From Acidobacteriaceae bacterium (GTDB taxonomy: Bacteria > Acidobacteriota > Terriglobia > Terriglobales > Acidobacteriaceae): a stretch of 59,914 nucleotides of DNA. Below the pieces are notes generated by a model. It saw nothing but the letters and a program-made list of their open reading frames with translations. It had not been told where the DNA came from and did not search any database. This document shows, piece after piece, positions 1 to 59,914 of this stretch. Both the position numbers and the translations under genes were made by a program. Each line of letters begins with the position of its first letter. Positions within the stretch are counted from its first letter, which is position 1. The DNA is taken from the NCBI GenBank assembly GCA_003160215.1, contig PLQW01000277.1, forward strand, positions 3,837-63,750. Reading direction: 5' to 3'.

Positions 1-1359
1 TTCCAGGTCCTTGTTGGTGGCCGTAAGCACCCGCGCATCGAACTTCAGGCTGTGCGTGCTTCCCACGCGCTCGAATTCGCGCTGCTGTAACACCCGCAGC
101 AATTTCGCCTGGAGCGGCGGGGAGAGTTCGCCGACTTCGTCGAGAAAAACGGTGCCGCCTTCAGCCACCTCCAGCTTGCCTTTCTTGGTTGCAATGGCGC
201 CGGTGAAGGCCCCCTTTTCGTGTCCGAACAATTCTGTTTCCAGCAGCGCCTCGGGAATGGCGGCGCAGTTGATGGCGACGAATGGTTTGCCGGCGCGCGG
301 GCTGTTGCGATGGATGGCGCGCGCCACCAGTTCCTTGCCCGTGCCGCTTTCCCCGCGAATAAGGATGGTGGAATCGCCGCCGGATACTCTGGCGATAAAC
401 TCCTCCACCTGTCGCATGGAATTACTTTCGCCAACGATGACGCCGTCCAGATCCAGCTCGGTCTGCAGACGTCGATTTTCGATGCGCAGGGCCTCCAAGG
501 CAAGAACGTTCTCCAAAGTGACGGCAGCGATTCCGGCGACGGAGGTGAGAAAGTTGACGTGGTCGTCTTCAAATCTCTTTCCCGCGCCGGAGGCAATCAG
601 GTACAGAACTCCGATTGTGCGTTCCACTGCTATCAGCGGCATGCAGAGAACACTCTCCGCGTTGCGCGATTGAGAGGAGGGCTTGCCGATAATGGCCGAG
701 CGCTCCCATAGAGCGCGCTGCACAATTTCTCGCCGGATCTGCAGGGGAGGAGAATCACCAGCTTTACGTTTCCAAGTGCAACTTGAGCTGGGGTCGTCGT
801 CAACATGCCCGGTGATTACGACGGCGGCGGAGTCGGCGGGAACCACTTCGCAAATCAGTTCCAGAAGCCGCTGCTGCAGTGGCTCCAGGTCGCGAATGGA
901 ATTAATGGTGCTTGCCACCTTGAACAGGGCATTCAGATCGCGCGCCATCCGGCCAACGTCGGTGCCAAGGTTCGAAGCAGACGGCAATCGATTTGTGCTC
1001 GTGGTGGTTAGAAGATCGGCCGGCGACTCGTCCCGGAACTGCTCAATCCGCGAAATCAGGCTGTCGTCCTCCCCGATCAGAAACACCAGCTCACAATGGC
1101 CTACCCGAATGGTGTCCCCATGGCCCAGCAGCTTTCGCCGTACCGGTATGCCGTTCACGAAGGTCCCATTGTGGCTATCCAGGTCAACCAGATGGAAGGC
1201 TGCGTCGGTTTCGCTGATTGAGAAATGCCTCCGCGACACCGCCCGGTCGTGCAGGCACAGGTGGTTGGCGGAATCGCGCCCCACGGAGAACTGGCTGCCA
1301 GTCAGCCGTACCACCGTGCCTTTTGCCGAGCCCGACACCACCACGACTCTCGAGTCCAC
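1..1359 (-). CDS. FHA-GAF-sigma54 activator (enhancer-binding protein), 3' end cut by window
   Basis: The reading frame runs off the left edge, so about 453 N-terminal residues are visible. An FHA domain (roughly residues 5-95, with GRDS and the SRRHFS...NGTFVNG motif) would bind phosphothreonine. A GAF-like region (about 130-290) follows, then an AAA+ sigma-54 interaction domain with Walker A GESGTGKE, the sigma-54 loop GAFTGA and Walker B FLDEVGEL. The family opens sigma-54 promoters by ATP hydrolysis. The DNA-binding Fis domain is expected beyond the window. The GTG start at 1359 has a GGAGG seven bases upstream. The target genes and input signal are unknown. Confidence 0.9.
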
Positions 1360-1636
1360 GAACCGCCTCCGGGCTGCTAGTTTAGCCCACTCCTGGCGAA
1401 GTCACGGAATTAATCTGAAAACAGCGTGGCAATCACTCAGCGCGATGATCCGGCAATTGCCAGCCGTCATCGATTTCGCTTGCAGGCTGAAGGCGAAAGG
1501 CACATCCGCCTGAATGCGGGGGCATCGGACTTGCCGAGTCGAAACGCGAGAAAGTAGTGGAGATGGGGCCGCCGGTCTTCCCAACGCGCCCGAAACCGTG
1601 ATTGTTGCAATGAAGTAGTTGTAGCCTCGCGAACGA

Positions 1637-1668
1637 AGAAACCCGGAGTGGGAAAACTTCGGGTTTCT
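1637..1668 (-). terminator. Hairpin downstream of the 67-aa membrane protein gene
   Basis: A perfect 9-bp stem (AGAAACCCG/CGGGTTTCT) closes a 14-nt loop, and on the minus strand it lies 35 bases past the stop at 1703. The tail after it is only weakly T-rich, so it is a candidate intrinsic terminator. It is the only structured element seen in the 343-base gap between 1359 and 1703. Confidence 0.45.
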
Positions 1669-1702
1669 CTCATTTGATGTATGCCCAACGGAAGATCGGT
1701 TC

Positions 1703-1906
1703 TTACCAGGCGCGGCGCGGTCCGCGCAATACGCGCGCCGGAAGCAGGATGATGGCTTTCAGCAATTCCAGCACGCCTTCGACGGCAAATCCCAAAAGCC
1801 GAAAGGGCAACAGCAGCAACCACACCAACGGGTACAGAACCAGCACGAACAGCGCCAGCGGCCAGCACAGGAACAACAAGATGCACCACAGAAGGAAGGT
1901 CAACAT
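1703..1906 (-). CDS. Small hydrophobic membrane protein, unknown function
   Basis: A 67-residue protein that is almost entirely hydrophobic. Two predicted membrane segments (about residues 3-32 and 35-60) are rich in Leu, Val and Phe, and the C-terminus is basic. An excellent Shine-Dalgarno (AGGAGGAG) sits just before the ATG, which is the main reason to accept so short a gene. It lies downstream of pntB in the same orientation, about 50 bases after it, so co-transcription with the transhydrogenase operon is possible. No function can be assigned. Confidence 0.6.
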   Translation of the reverse strand: MLTFLLWCILLFLCWPLALFVLVLYPLVWLLLLPFRLLGFAVEGVLELLKAIILLPARVLRGPRRAW

Positions 1907-1957
1907 AACTCCTCCTGTCCGTAAATACGTTCCGCCCGCCCACGAAGTTCCGTGCCC

Positions 1958-3352
1958 CTAACCATGGCCGCCTCCGCCGCTAAGCTCCCGTACGATCGAG
2001 CCGACAAACGCTTTCGCGTCACCGAACAGCATGAGCGTGTTGTCGAGATAGTAGAGCGGATTGTCGATTCCGGCGAACCCCGGATTCATGCTGCGCTTGA
2101 TCACCATGACCGTACGGGCCTTGTCCACGTCCAGAATCGGCATGCCGTAGATCGGACTTCCAACGTCGCTGCGGGCGGCAGGATTGGTGACGTCGTTGGC
2201 TCCGATCACAAGCGCAACATCTGTCTGCGGAAAATCGGCATTGACTTCCTCCATGTCCAGCAACTTGTCGTACGGGATGTCGGCTTCGGCCAGCAAAACG
2301 TTCATGTGCCCAGGCATGCGTCCCGCGACCGGATGAATGCCGAATTTCACGTCCACGCCCTTCTTCGTCAACAAGTCATACAGTTCCCGGACCTTGTGCT
2401 GCGCCTGCGCCACCGCCATGCCATAACCTGGAACGATTACGACTTTGTTCGCAGCCGAGAGGATGGCGGCAGCCTCTTCCGGAGTTGCACTGTGTACGGG
2501 CCGGGCCTCGACCGCGGCAGCTCCCGACGTCTGTACCTGTCCGAATGCTCCGAACAGCACATTGGTGAACGAGCGGTTCATCGCCTTCGACATGTTGACG
2601 GAGAGAATGAAGCCCGACGCTCCATCGAGCGAGCCCGCCACGATCAGAAGCTTGCTATTGAGAACGAAGCCCATGGCGGCGGCGGAAAGTCCGGCGTAAG
2701 AATTCAACAGCGAGATCACGGTCGGCATGTCAGCGCCGCCAATGGGGACGATCATCATCACACCGAACACTAGCGCGATCCCCACCATGAACGGATACAG
2801 GACCATGGCCTCGGGATGCAGCACGAGGCGAACGGCGATGGCGACGGCTATCGCCAGCATCGCTAGGTTGACGAAGTTCTGCCCCTTATAGGTGATCGGC
2901 CGCTGCGGCAAGATTTCCTGCAGCTTGCCCGCGGCCATCAAGCTGCCAGTAACGGTGAGACCGCCGAGGATGACTTCCAGCGAAAGCACCGACATCAGGA
3001 ACGGGGGTACGTTGGGGGCGCGCAGGTAGAACTCCGCGGTTCCCACCAGAGTTACGCAGAGCGCACCGAAGGCATGACTCAATGCAGTTCGCTGCGGAAC
3101 CGCGGTCATTCCGACATTGCCGAGCGGGATGCCAATGATCGCGCCCAGAACCAGTGCGATGGCGATCCACTTGTAGTCCACGATGCCGCGATACAGAAGC
3201 GTGCCAGCAATCGCCAACACCATTCCCACTTCGCCTGCCCAAACCCCGCGCCGCGCGGTGACTGGCGAACTCAGCCACTTCAACGCGAGGATGAAGAGGA
3301 CGGCAGCGACGATGTAGGTAATCTCAATGACGTATTCGGTTCCTGGGATCAT
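1958..3352 (-). CDS. pntB: NAD(P) transhydrogenase subunit beta
   Basis: 464 residues, matching the usual length. The N-terminal two thirds is membrane-embedded (about nine helices). The C-terminal domain from about residue 285 binds NADP(H): VVIVPGYGMAVAQAQH, GRMPGHMNVLLAEA and GANDVTNPAA are typical dIII motifs. The enzyme couples proton re-entry to hydride transfer from NADH to NADP+. Its ATG overlaps the stop of the upstream pntAB gene by 4 bases, indicating translational coupling. Confidence 0.97.
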   Translation of the reverse strand: MIPGTEYVIEITYIVAAVLFILALKWLSSPVTARRGVWAGEVGMVLAIAGTLLYRGIVDYKWIAIALVLGAIIGIPLGNVGMTAVPQRTALSHAFGALCVTLVGTAEFYLRAPNVPPFLMSVLSLEVILGGLTVTGSLMAAGKLQEILPQRPITYKGQNFVNLAMLAIAVAIAVRLVLHPEAMVLYPFMVGIALVFGVMMIVPIGGADMPTVISLLNSYAGLSAAAMGFVLNSKLLIVAGSLDGASGFILSVNMSKAMNRSFTNVLFGAFGQVQTSGAAAVEARPVHSATPEEAAAILSAANKVVIVPGYGMAVAQAQHKVRELYDLLTKKGVDVKFGIHPVAGRMPGHMNVLLAEADIPYDKLLDMEEVNADFPQTDVALVIGANDVTNPAARSDVGSPIYGMPILDVDKARTVMVIKRSMNPGFAGIDNPLYYLDNTLMLFGDAKAFVGSIVRELSGGGGHG

Positions 3353-3648
3353 GGCTTTTGTGTCCGGCTGGATTTGAACATCTTGAGCATGCGGTCGGTA
3401 ATGATGAAGCCGCCCACGGCATTGCTGGTGGCAGCGACGATGGCAATCGTGCCCAGCACTGTCGCAAGCGTGCTCTTGTGCTCACCCGCGAGAATGATGG
3501 CGCCGACGACCGCGATCGCGTCCAACGCGTTGGTCAGCGACATCAACGGGGTGTGCAGCAACGGCGATACACGGCGAATCACCTCAAATCCGATAAAGGC
3601 CGCGAGTATGAAGACATACAGGCTGTTGAACAGGTCAGCCGTGACCAT
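3349..3648 (-). CDS. pntAB: NAD(P) transhydrogenase alpha subunit, membrane part
   Basis: A 99-residue membrane protein with three to four hydrophobic segments, corresponding to the C-terminal membrane part of the fused PntA of enterobacteria. The HTPLMSLTNALDAI motif is characteristic of the proton-channel domain. A separate gene for this part defines the three-subunit (Rhodospirillum-type) form. It overlaps pntAA by one base and pntB by four, so all three are almost certainly one operon. Confidence 0.95.
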   Translation of the reverse strand: MVTADLFNSLYVFILAAFIGFEVIRRVSPLLHTPLMSLTNALDAIAVVGAIILAGEHKSTLATVLGTIAIVAATSNAVGGFIITDRMLKMFKSSRTQKP

Positions 3649-4829
3649 TAGCTTTCCTCCTTCGATTGAGAGACCAGGGCAGGCAGTGAATAGAACTCCC
3701 GCACTCGTGGGTTCACCACTTCGCCTCCCTGGGTGACCAGGGTGCTGCGAGTAATCTCATCTTCCAGGTCCAGCACAAGTTTTCCATCCTTCACCAGGTG
3801 CAATAGGAAGCTCGTAATATTCTTGCTGTACATCTGACTGGCGTGATACGGAACCGTGCTGGCCAGGTTGATGGTTCCCATGATGGTCACACCGTGCTCG
3901 ACCACGTGCTCGCCAGTCCGGGTGAGCTCGCAGTTGCCTCCCCGTTCCGCCGCCAGGTCCACGATGACCGAGCCTGGTGCCATACCGGCCACCATCTCCT
4001 TGGTCACCAGCACCGGCGACTTCTTCCCCGGAACCACAGCCGTCGTGATCACAACGTCGCTCTCGGCGACTACCTTTCCGAGCAATTCGCGCTGGCGCCG
4101 ATAAAACGATTCGTCCTGCGCCTTCGCGTAGCCTCCGGCATCCTGGGCATCGGCAGCCTCGATTGGGAGCTCGACGAATCTTCCGCCCAGGCTTTGGACC
4201 TGCTCCTTGACCGCGGGGCGTAGATCGTAAGCTGAGACCACCGCGCCCAATCTGCGGGCGGTTGCTATGGCTTGCAAACCAGCAACGCCGGCGCCGATCA
4301 CCAGCACTCGTGACGGCGTAATCGTGCCGGCTGCTGTCGTCAACATTGGAAAGATCCGAGGCAGTGTGTCAGCGGCAATCAGCACTGCCTTGTAACCAGC
4401 GATGGTTGCCATCGAGGAGAGCGCATCCATGCTTTGCGCACGCGTGATGCGGGGCATCAGCTCAACCGAAAAAGCCGAGACGCCAGTCTCGGCAATCGCC
4501 TGGACAGGCTGGATATCGCCGAGGGGCCGGAGGAACCCGATCAGAGCTTGACCGCGGTGGAGAAGGGGCAAATCCGCCGCGCCAGTCTTGTCGTTCGACC
4601 CGTGACTGAGTACCTGTACCACCACGTCGGCGCGGAACGCTTCCTCGCGCGTGCCGACAATCTTTGCGCCCTTATCGATGTACTGGGTATCGGGGTAACC
4701 GGCTTCCGCCCCCGCTCCCGCTTCGACGATGACCTCAATGCCCGCTTTGGTATAGCTGGGGATCACCGCAGGTATCAGCGCTACGCGCCGCTCCCCCGGA
4801 AAACTCTCACGGGGAACACCAACAATCAT
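3648..4829 (-). CDS. pntAA: NAD(P) transhydrogenase alpha subunit, NAD-binding part
   Basis: The soluble dI domain that binds NAD(H), related to alanine dehydrogenase. It begins MIVGVPRESFPGERRVALIP, carries a Rossmann motif GAGVAGLQAIATARRLGA around residue 175, and has the mobile-loop region near YAKAQDESF. At 393 residues it lacks the membrane tail, which is encoded by the next gene. The ATG at 4829 is preferred over an in-frame ATG at 4853 because GGGAGGAG lies five bases before it. This is the first gene of the pnt operon. Confidence 0.95.
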   Translation of the reverse strand: MIVGVPRESFPGERRVALIPAVIPSYTKAGIEVIVEAGAGAEAGYPDTQYIDKGAKIVGTREEAFRADVVVQVLSHGSNDKTGAADLPLLHRGQALIGFLRPLGDIQPVQAIAETGVSAFSVELMPRITRAQSMDALSSMATIAGYKAVLIAADTLPRIFPMLTTAAGTITPSRVLVIGAGVAGLQAIATARRLGAVVSAYDLRPAVKEQVQSLGGRFVELPIEAADAQDAGGYAKAQDESFYRRQRELLGKVVAESDVVITTAVVPGKKSPVLVTKEMVAGMAPGSVIVDLAAERGGNCELTRTGEHVVEHGVTIMGTINLASTVPYHASQMYSKNITSFLLHLVKDGKLVLDLEDEITRSTLVTQGGEVVNPRVREFYSLPALVSQSKEES

Positions 4830-5234
4830 GGAGTCTCCTCCCTCGCTCCGCATTTTCTGACGCCGAGACCAGTCGGCGCGTCAAATTATTGAAATTGACG
4901 GAACTGAGCATTCTATCTAGAGTCCTGCGAATGTCCACCCTAACCCGATCGAATCGAAGCCGAAGGGGGTGGATTTGGCCTACCGCCGCGATTCGGGGTG
5001 GCCCCAAACCCAGCGATCTCCTGAAGATTAGGCGAGCTTGAACCAATGGAGTCGCCAGATGGAGGCTCCTGGTGGAAGATCCTCCTCGCCGGTGCCACCC
5101 CTCGACAAAGCCATCTGGGACTTTCGGCGCAAGCAGGATTCTTTTCAGTAAACGCCGGACTGGCGCTGGCTATCCCCGCGCGTCATTCCTCTCTAATACG
5201 TCTAAGTCATTTAATACACGATGGTTATTGTAGT

Positions 5235-5271
5235 AATAAGCGGGCTTCACTCTTCGCGTAGAGTGCTTATT
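5235..5271 (+). other. Stem-loop in lpxC leader region
   Basis: CACTCT/AGAGTG (5248-5253 with 5260-5265) forms a 6-bp stem around TCGCGT. AATAAG/CTTATT (5235-5240 with 5266-5271) extends it after a 7-base bulge. It lies in the 530-base gap between the divergent pntAA and lpxC genes. No other feature was seen in the gap except the hairpin at 5280. Confidence 0.4.
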
Positions 5272-5279
5272 CCGACACC

Positions 5280-5303
5280 GGCTGTTGTAGAAATACAACA
5301 ACC
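5280..5303 (+). other. GAAA-tetraloop hairpin upstream of lpxC
   Basis: TGTTGTA-GAAA-TACAACA gives a perfect 7-bp stem with a GNRA-type tetraloop, extended by GG/CC across one mismatch. It ends about 56 bases before the proposed TTG start of lpxC. There is no T-tract, so it is more likely a leader element or mRNA structure than a terminator. Confidence 0.45.
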
Positions 5304-5359
5304 AGAGTCTCGCCGGAGCTTGTAATCTATATGTCTACGCTGCTGTTAGTCTTTCTCTC

Positions 5360-6259
5360 TTGGTCTACGAAAGAACAACTCGGAATCCCGTCGAATGCAG
5401 TGGCGTCGGTCTCCATAGCGGAGCACCTGTTCATCTGCGCATCCTGCCTGCCCCCACCGGCGCCGGGATCGTCTTTCGTCGCTCCGACCTCGACGGCTTT
5501 GAAGTGGAAGCCATCAGCCGCAATGTTGCGAAAGTCAGTTACGCCACCAGCTTGATGAAGAAGGGCGTGCTCATTTCCACCACGGAGCACCTGCTGTCGG
5601 CATTCATCGGTATGGGTGTGGACAATGCCATCGTGGAGCTCGACAACCTCGAACTCCCCATCCTGGATGGCAGCGCGCTACCGTTCGTAGAGATGCTCAC
5701 CCAAGCTGGCTTGCGGCAGCAACGGCGCAAACGTGTGTACCTCAAGATTCTGCGTCCTTACGAAATGCAGGAAGGTGACAAGTTCATCGGCGTATATCCG
5801 GCGGAACGGTACTCGGTCAGCTACGCGATTAACTTCCCGCATCCCCTGATTGGCAGCGAACGATTCCAAGTCGAGCTTTCCAACGGCAGCTACGTGAAGC
5901 AGATCGCTTCGGCGCGGACCTTTGGCTTCATCGAGCAGCAGCGCGCGATGCTGAACATGGGCCTCATCCGTGGCGCATCGCGTGAAAACTGCATCGTGCT
6001 CACCCCCGGAGGAATTGACAACCCACCGCTCCGCTACGCTGACGAGTTCGTGCGACACAAGGTGCTGGATCTCATCGGCGACCTCGCCCTGTTCGGCAAG
6101 CACATTCTTGGCTACGTCAAAGCCGATCGTGCCGGACACGCCATGCACACCGCCATCGTCTCCCGCATTCTGCGCGATCCGACCTACGCCGAAGAAGTTA
6201 CCCTGGACGAAACGGCGGTTGCCGATTGGCCCGCCGAGCCGGTCGCCGCCGCCGACTAG
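5360..6259 (+). CDS. lpxC: UDP-3-O-acyl-N-acetylglucosamine deacetylase
   Basis: Catalyses the committed step of lipid A synthesis: zinc-dependent deacetylation of UDP-3-O-acyl-GlcNAc. Zinc ligands are recognisable as His in STTEHLLSA (about residue 77) and His/Asp in RHKVLDLIGDLAL, and the GVGLHSG motif is near the N-terminus. At 299 residues the length is normal. The chosen start is TTG (MVYERT...), which fits the family N-terminus, but no clear Shine-Dalgarno precedes it and the exact start is uncertain. folK follows about 80 bases downstream on the same strand. Confidence 0.95.
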   Translation: MVYERTTRNPVECSGVGLHSGAPVHLRILPAPTGAGIVFRRSDLDGFEVEAISRNVAKVSYATSLMKKGVLISTTEHLLSAFIGMGVDNAIVELDNLELPILDGSALPFVEMLTQAGLRQQRRKRVYLKILRPYEMQEGDKFIGVYPAERYSVSYAINFPHPLIGSERFQVELSNGSYVKQIASARTFGFIEQQRAMLNMGLIRGASRENCIVLTPGGIDNPPLRYADEFVRHKVLDLIGDLALFGKHILGYVKADRAGHAMHTAIVSRILRDPTYAEEVTLDETAVADWPAEPVAAAD

Positions 6260-6337
6260 CTGACCCGTTTTCCGATTACGGCCCCGCGTACCTTCCGAGC
6301 AACTATGCAGCAGATTCAATCGCGTTAACATACATTC

Positions 6338-6829
6338 GTGGAAAAGACCGTCTATCTTTCGCTGGGCTCCAACGTGGGTGACTGCGAGGCCAACCTTCGC
6401 ACGGCGATTGAGAGGCTCGCCGAGCTCGGCGAACTGGTTGCGGTGTCGTCGTTCTACGAGACGGAGCCGGTGGAGTTCATGGCGCAACCTTGGTTTCTCA
6501 ACTGTGCGATGGCCCTGCGCACCGAATTGATGCCGAAGCTGTTTCTGTCGAAGACACTGGCAATCGAGCAGCAGATGAGCCGCCGTCGCAGCCAGCCGAA
6601 GGGCCCCCGCACCATCGATATCGACATCCTGCTGTTCGGAAATTCCGTGATCCACACGCCGCAGCTAGATGTGCCGCACGTGGCGATGCATGAACGGCGA
6701 TTCGTCCTCGAACCGCTGGCCGAGATTGCGCCCGAGGTGCGGCATCCCATCTTCAAGCGCACCGTCCGCGAAATGCTCCAAGCGCTCCCTCACAATGTGG
6801 GACAAGTGAAGAAGCAGGTCCGGTCTTAG
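6338..6829 (+). CDS. folK: 2-amino-4-hydroxy-6-hydroxymethyldihydropteridine pyrophosphokinase (HPPK)
   Basis: Transfers pyrophosphate from ATP to 6-hydroxymethyl-dihydropterin in folate synthesis. The 163-residue protein has the family hallmarks: the YLSLGSNVGD start, SSFYETEPVE, RRRSQPKGPRTIDIDILLFG with the two magnesium-binding aspartates, and the closing LDVPHVAMHERRFVLEPL. The start is GTG. The stop overlaps the stop of the convergent cupin gene by three bases. Confidence 0.96.
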   Translation: MEKTVYLSLGSNVGDCEANLRTAIERLAELGELVAVSSFYETEPVEFMAQPWFLNCAMALRTELMPKLFLSKTLAIEQQMSRRRSQPKGPRTIDIDILLFGNSVIHTPQLDVPHVAMHERRFVLEPLAEIAPEVRHPIFKRTVREMLQALPHNVGQVKKQVRS

Positions 6830-7197
6830 ATTCGCTGCAACTCGTGGACCGTGCGCTCGCTGGCGACATTGCCGGTGTTGAGCGTGCTCTTCGGCTCCAG
6901 CAGCATCACGTGGGTCTCCTCGTCGGCGGAAGGAAAATGCTCGACGCCACGGGGAATGATGATGAATTCGCCAGGATTCACCATGAACTCGCGCTCACTG
7001 CCGTTCTCGCGCATCTTCATGCGCAGCGCACCCTTGATCACGAAGAACAGCTCGTCTTCGTTGTCGTGGTGATGCCACATGAACTCTCCTTGCAGCTTCA
7101 CAAGCTTCACGTGAAGGTCGTTCACCTCACCCACGATCTTAGGGCTATAGTGATCGGTGAACAGCGACAACTTCTGCGCCACATTGACCTTTTCCAT
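6826..7197 (-). CDS. Cupin-domain protein
   Basis: A 123-residue single-domain cupin. The metal-binding motif 1 is visible as HHHDNEDELFFVIKG, and motif 2 is PGEFIIIPRGVEHFP. Such proteins are often small metal-dependent enzymes or sensors; the substrate cannot be read from sequence. The ATG at 7197 is preferred because GGGGG lies five bases upstream; an in-frame GTG at 7209 is the alternative. It is transcribed convergently to folK. Confidence 0.85.
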   Translation of the reverse strand: MEKVNVAQKLSLFTDHYSPKIVGEVNDLHVKLVKLQGEFMWHHHDNEDELFFVIKGALRMKMRENGSEREFMVNPGEFIIIPRGVEHFPSADEETHVMLLEPKSTLNTGNVASERTVHELQRI

Positions 7198-7264
7198 ACG
7201 AACCCCCACAAGCCGAGTCTTTGTCCTATGTCAGATTATACTCGAACCGGGATGAACTGTTATT

Positions 7265-7290
7265 GTGACAGTATGTTAGAATTATGTCAC
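7265..7290. promoter_or_regulatory. Inverted repeat, probable operator of TA pair
   Basis: GTGACA and TGTCAC (7265-7270 and 7285-7290) form a 6-bp inverted repeat with a 14-base spacer, just 18 bases before the antitoxin start. AbrB-type antitoxins usually bind such palindromes to autoregulate their operon; binding here is inferred. Confidence 0.45.
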
Positions 7291-7307
7291 TTAGAAGGAA
7301 GTTTGAC

Positions 7308-7559
7308 ATGAAAGATGAAGCCCGACTGCGGGTGAACGAGAATGGTCGCGTCGTCATTCCCGCGGCATTCCGAAAGGCCCTTGGCATCGAGGCTGGAGAT
7401 GAAGTCGTTCTGCGTATCCAAGACGATGAGTTGCGAATCACGACCCAGCAGCGGCGCATTCAGCGGGCACGGCGCCGCGCTCGGCAATATGTAAAACCCG
7501 GCACGTCGCTGGTCGATGAACTGCTTGCCGAACGTCGCGAGGCAGCGAAGCATGAATAG
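7308..7559 (+). CDS. AbrB/MazE-type antitoxin (VapB-like)
   Basis: An 83-residue protein with an N-terminal swapped-hairpin AbrB fold: RVNENGRVVIPAAFRKALGIEAGDEVVLRI. This is followed by a basic, helical toxin-binding tail. The ATG at 7308 has a clear GAAGGAAG ribosome site; an upstream in-frame start at 7284 would lie inside the operator repeat. The last codons overlap the start of the PIN-domain gene, as in typical type II TA operons. Confidence 0.88.
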   Translation: MKDEARLRVNENGRVVIPAAFRKALGIEAGDEVVLRIQDDELRITTQQRRIQRARRRARQYVKPGTSLVDELLAERREAAKHE

Positions 7560-7938
7560 GATCGTGCTCGACGCTTCCGCGATCCTCGCGGTCATTAACG
7601 GGGAGCCGGGACATGAAAAACTAACGCCCGAGCTGCTTGCCAGCGCAGTCGGCAGCACGGTCAATCTTGCCGAAGTACAAGCCAAGCTGGTGAGTCGCGG
7701 GTGGGCTTCCGACGAGGCATGGGAAGATACCACGAGTCCCATTCGGGAAGTTGTGCCTTTCAACGAGGAACATGCCAAGATCGCCGGCAGTCTGGTTGCT
7801 CTGACGCGGCACCTGGGCCTCTCGCTGGGAGACTGCGCGTGCCTTGCGCTGGGAATAGCGCTCAAGGCCCCGGTCTACACCGCCGACAAAACATGGAAAG
7901 GGCTCAAATTGAACGTCCGCATCCACCTCATCCGCTAG
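7552..7938 (+). CDS. PIN-domain toxin (VapC-like ribonuclease)
   Basis: A 128-residue PIN-domain protein. Acidic residues expected to bind magnesium are in IVLDASAILAVINGE, LAEVQ, LSLGDCACLALG and YTADKTW. The family cleaves tRNA or rRNA when released from its antitoxin. Its ATG lies inside the antitoxin gene (8-base overlap), so the two are translationally coupled. The RNA target is unknown. Confidence 0.88.
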   Translation: MNRIVLDASAILAVINGEPGHEKLTPELLASAVGSTVNLAEVQAKLVSRGWASDEAWEDTTSPIREVVPFNEEHAKIAGSLVALTRHLGLSLGDCACLALGIALKAPVYTADKTWKGLKLNVRIHLIR

Positions 7939-7983
7939 GCAATGGCCTGTTCCCCGTCGAGGGCCGCTCCTAATTACTCTTGA

Positions 7984-10626
7984 CTACTGCAGCAGCAACC
8001 CGCTCTCGCCGTTGCCATTCTCGACGACCTCTTCCGGCGGAATCACCGAAGTGGCGGCCACCCGATCGCCCTCCTCCATATGCAGGAGGCGCACGCCCTG
8101 TGACGAGCGTCCGCATTCTCGGATGGTCTTGGTGCCGATGCGTATGATCTTGCCGAACTGGCTGATCACCATGACCTCCGACTTCTCGTTCACCAGCATG
8201 ATGGAAACAACCTTGCCGTTGCGCGAGGTCGTCTTAACGTTGATGATGCCCTTGCCACCGCGCGTTTGCAGGCGGTATTCATCGACGTCGGTGCGCTTGC
8301 CGTAACCCTGCTCCGTAACCGAGAGGATGAGGCTCGCTTCCTGCTCGTCGCCGTTCTTGGCCTTCCCGCGCGCCTTGGGGGTGACCGCCATGCCAACGAT
8401 GTAGTCGCCTTTGCCCAGGTTCATGCCTCGAACGCCATGGGCCTGGCGACCCATTGGCCGTACATCCTCTTCATCGAAGCGAATCGCCTTGCCGTCGTGC
8501 GTCGCGAGGAAAACGATCTGGCTGCCGTCGGTACAACTGGCGGCGACCAGTTCGTCCTCCTTCTCGATGGCGATGGCGTTGATGCCAATCGACCGCACGT
8601 TGCTGAAGTCCTTCAGCGGCGTCTTCTTCACCGTCCCGCTGCGCGTGGCGAAGAAAACGTACTTGCCCTCTTCCTCGAGGTCGCGCACGGTAAGCAACGC
8701 CCGCATGCTCTCGCCCGGTTGCAACGACACCAGGTTGGGGATGGCTTTGCCCTTGCCGGCGGCGCCCAGCTCGGGAATCTCGTACACCTTGAGCCAATAC
8801 ACGCGGCCCGTATTGGTGAACACCAGGATGTAGTCGTGGGTGGACGCCACGAAGAGATATTCGACGAAATCCTCCTCGCGCGTGCTCATGCCCTTGCGTC
8901 CGGTGCCGCCGCGACGCTGCTGACGATAGGTCGAAATCGGAGTGCGCTTCAGGTAGCCCGAGTGGCTGACCGTGACCGCGACCTGCTCGTCCGCGATCAG
9001 GTCTTCCAGGCTGATCTCGGCGGCTTCGTCCTGGATGATGGTACGGCGCGCGTCGCCGTATTTCTTTTTGACTTCCTCGAGTTCCTTGACAATGAGGCCA
9101 CGCAGCTTCTTTTCGCTGGCGAGGATCGACTCGTACTCGGCGATGCGGCCGCGAACCTCCGCCAATTCCTTAAGGATTTCGTCGATCGACAAACGGGTCA
9201 ACCGATGCAACTGCAATTCCAGAATGGCGTCGGCCTGCACGGTGTCGAAGGGACGCGTGAGCTGCGACGGAACCAGGCCCTTCAACGACAAGGGCTTGCC
9301 GGCTTGCCGGTTCGCGTTACTCTCGGAGACGTTGACGGTCTTGCCTGAAAAATAGTCAACCAGGTTGGTCCGGGCCTCGGCGCGGTTCTCGCTGCCACGG
9401 ATGATACGGATGACGTCATCGACCCGATCCAGCGCTACCTGGTAGCCCTCGAGGATATGCTCGCGCTCTCGGGCCTTCATCAACAGATAAGCGGTGCGCC
9501 GCCGCACTACGTCGATGCGGTGATCGACGAAGTGCTGGATGGCCTGCACCAGGCCCATCTCCTTGGGCTGGTTGTTGACCACGGCCAGGAAGATCATGCT
9601 GAAGCTTTCCTGCATGGAGGTGTGCTTGAAGAGCTGGTTGAGCACGATCTGCGCTTCGGCGCTACGCTTCAGTTCAATCACAATGCGCATGCCGTCGCGG
9701 TCGCTCTCGTCGCGGACATCGCCGATATCGTCAATGACCTTGTTGTTCACCAGTTCCGCGATGCGTTCGATCAGCCTTGCCTTGTTGACCTGGTAGGGGA
9801 TCTCGGTGACGATGATCGCGTCCTTGTCCTTCGTGAGATGCTCGATAGCAGCCTTGGCGCGCATCATGAAGCGCCCGCGCCCGGTACGATAGGCTTCCGT
9901 AATACCACTGCGCCCGTAGACGAAGCCAGCCGTCGGGAAATCGGGGCCCTGTACGTGTTTCAACAAGTCGGCGAGCGTGGCGTGCGGATTGTTCACCAGC
10001 GTGATGCAGGCGTCCACGATCTCCGTCAGATTGTGCGGAGGAATGTTGGTCGCCATGCCAACGGCGATACCGTTCGATCCATTCACCAGCAGGTTGGGGA
10101 TTCTCGTCGGCAGCACCATTGGCTCGACCGTGGTGTCGTCGAAGTTAGCGACGAAATCGACGGTGTCTTTGTCGATATCGGCCAGCAGCTCTTCGGCGAT
10201 CTCGGTGAGGCGCGATTCGGTATACCGGTAGGCGGCAGGCGGATCGCCATCGACCGAGCCGAAGTTGCCTTGGCCATCGATCAGCGGATAGCGCAGGCTC
10301 CAGGGCTGGGCCAGGCGAACCATGGCGTCGTAAACCGCGGTGTCGCCATGCGGATGATACTTCTTCAAACATTCGCCCACCACACCGGCGCACTTCATGT
10401 GCTTGCGGTTATGCAGCACGCCCATGTCGTGCATGGCGTACAGAATGCGGCGATGCACCGGCTTCAATCCGTCGCGGATGTCCGGTAAGGCGCGCCCAAT
10501 GATGACCGACATGGAATAGTCGAGATACGAGCGCCGCATCTCCTCTTCAATGTTGACGGATTGCACGTTGCCCCCGCCGGGTCTCGTGGGGTCGAGCGGT
10601 AATTGCTGGTTGGGATCGTCTGCCAT
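7984..10626 (-). CDS. gyrA: DNA gyrase subunit A
   Basis: 880 residues: the breakage-reunion domain plus the six-bladed C-terminal DNA-wrapping domain. The catalytic tyrosine is Y135 (YRYTESRL). The quinolone-determining region reads [10 protein letters not shown], so the position of E. coli Ser83 is Thr96 and that of Asp87 is Asp100. The GyrA-box is [10 protein letters not shown]. An AAAGG ribosome site precedes the ATG. The gene is separated from gyrB by three unrelated genes on the same strand. Confidence 0.98.
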
Positions 10627-10971
10627 GATTGCCTTTAGCTATTAGCCATTAGCCTCCCGAATTTACGCGGCATCCATGCTTCACAAAGGCCCGCGGTTTG
10701 CTTTGGTGGTGGACGCAAAAGCGGCGTTGCCGTTCTCTCTGCGAGTTCCGCCCGGGTTGCATGTAAATCATTGCGATTTCAGGAGATTATTGGTTCGAAG
10801 AGCACTTCAAATTATAACACTGCAGACATGCTTTTAGGCCTCGTTAAGCCATGCAGTTTCAGTAGATTACATAAGGTTGCTAGGGGGATCGAGGGCTGGG
10901 TATAAAGTGCGGGCTTTGCTGGTCGTTTGCGGTGTCGCTGGGTCAATTACGACGATAGGGTGGAAAATCCC
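10627..10971. other. Gap between gyrA start and secreted-protein stop
   Basis: These 345 bases contain no supportable gene. Directly upstream of gyrA there is a short near-repeat of TAGC/TTAGCC words. The AT-rich stretch near 10800-10870 probably holds the gyrA promoter, but no convincing -35/-10 pair could be fixed. Confidence 0.4.
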
Positions 10972-11793
10972 TTAGGGCATTATCGAAGCCACGTTGGCCG
11001 CTGGGGGCGTGTTCTGGTCCGGCGTGCCGTTCGGCTGGAGGTCTGAATTTCTTTTCTGCGCGGGATGCTGGCCGGGGGGAATCTTGAACTCCATACCGCG
11101 ATCGTCATTCGCCTTAACGGTGGCGGGGACATCGAGGTTGGCGAGCGGGACTTTCTGGGTGCGGTCATCCAGGACGTAAACTGTTTGGCCCATGATGGCG
11201 TAGTTGGTTACTTCCTGCTGATGGCCATCCCGAAATACTAGAACGATAGGCTCGGGAGGTTTGGCGTCCCGTGCTGGCGAGGGTTGCTCCTGGATCGTCG
11301 GCGGAGTTGGCGCTATTGCCGCTTGCGTGTCGTCCGGAGCGGCCCGGTACGACTGCGCTGGGGGCTGCTCCACGACGATGTGCAGCGTCGGGTCGTTGGG
11401 CCCAATTGGCGGGCCAGAGTATTGATCGGAGCCACCTACGTAATCGTAGTCGTAGCCATAGCCGTAATCGCCGAGGGGAATGTAATAGTAAGGAGCCGCG
11501 TAGGCCCAGCCTCCGCGGGAGTATCCGTAGCCGCGATAGGATCTATTTGAATACGACTGATGATTGTGGAACCCGTAGCCATAACGGTAGGGTCCCATCG
11601 ACGTCACGCTAGGAGGTGGAAATGCCAAGTGATGACCACCGCCCATCGAGGTCACGGATGGCGGTGGGATACCACGCGCCTGGCCGAATGAAGGTGCGGG
11701 GAGCAACGTGCAGCAACCCAACGCCAGGACCGTCGTCAGACGCTGAAACGACTTACATCCCTTCGGCCAGCCGAATTCGCTTGCGCCCCTCAT
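10972..11793 (-). CDS. Secreted Tyr/Gly/Pro-rich protein, unknown function
   Basis: 273 residues. A hydrophobic signal-like segment (about 20-37, LTTVLALGCCTLLPAPSFGQA) is followed by two copies of the nonapeptide PPPSVTSMG. Next comes a Tyr/Gly-rich stretch (about 68-120), a Pro-rich linker, and a small beta-rich domain with VLVFRDGHQQEVTNYAIMG and VYVLDDRTQKVPLANLD. The C-terminal domain resembles short domains seen in acidobacterial exported proteins; function is unknown. It lies between gyrA and a membrane protein gene on the same strand. Confidence 0.75.
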   Translation of the reverse strand: MRGASEFGWPKGCKSFQRLTTVLALGCCTLLPAPSFGQARGIPPPSVTSMGGGHHLAFPPPSVTSMGPYRYGYGFHNHQSYSNRSYRGYGYSRGGWAYAAPYYYIPLGDYGYGYDYDYVGGSDQYSGPPIGPNDPTLHIVVEQPPAQSYRAAPDDTQAAIAPTPPTIQEQPSPARDAKPPEPIVLVFRDGHQQEVTNYAIMGQTVYVLDDRTQKVPLANLDVPATVKANDDRGMEFKIPPGQHPAQKRNSDLQPNGTPDQNTPPAANVASIMP

Positions 11794-11836
11794 TTGCCCT
11801 TCAGTCTAATCCAACCCATTAGATGCAGGGAAGTTT

Positions 11837-12988
11837 CTATCGGCTTCGCGATGTTAGATGGAGCAGGCTGTAAATGTCGATCATGGCGTTGGCGACCAGT
11901 ACACCGACGATTACGGCGTTGGCCAGCACTGCATAGCGGCTTTGCAGCAGGTCCGCCGACACTCCGGCCATAAACAAAACCAGGAAAGGCAGGGCGACGA
12001 ACAGGAAGGTGAAACCCGCAAAGTGCAGGCGCAAGGCCAGTACGGCCAGCAGGACACCTGTAAGCAACGGGGCTGCCGTGCCAAAGAATCGCGACCGCTT
12101 CCAAACCGCGAAGGTGACCAGCGAGACCACCAGCAACAGGACGAGGCCGACCCCGTTCTGCAGGAAAAAAGTTGCCAGCAGCGGAGCGATAGCGTTCCAC
12201 GAGAAGGACTGCGAAGAAATTTCCAGCCAGTCTGCGTTGACCAGGGCCCTGCCGAAAACCAGCGGGCGGAAGCTGTAGAGGGCCCACAACAGGACCAAGC
12301 CAGTGACAGACGCCGCCGCAAAGATGGCCAGGACCGCGCCGCGACGCACATGGCCGACCCAGAGCATGAAAGCGAGCGCGGGAACCAGCAAAATCCAAAG
12401 TGAAAACTGAGCGCCAATGCAGATGGCCATGGAAAGTCCCATCAGAAGAATCCGCCGCCAATTCCACAGCACGACTTCACGCGGAGCATAGAGAGTGTGC
12501 GCCACCGCAATGGAGGTGAAAATAAGACCGAAGGCCCCCCATGCACCGACGATGTCGGCCCCCACCTGGCTCGCCCATCCCACCATCACCGGCGAAAAGC
12601 AATAAAGCCCGAGAGCGACGTATCCGCCAATGTTCCCGTAAAGACGACGCGCAACGTACCACAGCGAAGCGCTCAGCAATAGCCCTGCGAATAAGAACGG
12701 CAAGCGGATCCAGAAGCGGTAGTTGCCGAGCCGCGCATAATGGCTTTCGGCGCCGCTGATTCGGGCCGCAACTCCAGCTAACAGCGGCACCAACGGGGAG
12801 CGCTCACTCGTGCCGGCGTTGGACAGGCGTTCGAGATGAAGCAACCCGGCCTCGACGTAGCTGCCTTCCATGGCTGACAACGGCACATGCGCGGAGAACC
12901 AGAGACACTGCGCGAGAAAGACAAGCAGCAGAAGCAGCGCCGCTATCTGCGGCACACCAAGTCGCGAGCGGATACCCGAAATGGACAT
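11837..12988 (-). CDS. Polytopic membrane protein, possible GT-C/GT39-like glycosyltransferase
   Basis: About 383 residues with roughly nine hydrophobic segments. The arrangement resembles GT-C glycosyltransferases: a first helix, then an external loop (SAMEGSYVEAGLLHLERL) with acidic residues, followed by repeated helices. It lacks a clear DE or DD catalytic motif, so the enzymatic assignment is weak. The ATG at 12988 is used; a GTG at 13006 is equally possible and neither has a strong ribosome site. Confidence 0.65.
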   Translation of the reverse strand: MSISGIRSRLGVPQIAALLLLLVFLAQCLWFSAHVPLSAMEGSYVEAGLLHLERLSNAGTSERSPLVPLLAGVAARISGAESHYARLGNYRFWIRLPFLFAGLLLSASLWYVARRLYGNIGGYVALGLYCFSPVMVGWASQVGADIVGAWGAFGLIFTSIAVAHTLYAPREVVLWNWRRILLMGLSMAICIGAQFSLWILLVPALAFMLWVGHVRRGAVLAIFAAASVTGLVLLWALYSFRPLVFGRALVNADWLEISSQSFSWNAIAPLLATFFLQNGVGLVLLLVVSLVTFAVWKRSRFFGTAAPLLTGVLLAVLALRLHFAGFTFLFVALPFLVLFMAGVSADLLQSRYAVLANAVIVGVLVANAMIDIYSLLHLTSRSR

Positions 12989-13251
12989 GAGCTTTTGTTG
13001 TAACACGACGGACTGCTGGAGGCGAAAGTTGGCTGGCGGAGGGAACAGAGGCCGCCCACTCGTGCTGACTTCGACCGGCTCCCAAAGACTAAGAACTCGT
13101 TGTGCAAGTGCCCGCCCTGGATGAACACCTGAATTGCTCAGGGCATATTGGCCGGGCGCCGCGTTGCGAACGCCATCGCGCGCGTTGTAGACGCCGTGAC
13201 GACTTGCAGAGTTACCACGCTTGCAACAAGAGCGGCTGACGACTGCGTGCG

Positions 13252-13668
13252 CTATCGCGGCAGTATATCGGTTAGCGCTCCTTCAATACGATCCACTTCT
13301 TCACGGATCACCCGGATCGCCTGGTGATTGGCGGGATGCGGTACAGGCATGATGGCTTCTACCGCGTGACGAATCTTGTGGTTCCGGTCCCAGATCAAAT
13401 TGATCCTCGCGGAAGTCTCCATCCGATTCTGATAGATCTTTTTGGCTACCTTCGTCGTCATCCAGGCAAACATCAACCCAAACAACATTTCGATCGGAAG
13501 ACGGTCGGTTGCTCCATCGAAATCGAAAAAGGCGAGCCGATAAACGGCTTCGCCGGCCCCCAGGGAAGCGAATATCACTCCCATCCCAATCAAGCCCAGC
13601 GTCAGGCGGTCAAGGGGTCGAAGCTCCAAAGACGGTTGAGTATTGCCACGGTTTTGCGCGAATGCCAT
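13252..13668 (-). CDS. Small membrane-anchored protein, unknown function
   Basis: 138 residues with two hydrophobic segments (about residues 24-45 and 61-78), then a soluble C-terminal helical region rich in charged residues. A GGGGG ribosome site precedes the ATG at 13668. A TTG 18 bases upstream is an alternative. No family was recognised. It lies upstream of the gyrA-side genes and downstream of gyrB on the same strand. Confidence 0.6.
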   Translation of the reverse strand: MAFAQNRGNTQPSLELRPLDRLTLGLIGMGVIFASLGAGEAVYRLAFFDFDGATDRLPIEMLFGLMFAWMTTKVAKKIYQNRMETSARINLIWDRNHKIRHAVEAIMPVPHPANHQAIRVIREEVDRIEGALTDILPR

Positions 13669-13879
13669 GGTGCCCCCGAGGAACAATGGTGGTTCGAAGC
13701 TCTATTGTGCTACAAATACCAGGGTTTGTGGACAGTGTATTAGGGAAAATTATGAATCAGGACAAGACGGTGGCGGCGGACGGGCCTTTGGCCGGAACTG
13801 AACGCACGGATTTTGCACCCCGGAAGGCAGCCAGCCGCGCAGACATCCTTCTTGCGCAGACGTCCTCATGCGCCTGAAG

Positions 13880-16582
<2,703 letters not shown>

Positions 16583-16768
16583 TCACACCCGGACGCCGCA
16601 AAGGGCTCGTCGCCTGCTCTGACAACCCTTTATCTACTATAAAAGTCAATGACTTAAGGGCTCGGCGATGTGCATTGATTGTAGCACAGAATTCCCCCAT
16701 TCGCGATCACTTTAACTGACCGCAAAGGTCGCCAATATCATGTCTGCGCGAAATGGCGCACTTGGGTC

Positions 16769-17629
16769 TTAGTGGCTGGGTTGGGGTTGCTGCCTCTGTT
16801 TTTCTTTCAAAATGAAGTCGAGTCGTTCGATGCTATCGCATGTCATCAAACTTCCGTTGGCATTAGTCGTTCCGTCAGGGGCGATGTTATACCCGTAATC
16901 GCAACCGGTTTCTGGTATGGGGTCGCCAAATCCGTCGTCGTACTGAAGGCGGATGTCGATGCGAAAAGCGATTTTGGTGTCTCTATAGAGAATGCCATCG
17001 TGTGGCAAGACCCCGAAGATAGGAATGATTACTGGGGGCGGAACGCGGGTTGGGCCGATAGCAACATAAGGAATATCAACAGGGAAATTGGTTTGGGAAT
17101 TAGGAATAGTGCTGTTGTCAGGAATGTTAACTCGGTTAACAGAAATTTCGCCAGTTACTTTTCCCGAGACAACATGGCCGTCGTTAGTAACCAGCAGGGA
17201 CACTTGCCCGTTCTTTCCTTCGAGCGGCCAAAGCCTTGGCTCGATGCGGAGAACTGCACCCTGAGTACTGGCCAGTTGTTTATGAAATATGACGGTTTGC
17301 GTTTGAACCTCCGTGTAGGTTTTGTCCATTGTTTGCCACTGTTCATACGTGAAAGCAGCAGCTACGCAAAGAGCGATGAAAGTTCCGACTGTGAGCCAAA
17401 ACGTTCCCCACTGAAGGCGCCTGGATGTATGTCGTCCGGTGTTGTATTGCTCTATTGCTTCTTCAAGCGACTCTACTTTCACCTGGAGGGCGCTTGGGGG
17501 CCATTCTGCGGAACGTTGTTTAGTCTTCTCCTCTTCACATACGGGTTTCACCTCTTTCTTTTGTTTTTCCAGAAGTGCCCTTAGGTCTCCCCGGATTCGC
17601 TGGAGGAGTACGATTATTTGTGGATTCAT
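16769..17629 (-). CDS. Single-pass membrane protein, unknown function (probably acquired)
   Basis: 286 residues with a predicted coiled segment (residues 40-65), one membrane helix (about 74-96, WLTVGTFIALCVAAAFTYEQW), then an external beta-rich domain of about 190 residues. The helix-plus-YEQW arrangement is common in stand-alone bacterial membrane proteins of unknown role. Its base composition is clearly poorer in GC than its neighbours, suggesting acquisition. The ATG at 17629 has no evident ribosome site, and a TTG at 17668 is an alternative. Confidence 0.6.
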   Translation of the reverse strand: MNPQIIVLLQRIRGDLRALLEKQKKEVKPVCEEEKTKQRSAEWPPSALQVKVESLEEAIEQYNTGRHTSRRLQWGTFWLTVGTFIALCVAAAFTYEQWQTMDKTYTEVQTQTVIFHKQLASTQGAVLRIEPRLWPLEGKNGQVSLLVTNDGHVVSGKVTGEISVNRVNIPDNSTIPNSQTNFPVDIPYVAIGPTRVPPPVIIPIFGVLPHDGILYRDTKIAFRIDIRLQYDDGFGDPIPETGCDYGYNIAPDGTTNANGSLMTCDSIERLDFILKEKQRQQPQPSH

Positions 17630-17631
17630 AT

Positions 17632-17970
17632 ATGAGGAAAGCAGAATACAACGAAGGCCCGGAAGCAAGAGAAAACTTTGAGCAAGCGCTGACTAAGATT
17701 TTTCAGGCTCCGAAGAAAGCGGGCAGGAAGCCCTCCAAGCGACGTTGGGCAATGAGCCCGCTCCAGCCCAACTGGCTCAAGCAGGCCTTCCCTAAGCAAT
17801 CTGCGAGCTACAGAACGCGCAGCGGCGAGCGGCGATGGGTATATCGCTTTCGCATTCAGGGCATTTTTTCTTATCGGGCAGGGCTTGCTTCTCGAATCGC
17901 TTCATCAGAGCATTCACCGGCAAAACCACGAAGTAGTAGACGGCCAGCGCGATCAGCAGGAACGCGATGA
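17632..17970 (+). CDS. Small protein with N-terminal YNEGPEARENF motif, possibly run-on
   Basis: The first 35-40 residues (MRKAEYNEGPEARENF, then a helical stretch ending in a basic tail) resemble a family of small proteins I recall from Acidobacteriota. From about residue 45 the frame continues antisense into mscL (17792-18187), where it is probably not selected, so the original stop may have been lost. The start is only two bases from the divergent gene at 17629. A GGAGGAG lies about 30 bases before the ATG, and an upstream GTG at 17620 is possible. Confidence 0.4.
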   Translation: MRKAEYNEGPEARENFEQALTKIFQAPKKAGRKPSKRRWAMSPLQPNWLKQAFPKQSASYRTRSGERRWVYRFRIQGIFSYRAGLASRIASSEHSPAKPRSSRRPARSAGTR

Positions 17971-18187
17971 TGGCGTTCACAAAATCGCCGTAGAGGAACT
18001 TCGCGCCATTCACTTCAAAGAAGAAGCCCGAGAAGTCTGGCTTCTTGGCGATGGCGGCAATGACGGGAGTAAGCAAGTCTTTTACAAAAGCCGTGACGAC
18101 TGTACCAAACGCGGCGCCGATCACCACGCCCACTGCCAGATCAACCACGTTGCCGCGCAAGACGAATTCCCGAAATCCTTTGAACAT
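17792..18187 (-). CDS. mscL: Large-conductance mechanosensitive channel with zinc-ribbon tail
   Basis: 131 residues. It opens under membrane tension to release osmolytes. The N-terminal amphipathic helix and first helix (MFKGFREFVLRGNVVDLAVG, then VIGAAFG) and the second helix (AIIAFLLIALAVYYFVVLP) are standard. After the pore domain comes a CPEC-x10-CAFC cluster that can bind zinc. The ATG at 18187 has GGGAGGAG upstream. It overlaps tail-to-tail with the small gene on the plus strand. Confidence 0.96.
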   Translation of the reverse strand: MFKGFREFVLRGNVVDLAVGVVIGAAFGTVVTAFVKDLLTPVIAAIAKKPDFSGFFFEVNGAKFLYGDFVNAIIAFLLIALAVYYFVVLPVNALMKRFEKQALPDKKKCPECESDIPIAARRCAFCSSQIA

Positions 18188-18336
18188 TGGCTCCTCCCGA
18201 ACAGGATCGGCGGAATTTACGCGAGTCCAGCAACCCTGATTCAACCTACCATCGTGCTGTGTAGTATCGTCGCTGCGCTCGGCATTCGCAAGTTATTGAG
18301 TGCTGCAAGTAATGGCCGGCTTCGCGATTTTGAGTT

Positions 18337-18435
18337 GTCATCACGAACGGCCTTCAGGCCGTGAGGGACCCGCTGTCTCTTCAGCGGCCGTTCCGGCGCC
18401 AACAACAGCAGATTCCTCGCTTCGCTCGTAATGAC
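18337..18435. repeat. Dispersed ~100-bp palindromic repeat, copy 1
   Basis: Its ends are imperfect inverted repeats: GTCATCACGAACGG...GAGGGA at one end, and GTCATTACGAGCGAAGCGAG...ATCTGCTG at the other read in reverse. A second copy in opposite orientation lies at 38255-38355. It contains the inner hairpin CGGCCTtcAGGCCG. It sits between mscL and gltA. Confidence 0.75.
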
Positions 18436-18471
18436 AACTCCGGAGACGAGTCGTCTATCCCATGTGGGACA

Positions 18472-18636
18472 TCACTTACGCAGCGATCCATGAAGCTCGT
18501 AGTTCGCGAACCATTCTTTCACCGGCTCCTGGCTCAAATAGAAAATCGCCATCACCCGGATCATGATCTGCGCGCCTTCGCGCAAGATCGCGGATACGCG
18601 ACTGTCTGCCACTGCGCTGGAGATCGCGGGGACCAC
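18472..18636 (-). pseudogene. Possible 54-aa gene or coding remnant
   Basis: A frame from GTG at 18636 ends ...VKEWFANYELHGSLRK. It shows strong G/C preference at third codon positions, as real genes here do, but an in-frame stop lies just upstream (18658-18660) and there is no Shine-Dalgarno. It may be the tail of a lost gene or a small peptide gene. No family was recognised. Confidence 0.3.
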
Positions 18637-18672
18637 CAGCGCTATTCCAGCGCCACACTATGATCGCTCGCC

Positions 18673-18703
18673 AAAAAAAATGGGGGCGGATCGCTCCGCC
18701 CCA
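18673..18703 (-). terminator. Intrinsic terminator of gltA
   Basis: GGGGCGGA and TCCGCCCC form a perfect 8-bp GC stem around a 4-base loop. On the minus strand it is followed by eight Ts. It starts about 28 bases after the gltA stop, a textbook rho-independent terminator. Confidence 0.92.
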
Positions 18704-18730
18704 TGTCTTTCAAATTTACATTTCCAGCAA

Positions 18731-20041
18731 CTAGCCCACTTTCACGGCTGACTTCTCATCCTGTGTGGTTGGAATCTTGCGTTGTCCCACTCCAGTGTAG
18801 ATCTGCCGCGGACGCGCGATCTTCTGCTCCGGGTCCTGGATCATTTCGTTCCACTGCGCCAGCCAGCCGGCCGCTCGCGGAATCGCGAACAGCACGGTAA
18901 ACATCTCCGGCTGGAAGCCCATGGCCTGGTAAATGATTCCCGAGTAGAAGTCGACGTTAGGATAGAGCTTGCGGGTGACGAAGTAATCGTCGGCCAGCGC
19001 GATGCGTTCGAGCTCCAGTGCAATGTCCAGCCTGGTATTGCGTCCGGTCACCTCGAATACTTCGTCGGCGACAGACTTAATGATGCGTGCGCGAGGATCG
19101 TAGTTCTTGTAAACCCGATGCCCGAAGCCCATCAGCTTGAGCTCGCCTGCCTTTACGCGTTTGATGTAGGCAGGAATGTTTTTCACCGAGACGATCTCGT
19201 CCAACATGCGCAGTACCTCTTCGTTAGCGCCGCCATGTAGAGGGCCGGAGAGCGCCGACGCTGCTCCTGCCATCGAGAGATAGGGGTCGGCCTGCGAACT
19301 GCCCACTACGCGCATGGTAGTCGAGCTGCAATTCTGCTCGTGGTCGGCGTGCAGGATGAACAGCACATCCAGCGCACGCGCGATGACCGGGCTTGCCATG
19401 TATTTCGGCTCCGTCATCTTCCACAGCATGTTCAAGAAATTCTCAGTGTAGCTGAGATCGTTGTCGGGATAGACGTACGGGTGGCCGCGCCGGTGACGAT
19501 ACGAATAAGCCGCCAGGGTCGCCATCTTGGCGATCAGGCGCACAATCTGTTTCTGCCGGCTCTCCGGGTCATGGACGTTCTTGGCCTCCGGATATACGGT
19601 CGATAACGCCGCCAGCGTGCTTACCAGGATCCCCATCGGATGGGCGTCATAGCGGAAGCCATCGATGAAGTGCTTGGTAGTCTCGTGCAGCATGGTGTGA
19701 TGCGTGATTTCCCAGGTCCAGTCCTTGTCCTGCTGGGGCGTCGGTAACTCCCCGTTAAGCAGCAGGTAAGCCACTTGCAGATAGGTGCAATGTTCGGCGA
19801 GGGTCTCGATATCGTAGCCGCGGTAACGCAGGATACCTTTGTCGCCGTCAATGAAGGTGATGTTGCTCTTGCATGAAGCGGTGTTCATGAATGCGGGATC
19901 ATAGGTCATGAGACCGAAGTCTTCGGGATCAGTCTTGATCTTCCGCAGGTCCATGGCGCGGATGGTTCCGTGCTCGTCGACCGGTGCTTCATAAGTTTTA
20001 TCGGTGCGTTGGTCCGTCAGGGTCAATACGTTCTTCGGCAT
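18731..20041 (-). CDS. gltA: Citrate synthase (type II)
   Basis: 436 residues. Condenses oxaloacetate and acetyl-CoA in the TCA cycle. Active-site motifs are present: HADHEQNCSSTTMRVVGSS, GPLHGGANEEVL, GFGHRVYKNYDPRA and the closing arginine region of the hexameric type II enzymes. The ATG is preceded by AGGAGGT. It appears to be a single-gene unit ended by the terminator at 18673-18703. Confidence 0.97.
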   Translation of the reverse strand: MPKNVLTLTDQRTDKTYEAPVDEHGTIRAMDLRKIKTDPEDFGLMTYDPAFMNTASCKSNITFIDGDKGILRYRGYDIETLAEHCTYLQVAYLLLNGELPTPQQDKDWTWEITHHTMLHETTKHFIDGFRYDAHPMGILVSTLAALSTVYPEAKNVHDPESRQKQIVRLIAKMATLAAYSYRHRRGHPYVYPDNDLSYTENFLNMLWKMTEPKYMASPVIARALDVLFILHADHEQNCSSTTMRVVGSSQADPYLSMAGAASALSGPLHGGANEEVLRMLDEIVSVKNIPAYIKRVKAGELKLMGFGHRVYKNYDPRARIIKSVADEVFEVTGRNTRLDIALELERIALADDYFVTRKLYPNVDFYSGIIYQAMGFQPEMFTVLFAIPRAAGWLAQWNEMIQDPEQKIARPRQIYTGVGQRKIPTTQDEKSAVKVG

Positions 20042-20223
20042 GACCTACCTCCTGTTAATAAAAAGCGCATGAGATTTATAGAGCTGTACTGCGAACGAGT
20101 GTTCGTCCGCTGCCATTCTAACGCGGGGAGTGCCTGAGAAACTACGATTAACACACGGAATTGAGACGGAAATCACATAGGTCTGTGATGTCCGACGGGG
20201 GGCGGAAGAGGCCAAAGCGAAGG

Positions 20224-20589
20224 CTATTTCCTGTCGGAGGTTTTGTCTTTGCTGGAGCTGGAAGTGTCTTTGTCGGAGCTGGACGTGTCTTTGCTGGAGC
20301 GGGACGTGTCTTTGCCGGAGCTGGTCTCGCTTTGGGGAGTCTCCGCTTTGCTTGGCGAAGTGGAGGACGACGTAGAACCATTGCCGCTCGAAGAGCCGGC
20401 GCTGGACGACTTCTTGGCATAGTCGCTCACGTACCACCCGGAACCTTTGAACTGGAAGGCAGGCGCCGAAAGCACCTGCTCCAACTCGCCCCCGCAGTGC
20501 GGGCAGACGGTCATGGGCGAGTCGGAAAACTTCTGGATCCGCTCCATCAGGCTATGGCACTTTTTGCACTGGTATTCGTAAAGAGGCAA
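20224..20589 (-). CDS. FmdB-type zinc-ribbon protein with repetitive tail
   Basis: 121 residues. The first 60 are an FmdB/CxxC regulatory domain: MPLYEYQCKKC, then VCPHCGGELEQVL, four cysteines for one zinc. The tail from about residue 66 is low-complexity Ser/Lys/Asp/Thr with a heptad-like repeat (SSKDTSS), encoded by a 21-bp DNA repeat around 20245-20325. Proteins of this family are common, with poorly known function. Confidence 0.85.
   Translation of the reverse strand: MPLYEYQCKKCHSLMERIQKFSDSPMTVCPHCGGELEQVLSAPAFQFKGSGWYVSDYAKKSSSAGSSSGNGSTSSSTSPSKAETPQSETSSGKDTSRSSKDTSSSDKDTSSSSKDKTSDRK
20245..20325. repeat. 21-bp tandem repeat in FmdB gene tail
   Basis: About four copies of a 21-bp unit containing GTGTCTTTG and GGAGC encode seven-residue S/K/D/T repeats. 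Copy number is likely to vary between strains. Confidence 0.7.
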
Positions 20590-20872
20590 TGCGATGTCCT
20601 TACGATCTTGTCTAAGTTATTGATTCTATTTTTCGCGATTAGTTGCGGTCAATTCGCCAACCCTCGTGGCTGGCCGAAAGCTGTGCTCCACCCATCGCCT
20701 ATACACCAGATGTGAAACTGCTTTAGCCCACCGCGGAAGTGGTGGGAAAGCTGGCAAATTTACTCCCGAGCGCCTTCAGGGGCGGCACTACGCACCGTGA
20801 TGCTGATCACGAGATTAGCCACGGCAAGAGCTTGTGCTTGCATCCTGCGCTCTGCGCCTTGAAACTAGGGCA

Positions 20873-21598
20873 GTGAAAGCAATCGCAATCATCCCCGCAC
20901 GGCTGGCGTCCACTCGACTGTCCCGCAAGGTCCTGCGTGAGATCGACGGTCGCCCGATGCTCGCTTATGTCTATGAAGCGACCCGTGCCTGCCCCCAATT
21001 GCAAGACGTCATCGTGGCCACGGATTCAGAGGAGATCGCCTCCGTTTGCCGCGAGCACGGTTGGGAGTACCGCATGACGTCTCCGCAGCATCGCAGCGGT
21101 ACCGATCGCGTCCACGAAGTCGCGCAGACGATCGAGGCTGACGTTTACCTTAACGTGCAAGGCGATGAGCCGCTGGCACGACGCGAGCATCTCGACGTGC
21201 TGCTCGGGCTGATGGAGAGGGAAGGCGTCGAGGTTGGCACGCTCAAAACTCCGTCCTCACCCGAGGATGTAACCAATCCCAATGCGGTGAAGGTTGTCGC
21301 CGCGTTGGATGGCAGGACCCTCTACTTTTCGCGGGCGGCTATTCCTTTCGATCGCGATGGCAGCGGGAAGGTGCGCTGCTACAAGCACCTCGGCTTCTAT
21401 GCTTATCGCAAGCCAGCCCTCGACGCGTTCTGCGCGTGGCCTGAGTCGGAACTGGAACGTAGCGAGCGCCTGGAACAGCTACGCTTCCTCGACCATGGCA
21501 TCGCAGTCCATGTCGCCGAAACTCCTTTCGACACCGTGGGCGTGGACACGGAAGAAGACTTGCGAAGAGTGGAAGCTATCCTCGCGACCCGGAAATAG
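20873..21598 (+). CDS. kdsB: 3-deoxy-manno-octulosonate cytidylyltransferase (CMP-KDO synthetase)
   Basis: 241 residues. Activates KDO as CMP-KDO for LPS inner core. Nucleotide-binding and active-site motifs are IIPARLASTRLSRKVL, NVQGDEPL and YKHLGFYAYRK. The start chosen is GTG (MKAIAIIPARL), matching the family N-terminus. Its weak AGGG site is close to the start. It lies alone between the FmdB gene and a convergent membrane protein. Confidence 0.96.
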   Translation: MKAIAIIPARLASTRLSRKVLREIDGRPMLAYVYEATRACPQLQDVIVATDSEEIASVCREHGWEYRMTSPQHRSGTDRVHEVAQTIEADVYLNVQGDEPLARREHLDVLLGLMEREGVEVGTLKTPSSPEDVTNPNAVKVVAALDGRTLYFSRAAIPFDRDGSGKVRCYKHLGFYAYRKPALDAFCAWPESELERSERLEQLRFLDHGIAVHVAETPFDTVGVDTEEDLRRVEAILATRK

Positions 21599-21602
21599 AC
21601 CG

Positions 21603-21914
21603 TCAGGAACGCGCGAGACCAGAGATGCCGAGCGCGAGGAACATCAAGACTGCTAGTGTCTCGAAGCCCACCCACAGGACATACTGTCGCCGGTTGGGTA
21701 CAGCCGGAACTCTCCGCCACGCCTTATAAAAATATAAGAATATCCCTGTCAGGATGGATACTACTGCAATAGCTCCTATCCAAGCTGCCCATAATCTCGC
21801 CGGCTTTCGGCTGTCCAGTGAAGGCAGGAACGCCGCGCTCATCCACAAGCCGCCCAAACCCAGGCACCACAGCGCGCTTTCAAGACTGATGAGACGAGTT
21901 CGACGGGCTGACAT
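21603..21914 (-). CDS. Small membrane protein, unknown function
   Basis: 103 residues with three hydrophobic segments (about 13-31, 43-63 and 78-100). It follows the M48 protease gene by about 10 bases on the same strand, so it is probably co-transcribed. It is convergent with kdsB, the stops being about 5 bases apart. No family recognised. Confidence 0.65.
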   Translation of the reverse strand: MSARRTRLISLESALWCLGLGGLWMSAAFLPSLDSRKPARLWAAWIGAIAVVSILTGIFLYFYKAWRRVPAVPNRRQYVLWVGFETLAVLMFLALGISGLARS

Positions 21915-21923
21915 AGATCACCC

Positions 21924-23087
21924 TCATACTACCTGTTCAGCCTGTTGCTTGTTCGCCCATGCCTCGGCGGCGGCGATTCGCTTTCCGATTGACGGATGCG
22001 AGTGAAAGAGCCATTCGATGAACTTCGACGGCTCGCGCTCGGCCAGGTTCTGATCGGCCAACTTCTGCATCGAGCTGATGAAGGGGGCGATGGCGGGAAT
22101 ATTCTCCCACGCATAACGGTCCGCTTCCCGTTCATGGCGGCGTGAGATCGCATTCAACGCCGGCATCAGCAGAAATCCCAAGATCGTCGCCACCAGCACA
22201 ATGAGCGGCAAGTTGGCGAAATCGTAGAGCCGGGGATCGAGCACCGGGAACCAGTCCTTGGCGATGACGAAGCGCAGCACCTGGTTGATGAGCCAGAATC
22301 CGAAAAACGTGATTCCCACCTGCATCAAGATGCCCTTCAGAATGTGACGGTGGACGTGATGCCCGAGTTCGTGAGCGAGGACCGCCTCGATCTCGTCGTC
22401 GCTGTAATGCTGGAGCAGCGTGTCGGACAGAATAATGCGGCGCGTCGAACCCATTCCGGTGAGCGCAGCATTGGCTTTCTTCGACTTCTCCGACAGCTTC
22501 CATTCATACACGCCGCGCACGCGGGTGCCGGCGCGCTCGCCGAGCCGGGTCAGGCGATCGCGGAGGCCGTCGTTCTCCAGCGGCTGGAATTTATAGAAGA
22601 TCGGCATCAGCACAACTGGCGCAAGCTGCGCCATCAGCAGGAACAGCCCGACAAAAACCGCCCAGGCTATGATCCACCAGCGCTGCGGCGCAATCCTGAT
22701 AACCGCGTAGACGATTTCCACCATGATGGCGCCCAGGACCAGTCCAACCAGCCATCCCTTGCATTCGTCCCAAAGCCAGCCACGCAGCTTTTGATTGGAA
22801 AGATTGTATTGGTGCTCCAGCCGGAAGCCGATGAAATCGAAAGGTGCGCTGAGAACTTTGGCGATGACCGAGAACATCAGCACATACAGAAAGACCGCAA
22901 GAAAGTAGCGCTGGTGCGCGCCCAGGTAGGACCAATCGCGGAGCTTGCCGGTCCATCCCGTGACCAGTAGCACCACCAGCAAAGCGAAACCGATGACCGC
23001 GTCAGCCAGGCCCAGCCAGCGCTGAATGCGGTTGTAGCGGCGTACCTCCGGCGAGTCGGCCGGTCGCGGAATTGAAGTGGTTGCCAT
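21924..23087 (-). CDS. M48-family membrane metalloprotease (Ste24-like)
   Basis: 387 residues with several membrane helices (about residues 24-45, 62-85, 107-130, 140-168) before the zinc site. The zinc-binding motif HELGHH sits near residue 240. A second site around HEREADRYA supplies the third ligand. Related enzymes cleave CAAX proteins in eukaryotes and act in membrane-protein quality control in bacteria. The substrate here is unknown. Confidence 0.93.
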   Translation of the reverse strand: MATTSIPRPADSPEVRRYNRIQRWLGLADAVIGFALLVVLLVTGWTGKLRDWSYLGAHQRYFLAVFLYVLMFSVIAKVLSAPFDFIGFRLEHQYNLSNQKLRGWLWDECKGWLVGLVLGAIMVEIVYAVIRIAPQRWWIIAWAVFVGLFLLMAQLAPVVLMPIFYKFQPLENDGLRDRLTRLGERAGTRVRGVYEWKLSEKSKKANAALTGMGSTRRIILSDTLLQHYSDDEIEAVLAHELGHHVHRHILKGILMQVGITFFGFWLINQVLRFVIAKDWFPVLDPRLYDFANLPLIVLVATILGFLLMPALNAISRRHEREADRYAWENIPAIAPFISSMQKLADQNLAEREPSKFIEWLFHSHPSIGKRIAAAEAWANKQQAEQVV

Positions 23088-23202
23088 TCAGTCGGAGTTG
23101 AAAGCCGAATGCGCGCGAATCGTTCTCTCGATGCTTGCTTCAAGTATGCCAGAAACGCTGCGGGAAACGCACCTCAGGCGAAGGCTTGCCTTCGGCCTAA
23201 GG

Positions 23203-24657
23203 CTACTTGGCACCCGCCTCTGACAAGACTGGCGTTCCGACATGAGGGCCAGCCCCAACGAAGTTTTCCGTTTCCTTCAGAATCTGCGACACCAACTCCG
23301 GCGATGCCGCTTCGCAGTAGATGCGCAGCAGCGGCTCGGTTCCTGACGAACGCACCAGCACCCACGCTTCGGCGCCGTTGCCGTAAGTTGGCGCGTCGAG
23401 GAAAAACTTAACCCCGTCGAGCGTTTCCACTTTCTGCACATTGAAACTTCCGATCGTTGCGGGCTTCGCGCTGGCGCGGCGCATGGCCTCATCTTTCACC
23501 GCATTGCTGAGGTGCAGGTCGAGCCTGCGATAGTGATGCTCTCCGTATTCCTGTTGCAGGTCGCGCACCAGTTGGCCAAGCGGCTTGCCCTCTTCCGCCA
23601 TGATGTTGGCCAGCAGCAGGGAATTCAGAAGGCCATCACGCTCCGGCAGGTGACGGGTTATGCCGATTCCGCCCGATTCTTCCCCGCCGATGAGGATGTC
23701 GCGCTCCAGCATGAGATCGCAAATGTACTTGAAGCCGATACCGCACTCGTTCACTTTGCGGCCGTACTTCGCCGCGATGCGGTCGATCATGCGCGTGGTG
23801 TTGAACGCACGCACGATCTCGCCGGGCCATTGTTTGCGCTTCAGCAGGCACTCCAGAATCAAGCTGAAGCACTTGTGCGCATCCACGAAGCTGCCATCGT
23901 CCGCAACCGCGCCCAGCCTGTCGGCATCGCCGTCGGTGGCCATCCCCGCCTGACAGTCCTCGCGCACAACCGTTTCTTGCAACATGGCAATGTGCGGCGG
24001 TATCGGCTCGGGATTGATTCCTGGGAACAGTGGATTGAGCTCTCCGCGAATCTCCAGATGATCGGTCCCGCTCTCGGCAAAGATTCCCTTCAAGACGCCC
24101 CGTCCTGCGCCGTACATCACGTCAATCGCAAACTTGAAGCCGGCCTTCTGGATCAACTTCAAATCGACAAAGTTCTTGATGGCGGAAATGTAGGGGGCCT
24201 TGAAGTCTGCGAGGGTCACGCTGCCGCCGCCGCGCTCCAGTCGGGGCGAATCCAGTTCATCCTCGATCGACTTCATGATGGCGGGCGTCCCCGATCCGCC
24301 ATACCCCGCCTTGTACTTCACGCCGTTCCAGTTAAACGGATTGTGGCTGGAGGTGATCATCACACCGCCCGCCGCGCCCAGATTCTTGACCGCATACGAC
24401 AGCGCCGGGGTGGGCGTGTAATCGTCTGAGAGACGCACCGCGACGCCGGAGCCAGCCAGGACTTCGGAGACGATCTCAGCCGCGCGCTGGGATGCAAAGC
24501 GCGTGTCATAGCCGACAACCAGCCCCTTGCTGGCGTCCTCGTTCTGGTGGACGTAAGCCGCGAGCGCATCGCCGACCCGGCGAACATTGTCGAAAGTAAA
24601 ATCGTCGGCAATGATACCGCGCCAACCATCGGTTCCGAACTTGATCTGTGTTGCCAT
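23203..24657 (-). CDS. Phosphoglucomutase/phosphomannomutase family protein
   Basis: 484 residues, alpha-D-phosphohexomutase superfamily. The catalytic serine is in MITSSHNPFNWNGVKYK, the metal site in TDGDADRLG, the sugar-binding loop in GEESGGIGI, and the phosphate-binding loop in RSSGTEPLLRIY. It interconverts hexose 1- and 6-phosphates; glucose versus mannose specificity cannot be told. manC and manA nearby suggest supply of sugar nucleotides. The ATG at 24657 gives the family start (MATQIKFGTDGWRG). Confidence 0.93.
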   Translation of the reverse strand: MATQIKFGTDGWRGIIADDFTFDNVRRVGDALAAYVHQNEDASKGLVVGYDTRFASQRAAEIVSEVLAGSGVAVRLSDDYTPTPALSYAVKNLGAAGGVMITSSHNPFNWNGVKYKAGYGGSGTPAIMKSIEDELDSPRLERGGGSVTLADFKAPYISAIKNFVDLKLIQKAGFKFAIDVMYGAGRGVLKGIFAESGTDHLEIRGELNPLFPGINPEPIPPHIAMLQETVVREDCQAGMATDGDADRLGAVADDGSFVDAHKCFSLILECLLKRKQWPGEIVRAFNTTRMIDRIAAKYGRKVNECGIGFKYICDLMLERDILIGGEESGGIGITRHLPERDGLLNSLLLANIMAEEGKPLGQLVRDLQQEYGEHHYRRLDLHLSNAVKDEAMRRASAKPATIGSFNVQKVETLDGVKFFLDAPTYGNGAEAWVLVRSSGTEPLLRIYCEAASPELVSQILKETENFVGAGPHVGTPVLSEAGAK

Positions 24658-24708
24658 GATGGTGGTTTTCAAAACGCCATATCCGCAGTTGCTAGATATC
24701 AACAGATG

Positions 24709-24978
24709 CTAACGATACACTTCCCGCCGGTGGCCGAGTCGAACGACCAAGATGAGCAGCCGGTTGTCCTCGATCCTGGTGACAAGCCGATAATCGCCTA
24801 CCCGGTATTTCCAAAATTCTCCGAGATGCTGACCGTGCAATGCTTGCCCGATGCTGCGGGGGTCCTCCATCGGAGCGACGCGTTCCTGCAAGAACTTGCG
24901 GATGCGTCGACCCACGCTCCGGTCGAGCCGTTGAAGCTGCCGAAGAGCGGTGTCGGTAAACTCAATCGTCCAGGCCAA
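24709..24978 (-). CDS. RelE/ParE-family toxin
   Basis: 89 residues: [29 protein letters not shown], then [36 protein letters not shown]. This is the compact RelE fold with the usual C-terminal HRREVY active-site region (family enzymes cleave mRNA in the ribosome). It overlaps the antitoxin gene by 17 bases, antitoxin first, as is usual. Confidence 0.9.
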
Positions 24979-25186
24979 GGCGCCTTGCGACCTCGTCCAA
25001 GGTATAGGTTCGCTCTCTACCCGCCCGCACGCGCTCTAGAATCCGCTCGGCTTCGTAGGCATCTTCCAAGTCCTCAATATGCTTCAAGATTGCTTCGCGG
25101 GCGTAATAAGTCTTGGTGCGGCCACTGCGCTGTGCCAAACGTTCAAGCCTTTTTTCAATCGATTGCGGAAGGCGGATTGCAAGCAT
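24962..25186 (-). CDS. RelB-like ribbon-helix-helix antitoxin
   Basis: 74 residues: [28 protein letters not shown] is a ribbon-helix-helix DNA-binding N-terminus. An acidic helical tail contacts the toxin. The ATG at 25186 follows GAGG at a good distance. A perfect palindrome at 25197-25212 just upstream is the probable operator. It is the first gene of the pair with the RelE toxin. Confidence 0.88.
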
Positions 25187-25196
25187 AAAACACCTC

Positions 25197-25212
25197 GCTA
25201 TATCAATATAGC
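25197..25212. promoter_or_regulatory. Palindromic operator of the RelBE-like pair
   Basis: GCTATAT-CA-ATATAGC is a perfect 7-bp inverted repeat with a 2-base centre, ending 11 bases before the antitoxin ATG. It overlaps a TATATT -10-like element on the minus strand, fitting autorepression by the RHH antitoxin. Confidence 0.6.
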
Positions 25213-25267
25213 AAACGGATCCGCTTATCTTCCATGGGCCGGCGGCGACCACCCGGGGTCGCAGCTC

Positions 25268-26383
25268 CTAGACCAGCCGCTTGAGCTTCTTCTCGTCGAG
25301 GTGCTTGACCACTTTGCCCACGTCCTGCGCATGTTCGCGCGTGGTGATCAGCAGCGCATCGTCGGTTTCGACGACGACCAGGTTCTTCACCCCCACGACT
25401 GCGACGAACTTCCGCTTGGAGTGAATGAAGTTCCCCTCCGCATTCAGCGTAAAGTTTTGATCGGCGACTATGACATTGGCGCCATCGTTCTTGCCTGCGT
25501 TGCGATGTTCGTAAAGCGCGGTCCAGGAGCCCAGGTCGTTCCATCCGAAGCTTACGGGAATGCAGTAGATGCCGGACTTGCCTTCGCCCTTCCTGGAACG
25601 CGGTTCGAGCACGGCATAGTCGATACTGATGTTCTCGCACTTGGGATAAAGTTTTGCGAAGGTCTTCTCGAAGCCGCGAGTTCCATAGCTCGCCGCAATT
25701 TTCTCCAGCAGCGGCGCTGTATTCGGCAGATGTTCACGGAGGGCGTTGGCGAGGGTGTGCGCACTCCAGACGAACATCCCGCTGTTCCAGAAGAAATTTC
25801 CAGCCTTGACGAATTGCCCCGCGACCTCGGGCAAAGGCTTCTCGGTGAAGCGCCGTACCTGGAGTACGCCTTTCTGCGACCGATCGCCAACTTCGATATA
25901 GCCGTAACCAGTTTCCGCGCGCGTGGGAGGAATACCGATCACCACGATGTTTTCGCCGGCGGCGGCTATCCTGGCGGCACGGCCAATGTCCTCGCGGAAG
26001 CGCTTCTCGTCCACGATTACGTGATCGGAGGGAAACATTCCGATCACTGCGGTGGGGTCGCTCCTCTCCAACAGAAAGGCAGCCAGGCCGATTGCTGGAG
26101 CCGTGTTTCGTCCGGCAGGTTCGGCGACGATGTGTTTCTTTGGAAGACCCTTGAGCTGGCGGAGGATCGCGGGGCGCAAGTCTTCGTTGGTGATGATCCA
26201 GAATTGTTTCGCCTTCGCCAGCGGAGATAGCCGTTCGACAGTCTCCTGGATCATGCTTTTCTTGCTGTTCAGCGGCAACAGTTGCTTGGCCATCCGCTTG
26301 CGGCTCAAAGGCCAGAAGCGGGTGCCGCGTCCACCGGCGAGAATGACGGGATAAAACGAAAACTTACCTGAAGTGGCGACCAA
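25268..26383 (-). CDS. manC: Mannose-1-phosphate guanylyltransferase
   Basis: 371 residues. Forms GDP-mannose from mannose 1-phosphate and GTP. The nucleotidyltransferase signature is LAGGRGTRFWPLSRKRMAKQ; other conserved parts are EPAGRNTAPAIGLAA and the FWNSGMFVW loop. There is no fused isomerase domain, matching the separate manA gene upstream. A TTG start with AAGGA seven bases before it is used. Confidence 0.94.
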   Translation of the reverse strand: MVATSGKFSFYPVILAGGRGTRFWPLSRKRMAKQLLPLNSKKSMIQETVERLSPLAKAKQFWIITNEDLRPAILRQLKGLPKKHIVAEPAGRNTAPAIGLAAFLLERSDPTAVIGMFPSDHVIVDEKRFREDIGRAARIAAAGENIVVIGIPPTRAETGYGYIEVGDRSQKGVLQVRRFTEKPLPEVAGQFVKAGNFFWNSGMFVWSAHTLANALREHLPNTAPLLEKIAASYGTRGFEKTFAKLYPKCENISIDYAVLEPRSRKGEGKSGIYCIPVSFGWNDLGSWTALYEHRNAGKNDGANVIVADQNFTLNAEGNFIHSKRKFVAVVGVKNLVVVETDDALLITTREHAQDVGKVVKHLDEKKLKRLV

Positions 26384-26428
26384 GTTCGATTCCTTGCGCC
26401 CATCGAGGCGAGCGCTCTTGCAAGTGTA

Positions 26429-27415
26429 TTATGGCGCGCTGAGCGATTGCACAAGCACGGTTTCCGGCTCCGCCGGTGCTTCGGTGGGCAGAGACATACG
26501 CAGGATTTCAAGCTCCCACTGCGGGCGGACTGTGTACTCTCGCACCCTGGCTGGAATGACCACCGCTTCTCCGGTAGCGAAGCTGATGGGTTCCATCCCT
26601 TGCGATTCTACGACTCCTGCCCCGTCCACCGCGACTAGGATGTGGGGGGAAGCGGGTGCGGTCCCCGCGTGCATCGCTTCGCGTAGCTTGATCTTCTCGA
26701 CTTCAAAGAATGGCGAGCGCACCAGAACATTAGGGTTGTCGCCTGTGGAAGGAACCACTTTGCCAGCCGTCGTCTGCAGTTTCGTCGCGGCCAATCCTTC
26801 AGCGATGTGAAGTTCACGGCCGCGGCCGTAATCGTACAGGCGATAAGTGGTATCGGAGGTCTGCTGCGTCTCCACCAGGACCATTCCGCCGCCGATGGTA
26901 TGAACGGTCCCCGCAGCGACGTACAGCATGTCCCCTTGGTGAACATCCACCCAATTCAGCAACTCTTCCGCGCGCGTATCTTGAATCGCCTGTTTGAATC
27001 GCTCCAGCGTCACTCCGGGCTTCAATCCCAGTGCAACTTGAGCGCCGGGCTGGGCGCGCAGCGCATACCAGCATTCGGTCTTTCCGCACGGCTGGCCAAT
27101 CTTGTGCGCCTGCTCATCATCGGGATGGACCTGCACCGACAGCTTGTCGCCGGGAAAAAGAAACTTCACCAGCAGCGGAAAGCGATCGTCGAAACGCGCG
27201 GCCTGCCCGACCAGATCGCGGCCGTATTGCTTGGAGAGTTCGCCAAGTGTGCGCCCCGCCAGCGGCCCATTGGCCACCCGGTTGTCTTCCCAAGTCAGCC
27301 AGCTCTCGCCGATCGGTTCCTTCACGATTTTTGTGTAAATCGGCCGAAGATCGCGGACACCCCACGGCCGCTCGTCGAAGATGGGCATTAATAGGAGTGG
27401 GTAAAGTTCAGACAT
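26429..27415 (-). CDS. manA: Mannose-6-phosphate isomerase (class I)
   Basis: 328 residues. Interconverts fructose 6-phosphate and mannose 6-phosphate. It is a zinc-dependent cupin: KLSVQVHPDDEQAH carries the HxD region, and the catalytic core includes AGTVHTIGGGMVLVETQQTSDTTYRLYDY. The ATG at 27415 is preferred: it starts the family N-terminus (MSELYPLLL) and lies only 4 bases after the aminotransferase stop. An upstream start would overlap that gene by 150 bases. Confidence 0.93.
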   Translation of the reverse strand: MSELYPLLLMPIFDERPWGVRDLRPIYTKIVKEPIGESWLTWEDNRVANGPLAGRTLGELSKQYGRDLVGQAARFDDRFPLLVKFLFPGDKLSVQVHPDDEQAHKIGQPCGKTECWYALRAQPGAQVALGLKPGVTLERFKQAIQDTRAEELLNWVDVHQGDMLYVAAGTVHTIGGGMVLVETQQTSDTTYRLYDYGRGRELHIAEGLAATKLQTTAGKVVPSTGDNPNVLVRSPFFEVEKIKLREAMHAGTAPASPHILVAVDGAGVVESQGMEPISFATGEAVVIPARVREYTVRPQWELEILRMSLPTEAPAEPETVLVQSLSAP

Positions 27416-27419
27416 CTGC

Positions 27420-28619
27420 TTACACGTTGGCGAAGAATTTGCGCATGCGGTCCAGTCCGCGCTCCAGGTTTTCGGCTGAAACCGCATACGAAAGCCGGAT
27501 GTGGTCCTGTGTGCCGAACCCTTCACCCGGAACCACAACCACGTGCGCTTCGTGCAAGAGTTTACGCGCAACGTCGGAAGCGGAGTTCAATCCGCCGCGC
27601 TCGAAATAATGGCTGACGTTGGGATAGGCGTAGAACGCCCCGTTCGGCGAGGCGCAAGTGAGGCCCGGAATTGCGCGCAGGCCATCGACCACCTTATCGC
27701 GAAGAGAGATGTAGCCGGCGAGCATCTCTCGCACGCACTCCTGCGAGCCGGTCAAAGCCGCAACCGCAGCCTTCTGCACGATCGACGTCGGATTCGAGGT
27801 GCTCTGGCTTTGCAGCTTCTGCATCGCACTGATGAGCGGCGCAGGCCCCAGTGCATAACCCAATCGCCAGCCGGTCATGGCATAGGTCTTCGACAGAGAC
27901 CCGATGATGATGAGCCGCTCCTTCACTTCGTGAACGCAACCCGCCGAAAACAATTGTCCGGTGAAGTTCAAGTACACATAGCACTCGTCGGAGACAACAT
28001 AGATGCCGCGGTCATGCGCCAGCTTCAGCACCGACGTCATGTGGTCGGGCTTCATCACCGCGCCTGACGGGTTGCCGGGAGAGTTCAGGACGATGACCTT
28101 GGTGCGCGGGGTGATCGCGCGCTCGACCATGTCCGCTGTGAGGTCGAAGTCGTGCTTCTCATCCGTGGCAATGTACACCGGCTCGCCGCCCGCATAGCGG
28201 ACGATGTCTTTGAACGAAACCCAGTACGGCACCGGCAGAATGACTTCATCGCCGTGGTCCACCAGCACCTGGATGGCGTTGAAAAGCGCGTGCTTGCCGC
28301 CGACCGAGGCGATGCAATCTTCGCGCTTGTAGTCGGAGCCAAAATCGGCCGCATGGCGCTGCACGATCGCGTCGCGCAGCTCGGTTGTGCCGCCGACGGC
28401 GGTGTACTTGGTGAAGTTCTTATGGATCGCATCAATCGCCGCCTCTTTGATGTGTGCGGGCGTGACGAAGTGCGGTTCTCCGGCGCCGAAGTCCACCAGG
28501 TCGACGCCCTGGGCACGCAACTTCTCGGCCTCGCTGACCACGGCCAAGGTGGCGGACACTTCGATGCGTTGAATCCGGTTGGTCAGAAACGACGAGAGCT
28601 GGGTTCCGGCAGCGGTCAT
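27420..28619 (-). CDS. Aspartate/aromatic-type aminotransferase (class I, PLP)
   Basis: 399 residues. The PLP-lysine motif is SLSKTYAMTGWRLGY, with the binding residues GNPSG and DECYVYLNF. The type I-gamma aspartate aminotransferase pattern (ATLAVVSEAEKLRAQGVDLVDFG near the start) is present, so glutamate-oxaloacetate transamination is likely. The ATG at 28619 has AAGGG seven bases before it; an upstream ATG at 28634 overlaps the coaD stop. Confidence 0.93.
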   Translation of the reverse strand: MTAAGTQLSSFLTNRIQRIEVSATLAVVSEAEKLRAQGVDLVDFGAGEPHFVTPAHIKEAAIDAIHKNFTKYTAVGGTTELRDAIVQRHAADFGSDYKREDCIASVGGKHALFNAIQVLVDHGDEVILPVPYWVSFKDIVRYAGGEPVYIATDEKHDFDLTADMVERAITPRTKVIVLNSPGNPSGAVMKPDHMTSVLKLAHDRGIYVVSDECYVYLNFTGQLFSAGCVHEVKERLIIIGSLSKTYAMTGWRLGYALGPAPLISAMQKLQSQSTSNPTSIVQKAAVAALTGSQECVREMLAGYISLRDKVVDGLRAIPGLTCASPNGAFYAYPNVSHYFERGGLNSASDVARKLLHEAHVVVVPGEGFGTQDHIRLSYAVSAENLERGLDRMRKFFANV

Positions 28620-28630
28620 GGATTGGCCCT

Positions 28631-29152
28631 TCATAAAAGATGAGTTCTCGTCGCGAATGAATGTTTTTCTGCAACCTTGTGGCGGACTCGTTCCTCGACC
28701 AACTCCGGCACGAGTCCAGTCAAGGGACCCCCGAACTTGGCGATCTCACGCACGATGCGCGAGCTGAGGTAGGAATATTTCTCGGCGGGCATCATGAATA
28801 CGGTCTCGACGCGCGGCTCCATCTTGCGGTTCATCAGCGCCATCTGCAACTCGAACTCGTAGTCACTCACCGCGCGAATCCCCCGCAGCACCGCGTTGGC
28901 GTTTTTCTGGATACAGTAGGCGACCAGCAGGCCCTCAAAAATATCGACGGTCACATTGTCGAGCTCGGAGGTCATCGCCTCCAGCATGTCTTTGCGCTCT
29001 TCCATGTCGAACAGAGCTTCGTCCTTGTCGAGGTTGCGGGCAATCGCCACAATGAGCCGGTCGAAGAGCTTGCTGCCACGATGGATCAGGTCCAAGTGGC
29101 CGTTCGTAACCGGGTCGAACGATCCGGGATAGATGGCGACGATATCCTTCAA
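28631..29152 (-). CDS. coaD: Phosphopantetheine adenylyltransferase
   Basis: 173 residues. Makes dephospho-CoA from 4'-phosphopantetheine and ATP. The nucleotidyl transferase signature is YPGSFDPVTNGHLDLI; the loop YLSSRIVREIAKFGG corresponds to the ISSSxVKE motif. The TTG start at 29152 follows GAGG by four bases and gives the family N-terminus. It lies between recA and the aminotransferase, all on the minus strand. Confidence 0.95.
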   Translation of the reverse strand: MKDIVAIYPGSFDPVTNGHLDLIHRGSKLFDRLIVAIARNLDKDEALFDMEERKDMLEAMTSELDNVTVDIFEGLLVAYCIQKNANAVLRGIRAVSDYEFELQMALMNRKMEPRVETVFMMPAEKYSYLSSRIVREIAKFGGPLTGLVPELVEERVRHKVAEKHSFATRTHLL

Positions 29153-29236
29153 GAGACCTCGGAAAGGCGGGAGTTTATGCCGGATGATTTTATTCCGGGT
29201 TGCGCCCAGAGGCAATCGGGGAAAGAGAGTGCGCGG

Positions 29237-29259
29237 AGGAGCCTCGGGAAGAGGCTCCT
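29237..29259 (-). terminator. Stem-loop between recA and coaD
   Basis: AGGAGCCTC and GAGGCTCCT make a perfect 9-bp stem with a 5-base loop, about 13 bases past the recA stop. The T-tract is poor, so it may act as a weak terminator, RNA end or processing site. Confidence 0.4.
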
Positions 29260-29271
29260 GTTGCACGATGC

Positions 29272-30357
29272 TTACTTGCGCCCGGCGGGAGGTTTGGGAG
29301 TCGCATGCGGTGCGGCTTCTGCATTGGCCGCCGCGGCTTGCGCCTTGTCCTCCACCGAGATCAGGCCGAGCGACTTGCGTACGTCGGTCTCGATCTTCGC
29401 GGCGATGTCCTTGTTTTCCTTCAGGAACTGCTTGGCGTTCTCCCGGCCCTGGCCGATGCGTTCGCCCTTGTAGCTGAACCACGAACCCGACTTCTCCACC
29501 AGATTTCCAGTGACCGCCAAGTCGAGCAAGTCGCCTTCGCGCGAGATACCTTCGCCATACATCATGTCGAACTCGGCTTCGCGGAACGGCGCGGCGGTCT
29601 TGTTCTTCACGATTTTTACCCGGGTGCGCGAGCCCACCACCTGGTCGCCATCCTTGATGGCGCCAATTCGGCGGATATCGATGCGCACCGAAGAGTAAAA
29701 CTTCAGCGCGCGCCCGCCGGTTGTGGTTTCCGGGTTGCCGAACATCACGCCAATCTTTTCGCGGATCTGGTTGATGAATACCAGGCAGGTGTGCGACTTG
29801 GCGACGATGGCGGTAAGTTTGCGCAACGCCTGCGACATCAGGCGGGCCTGGAGGCCAACATGACTGTCGCCCATTTCGCCGTCGAGTTCCGCCTTGGGGA
29901 CCAGCGCAGCCACCGAGTCCACCACCAGCACGTCGATGGCGCCCGAGCGCACCAGGGCCTCGGCGATCTCCAGCGCCTGCTCGCCGTAATCGGGTTGCGA
30001 GACCAGCAGGTTGTCGACGTCGACACCCAACTTGGCCGCGTAGATGGGATCTAACGCGTGCTCGGCATCCACGAAGGCGGCCATGCCACCTTGCTTCTGC
30101 GCTTCGCCAATTACCTGCAAGGCGATAGTGGTTTTGCCCGACGACTCCGGCCCGAAGATCTCGACCACGCGTCCGCGCGGAAAGCCGCCGATGCCCAGCG
30201 CCGCGTCAAACGAGATCGCTCCCGTGGAGATCACGGAGATGGGGACGACCGCCCCCTTGCTCCCCAACTTCATGATGGAGCCTTTGCCGAATTGCCTTTC
30301 GATTTGAGCCATGGCCAAGTCGATGGCCCGGCCTTTTTCAGTTCTTTCGTCCGCCAT
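29272..30357 (-). CDS. recA: Recombinase RecA
   Basis: 361 residues, slightly longer than E. coli. The ATPase Walker A is GPESSGKTT (69-77), Walker [11 protein letters not shown], and the conserved MSQALRKLT and [22 protein letters not shown] core is intact. The C-terminal tail is Ala/Pro-rich. It forms filaments on single-stranded DNA for repair and SOS induction. A TATAAT -10 lies about 140 bases upstream. Confidence 0.98.
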
Positions 30358-30499
30358 GAATGCCGCTCCTTGGCTGCTCCGTCCCGGCGCAGCAATGATC
30401 CGGGAGGGCCGCTTGAAATAAAGTGCGATGGGTCAGTGAGGCAGGCGCCGTGAAGTAATAGGAGTTTCGCGATGAGAGGCGCATGGGTACCGACGGTGA

Positions 30500-30505
30500 A
30501 TTATA
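30500..30505 (-). promoter_or_regulatory. Putative recA -10 element
   Basis: On the minus strand this is a perfect TATAAT preceded by TG. A TTCGCT-like -35 about 17-20 bases upstream is weak. It points towards recA, whose start is at 30357. No SOS-box consensus could be recognised. Confidence 0.4.
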
Positions 30506-30688
30506 CATCCGGTTCACGAATAGAAGCGAATAAAAAGCGAATTGCCAGGAAGTCCTGATCGCTGTGGCCAAGTTCCGGGTTGCCACCTGCTGTTTACCAA
30601 AAACTAATCTTTCCTGGATCTTCTGTCCTTACCATTCGGGGACAAAACGATGCAAATGGCTGGTACCTCCCCCCCTCCCCCATACTAC

Positions 30689-30803
30689 GCAAGATCTTGA
30701 AAATAAAGAGGCGGTTAGAATTTCGCCTCGCAAAATATTCCATCCAAAGGAGTTAGATGTCAAAATATTAATTCGCAAGGAGTTACGTCGCAAGATACGT
30801 CCC
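30689..30803. repeat. 30-bp tandem repeat array upstream of recA
   Basis: Units start GCAAAATATT or GCAAGAT and contain AAGGAGTTA or similar. Unit starts are at 30689, 30730, 30760 and 30790. The last three are spaced exactly 30 bases; the first interval is 41. A C-rich run (30668-30680) precedes the array. It occupies most of the gap between recA and the IS1595-type element. Confidence 0.65.
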
Positions 30804-30835
30804 ATTCTTGAGGCTCCACTGGGAAGAGGTAGTCA

Positions 30836-30843
30836 TAAAATAG
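30836..30843. repeat. Target site duplication, left copy (TAAAATAG)
   Basis: An 8-bp direct repeat TAAAATAG is found exactly at both ends of the element at 30844-32929; the right copy is 32930-32937. Confidence 0.85.
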
Positions 30844-30856
30844 CAAGATTATTCAC

Positions 30857-30885
30857 TTGACAAAGGGTAACCGATTCGATAGTAT
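30857..30885 (+). promoter_or_regulatory. Promoter in the left inverted repeat driving the transposase
   Basis: TTGACA (30857-30862) and TAGTAT (30880-30885) are spaced 17 bases apart, a strong sigma-70-type promoter that starts inside the inverted repeat and reads into the element. The predicted leader to the transposase ATG at 31044 is about 150 bases. Confidence 0.6.
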
Positions 30886-30901
30886 GTGTTCATGGTCGCC
30901 G

Positions 30902-31045
30902 TTACTCTTTTCCTTTCTTCGGTTTTAAGTACTTTCGGATCTCTCCGGATTCCAGCATACCCCGCAACTGCTTCTTTATCCCTGAAGCCAGCTTTCGAGT
31001 TGGGATGCGCTGCAACGGAGACTTCAGTTTACGAGGTGCTGCCAT
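30902..31045 (-). CDS. 47-aa basic protein antisense to transposase leader
   Basis: MAAPRKLKSPLQRIPTRKLA followed by a Lys/Arg-rich helical stretch. The ATG at 31045 has an excellent ribosome site (AAGGAG, four bases before). The start codon overlaps the transposase ATG (31044-31046) by two bases on opposite strands, so the two genes diverge from one CATG. The function is unknown; a small nucleic-acid-binding or regulatory protein is plausible. Confidence 0.45.
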   Translation of the reverse strand: MAAPRKLKSPLQRIPTRKLASGIKKQLRGMLESGEIRKYLKPKKGKE

Positions 31046-31943
31046 GACTCTCCTTGACGTGAATGAAATGTTCTCTACCGATGCGCAATGCCGCGAACTG
31101 TTGGAGCGGTTGCGTTGGCCAGAAGGCGTGATGTGCCCGCGCTGCAAAGATACTCGCGTCTCGCGCCTGAAAGATTACTCCCGCTTTGAATGCGTTGGCT
31201 GTGAATACCAGTTTACGGTGACCAGCGGAACGATTTTCCACGACTCCCATCTTCCCTTGCCGATATGGTTCATTGCCACGCTTCTGCTGTGCGAAGCCAA
31301 GAAGGGCATGAGTGCTCACCAACTGCGGCGCACTATCTGGGGCGAGCACAAGGGTTCCTATAAAACTGCGTGGTATCTGTTCCATCGCATTCGTGCTGGT
31401 ATGGCGACAGCAGAGCGGCCCATGCTGGACGGTACAGTCGAGATGGACGAAACCTATGTAGGCGGAAAGCAGCGCAATCCCGGACGCGGTAGGGCTACCA
31501 CAAACAAGGAAGTCGTAATTGGTATTCGTCAGCGGAATGGTGCATTGCGGTTCTTCCACGCTGAGGATGCCAAGACTGGAACCTTGGCGCGGTACATCCA
31601 AGAAAACATCTCGGAAGATGTTGACGTAATCGTTACCGATGAATTGCCCGCTTATCGCAAAGCGGTTGGTAACGCTCGGCATGAAACGGTTAACCATAGC
31701 GCCAAAGAGTACGTTCGCTTGGGAACAGACATCCATTCTAATTCCGTGGAGTCCGCCTTTTCTTTGCTCAAACGCGGCATCATGGGAACGTGGCACAAGA
31801 TTAGCGCGAAGCATTTGCAAGCCTACTTGGACGAGATGACGTTCCGCTTTGACCGCCGTGGTCGTCCCGATTTGTTCCTCGATACTTTGCGCCATATGGT
31901 TACTGCTGACCCTTTGACTTTCGAGAAGCTGACAGCCGCTTAG
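31044..31943 (+). CDS. IS1595-family transposase (ISXO2-like)
   Basis: 299 residues. The N-terminal zinc ribbon is CPRC...CVGCEYQF; the ISXO2-type catalytic domain follows with MDETYVGGK (first acidic residue), VIVTDELPAY (second) and the ending NSVESAFSLLKRGIMGTWH containing the third. The ATG at 31044 has GAGG upstream at a good distance. Its stop overlaps the stop of the convergent passenger gene. The gene is apparently intact. Confidence 0.92.
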   Translation: MTLLDVNEMFSTDAQCRELLERLRWPEGVMCPRCKDTRVSRLKDYSRFECVGCEYQFTVTSGTIFHDSHLPLPIWFIATLLLCEAKKGMSAHQLRRTIWGEHKGSYKTAWYLFHRIRAGMATAERPMLDGTVEMDETYVGGKQRNPGRGRATTNKEVVIGIRQRNGALRFFHAEDAKTGTLARYIQENISEDVDVIVTDELPAYRKAVGNARHETVNHSAKEYVRLGTDIHSNSVESAFSLLKRGIMGTWHKISAKHLQAYLDEMTFRFDRRGRPDLFLDTLRHMVTADPLTFEKLTAA

Positions 31944-32827
31944 AGTTTAGTGTTCTTCGGTTTGTCAGCCTCACTGAACGGTTCCAAGTAGTCATTTTGG
32001 AACGAAAAATAATCCGTTGCCTTCTTCTCAGATATCCTCAATTTAGGCCCTAGCCTATCGAACAACCATTCACATCTCTCCCATAGGGAATCCGTCCATG
32101 TCATCAGCTTGCCATCAGGAAAAAGAATGTCGATTTCGGTTGCCTCGCCCACGCCGGGGACTACTTGAGAAAGCCGCTTTGCCTCATAAACGCTGTAGAC
32201 GGTTTCAATCAAAGACTTTTCCGAGTCGTGTTCGCGCTGATGAAGTACGGGAATAGCCACATATGAGCCAGTGCCAATCGCGGCGAAGTTTTCCCCTACC
32301 TGAACGACATTTTCGTGGTCACTTTGGTCGTCTACCACAAACAGATATGGGTTGTTTTCTCGTTCCTCGTTCGACTGCCCGGTTTCAATGAATCCAGCCA
32401 ATATCAAAGCGGCTCGCAGCCTTATGTTCGCTACTTCCTCTAGCCGTTTCGTGACGATTTCTTCTGGGTATTTCTTGTCTGGAAAAACCAAGTCGGCATA
32501 GCTGATACCAAGCATCTGTCTGAGGTAGTCGTTCGCCAGAACTTCTTTCTGCTTGTGGGCTGGTTTCTTCATTTCCTCAAATAAGTGGCGGTCATCGTCA
32601 ACTGGCCCTAGCGTTCGCAGATGGGTTTCGTATTGTGCTACCAGTTCCTCGCAATGCGAGAGACTGTCTGCCATCAGTGCAACCCAACCCTTCGGCAGTG
32701 TTCGGAGTTTATCTGCAGTTTCCGACCCCCCCAATTCTGTTTCTGATTTCCAGTCGTATCCAACAACGATTCGCGGCTCATCGTTGTCTTTGTCCTGCTG
32801 ACAGATCGCGGCAATGCAAACGGTCAT
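31940..32827 (-). CDS. Proteasome-like Ntn-hydrolase passenger gene
   Basis: 295 residues starting MTVCIAAICQ, in which Thr2 would become the N-terminal nucleophile after Met removal. ETADKLRTLPKGWVALMADS supplies the typical Ntn Lys and second strand. The middle and C-terminal parts carry no other recognised domain. The ATG at 32827 follows AAGG by nine bases; an in-frame start 54 bases upstream is unlikely. It lies inside the IS with its stop overlapping that of the transposase, so it is a passenger. Its substrate is unknown. Confidence 0.7.
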   Translation of the reverse strand: MTVCIAAICQQDKDNDEPRIVVGYDWKSETELGGSETADKLRTLPKGWVALMADSLSHCEELVAQYETHLRTLGPVDDDRHLFEEMKKPAHKQKEVLANDYLRQMLGISYADLVFPDKKYPEEIVTKRLEEVANIRLRAALILAGFIETGQSNEERENNPYLFVVDDQSDHENVVQVGENFAAIGTGSYVAIPVLHQREHDSEKSLIETVYSVYEAKRLSQVVPGVGEATEIDILFPDGKLMTWTDSLWERCEWLFDRLGPKLRISEKKATDYFSFQNDYLEPFSEADKPKNTKL

Positions 32828-32929
32828 ACGTTTACGCCTTTCCATCAGCCGCCGGAAGGTGCGAGCATCTGGCGGCCTCACTGAGCACCGCCATCATAAC
32901 ATTTTCCCTTGGTCAAGTGAACTACCTTG

Positions 32930-32937
32930 TAAAATAG
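32930..32937. repeat. Target site duplication, right copy (TAAAATAG)
   Basis: This is the right 8-bp copy immediately after the CTTG end of the element. It matches the left copy perfectly. Confidence 0.85.
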
Positions 32938-33437
32938 TAACGCTCGGCATCCCTCCGAACGGGCCGAGAAGCAAGGCGTTTTGATCCGCGTCTCCAACTC
33001 TCAACATCACGGAATCGCCGTAATTTCGCAAACTGGCAACTGACTACCGGCAACTGACTATTGATTTCCGGCTTGTCAAAGAACGCTCCACCGCGTCGTC
33101 AGACGGGCGCGGGCACAATTCGCCCTAATCAAGCGTAGCCCCGTGGCACGGGTTGTCAAGATTACGAAGGTACAGGATAGGTAACGGTACTTTTGTAACA
33201 ATTCCCGGGCAGGGTAGCCTGTTGGAGGCAGCCGATCAACTTGAAGCAACGCAGAAATGAAAGTCCCCGAGAATGCCATCTGTGGCTTCGGCATGCGGCA
33301 ATTCTGCCCATCCGCTCGGAAGGACCGAATTTCAAGATTACGTCCGCAATGCCGACCATTCGGGGTTGATGACCATGAGGGCGTTTTTCATTATCTATTT
33401 GACTGCTATTCTTCTCAATGAATAGAGGAGCTGGACT
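32938..33437. other. Non-coding stretch between IS and HEPN gene
   Basis: 500 bases with no supportable gene. It holds a 14-bp direct repeat (GGCAACTGACTACC at 33035 and GGCAACTGACTATT at 33049). The final 100 bases are AT-richer and may contain the promoter of the following gene. Confidence 0.4.
33035..33062. repeat. 14-bp tandem repeat (GGCAACTGACTAnn)
   Basis: Two adjacent copies differ only in the last two bases. The word ACTGACTA is shared with the repeat at 52881-52910. Confidence 0.6.
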
Positions 33438-34589
33438 TTGGCAACGAACAATACTTCTCCGGCCCGATGGCCCACATCCATAGCAAACCTCAAGGCATTC
33501 AAACCCGGCGACCTAGATGTGCCTGTAACCATCTCTGTTTTGGAGTTCCCGCTTTTCACAGATGCCCTCGTAATCGAGGAGGCAAATTTTGGCCCATATG
33601 CGTTCTTGAATACTGAGGATTACCGAGACGACATAGTTCGGGCCGCGATTGTTTTGCGATACGCTGCCTGCGATTATGAAGCCCATTCCGAACCACGCAC
33701 ATACGACGAATCGCACACAGAGATATATCACGGTGGCTATCCGCAGGATGAGCTTGCTGCGCTTGCGTCTCTTATCTTTGGGATACGCCTAAGCGCTGGT
33801 TCTGTTAGCCGTGAGTTTGAAGTCCATGGAGACCCCCTCGGGAGGCCCACAGAGCGTGGGAGCCGAGACAAGCCGTTTTTTCGTACGCCAAGAAACTACG
33901 TAATTCCCTCGACTGCATCTGAACAACATAACCTCCAGGATCTCCAAAGAATTGAAGCGCTTAAGGATGTATCACAAAAAAAGGCAGTTGCTGTTGTCCG
34001 ATCCGCTCGAATGTATCAACAGGCCCTCTGGGTTGCCGAATCCGAGCCATCGATGACATGGCTGCTCATGGTTTCCGCATTAGAAACGGCAGCCAATGAA
34101 TGGCAGCGAGCAAAGGGAGACCCTGTTGAGCGTCTCAAGGAGAGTAAGCCTGAACTCCACAAATATTTATCTAGCCTTTCAGATGACTCGATTCTGAAGA
34201 AGGTCGCTGAAGGTGTAGCTGACAGTTTAGGCAACACAAAGAAGTTCGTCAGTTTTGTGCAAGAATTTCGCCCAGACCCACCCCCTCAAAGACCACCCGA
34301 GAAATTCCAATTTCCTTGGGATAATGAAAACTGGACAGAAGCGCTAAGGAAAATTTATGGGTACCGATCAAAGGCTCTTCATGAAGGAATTCCTTTCCCA
34401 GCGCTGATGTGTTCACCGCCAATTAAGCGACCTGACCACCTGGGTGTATGTGGGGAGTTTCCGACTGTTCAGGCACATCGTGAGAAGGGGGCGAGTTTGA
34501 TAAGGGCGGACCTGCCTATTCATCTTCACGTTTTTGAATATGTGACACGTAATGTCCTGCTGAAATGGTGGTCCCCAGCGGCGAAATGA
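33438..34589 (+). CDS. Apea-type HEPN-domain protein, candidate RNase
   Basis: 383 residues in a lower-GC segment. The C-terminal third fits an Apea-like HEPN domain: WLLMVSALETAANEW, then LRKIYGYRSKALHEG, whose R-x4-H resembles the RNase active-site motif of HEPN proteins. The N-terminal 200 residues have no recognised domain. The start is TTG with GGAG seven bases before it. Lying next to a transposable element, it is probably horizontally acquired; a defence or toxin role is inferred. Confidence 0.6.
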   Translation: MATNNTSPARWPTSIANLKAFKPGDLDVPVTISVLEFPLFTDALVIEEANFGPYAFLNTEDYRDDIVRAAIVLRYAACDYEAHSEPRTYDESHTEIYHGGYPQDELAALASLIFGIRLSAGSVSREFEVHGDPLGRPTERGSRDKPFFRTPRNYVIPSTASEQHNLQDLQRIEALKDVSQKKAVAVVRSARMYQQALWVAESEPSMTWLLMVSALETAANEWQRAKGDPVERLKESKPELHKYLSSLSDDSILKKVAEGVADSLGNTKKFVSFVQEFRPDPPPQRPPEKFQFPWDNENWTEALRKIYGYRSKALHEGIPFPALMCSPPIKRPDHLGVCGEFPTVQAHREKGASLIRADLPIHLHVFEYVTRNVLLKWWSPAAK

Positions 34590-34824
34590 TCGAAGTCACG
34601 CAGAGTCCTGGTTCTCTTTGAGCACAACTACCTTACCCTCAATTAACGAGGCGGTAGATGAGGTACCGGAAAGTCGGCATAGAGGAAGTGATCTGCGCGG
34701 ATGCTCACACAACCGGTGGATTACTCCGGATTACGGGCTACACGGAAGTAATCTGGTTGAGCGCCTCTTCGCGCTGCGGCCCGTGCTTTGTTGCCGGGAT
34801 ATCGCGAACGACGGCATTGCAATG

Positions 34825-36405
34825 TCAACGTTTCAGTAGATCCACGGGCTCGCGGACGTCGGTGACGCGGAAGTATTTGGCCAGTGCGGGATAACGCTTC
34901 GCCACCGCCTCATACATCGCATAAGCGACATTTCTGTACGAGAAGTGGCCGGCTGCGCCGGTGCGAAGCTCGCTGATGTAGATCGCCTCTGACAAGTCCA
35001 TCTTGAACAACGTGCGCTTGCGAAAAGCCAGCGGGATGACGTATTGCGACTGCCCCACCGCTTCATCCGAACTGCGCGCCGCAAGTTGGGCAACGGCATC
35101 ACGCGCGCGCGCCATCACGGAATCGTAGCGGACAGCCAGGCCAGCCGACTCGATCTCCGGTGGCGCGTCGTAGCCATGCGCAGCCGTATAGCCTTGCACA
35201 ATCTGCACGCAGCGGCGATGGCGATGCATGTCGCGGAAGCCGCCGATGTCCATCAGAATGTCGAAGCGGAATTGCTGACCCGCACAGTAGGCGCGCGAAA
35301 CCTCGTCGTGACGGCCGCGATGGCGAAGGCCGAGATCGATCACCTCGCGGCGCTGCGATTCCGGAAGAGCCTCTACAACCTCGCGAATCTGCCGATACGA
35401 ATGATGCGAGTATTGGTAGAGCAACGTCGTGGCAAGCTCGATCTCCAGCGGATCGCTGTCCAGCAGATCAACCAGAGGCGCGGGCTGGATGCCAATCGCT
35501 GCGAGCAACTCCTTCGCCGCCGCCGTCAAGTCCCGGCGAGTTTCGATCTCGTAAGAGCTCGGTTCGGCATACTTCATCAACGTTGGCGCGACCCGGACAT
35601 CGCGCAGAAGAAACTCGTTGGCGCGCTCGGCAACCGCCGGACACTCGCGCTGGATCTCCTGTACCAGTTCACGCGCGCTGGCGTGGCTCACGTTGTAAGA
35701 AGCATCGCGGGCAGCCTGCTTCAGCAGCTCGCCCAGTCGCCGGACCTCCGCGTGCGTGTCTGACAACAATCGCGACACCTGCGTCTCCAAGGTGCGCGCA
35801 CTGACGATCTGGCCTAGCGAGGTGTTCGTCGCCAGCGGCAGCAGGTATCGCGAAATGTCGAACGCACGGGCGCGCAGAGTGCGCTCGTAAGCATCCTGCT
35901 TCATCTCAACCGGCTTGGGTGTGCGGTCCCGCAGATAGCGGAACATCTCGTTGGAGAAGTGACGATACTCGGCGAAGAGCAGGTCAACGGTCTCGCGGTA
36001 GAGGGCGCGTGCGCCGGCCTCCTCCGCAAAATCGGGAACAAAGTAGCCGCTTTTCTGGAAGTCCTGATAGCGGGTGGAGCGTTCCTGTCCGTCCCAGCGT
36101 GGTTCGTCGAGGGCTACGGTCGCGGCCAGAATCGACAATCGCTCGACGGCGAAAGCCAGGTGCGCTAAATCCGCGATGCTGCGATGACCGTACTGAAAAT
36201 AAAAGGTGTTGAGGAACTTTTCGGCTTTCTGCTCATTCAGTTCGGCCAGCGACTCCCGCATGGAAAGTGCTGAGCGCGAGTACTTTGCCATGCCATAAGC
36301 CAGCACTTCCGGGTCGGCCCCGTGAACCGCATAGACCTCAGTGCTGGGCTCGTGGTGGGGGGGGACCTGGCTAGTATCGTCGTTGGGTTTGGAACTTAAT
36401 GACAT
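34825..36405 (-). CDS. Tandem ThyX-like flavoprotein (annotated thymidylate synthase family)
   Basis: 526 residues with two ThyX-like halves (about 25-240 and 270-520). Normally one subunit carries an RHRxxSxNExSxRY motif. Here the N-half has GQERSTRYQDF (the SxRY part) without the RHR, while the C-half has RDMHRHRRCVQ (the RHR part) without SxRY. The enzyme could assemble one active site from two halves, or be inactive for dTMP synthesis. FAD and dUMP binding are assumed from homology, not seen. Confidence 0.7.
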   Translation of the reverse strand: MSLSSKPNDDTSQVPPHHEPSTEVYAVHGADPEVLAYGMAKYSRSALSMRESLAELNEQKAEKFLNTFYFQYGHRSIADLAHLAFAVERLSILAATVALDEPRWDGQERSTRYQDFQKSGYFVPDFAEEAGARALYRETVDLLFAEYRHFSNEMFRYLRDRTPKPVEMKQDAYERTLRARAFDISRYLLPLATNTSLGQIVSARTLETQVSRLLSDTHAEVRRLGELLKQAARDASYNVSHASARELVQEIQRECPAVAERANEFLLRDVRVAPTLMKYAEPSSYEIETRRDLTAAAKELLAAIGIQPAPLVDLLDSDPLEIELATTLLYQYSHHSYRQIREVVEALPESQRREVIDLGLRHRGRHDEVSRAYCAGQQFRFDILMDIGGFRDMHRHRRCVQIVQGYTAAHGYDAPPEIESAGLAVRYDSVMARARDAVAQLAARSSDEAVGQSQYVIPLAFRKRTLFKMDLSEAIYISELRTGAAGHFSYRNVAYAMYEAVAKRYPALAKYFRVTDVREPVDLLKR

Positions 36406-36562
36406 TGCCGTGAATCATATGCGGTAAGGAATCTATGGGCAACCGTTCCGCATGTGGGAATCGCAGAATAAATCCTCGGCGACCCACCTGCAGTTTCCGC
36501 GAGGGCATGCCGATAGGTACAATGGACAATCCTCTTTTCGCATTTCTTAATAGCAAAGGACA

Positions 36563-37408
36563 ATGTTGCGAGTCACCAGTAAGTATCTGGCAATAATTCT
36601 TCTAGCGGGTCTTCCGGTTCCAGGGTTCGGTCAAGCGTCGCAATTCAGACCGTCCGCTATGCGCTCGGACGTGGTTGCTACGAGCGAGGAAGCTCTGTTC
36701 CCCACAGCCAGCGTCAACGAGCTGTCCATTCCGCATGTCCAGATGCCGATCATGGCGCCGGAGCTTGCGCTACACGCGCTTCAAAGCCGGGACGAGCAAC
36801 AGAACGCCGGTCTGCGTTCGTATACCGACGAGACCCTGGTGATGGCGGAACTGTTGGACACCTCGCAGCGAGGAGCTTTCGAGTTGCAACGTTCTTTTGT
36901 AGCGCCGCGCTCACTTAGCTTCAAACCGCTCAGTTTCACCGGCGATGCGTTCGTCAAGAGCAACGTGATTGTCCGGCTCTTGCAATCGGAAGTGGACTAT
37001 GTGACCAAGGGCGATCCGGAGCAGGAGGCCCTCACCGCAACGAACTACAAGTTTTCCTACAAAGGAGATCAAGACCTGGACGGGCGTGCGGTCCATGTTT
37101 TCCAGGTGAAGCCTCGCCACAAGCGGCCGGGACTGTTCAAAGGGCGCATTTACCTGGACGCTTCCACCGGAAGCCTGGTGCGCTCGGAGGGAACTGTCGT
37201 CAAGTCCCCGTCATTCTTCATTCGCAAGATTGAATTCGTGCAGGATTATGCGGATGTGGACCACTTCACCCTGCCAGTGCATCTGCATAGCACAGCGTGG
37301 GCGCGGTTTGTGGGCCGGGCGGTAGTTGACGTCTTCCACCGGCAGTATCAGGCGCAGCCGCTTAATGCGTCACTCGCCCTGGACCGCGGCCTGGCCGGCC
37401 AGCCGTAG
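36563..37408 (+). CDS. Exported LolA-like protein, unknown role
   Basis: 281 residues. A signal peptide (MLRVTSKYLAIILLAGLPV, then PGFGQA) is followed by a mature domain. That domain includes KFSYKGDQDLDGRAVHVFQV and RIYLDASTGSLVRSEGTVVK, a pattern seen in LolA/outer-membrane-lipoprotein-sorting folds. Function is unknown. The next gene starts 9 bases after the stop, so they are probably co-transcribed. Confidence 0.7.
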   Translation: MLRVTSKYLAIILLAGLPVPGFGQASQFRPSAMRSDVVATSEEALFPTASVNELSIPHVQMPIMAPELALHALQSRDEQQNAGLRSYTDETLVMAELLDTSQRGAFELQRSFVAPRSLSFKPLSFTGDAFVKSNVIVRLLQSEVDYVTKGDPEQEALTATNYKFSYKGDQDLDGRAVHVFQVKPRHKRPGLFKGRIYLDASTGSLVRSEGTVVKSPSFFIRKIEFVQDYADVDHFTLPVHLHSTAWARFVGRAVVDVFHRQYQAQPLNASLALDRGLAGQP

Positions 37409-37416
37409 CCACTCGC

Positions 37417-38229
37417 TTGCGAACTCCTTCGTCCACAACCGACAGCCTCTCCAGGCAGGAAGAGAGCCGGACGCAGTGGGTGGGCGCCGATTCCATTCTC
37501 TTTGCCACCGCGCATCGCCCCTGGCCCGCACCCATGGCGCCGTGGATCATGACGCAGCGCTGGAATGACTTGCTCTTTCTGCATTATGCAGTGGCGCCGG
37601 AAGCGATCCGCCCGCTGGTGCCGGACGTGCTAACCCTCGACACCTACAAGCAACGCGCGTGGGTCACGGTCACGCCCTTCTGGATCAATCATCTGCGCCC
37701 GCCGGGAGTCCCATCGCTGCCGTGGCTCTCGCATTTTTCCGAGATCAACGTGCGGACCTACGTCACCTACGACGGCAAGCCGGGCGTGTATTTCTTCAGC
37801 CTCGATGCCAGCAATTTGTCTGCGGTCTGGGGTGCACGCGTCTTCTACCGTCTGCCTTATTGGCAAGCGTCCATGAAGGTGAAAGGGCAAGGCGGCCCGA
37901 AGCTCGAATACGTTTCGAAGCGGCAGCACGGACCCAAGCCCGCCGAACTTCGCTGCTCCTACGGCCCCGCGTCAGGCAGATTTCACGCGCGGCCAGGCTC
38001 GATTGAGCACTTCCTCACCGAGCGTTATTGCCTTTATGCCTTCAGTCGCAAAAGGCTCTACCGGGGTGAAATTCACCATCTGCCGTGGGACTTGCAGCAA
38101 GCTACATTCGAAGTGGAGCTGAACACCATGGCCCAGCCGGCGGGCGTCCAGCTTCCCCCGCAGCCGGAGCTGGTTTGTTTCGCACGTGAGCTGAAGGTCC
38201 TGTTCTGGGCGCCCGAGCGGCTGCGGTAA
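37417..38229 (+). CDS. YqjF-like DUF2071 protein
   Basis: About 270 residues. The DUF2071 pattern is clear: WPAPMAPWIMTQRWNDLLFLHY, VTPFWINHLRPPG, NVRTYVTYDGKPGVYFFSLD and VFYRLPYW. The role of the family is not established. The start is uncertain: TTG at 37417 and ATG at 37534 are both possible, but conserved residues begin before 37534. Confidence 0.8.
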   Translation: MRTPSSTTDSLSRQEESRTQWVGADSILFATAHRPWPAPMAPWIMTQRWNDLLFLHYAVAPEAIRPLVPDVLTLDTYKQRAWVTVTPFWINHLRPPGVPSLPWLSHFSEINVRTYVTYDGKPGVYFFSLDASNLSAVWGARVFYRLPYWQASMKVKGQGGPKLEYVSKRQHGPKPAELRCSYGPASGRFHARPGSIEHFLTERYCLYAFSRKRLYRGEIHHLPWDLQQATFEVELNTMAQPAGVQLPPQPELVCFARELKVLFWAPERLR

Positions 38230-38254
38230 TGGAATTCGTTTCATTTGTCGAATT

Positions 38255-38355
38255 GTCATTACGAGCGAAGCGAGGAATCTGCTGTTGTTTGCGGATTGAA
38301 CGACGGCTGGGGAAAACAGCAGATCCCTCACGGCCTAAAGGCCGTTCGTGATGAC
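38255..38355. repeat. Dispersed ~100-bp palindromic repeat, copy 2
   Basis: This is the reverse complement of copy 1 at 18337-18435, with matching ends (GTCATTACGAGCGAAGCGAG, and GTCATCACGAACGGCC read from the other side). The centre differs. It lies between the DUF2071 gene and fabG. Confidence 0.75.
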
Positions 38356-38468
38356 AACTCTAAACATGCGGGTGTCCCTTATCTATTCCACGACATTCCG
38401 CGAAGAAACTCCTCCCCAACTTTCTGCGGACGGAAGGGCGAATTCCTCTGGCGTTCGGCCGTGCTGGT

Positions 38469-38474
38469 TATAAT
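38469..38474 (+). promoter_or_regulatory. Putative fabG -10 element
   Basis: A perfect TATAAT 28 bases before the fabG start; no clear -35 partner. Confidence 0.35.
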
Positions 38475-38501
38475 CCTGCTTTGCCTTAACAGGGAGGCTT
38501 C

Positions 38502-39248
38502 ATGGCAGGAGTGGAAGGCCGGGTCGCGCTCGTCACCGGAGCATCGCAGGGAATCGGACGCGCCTGCGCGCTGGTTCTTGCGGAGGCGGGCGCCAAGGTC
38601 GCGCTGTGTGCGCGCAATCAGGAAAAGCTGGAGCAACTGGCCCAGGAGATCGGTGGCAAAGGCGGCGAGGCTGCGGTCTTCAAGATGGATGTCGTCAAGG
38701 AAGAGGAGATCAAGGCTGGAGTGAAGGCCGCTATTGCGCGCTTCGGCAAGATCGACATTCTGGTGAACAACGCCGGGGTCACGCGCGATCAGTTGATCAT
38801 GCGCATGAAGCGCGCCGACTGGGACGACGTCATCAACACCAACCTCACCGCACCGTTTCTGCTGATCCAGGCGGTGATCGGCTCCATGCTGAAGCAGCGC
38901 TGGGGGCGAATCATCAACATCACCAGCATCTTCGGCCAAATTGGCCAGGTGGGGCAGGCCAACTACTCCTCCTCGAAGGCGGGATTGATTGGCTTGACGA
39001 TGGCGGCAGCGCGCGAGGTGGGTTCGCGCAACATCACCGTCAATGCCGTTGCGCCGGGATTCATCGAGACGGCCATGACCACCTCACTTTCCCCCGAACT
39101 GAAAGAGAACATCCTGAAGAACATTCCGCTGGGCCATGGTGGAACCGATCTCGATGTAGCCCACGCGGTGAAATTCCTGGCGTCGGAAGAAGCCGGCTAC
39201 ATTACCGGCGAGGTGCTGAAAGTCAACGGCGGCATTCTGATGGGGTGA
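38502..39248 (+). CDS. fabG: 3-oxoacyl-[acyl-carrier-protein] reductase
   Basis: 248 residues, SDR fold. It reduces 3-oxoacyl-ACP with NADPH in fatty-acid elongation. The Rossmann motif GASQGIG is at 14-20, NNAG at 89-92, and the catalytic Ser142-Tyr155-Lys159 triad (NITS, YSSSK) is intact. AGGGAGG lies just before the ATG. Many SDRs of this type exist, so the exact substrate is not proved by sequence. Confidence 0.85.
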   Translation: MAGVEGRVALVTGASQGIGRACALVLAEAGAKVALCARNQEKLEQLAQEIGGKGGEAAVFKMDVVKEEEIKAGVKAAIARFGKIDILVNNAGVTRDQLIMRMKRADWDDVINTNLTAPFLLIQAVIGSMLKQRWGRIINITSIFGQIGQVGQANYSSSKAGLIGLTMAAAREVGSRNITVNAVAPGFIETAMTTSLSPELKENILKNIPLGHGGTDLDVAHAVKFLASEEAGYITGEVLKVNGGILMG

Positions 39249-39424
39249 ACCGTAGCTACAATAATTTCTCCGGGTGTGCGGTGAGCGAGATTGTTAAAGC
39301 GATCGCTGCGGGGAAAATCGAGCATAATCGTGCCCGTACGCAATATTTCACTTGCCAGCCCACTGTCATGTGGTTACCATGCAGTTAATACCATGGCCGC
39401 TTCCTTCCAGGACACGAATCCCTC

Positions 39425-39775
39425 ATGAACATCGGCGAAACAATCCGCAATTTCCGGCTGCAGAAGAGCATGTCTCAGGGCGACATCGAAAAGCGTACCG
39501 GCTTGTTGCGCTGCTATCTGTCACGGGTCGAGAACGGACACACCATTCCCTCGCTGGATACGCTGGCTAAAATTGCGACGGCGATGGAAATCCCGCTGGC
39601 GCAGTTCTTCAGCGGAGGGACCAGTGACAACGGCAACAAGAACGTACCCAAATTGGCGGAGGACGAAGTGCGTTTCCTGACGCAGATTCGCCGCTACTCG
39701 CCCAACTTGAACGACAGCGATCGCAAGCTGGTAATCGCCATGGTCAAGAAGATGGCGGCCAGCACCGGCAAGTAG
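39425..39775 (+). CDS. XRE-family helix-turn-helix regulator
   Basis: 116 residues. The N-terminal HTH domain is GETIRNFRLQKSMSQGDIEK and TGLLRCYLSRVENGHTIPS, with a helical C-terminal part. No target can be named. It stands alone between fabG and purH. Confidence 0.85.
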   Translation: MNIGETIRNFRLQKSMSQGDIEKRTGLLRCYLSRVENGHTIPSLDTLAKIATAMEIPLAQFFSGGTSDNGNKNVPKLAEDEVRFLTQIRRYSPNLNDSDRKLVIAMVKKMAASTGK

Positions 39776-40035
39776 CACTTCCGCCCCCTACAGCGGCATT
39801 TTTCTGTCCTTGACGTAATCGCGATTAGCTTGGGGTTGCGCTACTCTGGAAGATGCAATGTCCCGCCACGAGAATCGGAAAAGTAGTGTGCGGAATATTC
39901 CGCTTTCCGCGTGAGCCGGGAAACTACGCTTCGTCCCGGCGGCGAGTAGAACCGCCGCGCAGTAAAGCACCAATTCATATTCTTTAACGGGGTTCCGCAC
40001 TGGCTGTTTTGGCGGACCGCCCCCGAGAGGCATTC

Positions 40036-41604
40036 ATGGCGAGAATTCAGCGAGCAATTCTGAGCGTGACTGACAAGACAGGACTGGTCGAGTTTGCGCG
40101 CAAACTCTCAGCGATGCGCGTCGAACTGATTTCAACCGGAGGTACGGCCAAGCTGCTGCGAGATTCCGGTATCGCAGTGAAGGACATTTCGGAGCTTACC
40201 GGCTTCCCGGAAATGCTCGATGGCCGCGTCAAGACGCTTCATCCCAAGGTGCACGGCGGCATTCTCCACGTCCGCAAGAATGAAAAGCACGTCGCGGCAG
40301 TGAACCAGCACGGCATTCAACCCATCGACATGGTGGTGGTGAATCTCTACGCGTTCGAGAAGACTGCCGCGAAACCGGGGGTCGAGTTCGAGGACGTTAT
40401 CGAAAACATCGACATCGGGGGCCCGTCGATGGTGCGGTCGGCAGCCAAGAATTTCCAGGACGTCGCCATCGTCACCTCGCCGGTTGACTACGAAGCGATT
40501 GCGCAAGAAATGGAGAGCAGTGAGGGATCGCTCTCGCTGAAAACGAAGTGGCGCCTGGCCCAAAAAGCATTTGCCACGACTGCGGCCTACGACTCCGCGA
40601 TCGCGTCAACCCTCGAGCGCATTGGCGCTCCCGAGACCGATGGCGAAAAGTTTGAACTCGGTAAGGACGGCGGCTTTCCCGAAACTCTGCGACTCAGCCT
40701 CCACAAAGCCTTCGATCTGCGCTACGGCGAAAACCCGCATCAGAAGGCAGCGCTGTACTCCGACGGCTCGGGCAAGGGCATTGCCAATGGCAAGCCGTTG
40801 CAGGGCAAGGAACTCAGCTACAACAACATTGTTGACTTGCAGGCAGCGTGGGACCTGGCGCAGGAATTCGATGGGCCGGTATGCGCCATCATTAAGCACA
40901 CCAATCCCTGCGGGACCGCGGTGGGCGCCACGCTGGCGGAGGCTTACAAGCGCGCGTTGGAGTGCGACCCGATATCCGCTTTTGGCGGGGTGATTGGCGT
41001 GAACCGACCGGTCGATCGCGAGACGGCAAGTGAGATGGCGAAGCTATTTGTGGAGGCGATTGCGGCTGAACGGTTCGATCCTGGCGCGCGCGAGATCTTC
41101 GCCGCGAAGAAGAATCTGCGCCTGGTCGAGGTGGTTCCCATGGAGCAGAAGTGGGTGCTCAAGAACGTTTCTGGCGGCGTCCTGCTACAAGACAACGACG
41201 TGCGCCCGTTGACCGAAGCGGACCTCAAAGTGGTGAGCGAACGCAAACCCACGGAACCGGAGATGCGCGACCTGCTATTTGCGTGGAAGGTCTGCAAGCA
41301 CGTGAAGTCCAACGCGATCCTCTATGCGCGCAACGGCCAGACCACCGGCGTCGGCGCGGGCCAGATGAGCCGCGTGGACTCGGCAAAGATCGGCGCCATG
41401 AAGTCGGTACTCGGCATCAAGGGATCGGTTGCCGCATCGGACGCGTTCTTCCCGTTCCCCGATGGCGTCGAGGAGATTGCCAAGGCGGGCGCGACGGCCA
41501 TCATTCAGCCCGGTGGCTCAGTGCGGGATAAGGAAGTAATTGATGCGGCGAACAGGTTGGGCCTGGCGATGGTGCTCACCGGAATAAGACACTTCCGGCA
41601 TTGA
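40036..41604 (+). CDS. purH: Bifunctional AICAR transformylase / IMP cyclohydrolase
   Basis: 522 residues. Catalyses the last two steps of IMP synthesis. The N-terminal MGS-like cyclohydrolase domain holds STGGTAKLL and DGRVKTLHPK; the transformylase domain has RYGENPHQ, IKHTNPCGTA and SDAFFPFPDG. The ATG at 40036 follows GAGAGG at five bases. The 260 bases before it hold no feature I could define. Confidence 0.97.
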   Translation: MARIQRAILSVTDKTGLVEFARKLSAMRVELISTGGTAKLLRDSGIAVKDISELTGFPEMLDGRVKTLHPKVHGGILHVRKNEKHVAAVNQHGIQPIDMVVVNLYAFEKTAAKPGVEFEDVIENIDIGGPSMVRSAAKNFQDVAIVTSPVDYEAIAQEMESSEGSLSLKTKWRLAQKAFATTAAYDSAIASTLERIGAPETDGEKFELGKDGGFPETLRLSLHKAFDLRYGENPHQKAALYSDGSGKGIANGKPLQGKELSYNNIVDLQAAWDLAQEFDGPVCAIIKHTNPCGTAVGATLAEAYKRALECDPISAFGGVIGVNRPVDRETASEMAKLFVEAIAAERFDPGAREIFAAKKNLRLVEVVPMEQKWVLKNVSGGVLLQDNDVRPLTEADLKVVSERKPTEPEMRDLLFAWKVCKHVKSNAILYARNGQTTGVGAGQMSRVDSAKIGAMKSVLGIKGSVAASDAFFPFPDGVEEIAKAGATAIIQPGGSVRDKEVIDAANRLGLAMVLTGIRHFRH

Positions 41605-41645
41605 AGGCTTCGCTCGCCGACTGGATATAGGGTTGGAACCCTTGG

Positions 41646-41674
41646 CGTAGTATAGACTGATAATATATACTGCG
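41646..41674. promoter_or_regulatory. Inverted repeat upstream of second VapBC pair
   Basis: CGTAGTATA and TATACTGCG (41646-41654, 41666-41674) pair with one mismatch across an 11-base spacer, ending 16 bases before the antitoxin ATG. The position suggests an autoregulatory operator. Confidence 0.5.
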
Positions 41675-41690
41675 ATTGGAGAACAGGTCC

Positions 41691-41933
41691 ATGACCAAAA
41701 TCGCTAAGCTGTTTCGTAACGGAAACAGCCAGGCCGTACGTCTGCCCAAGGAGATGCGGTTCAAAGGCGATCGTGTGCGGATTCGGAAGGTGGGAGAGAC
41801 GGTAGTTTTGGAGCCAGTCATCACCAACGTTGAGGAATGGTTTGCGGAAATGGACCGGCATCCTCTGTCCGAGGACTTCATGGCGGGCGGTCGTAAACAG
41901 CCTAAGGCACCGAAACGGAAGTTGTTTGAATGA
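41691..41933 (+). CDS. VapB antitoxin
   Basis: 80 residues. The AbrB-like N-terminal domain is TKIAKLFRNGNSQAVRLPKE, a typical VapB pattern, and the C-terminal tail FEVE-like region is replaced by a basic KAPKRKLFE. The ATG at 41691 is chosen; the in-frame TTG at 41676 is less likely. The stop overlaps the vapC start by four bases. Confidence 0.88.
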   Translation: MTKIAKLFRNGNSQAVRLPKEMRFKGDRVRIRKVGETVVLEPVITNVEEWFAEMDRHPLSEDFMAGGRKQPKAPKRKLFE

Positions 41934-42340
41934 ACTATCTGCTCGATAGCAGCATTTGCATCGCGCTGCTGCGTGACAGATCAATTCCGGTCAAGCAGCG
42001 TTTTCGAGAGGCCATCACTGGCCGCGCTATGATTTGGATTTCGTCAGTGGTCCTTCACGAACTATGGTACGGAGTACACAAGAGCTCGCGCCCGGTTGAA
42101 AATGCTGAGGCCTTGCGGAGATTTCTGCATGGTCCGGTGAGCGTCTTGCGATTTGATGGAGAAGATGCGCAAGTGGCCGGCGAGATTCGGGCAGAACTGG
42201 AGCGAACTGGCAAAACGATTGGCTCGTACGATACTCTGATCGCAGCCCAGTGCTTGCGCAACGATTTGATTGTCGTGACATCGAACCTCTCTAAATTTCG
42301 CCGAGTCAGAGGACTGCGCTGCCATGACTGGGCGAGATAG
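41930..42340 (+). CDS. VapC toxin, PIN-domain ribonuclease
   Basis: 136 residues similar to enterobacterial VapC, which cleaves initiator tRNA. The metal-binding acids are in NYLLDSSICIALL, VVLHELWYGVHKS, TIGSYDTLIAAQ and VVTSN. The start overlaps the antitoxin stop (ATGA). It is convergent with prmC and their 3' ends overlap by about 35 bases. Confidence 0.9.
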   Translation: MNYLLDSSICIALLRDRSIPVKQRFREAITGRAMIWISSVVLHELWYGVHKSSRPVENAEALRRFLHGPVSVLRFDGEDAQVAGEIRAELERTGKTIGSYDTLIAAQCLRNDLIVVTSNLSKFRRVRGLRCHDWAR

Positions 42341-43250
42341 CCTTCTTCTTCGCCGCCACCACCCGCGGAATCCCTTGCAGGTCAGGCATGACACGGACGT
42401 CATCCCACATTGTGGGACTCAGCAGGTTGACGACGTCGTCTCGCATTGAGTAGCCGATCTCCAGCGCTAACCAGCCGCCAGGTTTCAGCGCGCGGTGCGC
42501 CTGCTCAGTCAGCGGGCCAATCACATCGGTGCCATGCAAGCCGGCGAAGACAGCCATCGTCGGCTCGAACTCCTGCACCGACTTCTGCACCTTGTCGGCT
42601 TCGCTTAAAGCGACGTACGGCGGATTGCTGACGACGAAATCAAAATCGCGAAATTTGGCAAAGTAGATCCCTCGGCTCGGACTGAAGTCCTCGCTCGGGA
42701 TGACAGAAACGCTTTTGTCGAACACCGGATCGAGGACATTGCATTGCAGGAACCGCACCCGCTTCTCAAGTTGCAGCCGGACGGCATTGGCGCGCGCTAT
42801 TTCCAGAGCTTCGGCCGAGAGATCGACGGCATGGACTTCGGCGTCCGGCAACTCGTGCGCGAGTGCCAGCGCGACGCATCCTGAACCTGTGCCCACATCC
42901 ACCAGCTTCGGACGTTCGATTCCGCGCGCCAGCTCCAGCACAGCCTCAACCAGATGCTCGGTCTCGGGCCGCGGAATCAGCACCGCCCGCGAGACCACGA
43001 AATCCAAGCCCCAGAATTCCTGGTGCCCGGTGATGTACTGCGATGGCATGCCGGTCGCGCGCTGGGCCAGCACTTCTTCGTATCGCGCCGCTTCTTCCGC
43101 AGTGAGTTCGCGCTCGGGGTGCGCGTACAGGTAGGCACGATCGGCGCCGAGTACGAACATGAGCAGCATCTCGGCATTCATGCGGGGGGAGCCCACGTCG
43201 GCAGCGTCGAGACGTTCCACCGCGGACGCGAGCATTTGCTTTAATTGCAC
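42306..43250 (-). CDS. prmC: Peptide chain release factor N5-glutamine methyltransferase
   Basis: 314 residues. Methylates the Gln of the GGQ motif of release factors. SAM motifs are DVGTGSGCVALALAHELP and the active NPPY motif (FVVSNPPYVALSE). An in-frame insert of about 14 residues (VIPSEDFSPSRGIY, near residue 183) comes from a dispersed DNA repeat (see findings). The start lies 4 bases after the prfA stop, so the enzyme is made together with its substrate. Confidence 0.95.
   Translation of the reverse strand: MQLKQMLASAVERLDAADVGSPRMNAEMLLMFVLGADRAYLYAHPERELTAEEAARYEEVLAQRATGMPSQYITGHQEFWGLDFVVSRAVLIPRPETEHLVEAVLELARGIERPKLVDVGTGSGCVALALAHELPDAEVHAVDLSAEALEIARANAVRLQLEKRVRFLQCNVLDPVFDKSVSVIPSEDFSPSRGIYFAKFRDFDFVVSNPPYVALSEADKVQKSVQEFEPTMAVFAGLHGTDVIGPLTEQAHRALKPGGWLALEIGYSMRDDVVNLLSPTMWDDVRVMPDLQGIPRVVAAKKKAISPSHGSAVL
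42666..42704. repeat. Dispersed repeat inserted in frame in prmC
   Basis: On the minus strand it reads GTCATCCCGAGCGAGGACTT, then CAGTCCGAGCCGAGGGATC. It shares the GTCATnnCGAGCGA...CGAGGnATC frame with the repeats at 18337 and 38255. It is 39 bases and contains a GGACT/AGTCC hairpin. Confidence 0.6.
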
Positions 43251-43254
43251 GGGA

Positions 43255-44334
<1,080 letters not shown>

Positions 44335-44454
44335 GGGATCTCTACCATTGTACGGAAACCCGGCATTTGAATGTGAGACAACACCTGCCGGATCGCGAAC
44401 CCGAGTTTCCATGGCCAAGGAGGTTGATGAAAAATTCCGAGAGGCGAGCCTGTC

Positions 44455-44525
44455 GTCGGCTGAAGCCGACTTAAGCCATAAAACAGGCGCTTGGACGCGG
44501 ACCTAAAGGTCCGCACTACCCGAAC
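44455..44525. repeat. Intergenic double-hairpin repeat
   Basis: Two hairpins, GTCGGC-tgaa-GCCGAC (44455-44470) and GCGGACCT-aa-AGGTCCGC (44497-44514). The 17-mer GTCCGCACTACCCGAAC at 44509 recurs at 56059-56075, and related wording occurs near 20770-20800. The element lies in the prfA to ETF-QO gap. Confidence 0.6.
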
Positions 44526-44598
44526 GTCGCTTTTGTCAGCGGCCTGCTATGCCGTGCGCTTTCAGAAACCACCAGCGAAAAGCGAACAGCGGCCTTGG

Positions 44599-46314
44599 TT
44601 ACATACCTTCGTAGTTCGGCCCACCGCCGCCTTCCGGCGGCACCCAGGTGATGATCTCGTACGGGTCCATGATGTCGCAGGTCTTGCAGTGCACGCAGTT
44701 CGAAGCGTTCAGATGGATTTGCAATCCGCTGGGCGTGTCCGTGGCTTCGACCATCTCGTAAACGTTGGCCGGGCAAAAGTTCTTGCAGGGGTTGCCGTAC
44801 TCTTTCACGCAGCGCTCGTTGCAGATGTTGGTGTCGTGGATCACAAGGTGCGCCGGCTGGTCTTCTTCATGCTTCGTGCCGGAGTAATACACGTCGGTCA
44901 GCTTGTCGAAGGTAAGCTTGCCGTCACCCTTGGCAGGGCCGATGATACCCGCCTCTGGGCCGCCGTCCACTGGAAGGCGCTTCAACTGTTCCATGCGGCG
45001 ATGTCCCGCCTCGTTGGGATAGTGCGCGTGCAAGCCACGGCCACCCGTGACCTGCTGAATGCCCGCGTGGAACACGCCCGAGACGAACCCGCTCTCGAAA
45101 CCCTGGTGGAAGTTGCGCACCGGCCAAAGTTCGGTCTTAATCCAGCTTTTCTCCACGCGATCCTGGAAGGTTTCCAACATCTCGAGCGAGAAATCGTTCT
45201 TGACCATGGCGTCGAAGGCAGTCTCGGCAGCCAGCATCCCGCTCTTAATGGCGAGATGAATTCCTTTCAGCCGCTGTGAATTCAAGAAGCCGGCAGAGTC
45301 GCCCAGGACCATCCAACCATCGCCGGCCAGCGGCGGAATGCACCACCAGCCGCCATAGGGCAGCGACTTGGCGCCGTAGCGCACCATCTTGCCGCCTTCC
45401 AGAAGTTTGGCGATGAACGGATGCTTCTTGAACTCCTGAAGGACGCGATGAGGATCAAGCCGCGGATCGCTATAGTCGAGTCCGGTGACGAAACCGAGGG
45501 AGACGAGATTGTCTTTGGCGCCATAAATCCATGCGCCTCCGTACTCGTGGAAGGTAAGCGGGTAGCCCATGGTGTAGATAACTTCACCCGGCGCGACGCG
45601 CCCGGCGGGCAGTTCCCAGAGTTCCTTGACGCCGACCCCGTAGGTTTGTGGATTGCGCTCCCGATCGAGCTGGAAGCGTCCGATGAGTTGCTTGGTCAGC
45701 GAGCCGCGCGTGCCTTCGGCGAGAATCACAAGCTTGGCTTTCAAGTCGTAGCCAGGCTCGAAGTTGGACTTCCGCTCGCCGTTTTTGTCCACGCCTTTGT
45801 CGTCGGTGCGCACTCCGACTACGCGCCCGCTTTCGAAAAGTAGCTCGGAACCGGCAAAACCGGTGAAGACCGTGATCCCCGCCTCTTCCACTTTGCCGCC
45901 CAGCCACTTAACGAATTTGTTGATGGAAATAACGTAGTTTCCATGATCGCGCATCGGTGGAGGCGTGACGGGGAACTTGAACTTGCCCGTCCGGCTCAGG
46001 AAGTAGACCGCCTCTTTCACTACGGCGGCATCAAGTGGCGCTTCCCTTTCGAAGCCGGGCAGCAGCTCGCGCATGGAACGCGGATCGAGCAGCGCGCCCG
46101 ACAGACAGTGGGCTCCAACCTCCCTCGCTTTCTCCAGGACGTAAATATTCTCCTTGGTAAGCTGCGCGTCGGGGTGCTTGGCATTGTGGTCGTCTACGAG
46201 CTGCGAGAGGCGCAGAGCGCAGGCCATACCGGCGGGGCCTCCCCCTACGATGACGACATCGGCTTCCATTGCCGGGCGTTCGACACCCGCAAGCGGTTTA
46301 CGAAAAACGATCAT
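44599..46314 (-). CDS. Electron transfer flavoprotein-ubiquinone oxidoreductase
   Basis: 571 residues. Passes electrons from ETF to the quinone pool. The FAD motif is VVIVGGGPAGMACALRL at the N-terminus. The 4Fe-4S cysteines lie near the C-terminus (FCPANVYEM, CVHCKTCDIMDP), and the ubiquinone-binding GDSAGFLNSQRLKGIH region is present. It sits downstream of the etfA and etfB genes on the same strand. Confidence 0.96.
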   Translation of the reverse strand: MIVFRKPLAGVERPAMEADVVIVGGGPAGMACALRLSQLVDDHNAKHPDAQLTKENIYVLEKAREVGAHCLSGALLDPRSMRELLPGFEREAPLDAAVVKEAVYFLSRTGKFKFPVTPPPMRDHGNYVISINKFVKWLGGKVEEAGITVFTGFAGSELLFESGRVVGVRTDDKGVDKNGERKSNFEPGYDLKAKLVILAEGTRGSLTKQLIGRFQLDRERNPQTYGVGVKELWELPAGRVAPGEVIYTMGYPLTFHEYGGAWIYGAKDNLVSLGFVTGLDYSDPRLDPHRVLQEFKKHPFIAKLLEGGKMVRYGAKSLPYGGWWCIPPLAGDGWMVLGDSAGFLNSQRLKGIHLAIKSGMLAAETAFDAMVKNDFSLEMLETFQDRVEKSWIKTELWPVRNFHQGFESGFVSGVFHAGIQQVTGGRGLHAHYPNEAGHRRMEQLKRLPVDGGPEAGIIGPAKGDGKLTFDKLTDVYYSGTKHEEDQPAHLVIHDTNICNERCVKEYGNPCKNFCPANVYEMVEATDTPSGLQIHLNASNCVHCKTCDIMDPYEIITWVPPEGGGGPNYEGM

Positions 46315-46433
46315 TAGGCCTTCCCGGAAAAGGGACTTAGCATTCTATCGTCACCCTCGGTGACACAACTGTGACATTGTTACAGCCTCGCATGGCAGGT
46401 CTCAGGAGGCGATAACAGCAACTTAAGATACGC

Positions 46434-46460
46434 AAAAAGAAAGGCGCAAGTTCCTGCGCC
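46434..46460 (-). terminator. Intrinsic terminator of etfA
   Basis: On the minus strand GGCGCA and TGCGCC flank a 6-base loop, followed by TTTCTTTTT. It starts about 31 bases past the etfA stop. Confidence 0.7.
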
Positions 46461-46490
46461 GCTCTCTGACTGTCAAGAATCTGCCGCGTG

Positions 46491-47483
46491 TTAGGCGCCT
46501 TTGGCTTTTTTTACTTCTTCAATCAGCGGCGGAACTATATCGAACAGATTGCCGACCACGGCGACATCCGCAATTTCAAAGATCGGCGCTTCCGCGTCTT
46601 TGTTGATCGCGATGATGGTGCGCGCGCCTTTCATCCCCACTACGTGCTGAATCGCCCCGCTGATTCCCAGCGCGAGATACAGCTTGGGGGCGACCGTCTG
46701 TCCCGAAGATCCGACCTGACGGTCCATGGGCAGCCAGCCGGCATCGCAAATGGGACGCGACGCCGCGATCTCGCCACCCAAGGCCTCGGCCAACTGCTTC
46801 GCGATTTCGATGTTTTTCTGCTCCTTGATACCACGGCCGACCGCGACAATGATCTCCGCCTGGGTAAGGTCTACTGCCTGCTTGGCCTCGACAAAAGGAG
46901 CCTCGGGCCGGTTACGAACGAGACCCTCGGCCACGTCGACATTGACTGTTTCGACTGGCGCCGCAGCGTCGCCTTGTACGACCTGATCGCCACGGAACGC
47001 GCCGTTCTGGAAGGTCGCAAAATACGGCGGCCCTCCGACGAAGGAGACGTCAGCGGCGAACTTGCCCTGGAACATCTGGCGAGTGAACCGCAGGTTGCCG
47101 CCCTCGTACTTGTAGCCGACGGCATCGCTGATGAGCGCACGGTCCAACCCAGCGGCCAGCTTGGGAGCGAAGTCGCGCACCTGGTAGGTGTGGGGCATCA
47201 GCACCAGCTTGGGCTGCTTCTGCTCGATGAACGGTTTCAGCGCGGCCATGAAGCCATCGGGGGTGTAAGGCTCCAGCTTGGCCGACTCGAGGGCGTACAC
47301 CTTCGACACTTTTTTCCCGGCGACTTCTTTGGCGATGTCGCCCACGCCGCTGCCAACCACGGCCGCTTCCAGAGTCCAACCAGTTTCAGCGGCGATCGCC
47401 TGCGCCCCGGTGATGGTCTCCCAGGAAACACGGTTCAGCTTGCCTTCGCGTTGCTCCACTACGACCAGGATGATATCTGCCAT
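46491..47483 (-). CDS. etfA: Electron transfer flavoprotein alpha subunit
   Basis: 330 residues. Carries the FAD-binding C-terminal domain: GRQ..SGQT motif VGSSGQTVAPKLYLALGISGAIQH. The N-terminal half provides the beta-subunit interface. Together with EtfB it accepts electrons from acyl-CoA dehydrogenases. The ATG at 47483 gives the family start (MADIILVVVE). Confidence 0.95.
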   Translation of the reverse strand: MADIILVVVEQREGKLNRVSWETITGAQAIAAETGWTLEAAVVGSGVGDIAKEVAGKKVSKVYALESAKLEPYTPDGFMAALKPFIEQKQPKLVLMPHTYQVRDFAPKLAAGLDRALISDAVGYKYEGGNLRFTRQMFQGKFAADVSFVGGPPYFATFQNGAFRGDQVVQGDAAAPVETVNVDVAEGLVRNRPEAPFVEAKQAVDLTQAEIIVAVGRGIKEQKNIEIAKQLAEALGGEIAASRPICDAGWLPMDRQVGSSGQTVAPKLYLALGISGAIQHVVGMKGARTIIAINKDAEAPIFEIADVAVVGNLFDIVPPLIEEVKKAKGA

Positions 47484-47641
47484 TTCGATCCGATCTTCTC
47501 TGCCTTCCAGAGCATACCCGCACGTCCGGCGCGTAGCCCTGATAAGACTGTAAATACTGAGTAAAATTTCTCCAGCGCGCGAGCACAGGGCCGTTCCCAT
47601 GCACGAAACGATCCCCGCAATGCGCCTTACTGGGCGCCCCT

Positions 47642-47851
47642 TCAGCGATTGCGGCTTCGTATGCGAGCGCCGACGATGTTCAGCAGCAAACCTCCTGCGA
47701 CTAGTAGGGCTGCGATAATCTCAAACCGCGTCTCCCCCAGCTTGAAAGCCGCCGGCTGAAAGAACATAACCAGGAATGCGAACAGCACTAAGACCCAGCC
47801 GATAATCATGAGGGCTGAGCCGGTTTCACGTTTTTCTTCTGACGACGGCAT
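47642..47851 (-). CDS. Small two-helix membrane protein
   Basis: 69 residues with two hydrophobic segments (about 12-35 and 44-62). AGGAGG lies five bases before the ATG. It is embedded between etfB and etfA on the same strand, so it is likely in their transcript, but no functional link is known. Confidence 0.65.
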   Translation of the reverse strand: MPSSEEKRETGSALMIIGWVLVLFAFLVMFFQPAAFKLGETRFEIIAALLVAGGLLLNIVGARIRSRNR

Positions 47852-47966
47852 AGTCGCCTCCTGTCCGCCGCAGCCGGCGCGTCGGCTTGCCACTCTCACT
47901 GCTCCCCAAAATTCTCGCCCTGGTGGCCCTGCGATAATTCGCGGCCAGGGCCGCTCGAATAACGCT

Positions 47967-48737
47967 TTAGATCACGCGCAATTCGTTGCGCAGCTTGTCC
48001 ACCAACTTCTTGGCAATCTCTCCCGGAGGACCTTCCAGCACCTCGGTCTTCTTCGTCTTCTGCGGGATGTAAAGCTTCTCGATCTTCTGCAGGTTCTCGC
48101 CGAGAGTCAACTTGACTTCGTCAAAGCTCACTTTCTTGAGCGGCTTGTTCTTCGCCTGCTTAATGCCGATCAGGGTTGCGTAACGCAATTTGTTGATGCC
48201 AGACTGGATCGTCAGCAGCGCAGGCAGCGGCATATCGACAAACTGGAAGAAGCCAGCCTCGAGTTCGCGTTTCACCCTGATTCCACTATCGCTCTTTTCG
48301 ATTTGCATGATGATGGTGGCGTGCGGCCAGCCCAGCAGCGCAGCCAGAATGACGCCGGTCTGCGCAAAGCCATAGTCATCGGACTGCAAGCCGGTGAAAA
48401 TGAGATCGAAGCTTTCGTCCTTGATCGCCGTCGCGAAGGCCTTCGCGGTATTGAACGCGTCGAGGGTAACGAAACCGTCGCCTTCGAGGTGGATTGCGCG
48501 GTCGGCGCCCTTGGCCAGCGCCTCGCGCAACACCTGCTGCGCGCGCGCCGGGCCGCTGGTGATCACCACCACCTCGCCGCCGTGCTTCTCCCTCTGACGC
48601 AACGCCTCTTCCAGGGCGTAGGCGTCGGGCTCGTTCACTTCGTAGGAAACATCTTCGCGAATCCACGTGCCGCCCTCATTCAGCTTGAGCGGCGCGTCTT
48701 TCTGCGGAACCTGCTTCATGCAGACCAGGATCTTCAC
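47967..48737 (-). CDS. etfB: Electron transfer flavoprotein beta subunit
   Basis: 256 residues. The AMP-binding subunit of ETF: KILVCMKQVPQKDAPLKL start and the DLIFTGLQSDDYGFAQTG motif. The GTG start at 48737 follows AAGGAG by six bases. Gene order on this strand is etfB, small membrane protein, etfA, ETF-QO. Confidence 0.95.
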   Translation of the reverse strand: MKILVCMKQVPQKDAPLKLNEGGTWIREDVSYEVNEPDAYALEEALRQREKHGGEVVVITSGPARAQQVLREALAKGADRAIHLEGDGFVTLDAFNTAKAFATAIKDESFDLIFTGLQSDDYGFAQTGVILAALLGWPHATIIMQIEKSDSGIRVKRELEAGFFQFVDMPLPALLTIQSGINKLRYATLIGIKQAKNKPLKKVSFDEVKLTLGENLQKIEKLYIPQKTKKTEVLEGPPGEIAKKLVDKLRNELRVI

Positions 48738-48935
48738 CAGGGGCTCCTTACACTTCACGGAACGCTTTGAGCGCATACCGTGAAACCGGCAAGTATAAAT
48801 GAGCGGCGGGAGGATGGGAAACGGACGCGTGATGTGAGTTTCGAAACGGGAATCGCCAATGCGAATGTAGCCCGACACTTATGGCCGTTTACTTACAAGG
48901 GGAAACACCTTCCTCAGAGGCAGCTTGTATCAGCA

Positions 48936-50096
48936 TTAATGCTTGTGGACTTCATGAATCAGGTCCCTAATCTTCAGACCGCCCAACTTGTTGCCTTTGC
49001 GCAGCTCTCGGATGCTGTCTATTGCCTCCGCGACAGAAGGCCTATTGGCCCGCTCGCCTTCCAGGAGCTTTTTTTTGCGTTCGATTCCCCAGCGATACCC
49101 GGCCAGGTCGCCGTCGCTGCGGACTACGCGGTGGCACGGCACCGCCAGCGCCACAGGATTCGAAGCGCAAGCGCGAGCCACAGCGCGAACAGCTTTCGGA
49201 TCGCCGATTTCGCGCGCGATCTCGGTGTAGCTGCGCGTCTCGCCGCGCGGAATCCGTTGCAGCGTCTCCCAAACTTTCTGCTGGAAGGCGGTGGCGCGCA
49301 CGTCGAGCGGCAAGTCGATTGTGGTCTTCTCGCCGCCAAGGCTAGCCAGCAGCGGCTCAACGTAACGACGCATGGCCGCATCGTCGCGGTGCAACGTCGC
49401 TGCGTGGAACTCTTCCCGAAGGTCGCGCTCCATCTCGGTCGCGCTCTCGCCAAAGCGGACAGAGCACAGGCCGCGCTCGGTGGCAGCGACCAGCATTCTT
49501 CCCAGCGGAGTCGGCGTAATCGCAAACGTAATCGCCGCGCCCGCACCGCCGCGTCGGTAAGCGCCGGGCGTCATGCCAAGCTGTTGATCGGACTTCTCGT
49601 AGAGACGGCTGGGCGAGCTGAAACCCGCGTCGTACAGTGCCGTAGTCACATCCCCTGCTTTGCGTAGTTCGGTTTTGACCTGCTGCATGCGCCGTGCAGA
49701 TTGATACTCGCGCGGACTGAGCCCCGTTGCGCGCTTGAACAGCCGTTGCAGATGAAACGGGCTAAGCCCTAGATGCTTGCTGAGTTCTGCGAGAGTCATC
49801 GCACCTTCGGCGTTGTCGAGCAACTGTCGTGCCCGAAGCACGTATTGCGTCTGCGCGGAAACTTCCGTCGGCTTGCAACGCAGGCAGGCGCGGTAACCGG
49901 CGCGCTCGGCTTCACGCGGATCGGGGAAGAATTCAACCGAATCGCGCCGCGGGCGGCGGCTGGGACATGATGGGCGGCAATAGACGCCAGTAGTACGTAC
50001 CGCGAAAACGAAGCGGCCATCCTGCCGGGCATCGCGCACCATCACTTGCTGCCAATGGTTTTCGTTCTGGTTTTCATTCTGAAGTTCGGTTTGCAT
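48936..50096 (-). CDS. ada: Ada-like DNA repair methyltransferase and AraC regulator with antitoxin-like tail
   Basis: About 386 residues. The N-terminal zinc domain (VYCRPSCPS...RACLRCKP, all four Cys) repairs phosphotriesters. Next is an AraC-type HTH (LAELSKHLGLSPFHLQRLFK), then the O6-alkylguanine transferase with the active site VPCHRVV. About 33 residues after the usual end form an odd tail (AEAIDSIRELRKGNKLGGLK, then IRDLIHE) like the C-terminus of Phd-type antitoxins. The start is uncertain: ATG at 50096 or 50237. Confidence 0.88.
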   Translation of the reverse strand: MQTELQNENQNENHWQQVMVRDARQDGRFVFAVRTTGVYCRPSCPSRRPRRDSVEFFPDPREAERAGYRACLRCKPTEVSAQTQYVLRARQLLDNAEGAMTLAELSKHLGLSPFHLQRLFKRATGLSPREYQSARRMQQVKTELRKAGDVTTALYDAGFSSPSRLYEKSDQQLGMTPGAYRRGGAGAAITFAITPTPLGRMLVAATERGLCSVRFGESATEMERDLREEFHAATLHRDDAAMRRYVEPLLASLGGEKTTIDLPLDVRATAFQQKVWETLQRIPRGETRSYTEIAREIGDPKAVRAVARACASNPVALAVPCHRVVRSDGDLAGYRWGIERKKKLLEGERANRPSVAEAIDSIRELRKGNKLGGLKIRDLIHEVHKH

Positions 50097-50217
50097 GTTC
50101 ACAGCGTAGCTCCGGCTCGCGGGCGGCGCTATCCGGCCCTTGCGGGCAAAGCGTTTGGACGAGGCCACCTCCTTCACGGCTACATTACGCGCTCCGCGCC
50201 GGACCGCTGCCTTCGAA

Positions 50218-51792
50218 TTAGTCCCAGTGTTTTTCATGCTCCCAAACGTCGTGCAGGCTCAATTTCAGTCCCTGGGCATACCAGATGTCGAACTTCTCCA
50301 GCGCGTACGGATACTCAAAGTGTCCCGCCCATTCCGCGTGCTCGGTAATGCTCTTGAGGTGCTCCGGATTGTCTTCGTCGACCACGATAATGCTCTCGCC
50401 GGTGTAGCCGTGAATTCCCCAGTACCAGTAGTTTTGATGAAAGCAGACGGCTGGCGGCAAACCGTACTTCGGGCCGAAATAGTCGATCGCGCCAGCCTGT
50501 CCGTAATCGCCGGTCTTGATGGCGGTCTTGGCCCGCACGTCAGGCGGAAAGCTGTGATACACGCGGGCCACCTCGGCCACCATGGCTTCCCAGCCAAGCT
50601 CGTCGGAATAGTACTGCGGCAGCGGAGAGCGCGCGTGACTGTGCTCGCTGACCGGCGGCGTAAAGTGAATGGCACGCGTGAAAGCAACAAATCGCTCCGG
50701 GCTGATGACCGGTGCAATCAACGGCGAGAACACCAGGGCCGGAATCACGAGCACCAAAACGAACGCGGGTTTCAGCCACGCGCGATGGGTGCGCTCGATC
50801 CACTCTTCGCAGACCACAGCACCAGCCGCGAAGAGCATGGGATATGCCGGAGCGACGTAGTAATCCTTGCCGTGCAGAATCATGAAGACGACGAGGGTGA
50901 CCACGTACGCCCAGCCCAGAACTCGGTAACGCCTCCCTTCGCGGCCAAAGAACAGCCAGCCCAGTCCGGCCAGCCACAGCGGGAGCGCGAAGGGGTTCAC
51001 CATCAGGATCTGCTGCAACAAGAATTGGACGGGATTCAGAGCAACGTCGCGACCGCTGGCGTGGATGTTGTGCATTAACTGCACGAACGGCCAATCACGA
51101 TGGACATTCCACAGCAGGTTGGGCAGAAAAATCAGAAAGGCGATCGCGCCGGCGATCCAGATCCACTTGTGGGTGAAGGCCTTGCGCTCCGGCGTGAACA
51201 ATAGGCCTAAGACGATTCCCAGCCCGAACACGGCCATCGAATACTTGTTTTGCAGTCCGATGCCCGCCAGCACGCCGAACCACAGCCAAAGCTTCTGATT
51301 GCCAGTCTGAATGATGCGAATGACGACCGAGGCACAGCCCATCCAGAGAAGGGCCTCGAAATCGTTCGTCCCAAGCAGGTGGCCGTTGATGACGAATACG
51401 GCGGAAACCGCCATCGCCAAAGCGGACAATGCCATTGCGTAACGGCGTCCGCCAAACTGGTATGCCTGATACCCGGTGAGCGCGATAGCTCCGCAGCCCG
51501 CAATTGCCGGGATGAGGCGGATGACAAACAGCGATGATCCGAACAGTAAGGTAACCAGCCAGGTCAGCGCCGGAATGAACGGTGGCATGTCCACATAGCC
51601 CCAGTCCAGATGCCGGCTGCAAGCGATGTAGTAGAGCTCGTCGCGAAAGATGCCGTAGCGGTTGGCGGTCAGCAAATGCAGCAACAGGCGCGCCGCAACA
51701 ATGAGTGCAACCATCGCAAAGCCCGTGGCATACCAGCGGTCCGGATTCTCGCGATCCGCCAACTGTGAGAGGTTCGGGGCCGCAGATGTCAT
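50218..51792 (-). CDS. GT39/ArnT-like membrane glycosyltransferase
   Basis: 524 residues. A PMT_2-type membrane enzyme: the periplasmic loop after helix 1 has the FRDELYYIACSRHLDWGYVD motif with catalytic Asp-Glu, and about ten more helices follow up to residue 380. A hydrophilic C-terminal domain lies outside. It probably transfers sugar from a polyprenyl carrier to lipid or protein; the acceptor is unknown. The ada gene starts close to its stop. Confidence 0.9.
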   Translation of the reverse strand: MTSAAPNLSQLADRENPDRWYATGFAMVALIVAARLLLHLLTANRYGIFRDELYYIACSRHLDWGYVDMPPFIPALTWLVTLLFGSSLFVIRLIPAIAGCGAIALTGYQAYQFGGRRYAMALSALAMAVSAVFVINGHLLGTNDFEALLWMGCASVVIRIIQTGNQKLWLWFGVLAGIGLQNKYSMAVFGLGIVLGLLFTPERKAFTHKWIWIAGAIAFLIFLPNLLWNVHRDWPFVQLMHNIHASGRDVALNPVQFLLQQILMVNPFALPLWLAGLGWLFFGREGRRYRVLGWAYVVTLVVFMILHGKDYYVAPAYPMLFAAGAVVCEEWIERTHRAWLKPAFVLVLVIPALVFSPLIAPVISPERFVAFTRAIHFTPPVSEHSHARSPLPQYYSDELGWEAMVAEVARVYHSFPPDVRAKTAIKTGDYGQAGAIDYFGPKYGLPPAVCFHQNYWYWGIHGYTGESIIVVDEDNPEHLKSITEHAEWAGHFEYPYALEKFDIWYAQGLKLSLHDVWEHEKHWD

Positions 51793-51906
51793 CAGCTACT
51801 CCTGAGTGCGAGTCTTCACCGAGAATCATACGGAATCGGCAGGGAGTATGTTTCAGTCGTGCAACGCAACTTGCCTCAAGCGAATCTTTCCCATACTCTG
51901 AAGGCG

Positions 51907-52131
51907 ATGGAAGTCCATTTCACGGCGGAGCAGGAAGCGCAGCTAGCGCAGATCGCCACCAAGGAAGGTACCGATGCCGAACGACTGGTGAAGGATGCCG
52001 CCTTGCGTCTGCTGGAGGAAGACGCCCGCTTTCGTAGCGCCGTGCGCGAGGGCATTGCACAGGCTGACTAGGGCGAGTTCATTGAAGAGGAAGAAATGGA
52101 CGCCCGCCTAGAACAGATGCTCCGTTCATAA
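51907..52131 (+). pseudogene. Interrupted RelB/ParD-like antitoxin gene (amber stop)
   Basis: MEVHFTAEQEAQLAQIATKE begins a ribbon-helix-helix-type antitoxin. The frame stops at TAG (52069-52071) after 54 residues. It then continues without further stop as GEFIEEEEMDARLEQMLRS up to TAA at 52131, an acidic tail typical of full-length members. The antitoxin seems to have acquired a nonsense mutation. Confidence 0.7.
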
Positions 52132-52132
52132 A

Positions 52133-52227
52133 ATGCGTATCCGCTGGACGCCAGCCGCCGCCGGGCATTCGTCCCTATTTGCTACTGCTCGTGTTCTTGA
52201 TTTCTTTCCATTTCAGGCTGAATAGAG
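52133..52227 (+). pseudogene. RelE/ParE-like toxin remnant
   Basis: Starts two bases after the antitoxin stop codon begins (overlapping the frame end) and reads MRIRWTPAAA, the usual start of RelE/ParE toxins. It then diverges into unrelated sequence and stops near 52227. All but the first ten residues are lost. Confidence 0.6.
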
Positions 52228-52666
52228 GCACTCCCCACCGTTCCACCTTTATCTGACTGTGGCCCATCGAAAGCTTGCCATTTACTCTTGGATTGATGCG
52301 CATGTCCGCCTCAAAGGACGGCAAATGGTGGAGTCCTGGCGCCGCTGCTTGCGCGATAATGCGGGGTATCGCCCGTGATTCTGGCTCGGACCTGCTTGGG
52401 CCCATTCGGCTGTCGAGCGCCGCGCCCAAAATTCTTTCCGATGCGCCCTGCTTTTTCAACTCGATCAGCGCCGCCGGGCTGGTGGCGAAATCCGTCCTGG
52501 ACATCTGGATTTCACGCAGGATAATGTTCTCCGAGATACCCGCTTTCATCAGCTTGACGATGTCCGCATTAGTCAGCACATTGTCCGTTGGGGCTTGCGC
52601 TAGGAGAGGAAGGGCCAGCAAGAAAGCCAACAGGAAGGTCAGTTCGAATAGACGAGTGCCTCGCAT
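52175..52666 (-). CDS. Exported protein of unknown function
   Basis: 163 residues. A signal peptide (MRGTRLFELTFLLAFLLAL, then PLLAQA) is followed by an alpha-helical domain: DIVKLMKAGISENIILREIQ and AALIELKKQGASERILGAAL. Similar short helical repeats occur in other acidobacterial exported proteins. GGGAGG lies eight bases before the ATG. It overlaps the toxin remnant on the other strand by its 3' end. Confidence 0.6.
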   Translation of the reverse strand: MRGTRLFELTFLLAFLLALPLLAQAPTDNVLTNADIVKLMKAGISENIILREIQMSRTDFATSPAALIELKKQGASERILGAALDSRMGPSRSEPESRAIPRIIAQAAAPGLHHLPSFEADMRINPRVNGKLSMGHSQIKVERWGVPLFSLKWKEIKNTSSSK

Positions 52667-52880
52667 GTGCGGTACCTCCCTTGCAATAACCTGGGTGAAC
52701 AGCAAAAGTCAAAGGCTGGAGAGCGACACTACTACCCTAGTTACCAGCCATAATCATTGAACGCGCAACGTGTCGAACCTTGCAATATTAATGTTGAGAG
52801 CCATCCGCCTCAATGAGCTATCCCAGCAGGATGATGAGTGCCGCCGAACCGCAGATCCCTGCGCTCGCCGGCTGCGGCGG

Positions 52881-52910
52881 GCTACTGGCTACTGACTACT
52901 GGCTACTGAC
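52881..52910. repeat. 7-bp tandem repeat (CTACTGG/CTACTGA)
   Basis: Four copies of a 7-bp unit (CTACTGG, CTACTGA alternating) lie between the exported protein gene and the HAD gene. Confidence 0.7.
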
Positions 52911-53531
52911 GTTCATTCCCGCACGCACGATCGACCTGGCCTGTCCAGCCGATTCGAAGATGTGCGCCTCCATGCCGAGCTCCCGCGCGGCTTCGACATT
53001 GTTAGGACGGTCGTCGAAGAAGAGCGTTCGGCCGGGCTCGCAACCCAATGCCTCAAGGCAAGCGCGATAGATGGCCGGATCGGGCTTCACGATACCCAGT
53101 TCGCACGACCAGATCTTCACTTCGAATTCGTCGAGCCAACTGAATTTGCGCACATCGGCCAGCAAGTCGTGAGGAATATTAGAGAGGATGGCGGTCCGCA
53201 CCCCGTGTGCCTTGATCTCGCGCGCCAGCGCAAGCGCCTCGGGATTGACACGCAGCCACATGAGCGTTTCCATCCCAACGATGCGCTCCACCTGCGCGGG
53301 CCGGAGTTCCACGCCAGCGGCGTGGGCAAAGGCCTGCCAGTGCTGCCTGAAGTCGGCGCGGCCGGCGTCGTAGTCACCGCGAGTGGCGGAGTAGATCTCG
53401 AAGAAGGGCGGCTCGGGAACGCCCACCAGCGTCGAAAATTCCTGCAACTCGGCGCTCGAAGGCGCGAGGCTCAGCACCCGCCCGTAATCGAAGATGACAG
53501 CATCCCAGCGGCTCGATGGCATCAGCTCCAT
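52896..53531 (-). CDS. HAD-family hydrolase
   Basis: 211 residues, HAD-IA type: nucleophile aspartate in AVIFDYGRVLS, second motif TAILSNIP, Lys in ELGIVKPDPAIYR, and acidic motif FFDDRPNNVEAA. The substrate is unknown. The 3' end overlaps the 7-bp repeat. Confidence 0.88.
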   Translation of the reverse strand: MELMPSSRWDAVIFDYGRVLSLAPSSAELQEFSTLVGVPEPPFFEIYSATRGDYDAGRADFRQHWQAFAHAAGVELRPAQVERIVGMETLMWLRVNPEALALAREIKAHGVRTAILSNIPHDLLADVRKFSWLDEFEVKIWSCELGIVKPDPAIYRACLEALGCEPGRTLFFDDRPNNVEAARELGMEAHIFESAGQARSIVRAGMNVSSQ

Positions 53532-53639
53532 TCTTACACGGGAGAGAGTTCTTCGAACGAGGTTTGCCGGCGCCGATCCGGGCCTTCATAATGATTCCGC
53601 CGCGCTGAAAGCAAGCGCAACGAAGCAGCGGGAGTCAAT

Positions 53640-54035
53640 ATGAGTACGAACGCACAGAACGGGCTCATCCACCTGGCGAGTCAGCATACGGTTGAAGAAA
53701 CCATGCAGCGCCTCGAAGCGCTGCTCAGTGAGCGTGGCGTCACCATCTTCGCGCGCGTGGATCACAGCGGCGAGGCCGCGAAGGTTGGGCTCACCATGCG
53801 GCCTACCAAGCTGCTCATCTTCGGCAGCCCAAAGGGCGGAACCCCGTTGATGCAGGCTGCTCCCACTCTTGCGATTGACCTGCCGCTGAAAGCGTTGTTC
53901 TGGCAGGACGCGGAGGGGAAGGTTTGGCTCACCTACAACGATCCTTCGTACTTACGGCAGCGCCACGATTTTCCCGCGGAGTTAATTCCCAACATTTCGG
54001 GTGTGAGTGCGTTGTTCGGCAAGGCTGTGGAGTAG
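53640..54035 (+). CDS. DUF302 protein
   Basis: 131 residues: VEETMQRLEALLSERGVTIFARVDHSGEA, then KLLIFGSPKGGTPLMQAAPT are typical of DUF302. The function is unknown. It is convergent with the SpoIIE phosphatase gene. Confidence 0.88.
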   Translation: MSTNAQNGLIHLASQHTVEETMQRLEALLSERGVTIFARVDHSGEAAKVGLTMRPTKLLIFGSPKGGTPLMQAAPTLAIDLPLKALFWQDAEGKVWLTYNDPSYLRQRHDFPAELIPNISGVSALFGKAVE

Positions 54036-54050
54036 CCCGCACGCGAGAAG

Positions 54051-55244
54051 TTACGTCGCCCGCAGCAGCATGAGCGTAACGTCATCGTGCTGCGGGGCGT
54101 TGGCGACGAAGCGGTCGAGGTCGCCCATGATGTAATTCAGCAGCGCGGCGGGGGCATACGTCACTCCGGCTTGCAGCACCGCGAACAGGCGAGCCTCGCC
54201 ATACTCCTCTTGCTGCTGGTTCTCGGCTTCCACCACGCCGTCGGTGAAGATCACCAGCCAATCGCCACTTTGCAACGTCACCGCGCCCGACTCGTAAGGA
54301 GCATTGTCCAGAATGCCGAGCGGCACGCCTCCAACCTGCAAGCGCTCAATGCTGCCCGACTGACGCCGCAGGATCGGGTTGTTATGGCCGGCATTGACAT
54401 AGGTCAAAGTCCGGGGCACGGGATCGTACTCGGCGATAAACGCGGTGGTGAAGCGGCGGCCGTTCTGGCTGTTGCCGCAGGCATAGGCGTTCATGCGGGC
54501 CAACAGTTCGACCAGCGAGCCCGGCCATGTGCAAAGCGTCTTCAGGCTGGCTTGAAAGGTCGCCATCAGCATGGCGGCCGGAATGCTTTTCCCGGCAACG
54601 TCAGCCACCGCCATCAGAAACGTCTTGCCGGATGAACTTGAACTTGGACGGGCAAAGACATCGTAGTAGTCGCCGGCCACGGTATTCGCCGGACGAGTAG
54701 CAAACGCGATCTCGAGGCCGGGCACGGCGGGAGGACTGGCCGGAAGTAACCACGCCTGGATTTCCTTCGCGATCTGGAGATCGCGCTTCATGACCACCCG
54801 GTCGGCGACTTCCAGCAGCAAGAGCGCGAACATCAGTAGCCCGCCCCAAAAATGGGTATCGAGATTGATACTCACGCCACCATTGCCGCTTTGCCATTCC
54901 GCGTGGCCACTGGGAAAGAGAATCAGGACGAGCGCGATCAACAACAGGACGCGGCGCGCCGGCGACAACTTCTCCAGCATCGCCCAGAAAAACTGCCTCG
55001 CGACATTAAAGACATGCTTGCGCTTGGGCACTCCCGCGGTGCGAGTGGAGTCTACGTCCTGGGAGTAAAGCCGATAACTGAAACGAGCGTCGGCCTGGAA
55101 TTGCGTCCAGAGCTCGTTGAGCTTCATGCCGTCGGTGACCCGCTGCCAGAATTTCTCCAGGCGGACCATGACGGGTTCGACGCGCGCCGTAATTTTGTCC
55201 TTACGCGGTGGCGGCGGAGCTGCGCGTTGAGGGTTCCAGTTCAT
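54051..55244 (-). CDS. Membrane-anchored SpoIIE/RsbU-type PP2C phosphatase
   Basis: 397 residues. An N-terminal soluble part, two membrane helices (about 98-112 and 132-148), then a PP2C-type phosphatase domain (ASPPAVPGLEIAFATRPANT, GDYYDVF, VADVAGKSIPAAMLMA, ADN..GHNNPIL). Such proteins dephosphorylate anti-sigma antagonist proteins in partner-switching. The partner genes are not nearby. Confidence 0.9.
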   Translation of the reverse strand: MNWNPQRAAPPPPRKDKITARVEPVMVRLEKFWQRVTDGMKLNELWTQFQADARFSYRLYSQDVDSTRTAGVPKRKHVFNVARQFFWAMLEKLSPARRVLLLIALVLILFPSGHAEWQSGNGGVSINLDTHFWGGLLMFALLLLEVADRVVMKRDLQIAKEIQAWLLPASPPAVPGLEIAFATRPANTVAGDYYDVFARPSSSSSGKTFLMAVADVAGKSIPAAMLMATFQASLKTLCTWPGSLVELLARMNAYACGNSQNGRRFTTAFIAEYDPVPRTLTYVNAGHNNPILRRQSGSIERLQVGGVPLGILDNAPYESGAVTLQSGDWLVIFTDGVVEAENQQQEEYGEARLFAVLQAGVTYAPAALLNYIMGDLDRFVANAPQHDDVTLMLLRAT

Positions 55245-55318
55245 TCCGTGGAAACAGGATTATAGAAGGTGAGGCCCTGGAGCGAAGAACCACGAGGATT
55301 CGGCCGGCGGCAACCGAG

Positions 55319-55621
55319 TCACTGCCGGGTCTCTGGTTTCACCTGTTCATCGAGAAAGGCCACCGACTGGACGCCCGAGACCTCAAAGCGCTTGCGGCAG
55401 CGAATGTTCTTGCAGGCGACAAGGTCGTCGCGCCGGACCATGTAGGAACGGGCTTTGGCAAATTTCGCGCGGTCACGCTCGTCAGCCCGCGGCGGCAGTT
55501 GGCGCTTCTTGGTTCGAACGAACCAACCCAGTTCGTATTCGGCGGACTCATGGCAATGAGGGCAGTTTAAGGTCGTTTTTCTGGTCTCTTGCCGCTCGTC
55601 ATACAGGTCGCGCTCGTCCAT
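55319..55621 (-). CDS. Zinc-ribbon protein, unknown function
   Basis: 100 residues. CPHC near residue 20 and CKNIRC near residue 70 form a four-Cys zinc site; the rest is basic. GGAGG lies before the ATG. It is upstream of the SpoIIE gene on the same strand. Confidence 0.65.
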   Translation of the reverse strand: MDERDLYDERQETRKTTLNCPHCHESAEYELGWFVRTKKRQLPPRADERDRAKFAKARSYMVRRDDLVACKNIRCRKRFEVSGVQSVAFLDEQVKPETRQ

Positions 55622-55911
55622 CAGCTTCCTCCGTGTGGGCCATCAGAGAGGTGGCTCAATCCCGCCATAGTATTAGAACATAGTCGCCGCTTCGAGGATG
55701 TGATACGAGCTACGGCTTTGCCGAGAGCGGTTGCAGAGTTAGTGTATCGGGCTGGAACGGGTGGAGCGGGCTTTCGAGGTGCAGGAAGGAGGCCGATTCC
55801 GCCGCTGAAGAGTCGGAAAGCAGATACCTCGCAGGTTAAACTCTACGCCAACAAACGCAAAAACGGCGCTCATTGGCGACCCCGGTTCGCCCGCTCCGTC
55901 GAAAATCATTC

Positions 55912-55975
55912 ACCACGGAGACACGGAGTTCTAGTTTCTTTAGAGTTTTCTCAGTGATCTCCGTGTCTCCGTGGT
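55912..55975. repeat. 17-bp perfect inverted repeat
   Basis: ACCACGGAGACACGGAG at 55912-55928 pairs perfectly with 55959-55975, around a 30-base AT-rich loop. It is a common type of dispersed palindrome in environmental genomes. Confidence 0.75.
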
Positions 55976-56116
55976 TAATTTTCATTTCTATGGGTGCGCC
56001 GCAGGCCCATGTGACACTCATGATGACAAGGATTAAAGAGCTTGGTCGCTACCTGAATGTCCGCACTACCCGAACCGGTCAAACTAGCCCACTGAACCTT
56101 TCACCCTAACTACCAA

Positions 56117-56143
56117 GACCCAGCGGAGAGTGTCCGCTGGGTC
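56117..56143. terminator. 11-bp GC hairpin, possible bidirectional terminator
   Basis: GACCCAGCGGA and TCCGCTGGGTC form a perfect 11-bp stem with a 5-base loop. No T-tract follows on either strand, so its role as terminator is uncertain. Confidence 0.35.
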
Positions 56144-56422
56144 AACCTGCGTTTGCTCGAAAACCCTGCTGCAGGTGCGTGGGTAAGGAGGAGAATGATA
56201 ACCTGCGTCGCTTTGCCGCCGGTACAGTTTCTTACCCGGGCGACCGGGCTTCACTGCTTTGCTGGATGCAGAGTGCCATTTCCGGTCCTCCAGAACATCC
56301 CCCTGAGGACGTACGTGTCGTGCCGCTTTCGTCGTATCCGGGAATTGGCTGAGCACTTCGTCCCAAACACTGATTCAACAGCCCTGAACGGTGCTATCAT
56401 GCGCGCAAAGGAGGGCTTCTCC

Positions 56423-56767
56423 ATGGCTCACTTCACGCTGTGCTTCATCCTGTTAGCCGCTGCCCTCGGCCACGCCATCCAGCCCCCGGCCAATCTTGAT
56501 CAGTCCGCCCCAACGTCGAACCTCGCAGTCCTCGGCTCGCATATGGCAGCAGCCAGCGGGCAGGTGCCAATGGCGGCAACTGCATCGCCGAATGACATCG
56601 CGCTCGCCGCTAACAACGAAGGGACCTGCTACAAGATTCGCGCTTACATTTTCAAGCGCGACGACGACCACGCACCACAGTTTGTCAGGAGCACAACCTG
56701 CGGTCCAGGTCAGCCACACGCAAAGGATGCCGTCTGGCCAAAGGCTCGAATGGTCCCCGCCGATTGA
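56423..56767 (+). CDS. Small exported protein with Cys pair
   Basis: 114 residues. MAHFTLCFILLAAALGHA is a signal peptide. The mature part has GTCYKIRAYIFKRDDD and RSTTCGPGQPHAK, two cysteines about 25 residues apart. Proteins like this recur in Acidobacteriota; function is unknown. AAGGAGG lies eight bases before the ATG. Confidence 0.6.
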   Translation: MAHFTLCFILLAAALGHAIQPPANLDQSAPTSNLAVLGSHMAAASGQVPMAATASPNDIALAANNEGTCYKIRAYIFKRDDDHAPQFVRSTTCGPGQPHAKDAVWPKARMVPAD

Positions 56768-56808
56768 GATCGAGGGGCATATTTCTCCTGGGAAGTCCGC
56801 AAGTCTAG

Positions 56809-57588
56809 CTAGCCCCAGATCTGGCGCGCGAAGAAGTAGGCCGTCAAGGTGAACCCGATGACGATCACGATGGCGCGCACGTACTCCGGTTTGGTCTTGC
56901 GCGCGAAGTAGGCGCCGAAGTAGCCACCTAGTATCGCTCCAATAATCATGAGTATCGCTTGGGGCCAATACACTACGTGCGGCGACAGAGCGAACAGAAT
57001 CATGGCCACGCCGTTGGACACCGTTGTCAGCCACGCCTTGAGCGCATTCATGGTGTGGATGTGCTCCATGCCCAGCAGCGCCAACATGGCGAGGATTAGG
57101 ATGCCCGCGCCGGCGCCGAAGTAGCCGAGGTAAAACGCGATGAACAGCTGGAGGAAAATTCCGCGGCCGGTGGCGAACTCGTGATGTTCCCCGTGCTCGG
57201 CCCGCTGTCGCACCCAGCGCGTAATCCGTCCGCTCATCATGAAAATCAGGGTGGCGATCAAAAGCAGCCACGGCACCAACCTCATGAAGGTTGCCGGCGG
57301 GGTTATAAGCAGAACATAAGCGCCGAGAAAGCCTCCGAGAATACCGGTCACCGTAAGGGGCACGAGGACACGCCGCGACAGCAGGCGAAACTCGTGGCGA
57401 TAGGCCCAGACGCTGGCCGGTTGTCCGGGCCAAAGCGCCACGGTATTGGTAGCGTTGGCGTTTATCGGCGGGATGCCCACGAACAACAGCGTCGGAAAGG
57501 AAACGAAGCTGCCGCCTCCCGCAACCGAATTGATGGCTCCGGCGACGAGGGCTGCGAAAAATAGAATGGTCCCGTGAGCGAGGTGCAT
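56809..57588 (-). CDS. TSUP-family membrane transporter (TauE/SafE-like)
   Basis: 259 residues with about eight membrane segments and the GAINSVAGGGSFVSFPTLLF signature near the N-terminus, typical of sulfite/sulfoacetate exporters. Substrate not known. Confidence 0.9.
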   Translation of the reverse strand: MHLAHGTILFFAALVAGAINSVAGGGSFVSFPTLLFVGIPPINANATNTVALWPGQPASVWAYRHEFRLLSRRVLVPLTVTGILGGFLGAYVLLITPPATFMRLVPWLLLIATLIFMMSGRITRWVRQRAEHGEHHEFATGRGIFLQLFIAFYLGYFGAGAGILILAMLALLGMEHIHTMNALKAWLTTVSNGVAMILFALSPHVVYWPQAILMIIGAILGGYFGAYFARKTKPEYVRAIVIVIGFTLTAYFFARQIWG

Positions 57589-57637
57589 ACGTAAAGAAAA
57601 CCGATAGTATCAGCCGCCGAGCTGAAACACGAAGCTC

Positions 57638-58318
57638 TCACGGCATGATGATCCGGCTTCCCGGCTCGTCCGCGGCGGCGATTGAGGATAGCGCCTCAGC
57701 GAATCGATCATGCAGGAAATCCAGAAACGCACGCGAGAGCGGTCGTCCGGAAGTATGGATGTGCGCCAGCCGCAATGCGAGCACCAGCACCTTCAACACC
57801 TCGGTATCTTTCAGCGTGGTGTATCCGAGGTGCTCCCGCTCCAGTTCGCGAAATTCTTGCAGGAGTTGACGCACAGCTTCGATGAGGGCCTGCTGTGCAA
57901 GACTTGGCGGTACTTGCTCATATATCAAACCCGAGCCGACCAGTGTCCGGTAGCTCTTGGCCAGGTTGACCAGGGCGGCAATTACTTCCCGGTCATTCAA
58001 GCTGCGGTCGCGGCGTGAAAGCCTGCCGATCGTCTGCAGAATTCCCGAAATCACTGGCTCGCGAGCTTGGAGGAATTCGTCGGAAAGTTCGACCTTGGGG
58101 AATACTTCCTCGGGCGGGGCGTCTTCCAGTTGTCTTGGCTTCTCGTGCTGGCGCGCTTGCTGCAGGTAGGGACACTCGGAGGGACAGTCGAGCGTGCGCT
58201 CCCGCTGTTCGCCACAGCATTGCGGGCAAATGCGTCCATGCACCGCCAGGCAGAAGCGTTTTTCCTTTCGGTTACTGCAAATGGCGCAGCTCAAGGGTGG
58301 TACTCCGCGGGCTAGCAT
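57638..58318 (-). CDS. Cys-rich protein with helical C-terminus
   Basis: 226 residues. The N-terminal 45 hold a cysteine cluster (CAICSNRKEKRFC, ICPQCCGEQRERTLDCPSEC) likely to bind zinc; the remainder is helical. The ATG at 58318 is used; a TTG at 58294 with GGAG before it is a fair alternative. Confidence 0.65.
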   Translation of the reverse strand: MLARGVPPLSCAICSNRKEKRFCLAVHGRICPQCCGEQRERTLDCPSECPYLQQARQHEKPRQLEDAPPEEVFPKVELSDEFLQAREPVISGILQTIGRLSRRDRSLNDREVIAALVNLAKSYRTLVGSGLIYEQVPPSLAQQALIEAVRQLLQEFRELEREHLGYTTLKDTEVLKVLVLALRLAHIHTSGRPLSRAFLDFLHDRFAEALSSIAAADEPGSRIIMP

Positions 58319-58517
58319 ATCGGCCCCGATCTCCCATTATGGCACCTTCACCAAAGCGGGGGTTCGCTGGACCCGCATGGGCAGTGGCTTTCCGAGCACG
58401 GCCTGTGGAAAAACCGCATAAAATATGGCGAAAACGCTTCCCACTCGAATCAGGTTGGTATAAGATACGCACAACTTGAGCATTTTTATCGCTCAAATCT
58501 TCAAGGAGGATTTACGA

Positions 58518-58814
58518 ATGGCAACAGGCATGACCAAGACCCAGCTCGTCCGCCACATGGCGGAAGAACATGAAATGAACAACAAACAGGCTGCCGCGTT
58601 CCTCGAGTCGCTCGCGGAAGTGGCAATCAAAGAGACCAAGAAGAACGGCGTATTCGTGATACCGGGTCTCGGACGTCTGGTGAAGTCAAACCGCAAGGCG
58701 CGCATGGGCCGCAATCCGCAGACCGGCGAAGCCATTAAGATTGCCGCCAAGACCGTGGTGAAATTCCGCGTCGCCAAGGCGGCAAAGGACGCGATCGCAC
58801 CCAGCAAGAAGTAG
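58518..58814 (+). CDS. HU-family DNA-binding protein
   Basis: 98 residues: KTQLVRHMAEEHEMNNKQAAAFLESL, FVIPGLGRLVKSNRKARMGRNPQTGEAI. The ATG at 58518 follows AAGGAGG by eight bases. A stem TTGAGC/GCTCAA (58476-58496) lies in the leader. The gene ends at the strong terminator at 58833. Confidence 0.93.
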   Translation: MATGMTKTQLVRHMAEEHEMNNKQAAAFLESLAEVAIKETKKNGVFVIPGLGRLVKSNRKARMGRNPQTGEAIKIAAKTVVKFRVAKAAKDAIAPSKK

Positions 58815-58832
58815 TTTCGCTGCTCTTATGAA

Positions 58833-58865
58833 GGTAAAAAGCCGGCCCGTGGCCGGCTTTTTACC
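58833..58865 (+). terminator. Intrinsic terminator of HU gene
   Basis: GGTAAAAAGCCGGCC and its complement form a perfect 15-bp stem with a 3-base loop, including five Ts (and five As for the opposite strand). Confidence 0.93.
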
Positions 58866-58958
58866 TTTCAATTGTCAGTTGTCGGTCCTTAGAGCATTTC
58901 TAATTTAAGTGTATACAATTTGTGCGATACTTATCCTGCGGTTTTAGGGGAGGCTGAG

Positions 58959-59360
58959 ATGCAATCCTATTCGCAGGATTTGCGTGAGCGCGTATTGCGA
59001 GCGCTCGCTCGCGGGGAGGCTCCGACGGCGATTGCGCGGCGCTATGAGGTCAGCCGCGTCTATGTCTATCAAGTGCGCCAGCGGGAACAAGAGACGGGGG
59101 TGCGTACCAGCTTTCCGATCGGCGGCCATCGCCGTTCGCGACTGGCCGCCATGGAATCGGAGCTGCGCGACTGGATTGCAGCCGAGCCCGGTCTGACTTT
59201 AGCCGAGTTGCAAGAACGGCTAGCGCAACAGGGCGTTTCGGTCAAGGTCGGGGCTCTATGGCACCAGTTGAATCGATGGAATCTCACCTTCAAAAAAAAC
59301 TCTGCACGCCAGCGAGCAAGAGCGCGCGGACGTGCAGGCAGCGCGGCGCCGATGGAGTGA
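58959..59360 (+). CDS. IS630 transposase, first frame (DNA-binding part)
   Basis: 133 residues. MQSYSQDLRERVLRALARGE and a helix-turn-helix domain follow. The ATG at 58959 has GGGGAGG. The frame leaves the family sequence at an A8 run (59292-59299), where shifting frame would join it to the second part. Confidence 0.85.
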   Translation: MQSYSQDLRERVLRALARGEAPTAIARRYEVSRVYVYQVRQREQETGVRTSFPIGGHRRSRLAAMESELRDWIAAEPGLTLAELQERLAQQGVSVKVGALWHQLNRWNLTFKKNSARQRARARGRAGSAAPME

Positions 59361-59898
59361 AGCGCAGCCGGCGATGGACCTTGAAAAGCTGGTTTTTATC
59401 GATGAAACCTGGGCATCGACCAACATGACACGGAGCTACGGGCGCGCCCCCAAGGGGCGGCGATGCCTCGCTTCGGCACCGCTCGGCAATTGGCAAACCA
59501 CGACCTTTGTAGCCGGTTTGCCCCGCGATCAATTGACCGCACCCCTGGTCGCCGACGGACCGATGGATGGCCAGATGTTCCTGGCCTGGGTCGAGCAATT
59601 CCTTTGCCCCACGCTCCGGCCGGGGGACATTGCAATCCTCGACAATCTCAGCAGCCACAAGGTGAAAGGGGTCAAAGAAGCCATCGCCGCGGTGGGCGCG
59701 TCGGTGCTCTATCTGCCACCCTATTCGCCCGATCTAAACCCCATCGAGAAGCTCTTTTCCAAACTCAAGACCCTGCTCCGAAAAGCCGCCAAACGATCCG
59801 TTGACGAGCTCTGGAAGGAGATTGGAGAACTGCTCAACACCGTCTCTAAAAGCGAGTGCGCAAATTATTTCGCCTCCTCTGGATATGTAAGTACTTAA
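59332..59898 (+). CDS. IS630 transposase, second frame (DDE catalytic part)
   Basis: The DDE motifs are FIDETWAS, ILDNLSSHK and LPPYSPDLNPIEKLFSKLK. Family-like sequence in this frame starts at about 59299, directly after the A8 run, so the part is probably made as a frameshift fusion with the first frame rather than from its own start. Confidence 0.85.
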   Translation: MQAARRRWSEAQPAMDLEKLVFIDETWASTNMTRSYGRAPKGRRCLASAPLGNWQTTTFVAGLPRDQLTAPLVADGPMDGQMFLAWVEQFLCPTLRPGDIAILDNLSSHKVKGVKEAIAAVGASVLYLPPYSPDLNPIEKLFSKLKTLLRKAAKRSVDELWKEIGELLNTVSKSECANYFASSGYVST

Positions 59899-59914
59899 AA
59901 TAGAAATGCTCTAG

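What the first reader, a model, noticed from the sequence alone, without database searches (positions are those of the whole stretch)
30844..32929. IS1595-family element carrying a proteasome-like Ntn-hydrolase passenger gene
The element has intact inverted repeats and perfect 8-bp target duplications. Its passenger starts MTVCIAAICQ with a likely Thr nucleophile and an ETADKLRTL Lys, which fits an Ntn-hydrolase/proteasome-like fold. IS1595 elements are known to carry passenger genes, but I do not know of one carrying a peptidase of this type. It might protect the transposase, degrade a host factor or confer an unrelated trait.
Basis: partly seen in the sequence, partly recalled or inferred. 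Interest (0 to 1): 0.8.

Follow-up and report, generated by a model that had tools for sequence, protein, structure and literature searches.

The report
Transposon clade carrying swappable proteasome-like proteases
A small jumping gene in a soil bacterium carries a relative of the proteasome, the cell's protein shredder, and most of its close relatives carry such a protease too, each a different one slotted into the same place, which suggests that these proteases do real work for the mobile elements or their hosts.

Summary
Window 30844-32929 is a 2,086-bp IS1595-family element with 27-nt inverted repeats, a perfect 8-bp target duplication and a 295-aa passenger predicted to have a proteasome-subunit fold. 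It is not a one-off. In a survey started from the transposase, 36 of 39 members of its transposase clade (bootstrap 100/SH-aLRT 98) have a convergent proteasome-like ORF (16 type A, 20 type B), one has a ClpP-like protease and two cannot be judged. None of 16 sister-clade members matches either type; 10 have ORFs with predicted membrane segments. Of 34 passengers compared, about 20% identical within a type, all 33 with a readable N-terminus keep Thr/Ser, Asp and Lys. They behave as exchanged cassettes: DNA homology runs from the left repeat to the transposase stop and returns only at the right end. Transposase and passenger divergence are uncorrelated. A basic microprotein precedes the transposase in 38 of 39 clade members and 0 of 35 other IS1595 loci. 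Function is unproven; I favour an exchangeable effector in conflicts, with element-serving proteolysis as main rival. Seven literature searches listed no description of it.

The parts
30836..30843 (.). target-site duplication, left copy (TAAAATAG)
30844..30870 (+). left terminal inverted repeat
   Evidence: similar ends (about [23 protein letters not shown]) in other clade elements
30857..30885 (+). promoter-like site TTGACA-17-TAGTAT starting in the left repeat, pointing at the transposase
   Evidence: scan of this stretch alone not above chance: 2 found, 2.0 expected; promoter-like match in 28 of 33 clade left ends versus 2.0 in mononucleotide shuffles
30902..31045 (-). conserved 47-aa basic microprotein, divergent from the transposase, start codons share CATG
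   Evidence: profile match 3.2e-18 (window is one of the 8 seeds); in 38 of 39 clade members and 0 of 35 other IS1595 loci; pooled dN/dS 0.21 over 44 selected pairs
31044..31943 (+). IS1595-family DDE transposase with N-terminal zinc ribbon, 299 aa
31940..32827 (-). passenger: proteasome-like N-terminal-threonine hydrolase homologue (type A), 295 aa; stop codon overlaps the transposase stop
32893..32921 (-). promoter-like site (TTCACT-17-TATGAT, TG before the second hexamer) pointing at the passenger
   Evidence: weak; promoter-like match in 11 of 33 right ends
32903..32929 (-). right terminal inverted repeat
32930..32937 (.). target-site duplication, right copy (TAAAATAG)

Best explanation
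The element belongs to an IS1595 transposon clade with three genes: a divergent basic microprotein, the transposase, and a convergent passenger slot that nearly always holds a proteasome-like threonine hydrolase. SHOWN by sequence: mobile-element ends; the association across the clade; the catalytic triad kept in strongly diverged proteins; passengers that change as a block, independently of the transposase; conservation of the microprotein. INFERRED: after removal of the initiator Met, Thr1 (with Asp24 and Lys39 of the mature protein) cleaves peptide bonds as in the proteasome, without an unfoldase of its own in the element. The transposase and microprotein form the stable module. The protease works in trans as a replaceable effector whose targets differ from cassette to cassette, most likely in conflicts with phages, rival elements or the host, and its benefit keeps the element.
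For: Clade: 39 transposases, support 100/98; 36 with a type A or B ORF, 1 with PF01972 ClpP-like SDH protease. 33 elements have IRs plus a duplication, 31 exact; shuffle control 0 of 33. Homology: PF00227 hits at E 0.01 in 16 of 27 (A) and 7 of 17 (B); profile to M. jannaschii proteasome beta 8.3e-15 (A) and 20S beta5 2.7e-10 (B); A versus B 98.2% probability; fold. Activity kept: Asp and Lys in 33 of 33, Thr 31 and Ser 2 of 33. Exchange: in 22 chosen pairs DNA homology stops at about the transposase stop, and in 20 of 22 resumes in the last 19-76 nt; identity correlation -0.02 (AA) and -0.06 (BB); 12 A/B changes on the Tnp tree versus 12.05 +/- 1.6 for shuffled labels. Conflict hints: one type A gene lies beside a GapS1-like protein (2.4e-16, below cut-off), another reads in frame behind a GHKL ATPase (HATPase_c_3 above cut-off; BbrUII/HgiDII-like 5e-19, below cut-off).
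Against: No experiment shows catalysis, expression or benefit. PADLOC models match 0 of 27 type A and 0 of 17 type B proteins. No sensor or unfoldase gene was seen in the element. The conflict hints rest on two loci, neither of them a clade element. If the protease were ordinary cargo, more kinds of cargo would be expected in the clade. The window protein has Asp at the column where the family keeps the oxyanion-hole Gly (G54; Gly in 26 of 33), which could impair it. Two passengers (L133, L135) look broken. In one alignment a type B row (L137) is not aligned with the Lys.
Confidence: 0.42

Rival explanations
1. Element-serving protease: the passenger regulates transposition, for example by degrading transposase, the microprotein or a host factor, or by taking apart the transposition complex. 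A generic protease would do, so relatives and even a ClpP-like enzyme can replace one another.
For: The fold class is nearly fixed in the clade although passengers differ. The one passenger of another fold is again protease-like, PF01972. The microprotein occurs with this clade, 38 of 39 versus 0 of 35 other IS1595 loci. Convergent genes with overlapping stops in the window.
Against: Passenger and transposase identities are uncorrelated; transposases 93% identical carry passengers 18-21% identical. Among IS1-like elements with the same passengers, 8 of 30 have no room for one, so a protease is not needed there.
Confidence: 0.3
2. Ordinary beneficial cargo: the hydrolase clears damaged proteins under stress, and the element carries it because it helps the host.
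For: Fuchs et al. suggest that some homologues may act like the uncapped 20S proteasome, which clears damaged proteins (PMC8665760, parts 1-4 read). Homologues also occur away from any transposase that I recognised.
Against: Block-wise replacement and about 20% identity between passengers are unlike a housekeeping function.
Confidence: 0.15
3. Hitchhiking: cassettes circulate within the clade because elements recombine through the shared transposase and right end; the protease class is only the historical pool and serves nothing.
For: Swap boundaries coincide with the shared DNA; A/B labels are random on the tree.
Against: The catalytic triad is kept in 33 of 33; 2 of 36 ORFs look broken; type A is also inside or beside two distant IS1595 lineages (L053 with exact duplication; L081 with exact duplication but weak repeats) and beside IS1-like transposases.
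Confidence: 0.1

Closest known systems
IS1595 family and transporter IS (tIS, IS with passenger genes)
   Same: DDE and zinc-ribbon transposase, IRs, 8-bp duplications, passenger between the ends. PMC8101967 (family) and PMC3129680, PMC7986276 (tIS idea) were seen as passages; Siguier 2009 is cited there but I could not read it.
   Different: Here one transposase clade nearly always carries one fold class, varying as a block, plus a microprotein. IS1595 members are described as having a single transposase gene (PMC8101967, passage).
Proteasome-like family (20S beta, HslV, Anbu, BPH, connectase and the 22 new clusters of Fuchs et al. 2021, PMC8665760)
   Same: Thr/Ser nucleophile, Asp, Lys, fold, sequence-profile similarity.
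   Different: Encoded by a transposon. Fuchs et al. report no genomic context suggestive of a function, and the word stem 'transpos' occurs 0 times in the main text held. Which of their clusters A or B belongs to was not tested.
IS1-family-like single-ORF transposases with the same passengers
   Same: Convergent type A or B hydrolase; in six loci a shared right-end motif lies just outside it.
   Different: Facultative: 6 of the 30 fetched relatives of one such transposase carry one; 8 of 30 have the right-end motif 12-32 nt after the transposase stop (two of these also have one farther off).

Membership tests
IS1595 family | DDE_Tnp_IS1595 domain and zinc ribbon | tested here: met
   above curated cut-offs
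IS1595 family | terminal inverted repeats and 8-bp target duplication | tested here: met
IS1595 family | placement in a named ISfinder subgroup | not testable with these tools
   no ISfinder sequences at hand
Transporter IS (tIS) | non-transposase gene between the ends of one IS | tested here: met
Proteasome-like family (PF00227, Ntn hydrolases) | curated Pfam match of the window protein itself | tested here: not met
   (relative L008 passes the cut-off; 16 of 27 type A members match at E 0.01)
Proteasome-like family (PF00227, Ntn hydrolases) | family profile similar to proteasome subunits | tested here: met
Proteasome-like family (PF00227, Ntn hydrolases) | proteasome-subunit fold | tested here: met
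   (3h4p_a TM 0.72 by target length, 0.52 by query length)
Proteasome-like family (PF00227, Ntn hydrolases) | Thr1-Asp17-Lys33 equivalents | tested here: met
   T2, D25, K40 in the window; 33 of 33 readable passengers of 34 aligned
Proteasome-like family (PF00227, Ntn hydrolases) | oxyanion-hole Gly47 equivalent | tested here: not met
   window has Asp at that column; Gly in 26 of 33 passengers; that the column is the Gly47 equivalent is my reading of the alignment
Proteasome-like family (PF00227, Ntn hydrolases) | peptidase activity, ring assembly | not testable with these tools
   needs protein; the paper says the family name does not imply either
HslV / Anbu | specific orthology | tested here: inconclusive
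   the 50 listed fold matches are proteasome entries; HslV appears for profile A and Anbu for profile B; no tree against these families was made
Known anti-phage system | match to a PADLOC model | tested here: not met
   0 of 27 and 0 of 17

The most novel reading that the evidence does not exclude
A transposon lineage that depends on a protease. A constant transposase-microprotein module holds a hypervariable slot for self-standing proteolytic effectors (proteasome-like A or B, rarely ClpP-like), used in conflicts between elements, phages and hosts, with the microprotein possibly acting as the constant partner (inhibitor, adaptor or substrate). It would give proteasome homologues of unknown function a role outside protein quality control.
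Probability: 0.25. Interest if true: 0.92.

Novelty: new variant of a known kind. Interest (0 to 1): 0.77.

Why it matters
Many bacterial proteasome homologues have no known function, and the main survey read here found no informative gene neighbourhood. A transposon clade that nearly always carries them, with ever different sequences but the same catalytic residues, gives such a context and a simple genetic test: element mobility or host defence with an active or inactive protease. It also shows an insertion-sequence lineage with a fixed class of cargo but a changing cargo sequence, which bears on how small mobile elements acquire useful genes.

Tried and rejected
Single-protein family and PDB searches of the window passenger gave only sub-threshold hits (UPF0122, PRK14109 and 1vct, taken as chance). 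Plasmid tblastn with the window passenger and one type B passenger: no match. Viral-contig scans with single passengers: no relatives; scans with A5/A6 gave L048-L052, which sit beside IS1-like transposases, so I do not read them as phage cargo. The first pairwise identity table used end-gap settings that gave tiny alignments; it was replaced. Repeats with 8-9-bp duplications for ten IS1-like loci were not found at the thresholds; only L071 later gave both ends. Antisense ORFs inside the transposase are taken as shadow frames. The microprotein is kept because its frame lies outside the transposase frame and is conserved; its Shine-Dalgarno-like stretch (GGAG within 20 nt in 16 of 25, counted by eye) lies antisense to the first transposase codons, so it is weak evidence, and the dN/dS pairs were chosen for over 60% protein identity, which biases the ratio down. 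The idea that types A and B track transposase lineages was rejected. Stops reported inside two type B matches (L134, L141) proved to be the normal C-terminal ends.

Full report
WHAT IS IN THE WINDOW. Bases 30844-32929 form one insertion element. Its ends are 27-nt inverted repeats, 81% complementary, and it is flanked by a perfect 8-bp duplication, TAAAATAG. It holds an IS1595 transposase and, convergent with overlapping stop codons, a 295-aa passenger. The host genome has one copy of the element and other, more distant IS1595 transposases or fragments at 34-49% identity. The host is close to an Acidobacteriaceae metagenome-assembled genome: locus L059, titled Acidobacteriaceae bacterium isolate palsa_354, is 100% identical over 6,586 bp to L081, which comes from genome G448, listed as the same genus as the window's genome.

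WHAT THE PASSENGER IS. Alone it has only sub-threshold hits in Pfam, NCBIfam and the PDB sequences. A first relative (L008, 35% identity) passes the Pfam cut-off for Proteasome, PF00227. A 27-member alignment (type A, A8) keeps Asp25 and Lys40 in all and Thr2 and Gly54 in nearly all, and its profile finds M. jannaschii proteasome beta at 8.3e-15. AlphaFold2 with an 11-row alignment (A9) gave pLDDT 80 and pTM 0.79. Foldseek gave 1028 PDB matches at E 0.001 or better; the 50 listed are all proteasome entries; 3h4p_a has TM 0.72 by target length and 0.52 by query length. The window protein has Asp at the column where the family has Gly54, which I read as the oxyanion-hole Gly; Gly stands there in 26 of 33 readable passengers.

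HYDROLASE-FIRST SURVEY. Profile A1 matched 26 of 398 genomes of the window's family, at 32 places. Seventeen of these genes, own copy included, have a convergent IS1595 transposase within about 1.3 kb (in L076 it is a fragment). The one scan of a named genome collection gave 8 relatives; two, L053 (Hyphomicrobiales) and L059, have an IS1595 transposase beside them.

TRANSPOSASE-FIRST SURVEY, which does not select for the passenger. The window transposase was searched in 398 genomes of the family; 87 have a match at 1e-60 or better. Besides the loci already held I fetched 60 more from the top of that list. Fifty-three of the 60 went into a first tree of 82 rows; L152, L160, L162, L164, L165, L169 and L175 did not (four of them end at or near the transposase). 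Fifteen distant rows were dropped for the second tree of 67 rows. There, 39 transposases including the window's form one group (bootstrap 100, SH-aLRT 98). Of the 39, 16 have a type A passenger, 20 a second type B (two, L133 and L135, look broken), one (L142) a ClpP-like SDH protease (PF01972, 1.9e-14), and two cannot be judged because the contig ends 285 nt (L121) or 852 nt (L132) past the transposase; L132 shows no such ORF in those 852 nt. A sister group of 16 (100/98) has no type A or B match; 10 have an ORF with predicted membrane segments, one another ORF, and in five no element was delimited; eight of these passengers were scanned against Pfam and none passed a cut-off. Six partial matches at 63-75% identity are not in the tree: three end at a contig edge (L152, L160, L162), one (G638) was not fetched, and two (G374, G407) have a type B gene beside a transposase fragment.

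TYPE B. I recognised B by eye from the pattern MT..., AD, K, so profiles A7 and A8 contain most of the passengers counted. Support from outside that counts: PF00227 matches 7 of 17 B and 16 of 27 A members at E 0.01; the B profile finds 20S beta5 at 2.7e-10 and Anbu at 1.6e-8; A against B gives 98.2% probability.

CONSERVED CHEMISTRY, VARIABLE SEQUENCE. In 34 clade passengers compared (the two broken ones left out), the mean identity is 21% (A-A), 20% (B-B) and 14% (A-B), while transposases average 65%. In all 33 with a readable N-terminus, Asp and Lys are kept, and the nucleophile is Thr in 31 and Ser in 2; L067 is cut by a contig end. In the smaller alignment, Lys is kept in 16 of 17 type B rows (L137 is aligned otherwise).

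CASSETTE EXCHANGE. I compared 22 pairs of elements chosen for close transposases. They align in DNA over the left part, mostly from the left repeat to about the transposase stop, at 74-86% (one short stretch 66%). Over the passenger there are only short matches (up to 74 nt). In 20 of 22 pairs homology returns in the last 19-76 nt. The correlation of transposase and passenger identity is -0.02 (120 A-A pairs) and -0.06 (153 B-B pairs); transposases 93% identical carry passengers 18-21% identical. The A/B label needs 12 changes on the transposase tree against 12.05 +/- 1.6 for shuffled labels. A nearest-neighbour test gave 21 of 34 same-type against 16.5 +/- 3.5, p 0.13. On a type A tree, transposon-borne and other copies are mixed, at least 13 changes in 36 rows, so several captures or losses are likely. 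Copies called 'other' may include remnants: end-like motifs precede 5 of 28 of them.

A THIRD GENE. Between the left repeat and the transposase start, on the other strand, lies a basic microprotein, 47 aa in the window, with a core like VPTRKLxASIKxDLR and a KPKK tail. A profile seeded with 8 clade members finds it in 38 of 39 clade members (not L067) and in 0 of 35 other IS1595 loci. A start Met was assigned in 25 of 33 elements. Pooled dN/dS is 0.21 over 44 pairs, chosen for over 60% protein identity and unsaturated synonymous sites, so biased low. A GGAG lies within 20 nt upstream in 16 of 25 (my count), but that stretch is antisense to the first transposase codons. A single-sequence AlphaFold2 model is mainly one helix. 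A promoter-like site sits in 28 of 33 left ends against 2.0 in shuffled ones, and in 11 of 33 right ends.

BEYOND THE CLADE. Type A or B genes also lie convergent with IS1-like transposases in L048-L052, L071, L087, L207, L218, L223 and L224 (NCBIfam IS1 1e-14 to 4e-17 for five of them, below the curated cut-off). Of the 30 fetched relatives of one such transposase, 6 carry a type A or B gene (all six were already in the lists), and 8 have the right-end motif 12-32 nt after the stop. L071 has both ends and an 8-bp duplication 4.3 kb apart, enclosing an IS1-like transposase, a type A hydrolase and a ClpP homologue (PF00574, 5.6e-13). In 297 genomes of the phylum the transposase at 1e-70 is found in 7, two of them outside the family, at 53% and 49% identity, so the clade looks centred on the window's family in this sample.

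HOW IT MAY WORK. Shown: mobility marks, association, triad, exchange, microprotein conservation. Inferred: threonine-hydrolase activity. The near-constant fold class argues for a protease function that matters to the element or its host; the lack of co-variation with the transposase argues against a dedicated transposase partner. I therefore prefer an exchangeable effector in conflicts (0.42) over a transposition regulator (0.3). The direct hints for conflict are few: a GapS1-like neighbour in L068 (a locus 99.5% identical over 6.1 kb to L069, from a genome of another genus) and an in-frame GHKL ATPase in L090. No PADLOC model matches.

PRINT. A search for IS1595 with proteasome gave 0 papers; the six others listed none whose title or abstract start describes this. 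Fuchs et al. 2021 (PMC8665760) was read in parts 1-4 of 6 and by term search; it reports no context suggestive of function. PMC7986276, PMC3129680, PMC8101967 and PMC11092175 were seen as passages. Siguier 2009 was not read. These searches cover only the open library.

Noticed in passing
L071:3335-7668: IS1-like 4.3-kb element with perfect 8-bp duplication carrying both a type A proteasome-like hydrolase and a ClpP homologue.
   Followed up: partly
L090:4833-7433 (-): 867-aa ORF: GHKL/HATPase_c_3 N-terminus with a type A hydrolase in frame behind it.
   Followed up: partly
L068 and L069: Type A gene beside a GapS1-like protein; 6.1 kb 99.5% identical between genomes of two genera.
   Followed up: partly
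L144, L145, L148, L151, L153, L155, L157, L159, L161, L173: IS1595 elements of the sister clade carry ORFs with predicted membrane segments in the same slot; eight of the ten were scanned against Pfam and none passed a cut-off.
   Followed up: partly
target duplications of L063, L065, L088, L128, L130, L131: 6 of 33 clade duplications fit the palindromic pattern ACTNNAGT, suggesting a target preference.
   Followed up: no
L058:1866-2468 and 4455-5324: A second ORF weakly matching the type A profile lies upstream of a type A gene, with no transposase match in the locus.
   Followed up: no
G000:C149:66547-67305 (L228): The window's own genome has a type B homologue with no IS1595 or IS1-like transposase match within 1.5 kb.
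   Followed up: no
window 30731-30790: Two adjacent 30-nt direct repeats, 70% alike, just left of the element.
   Followed up: no
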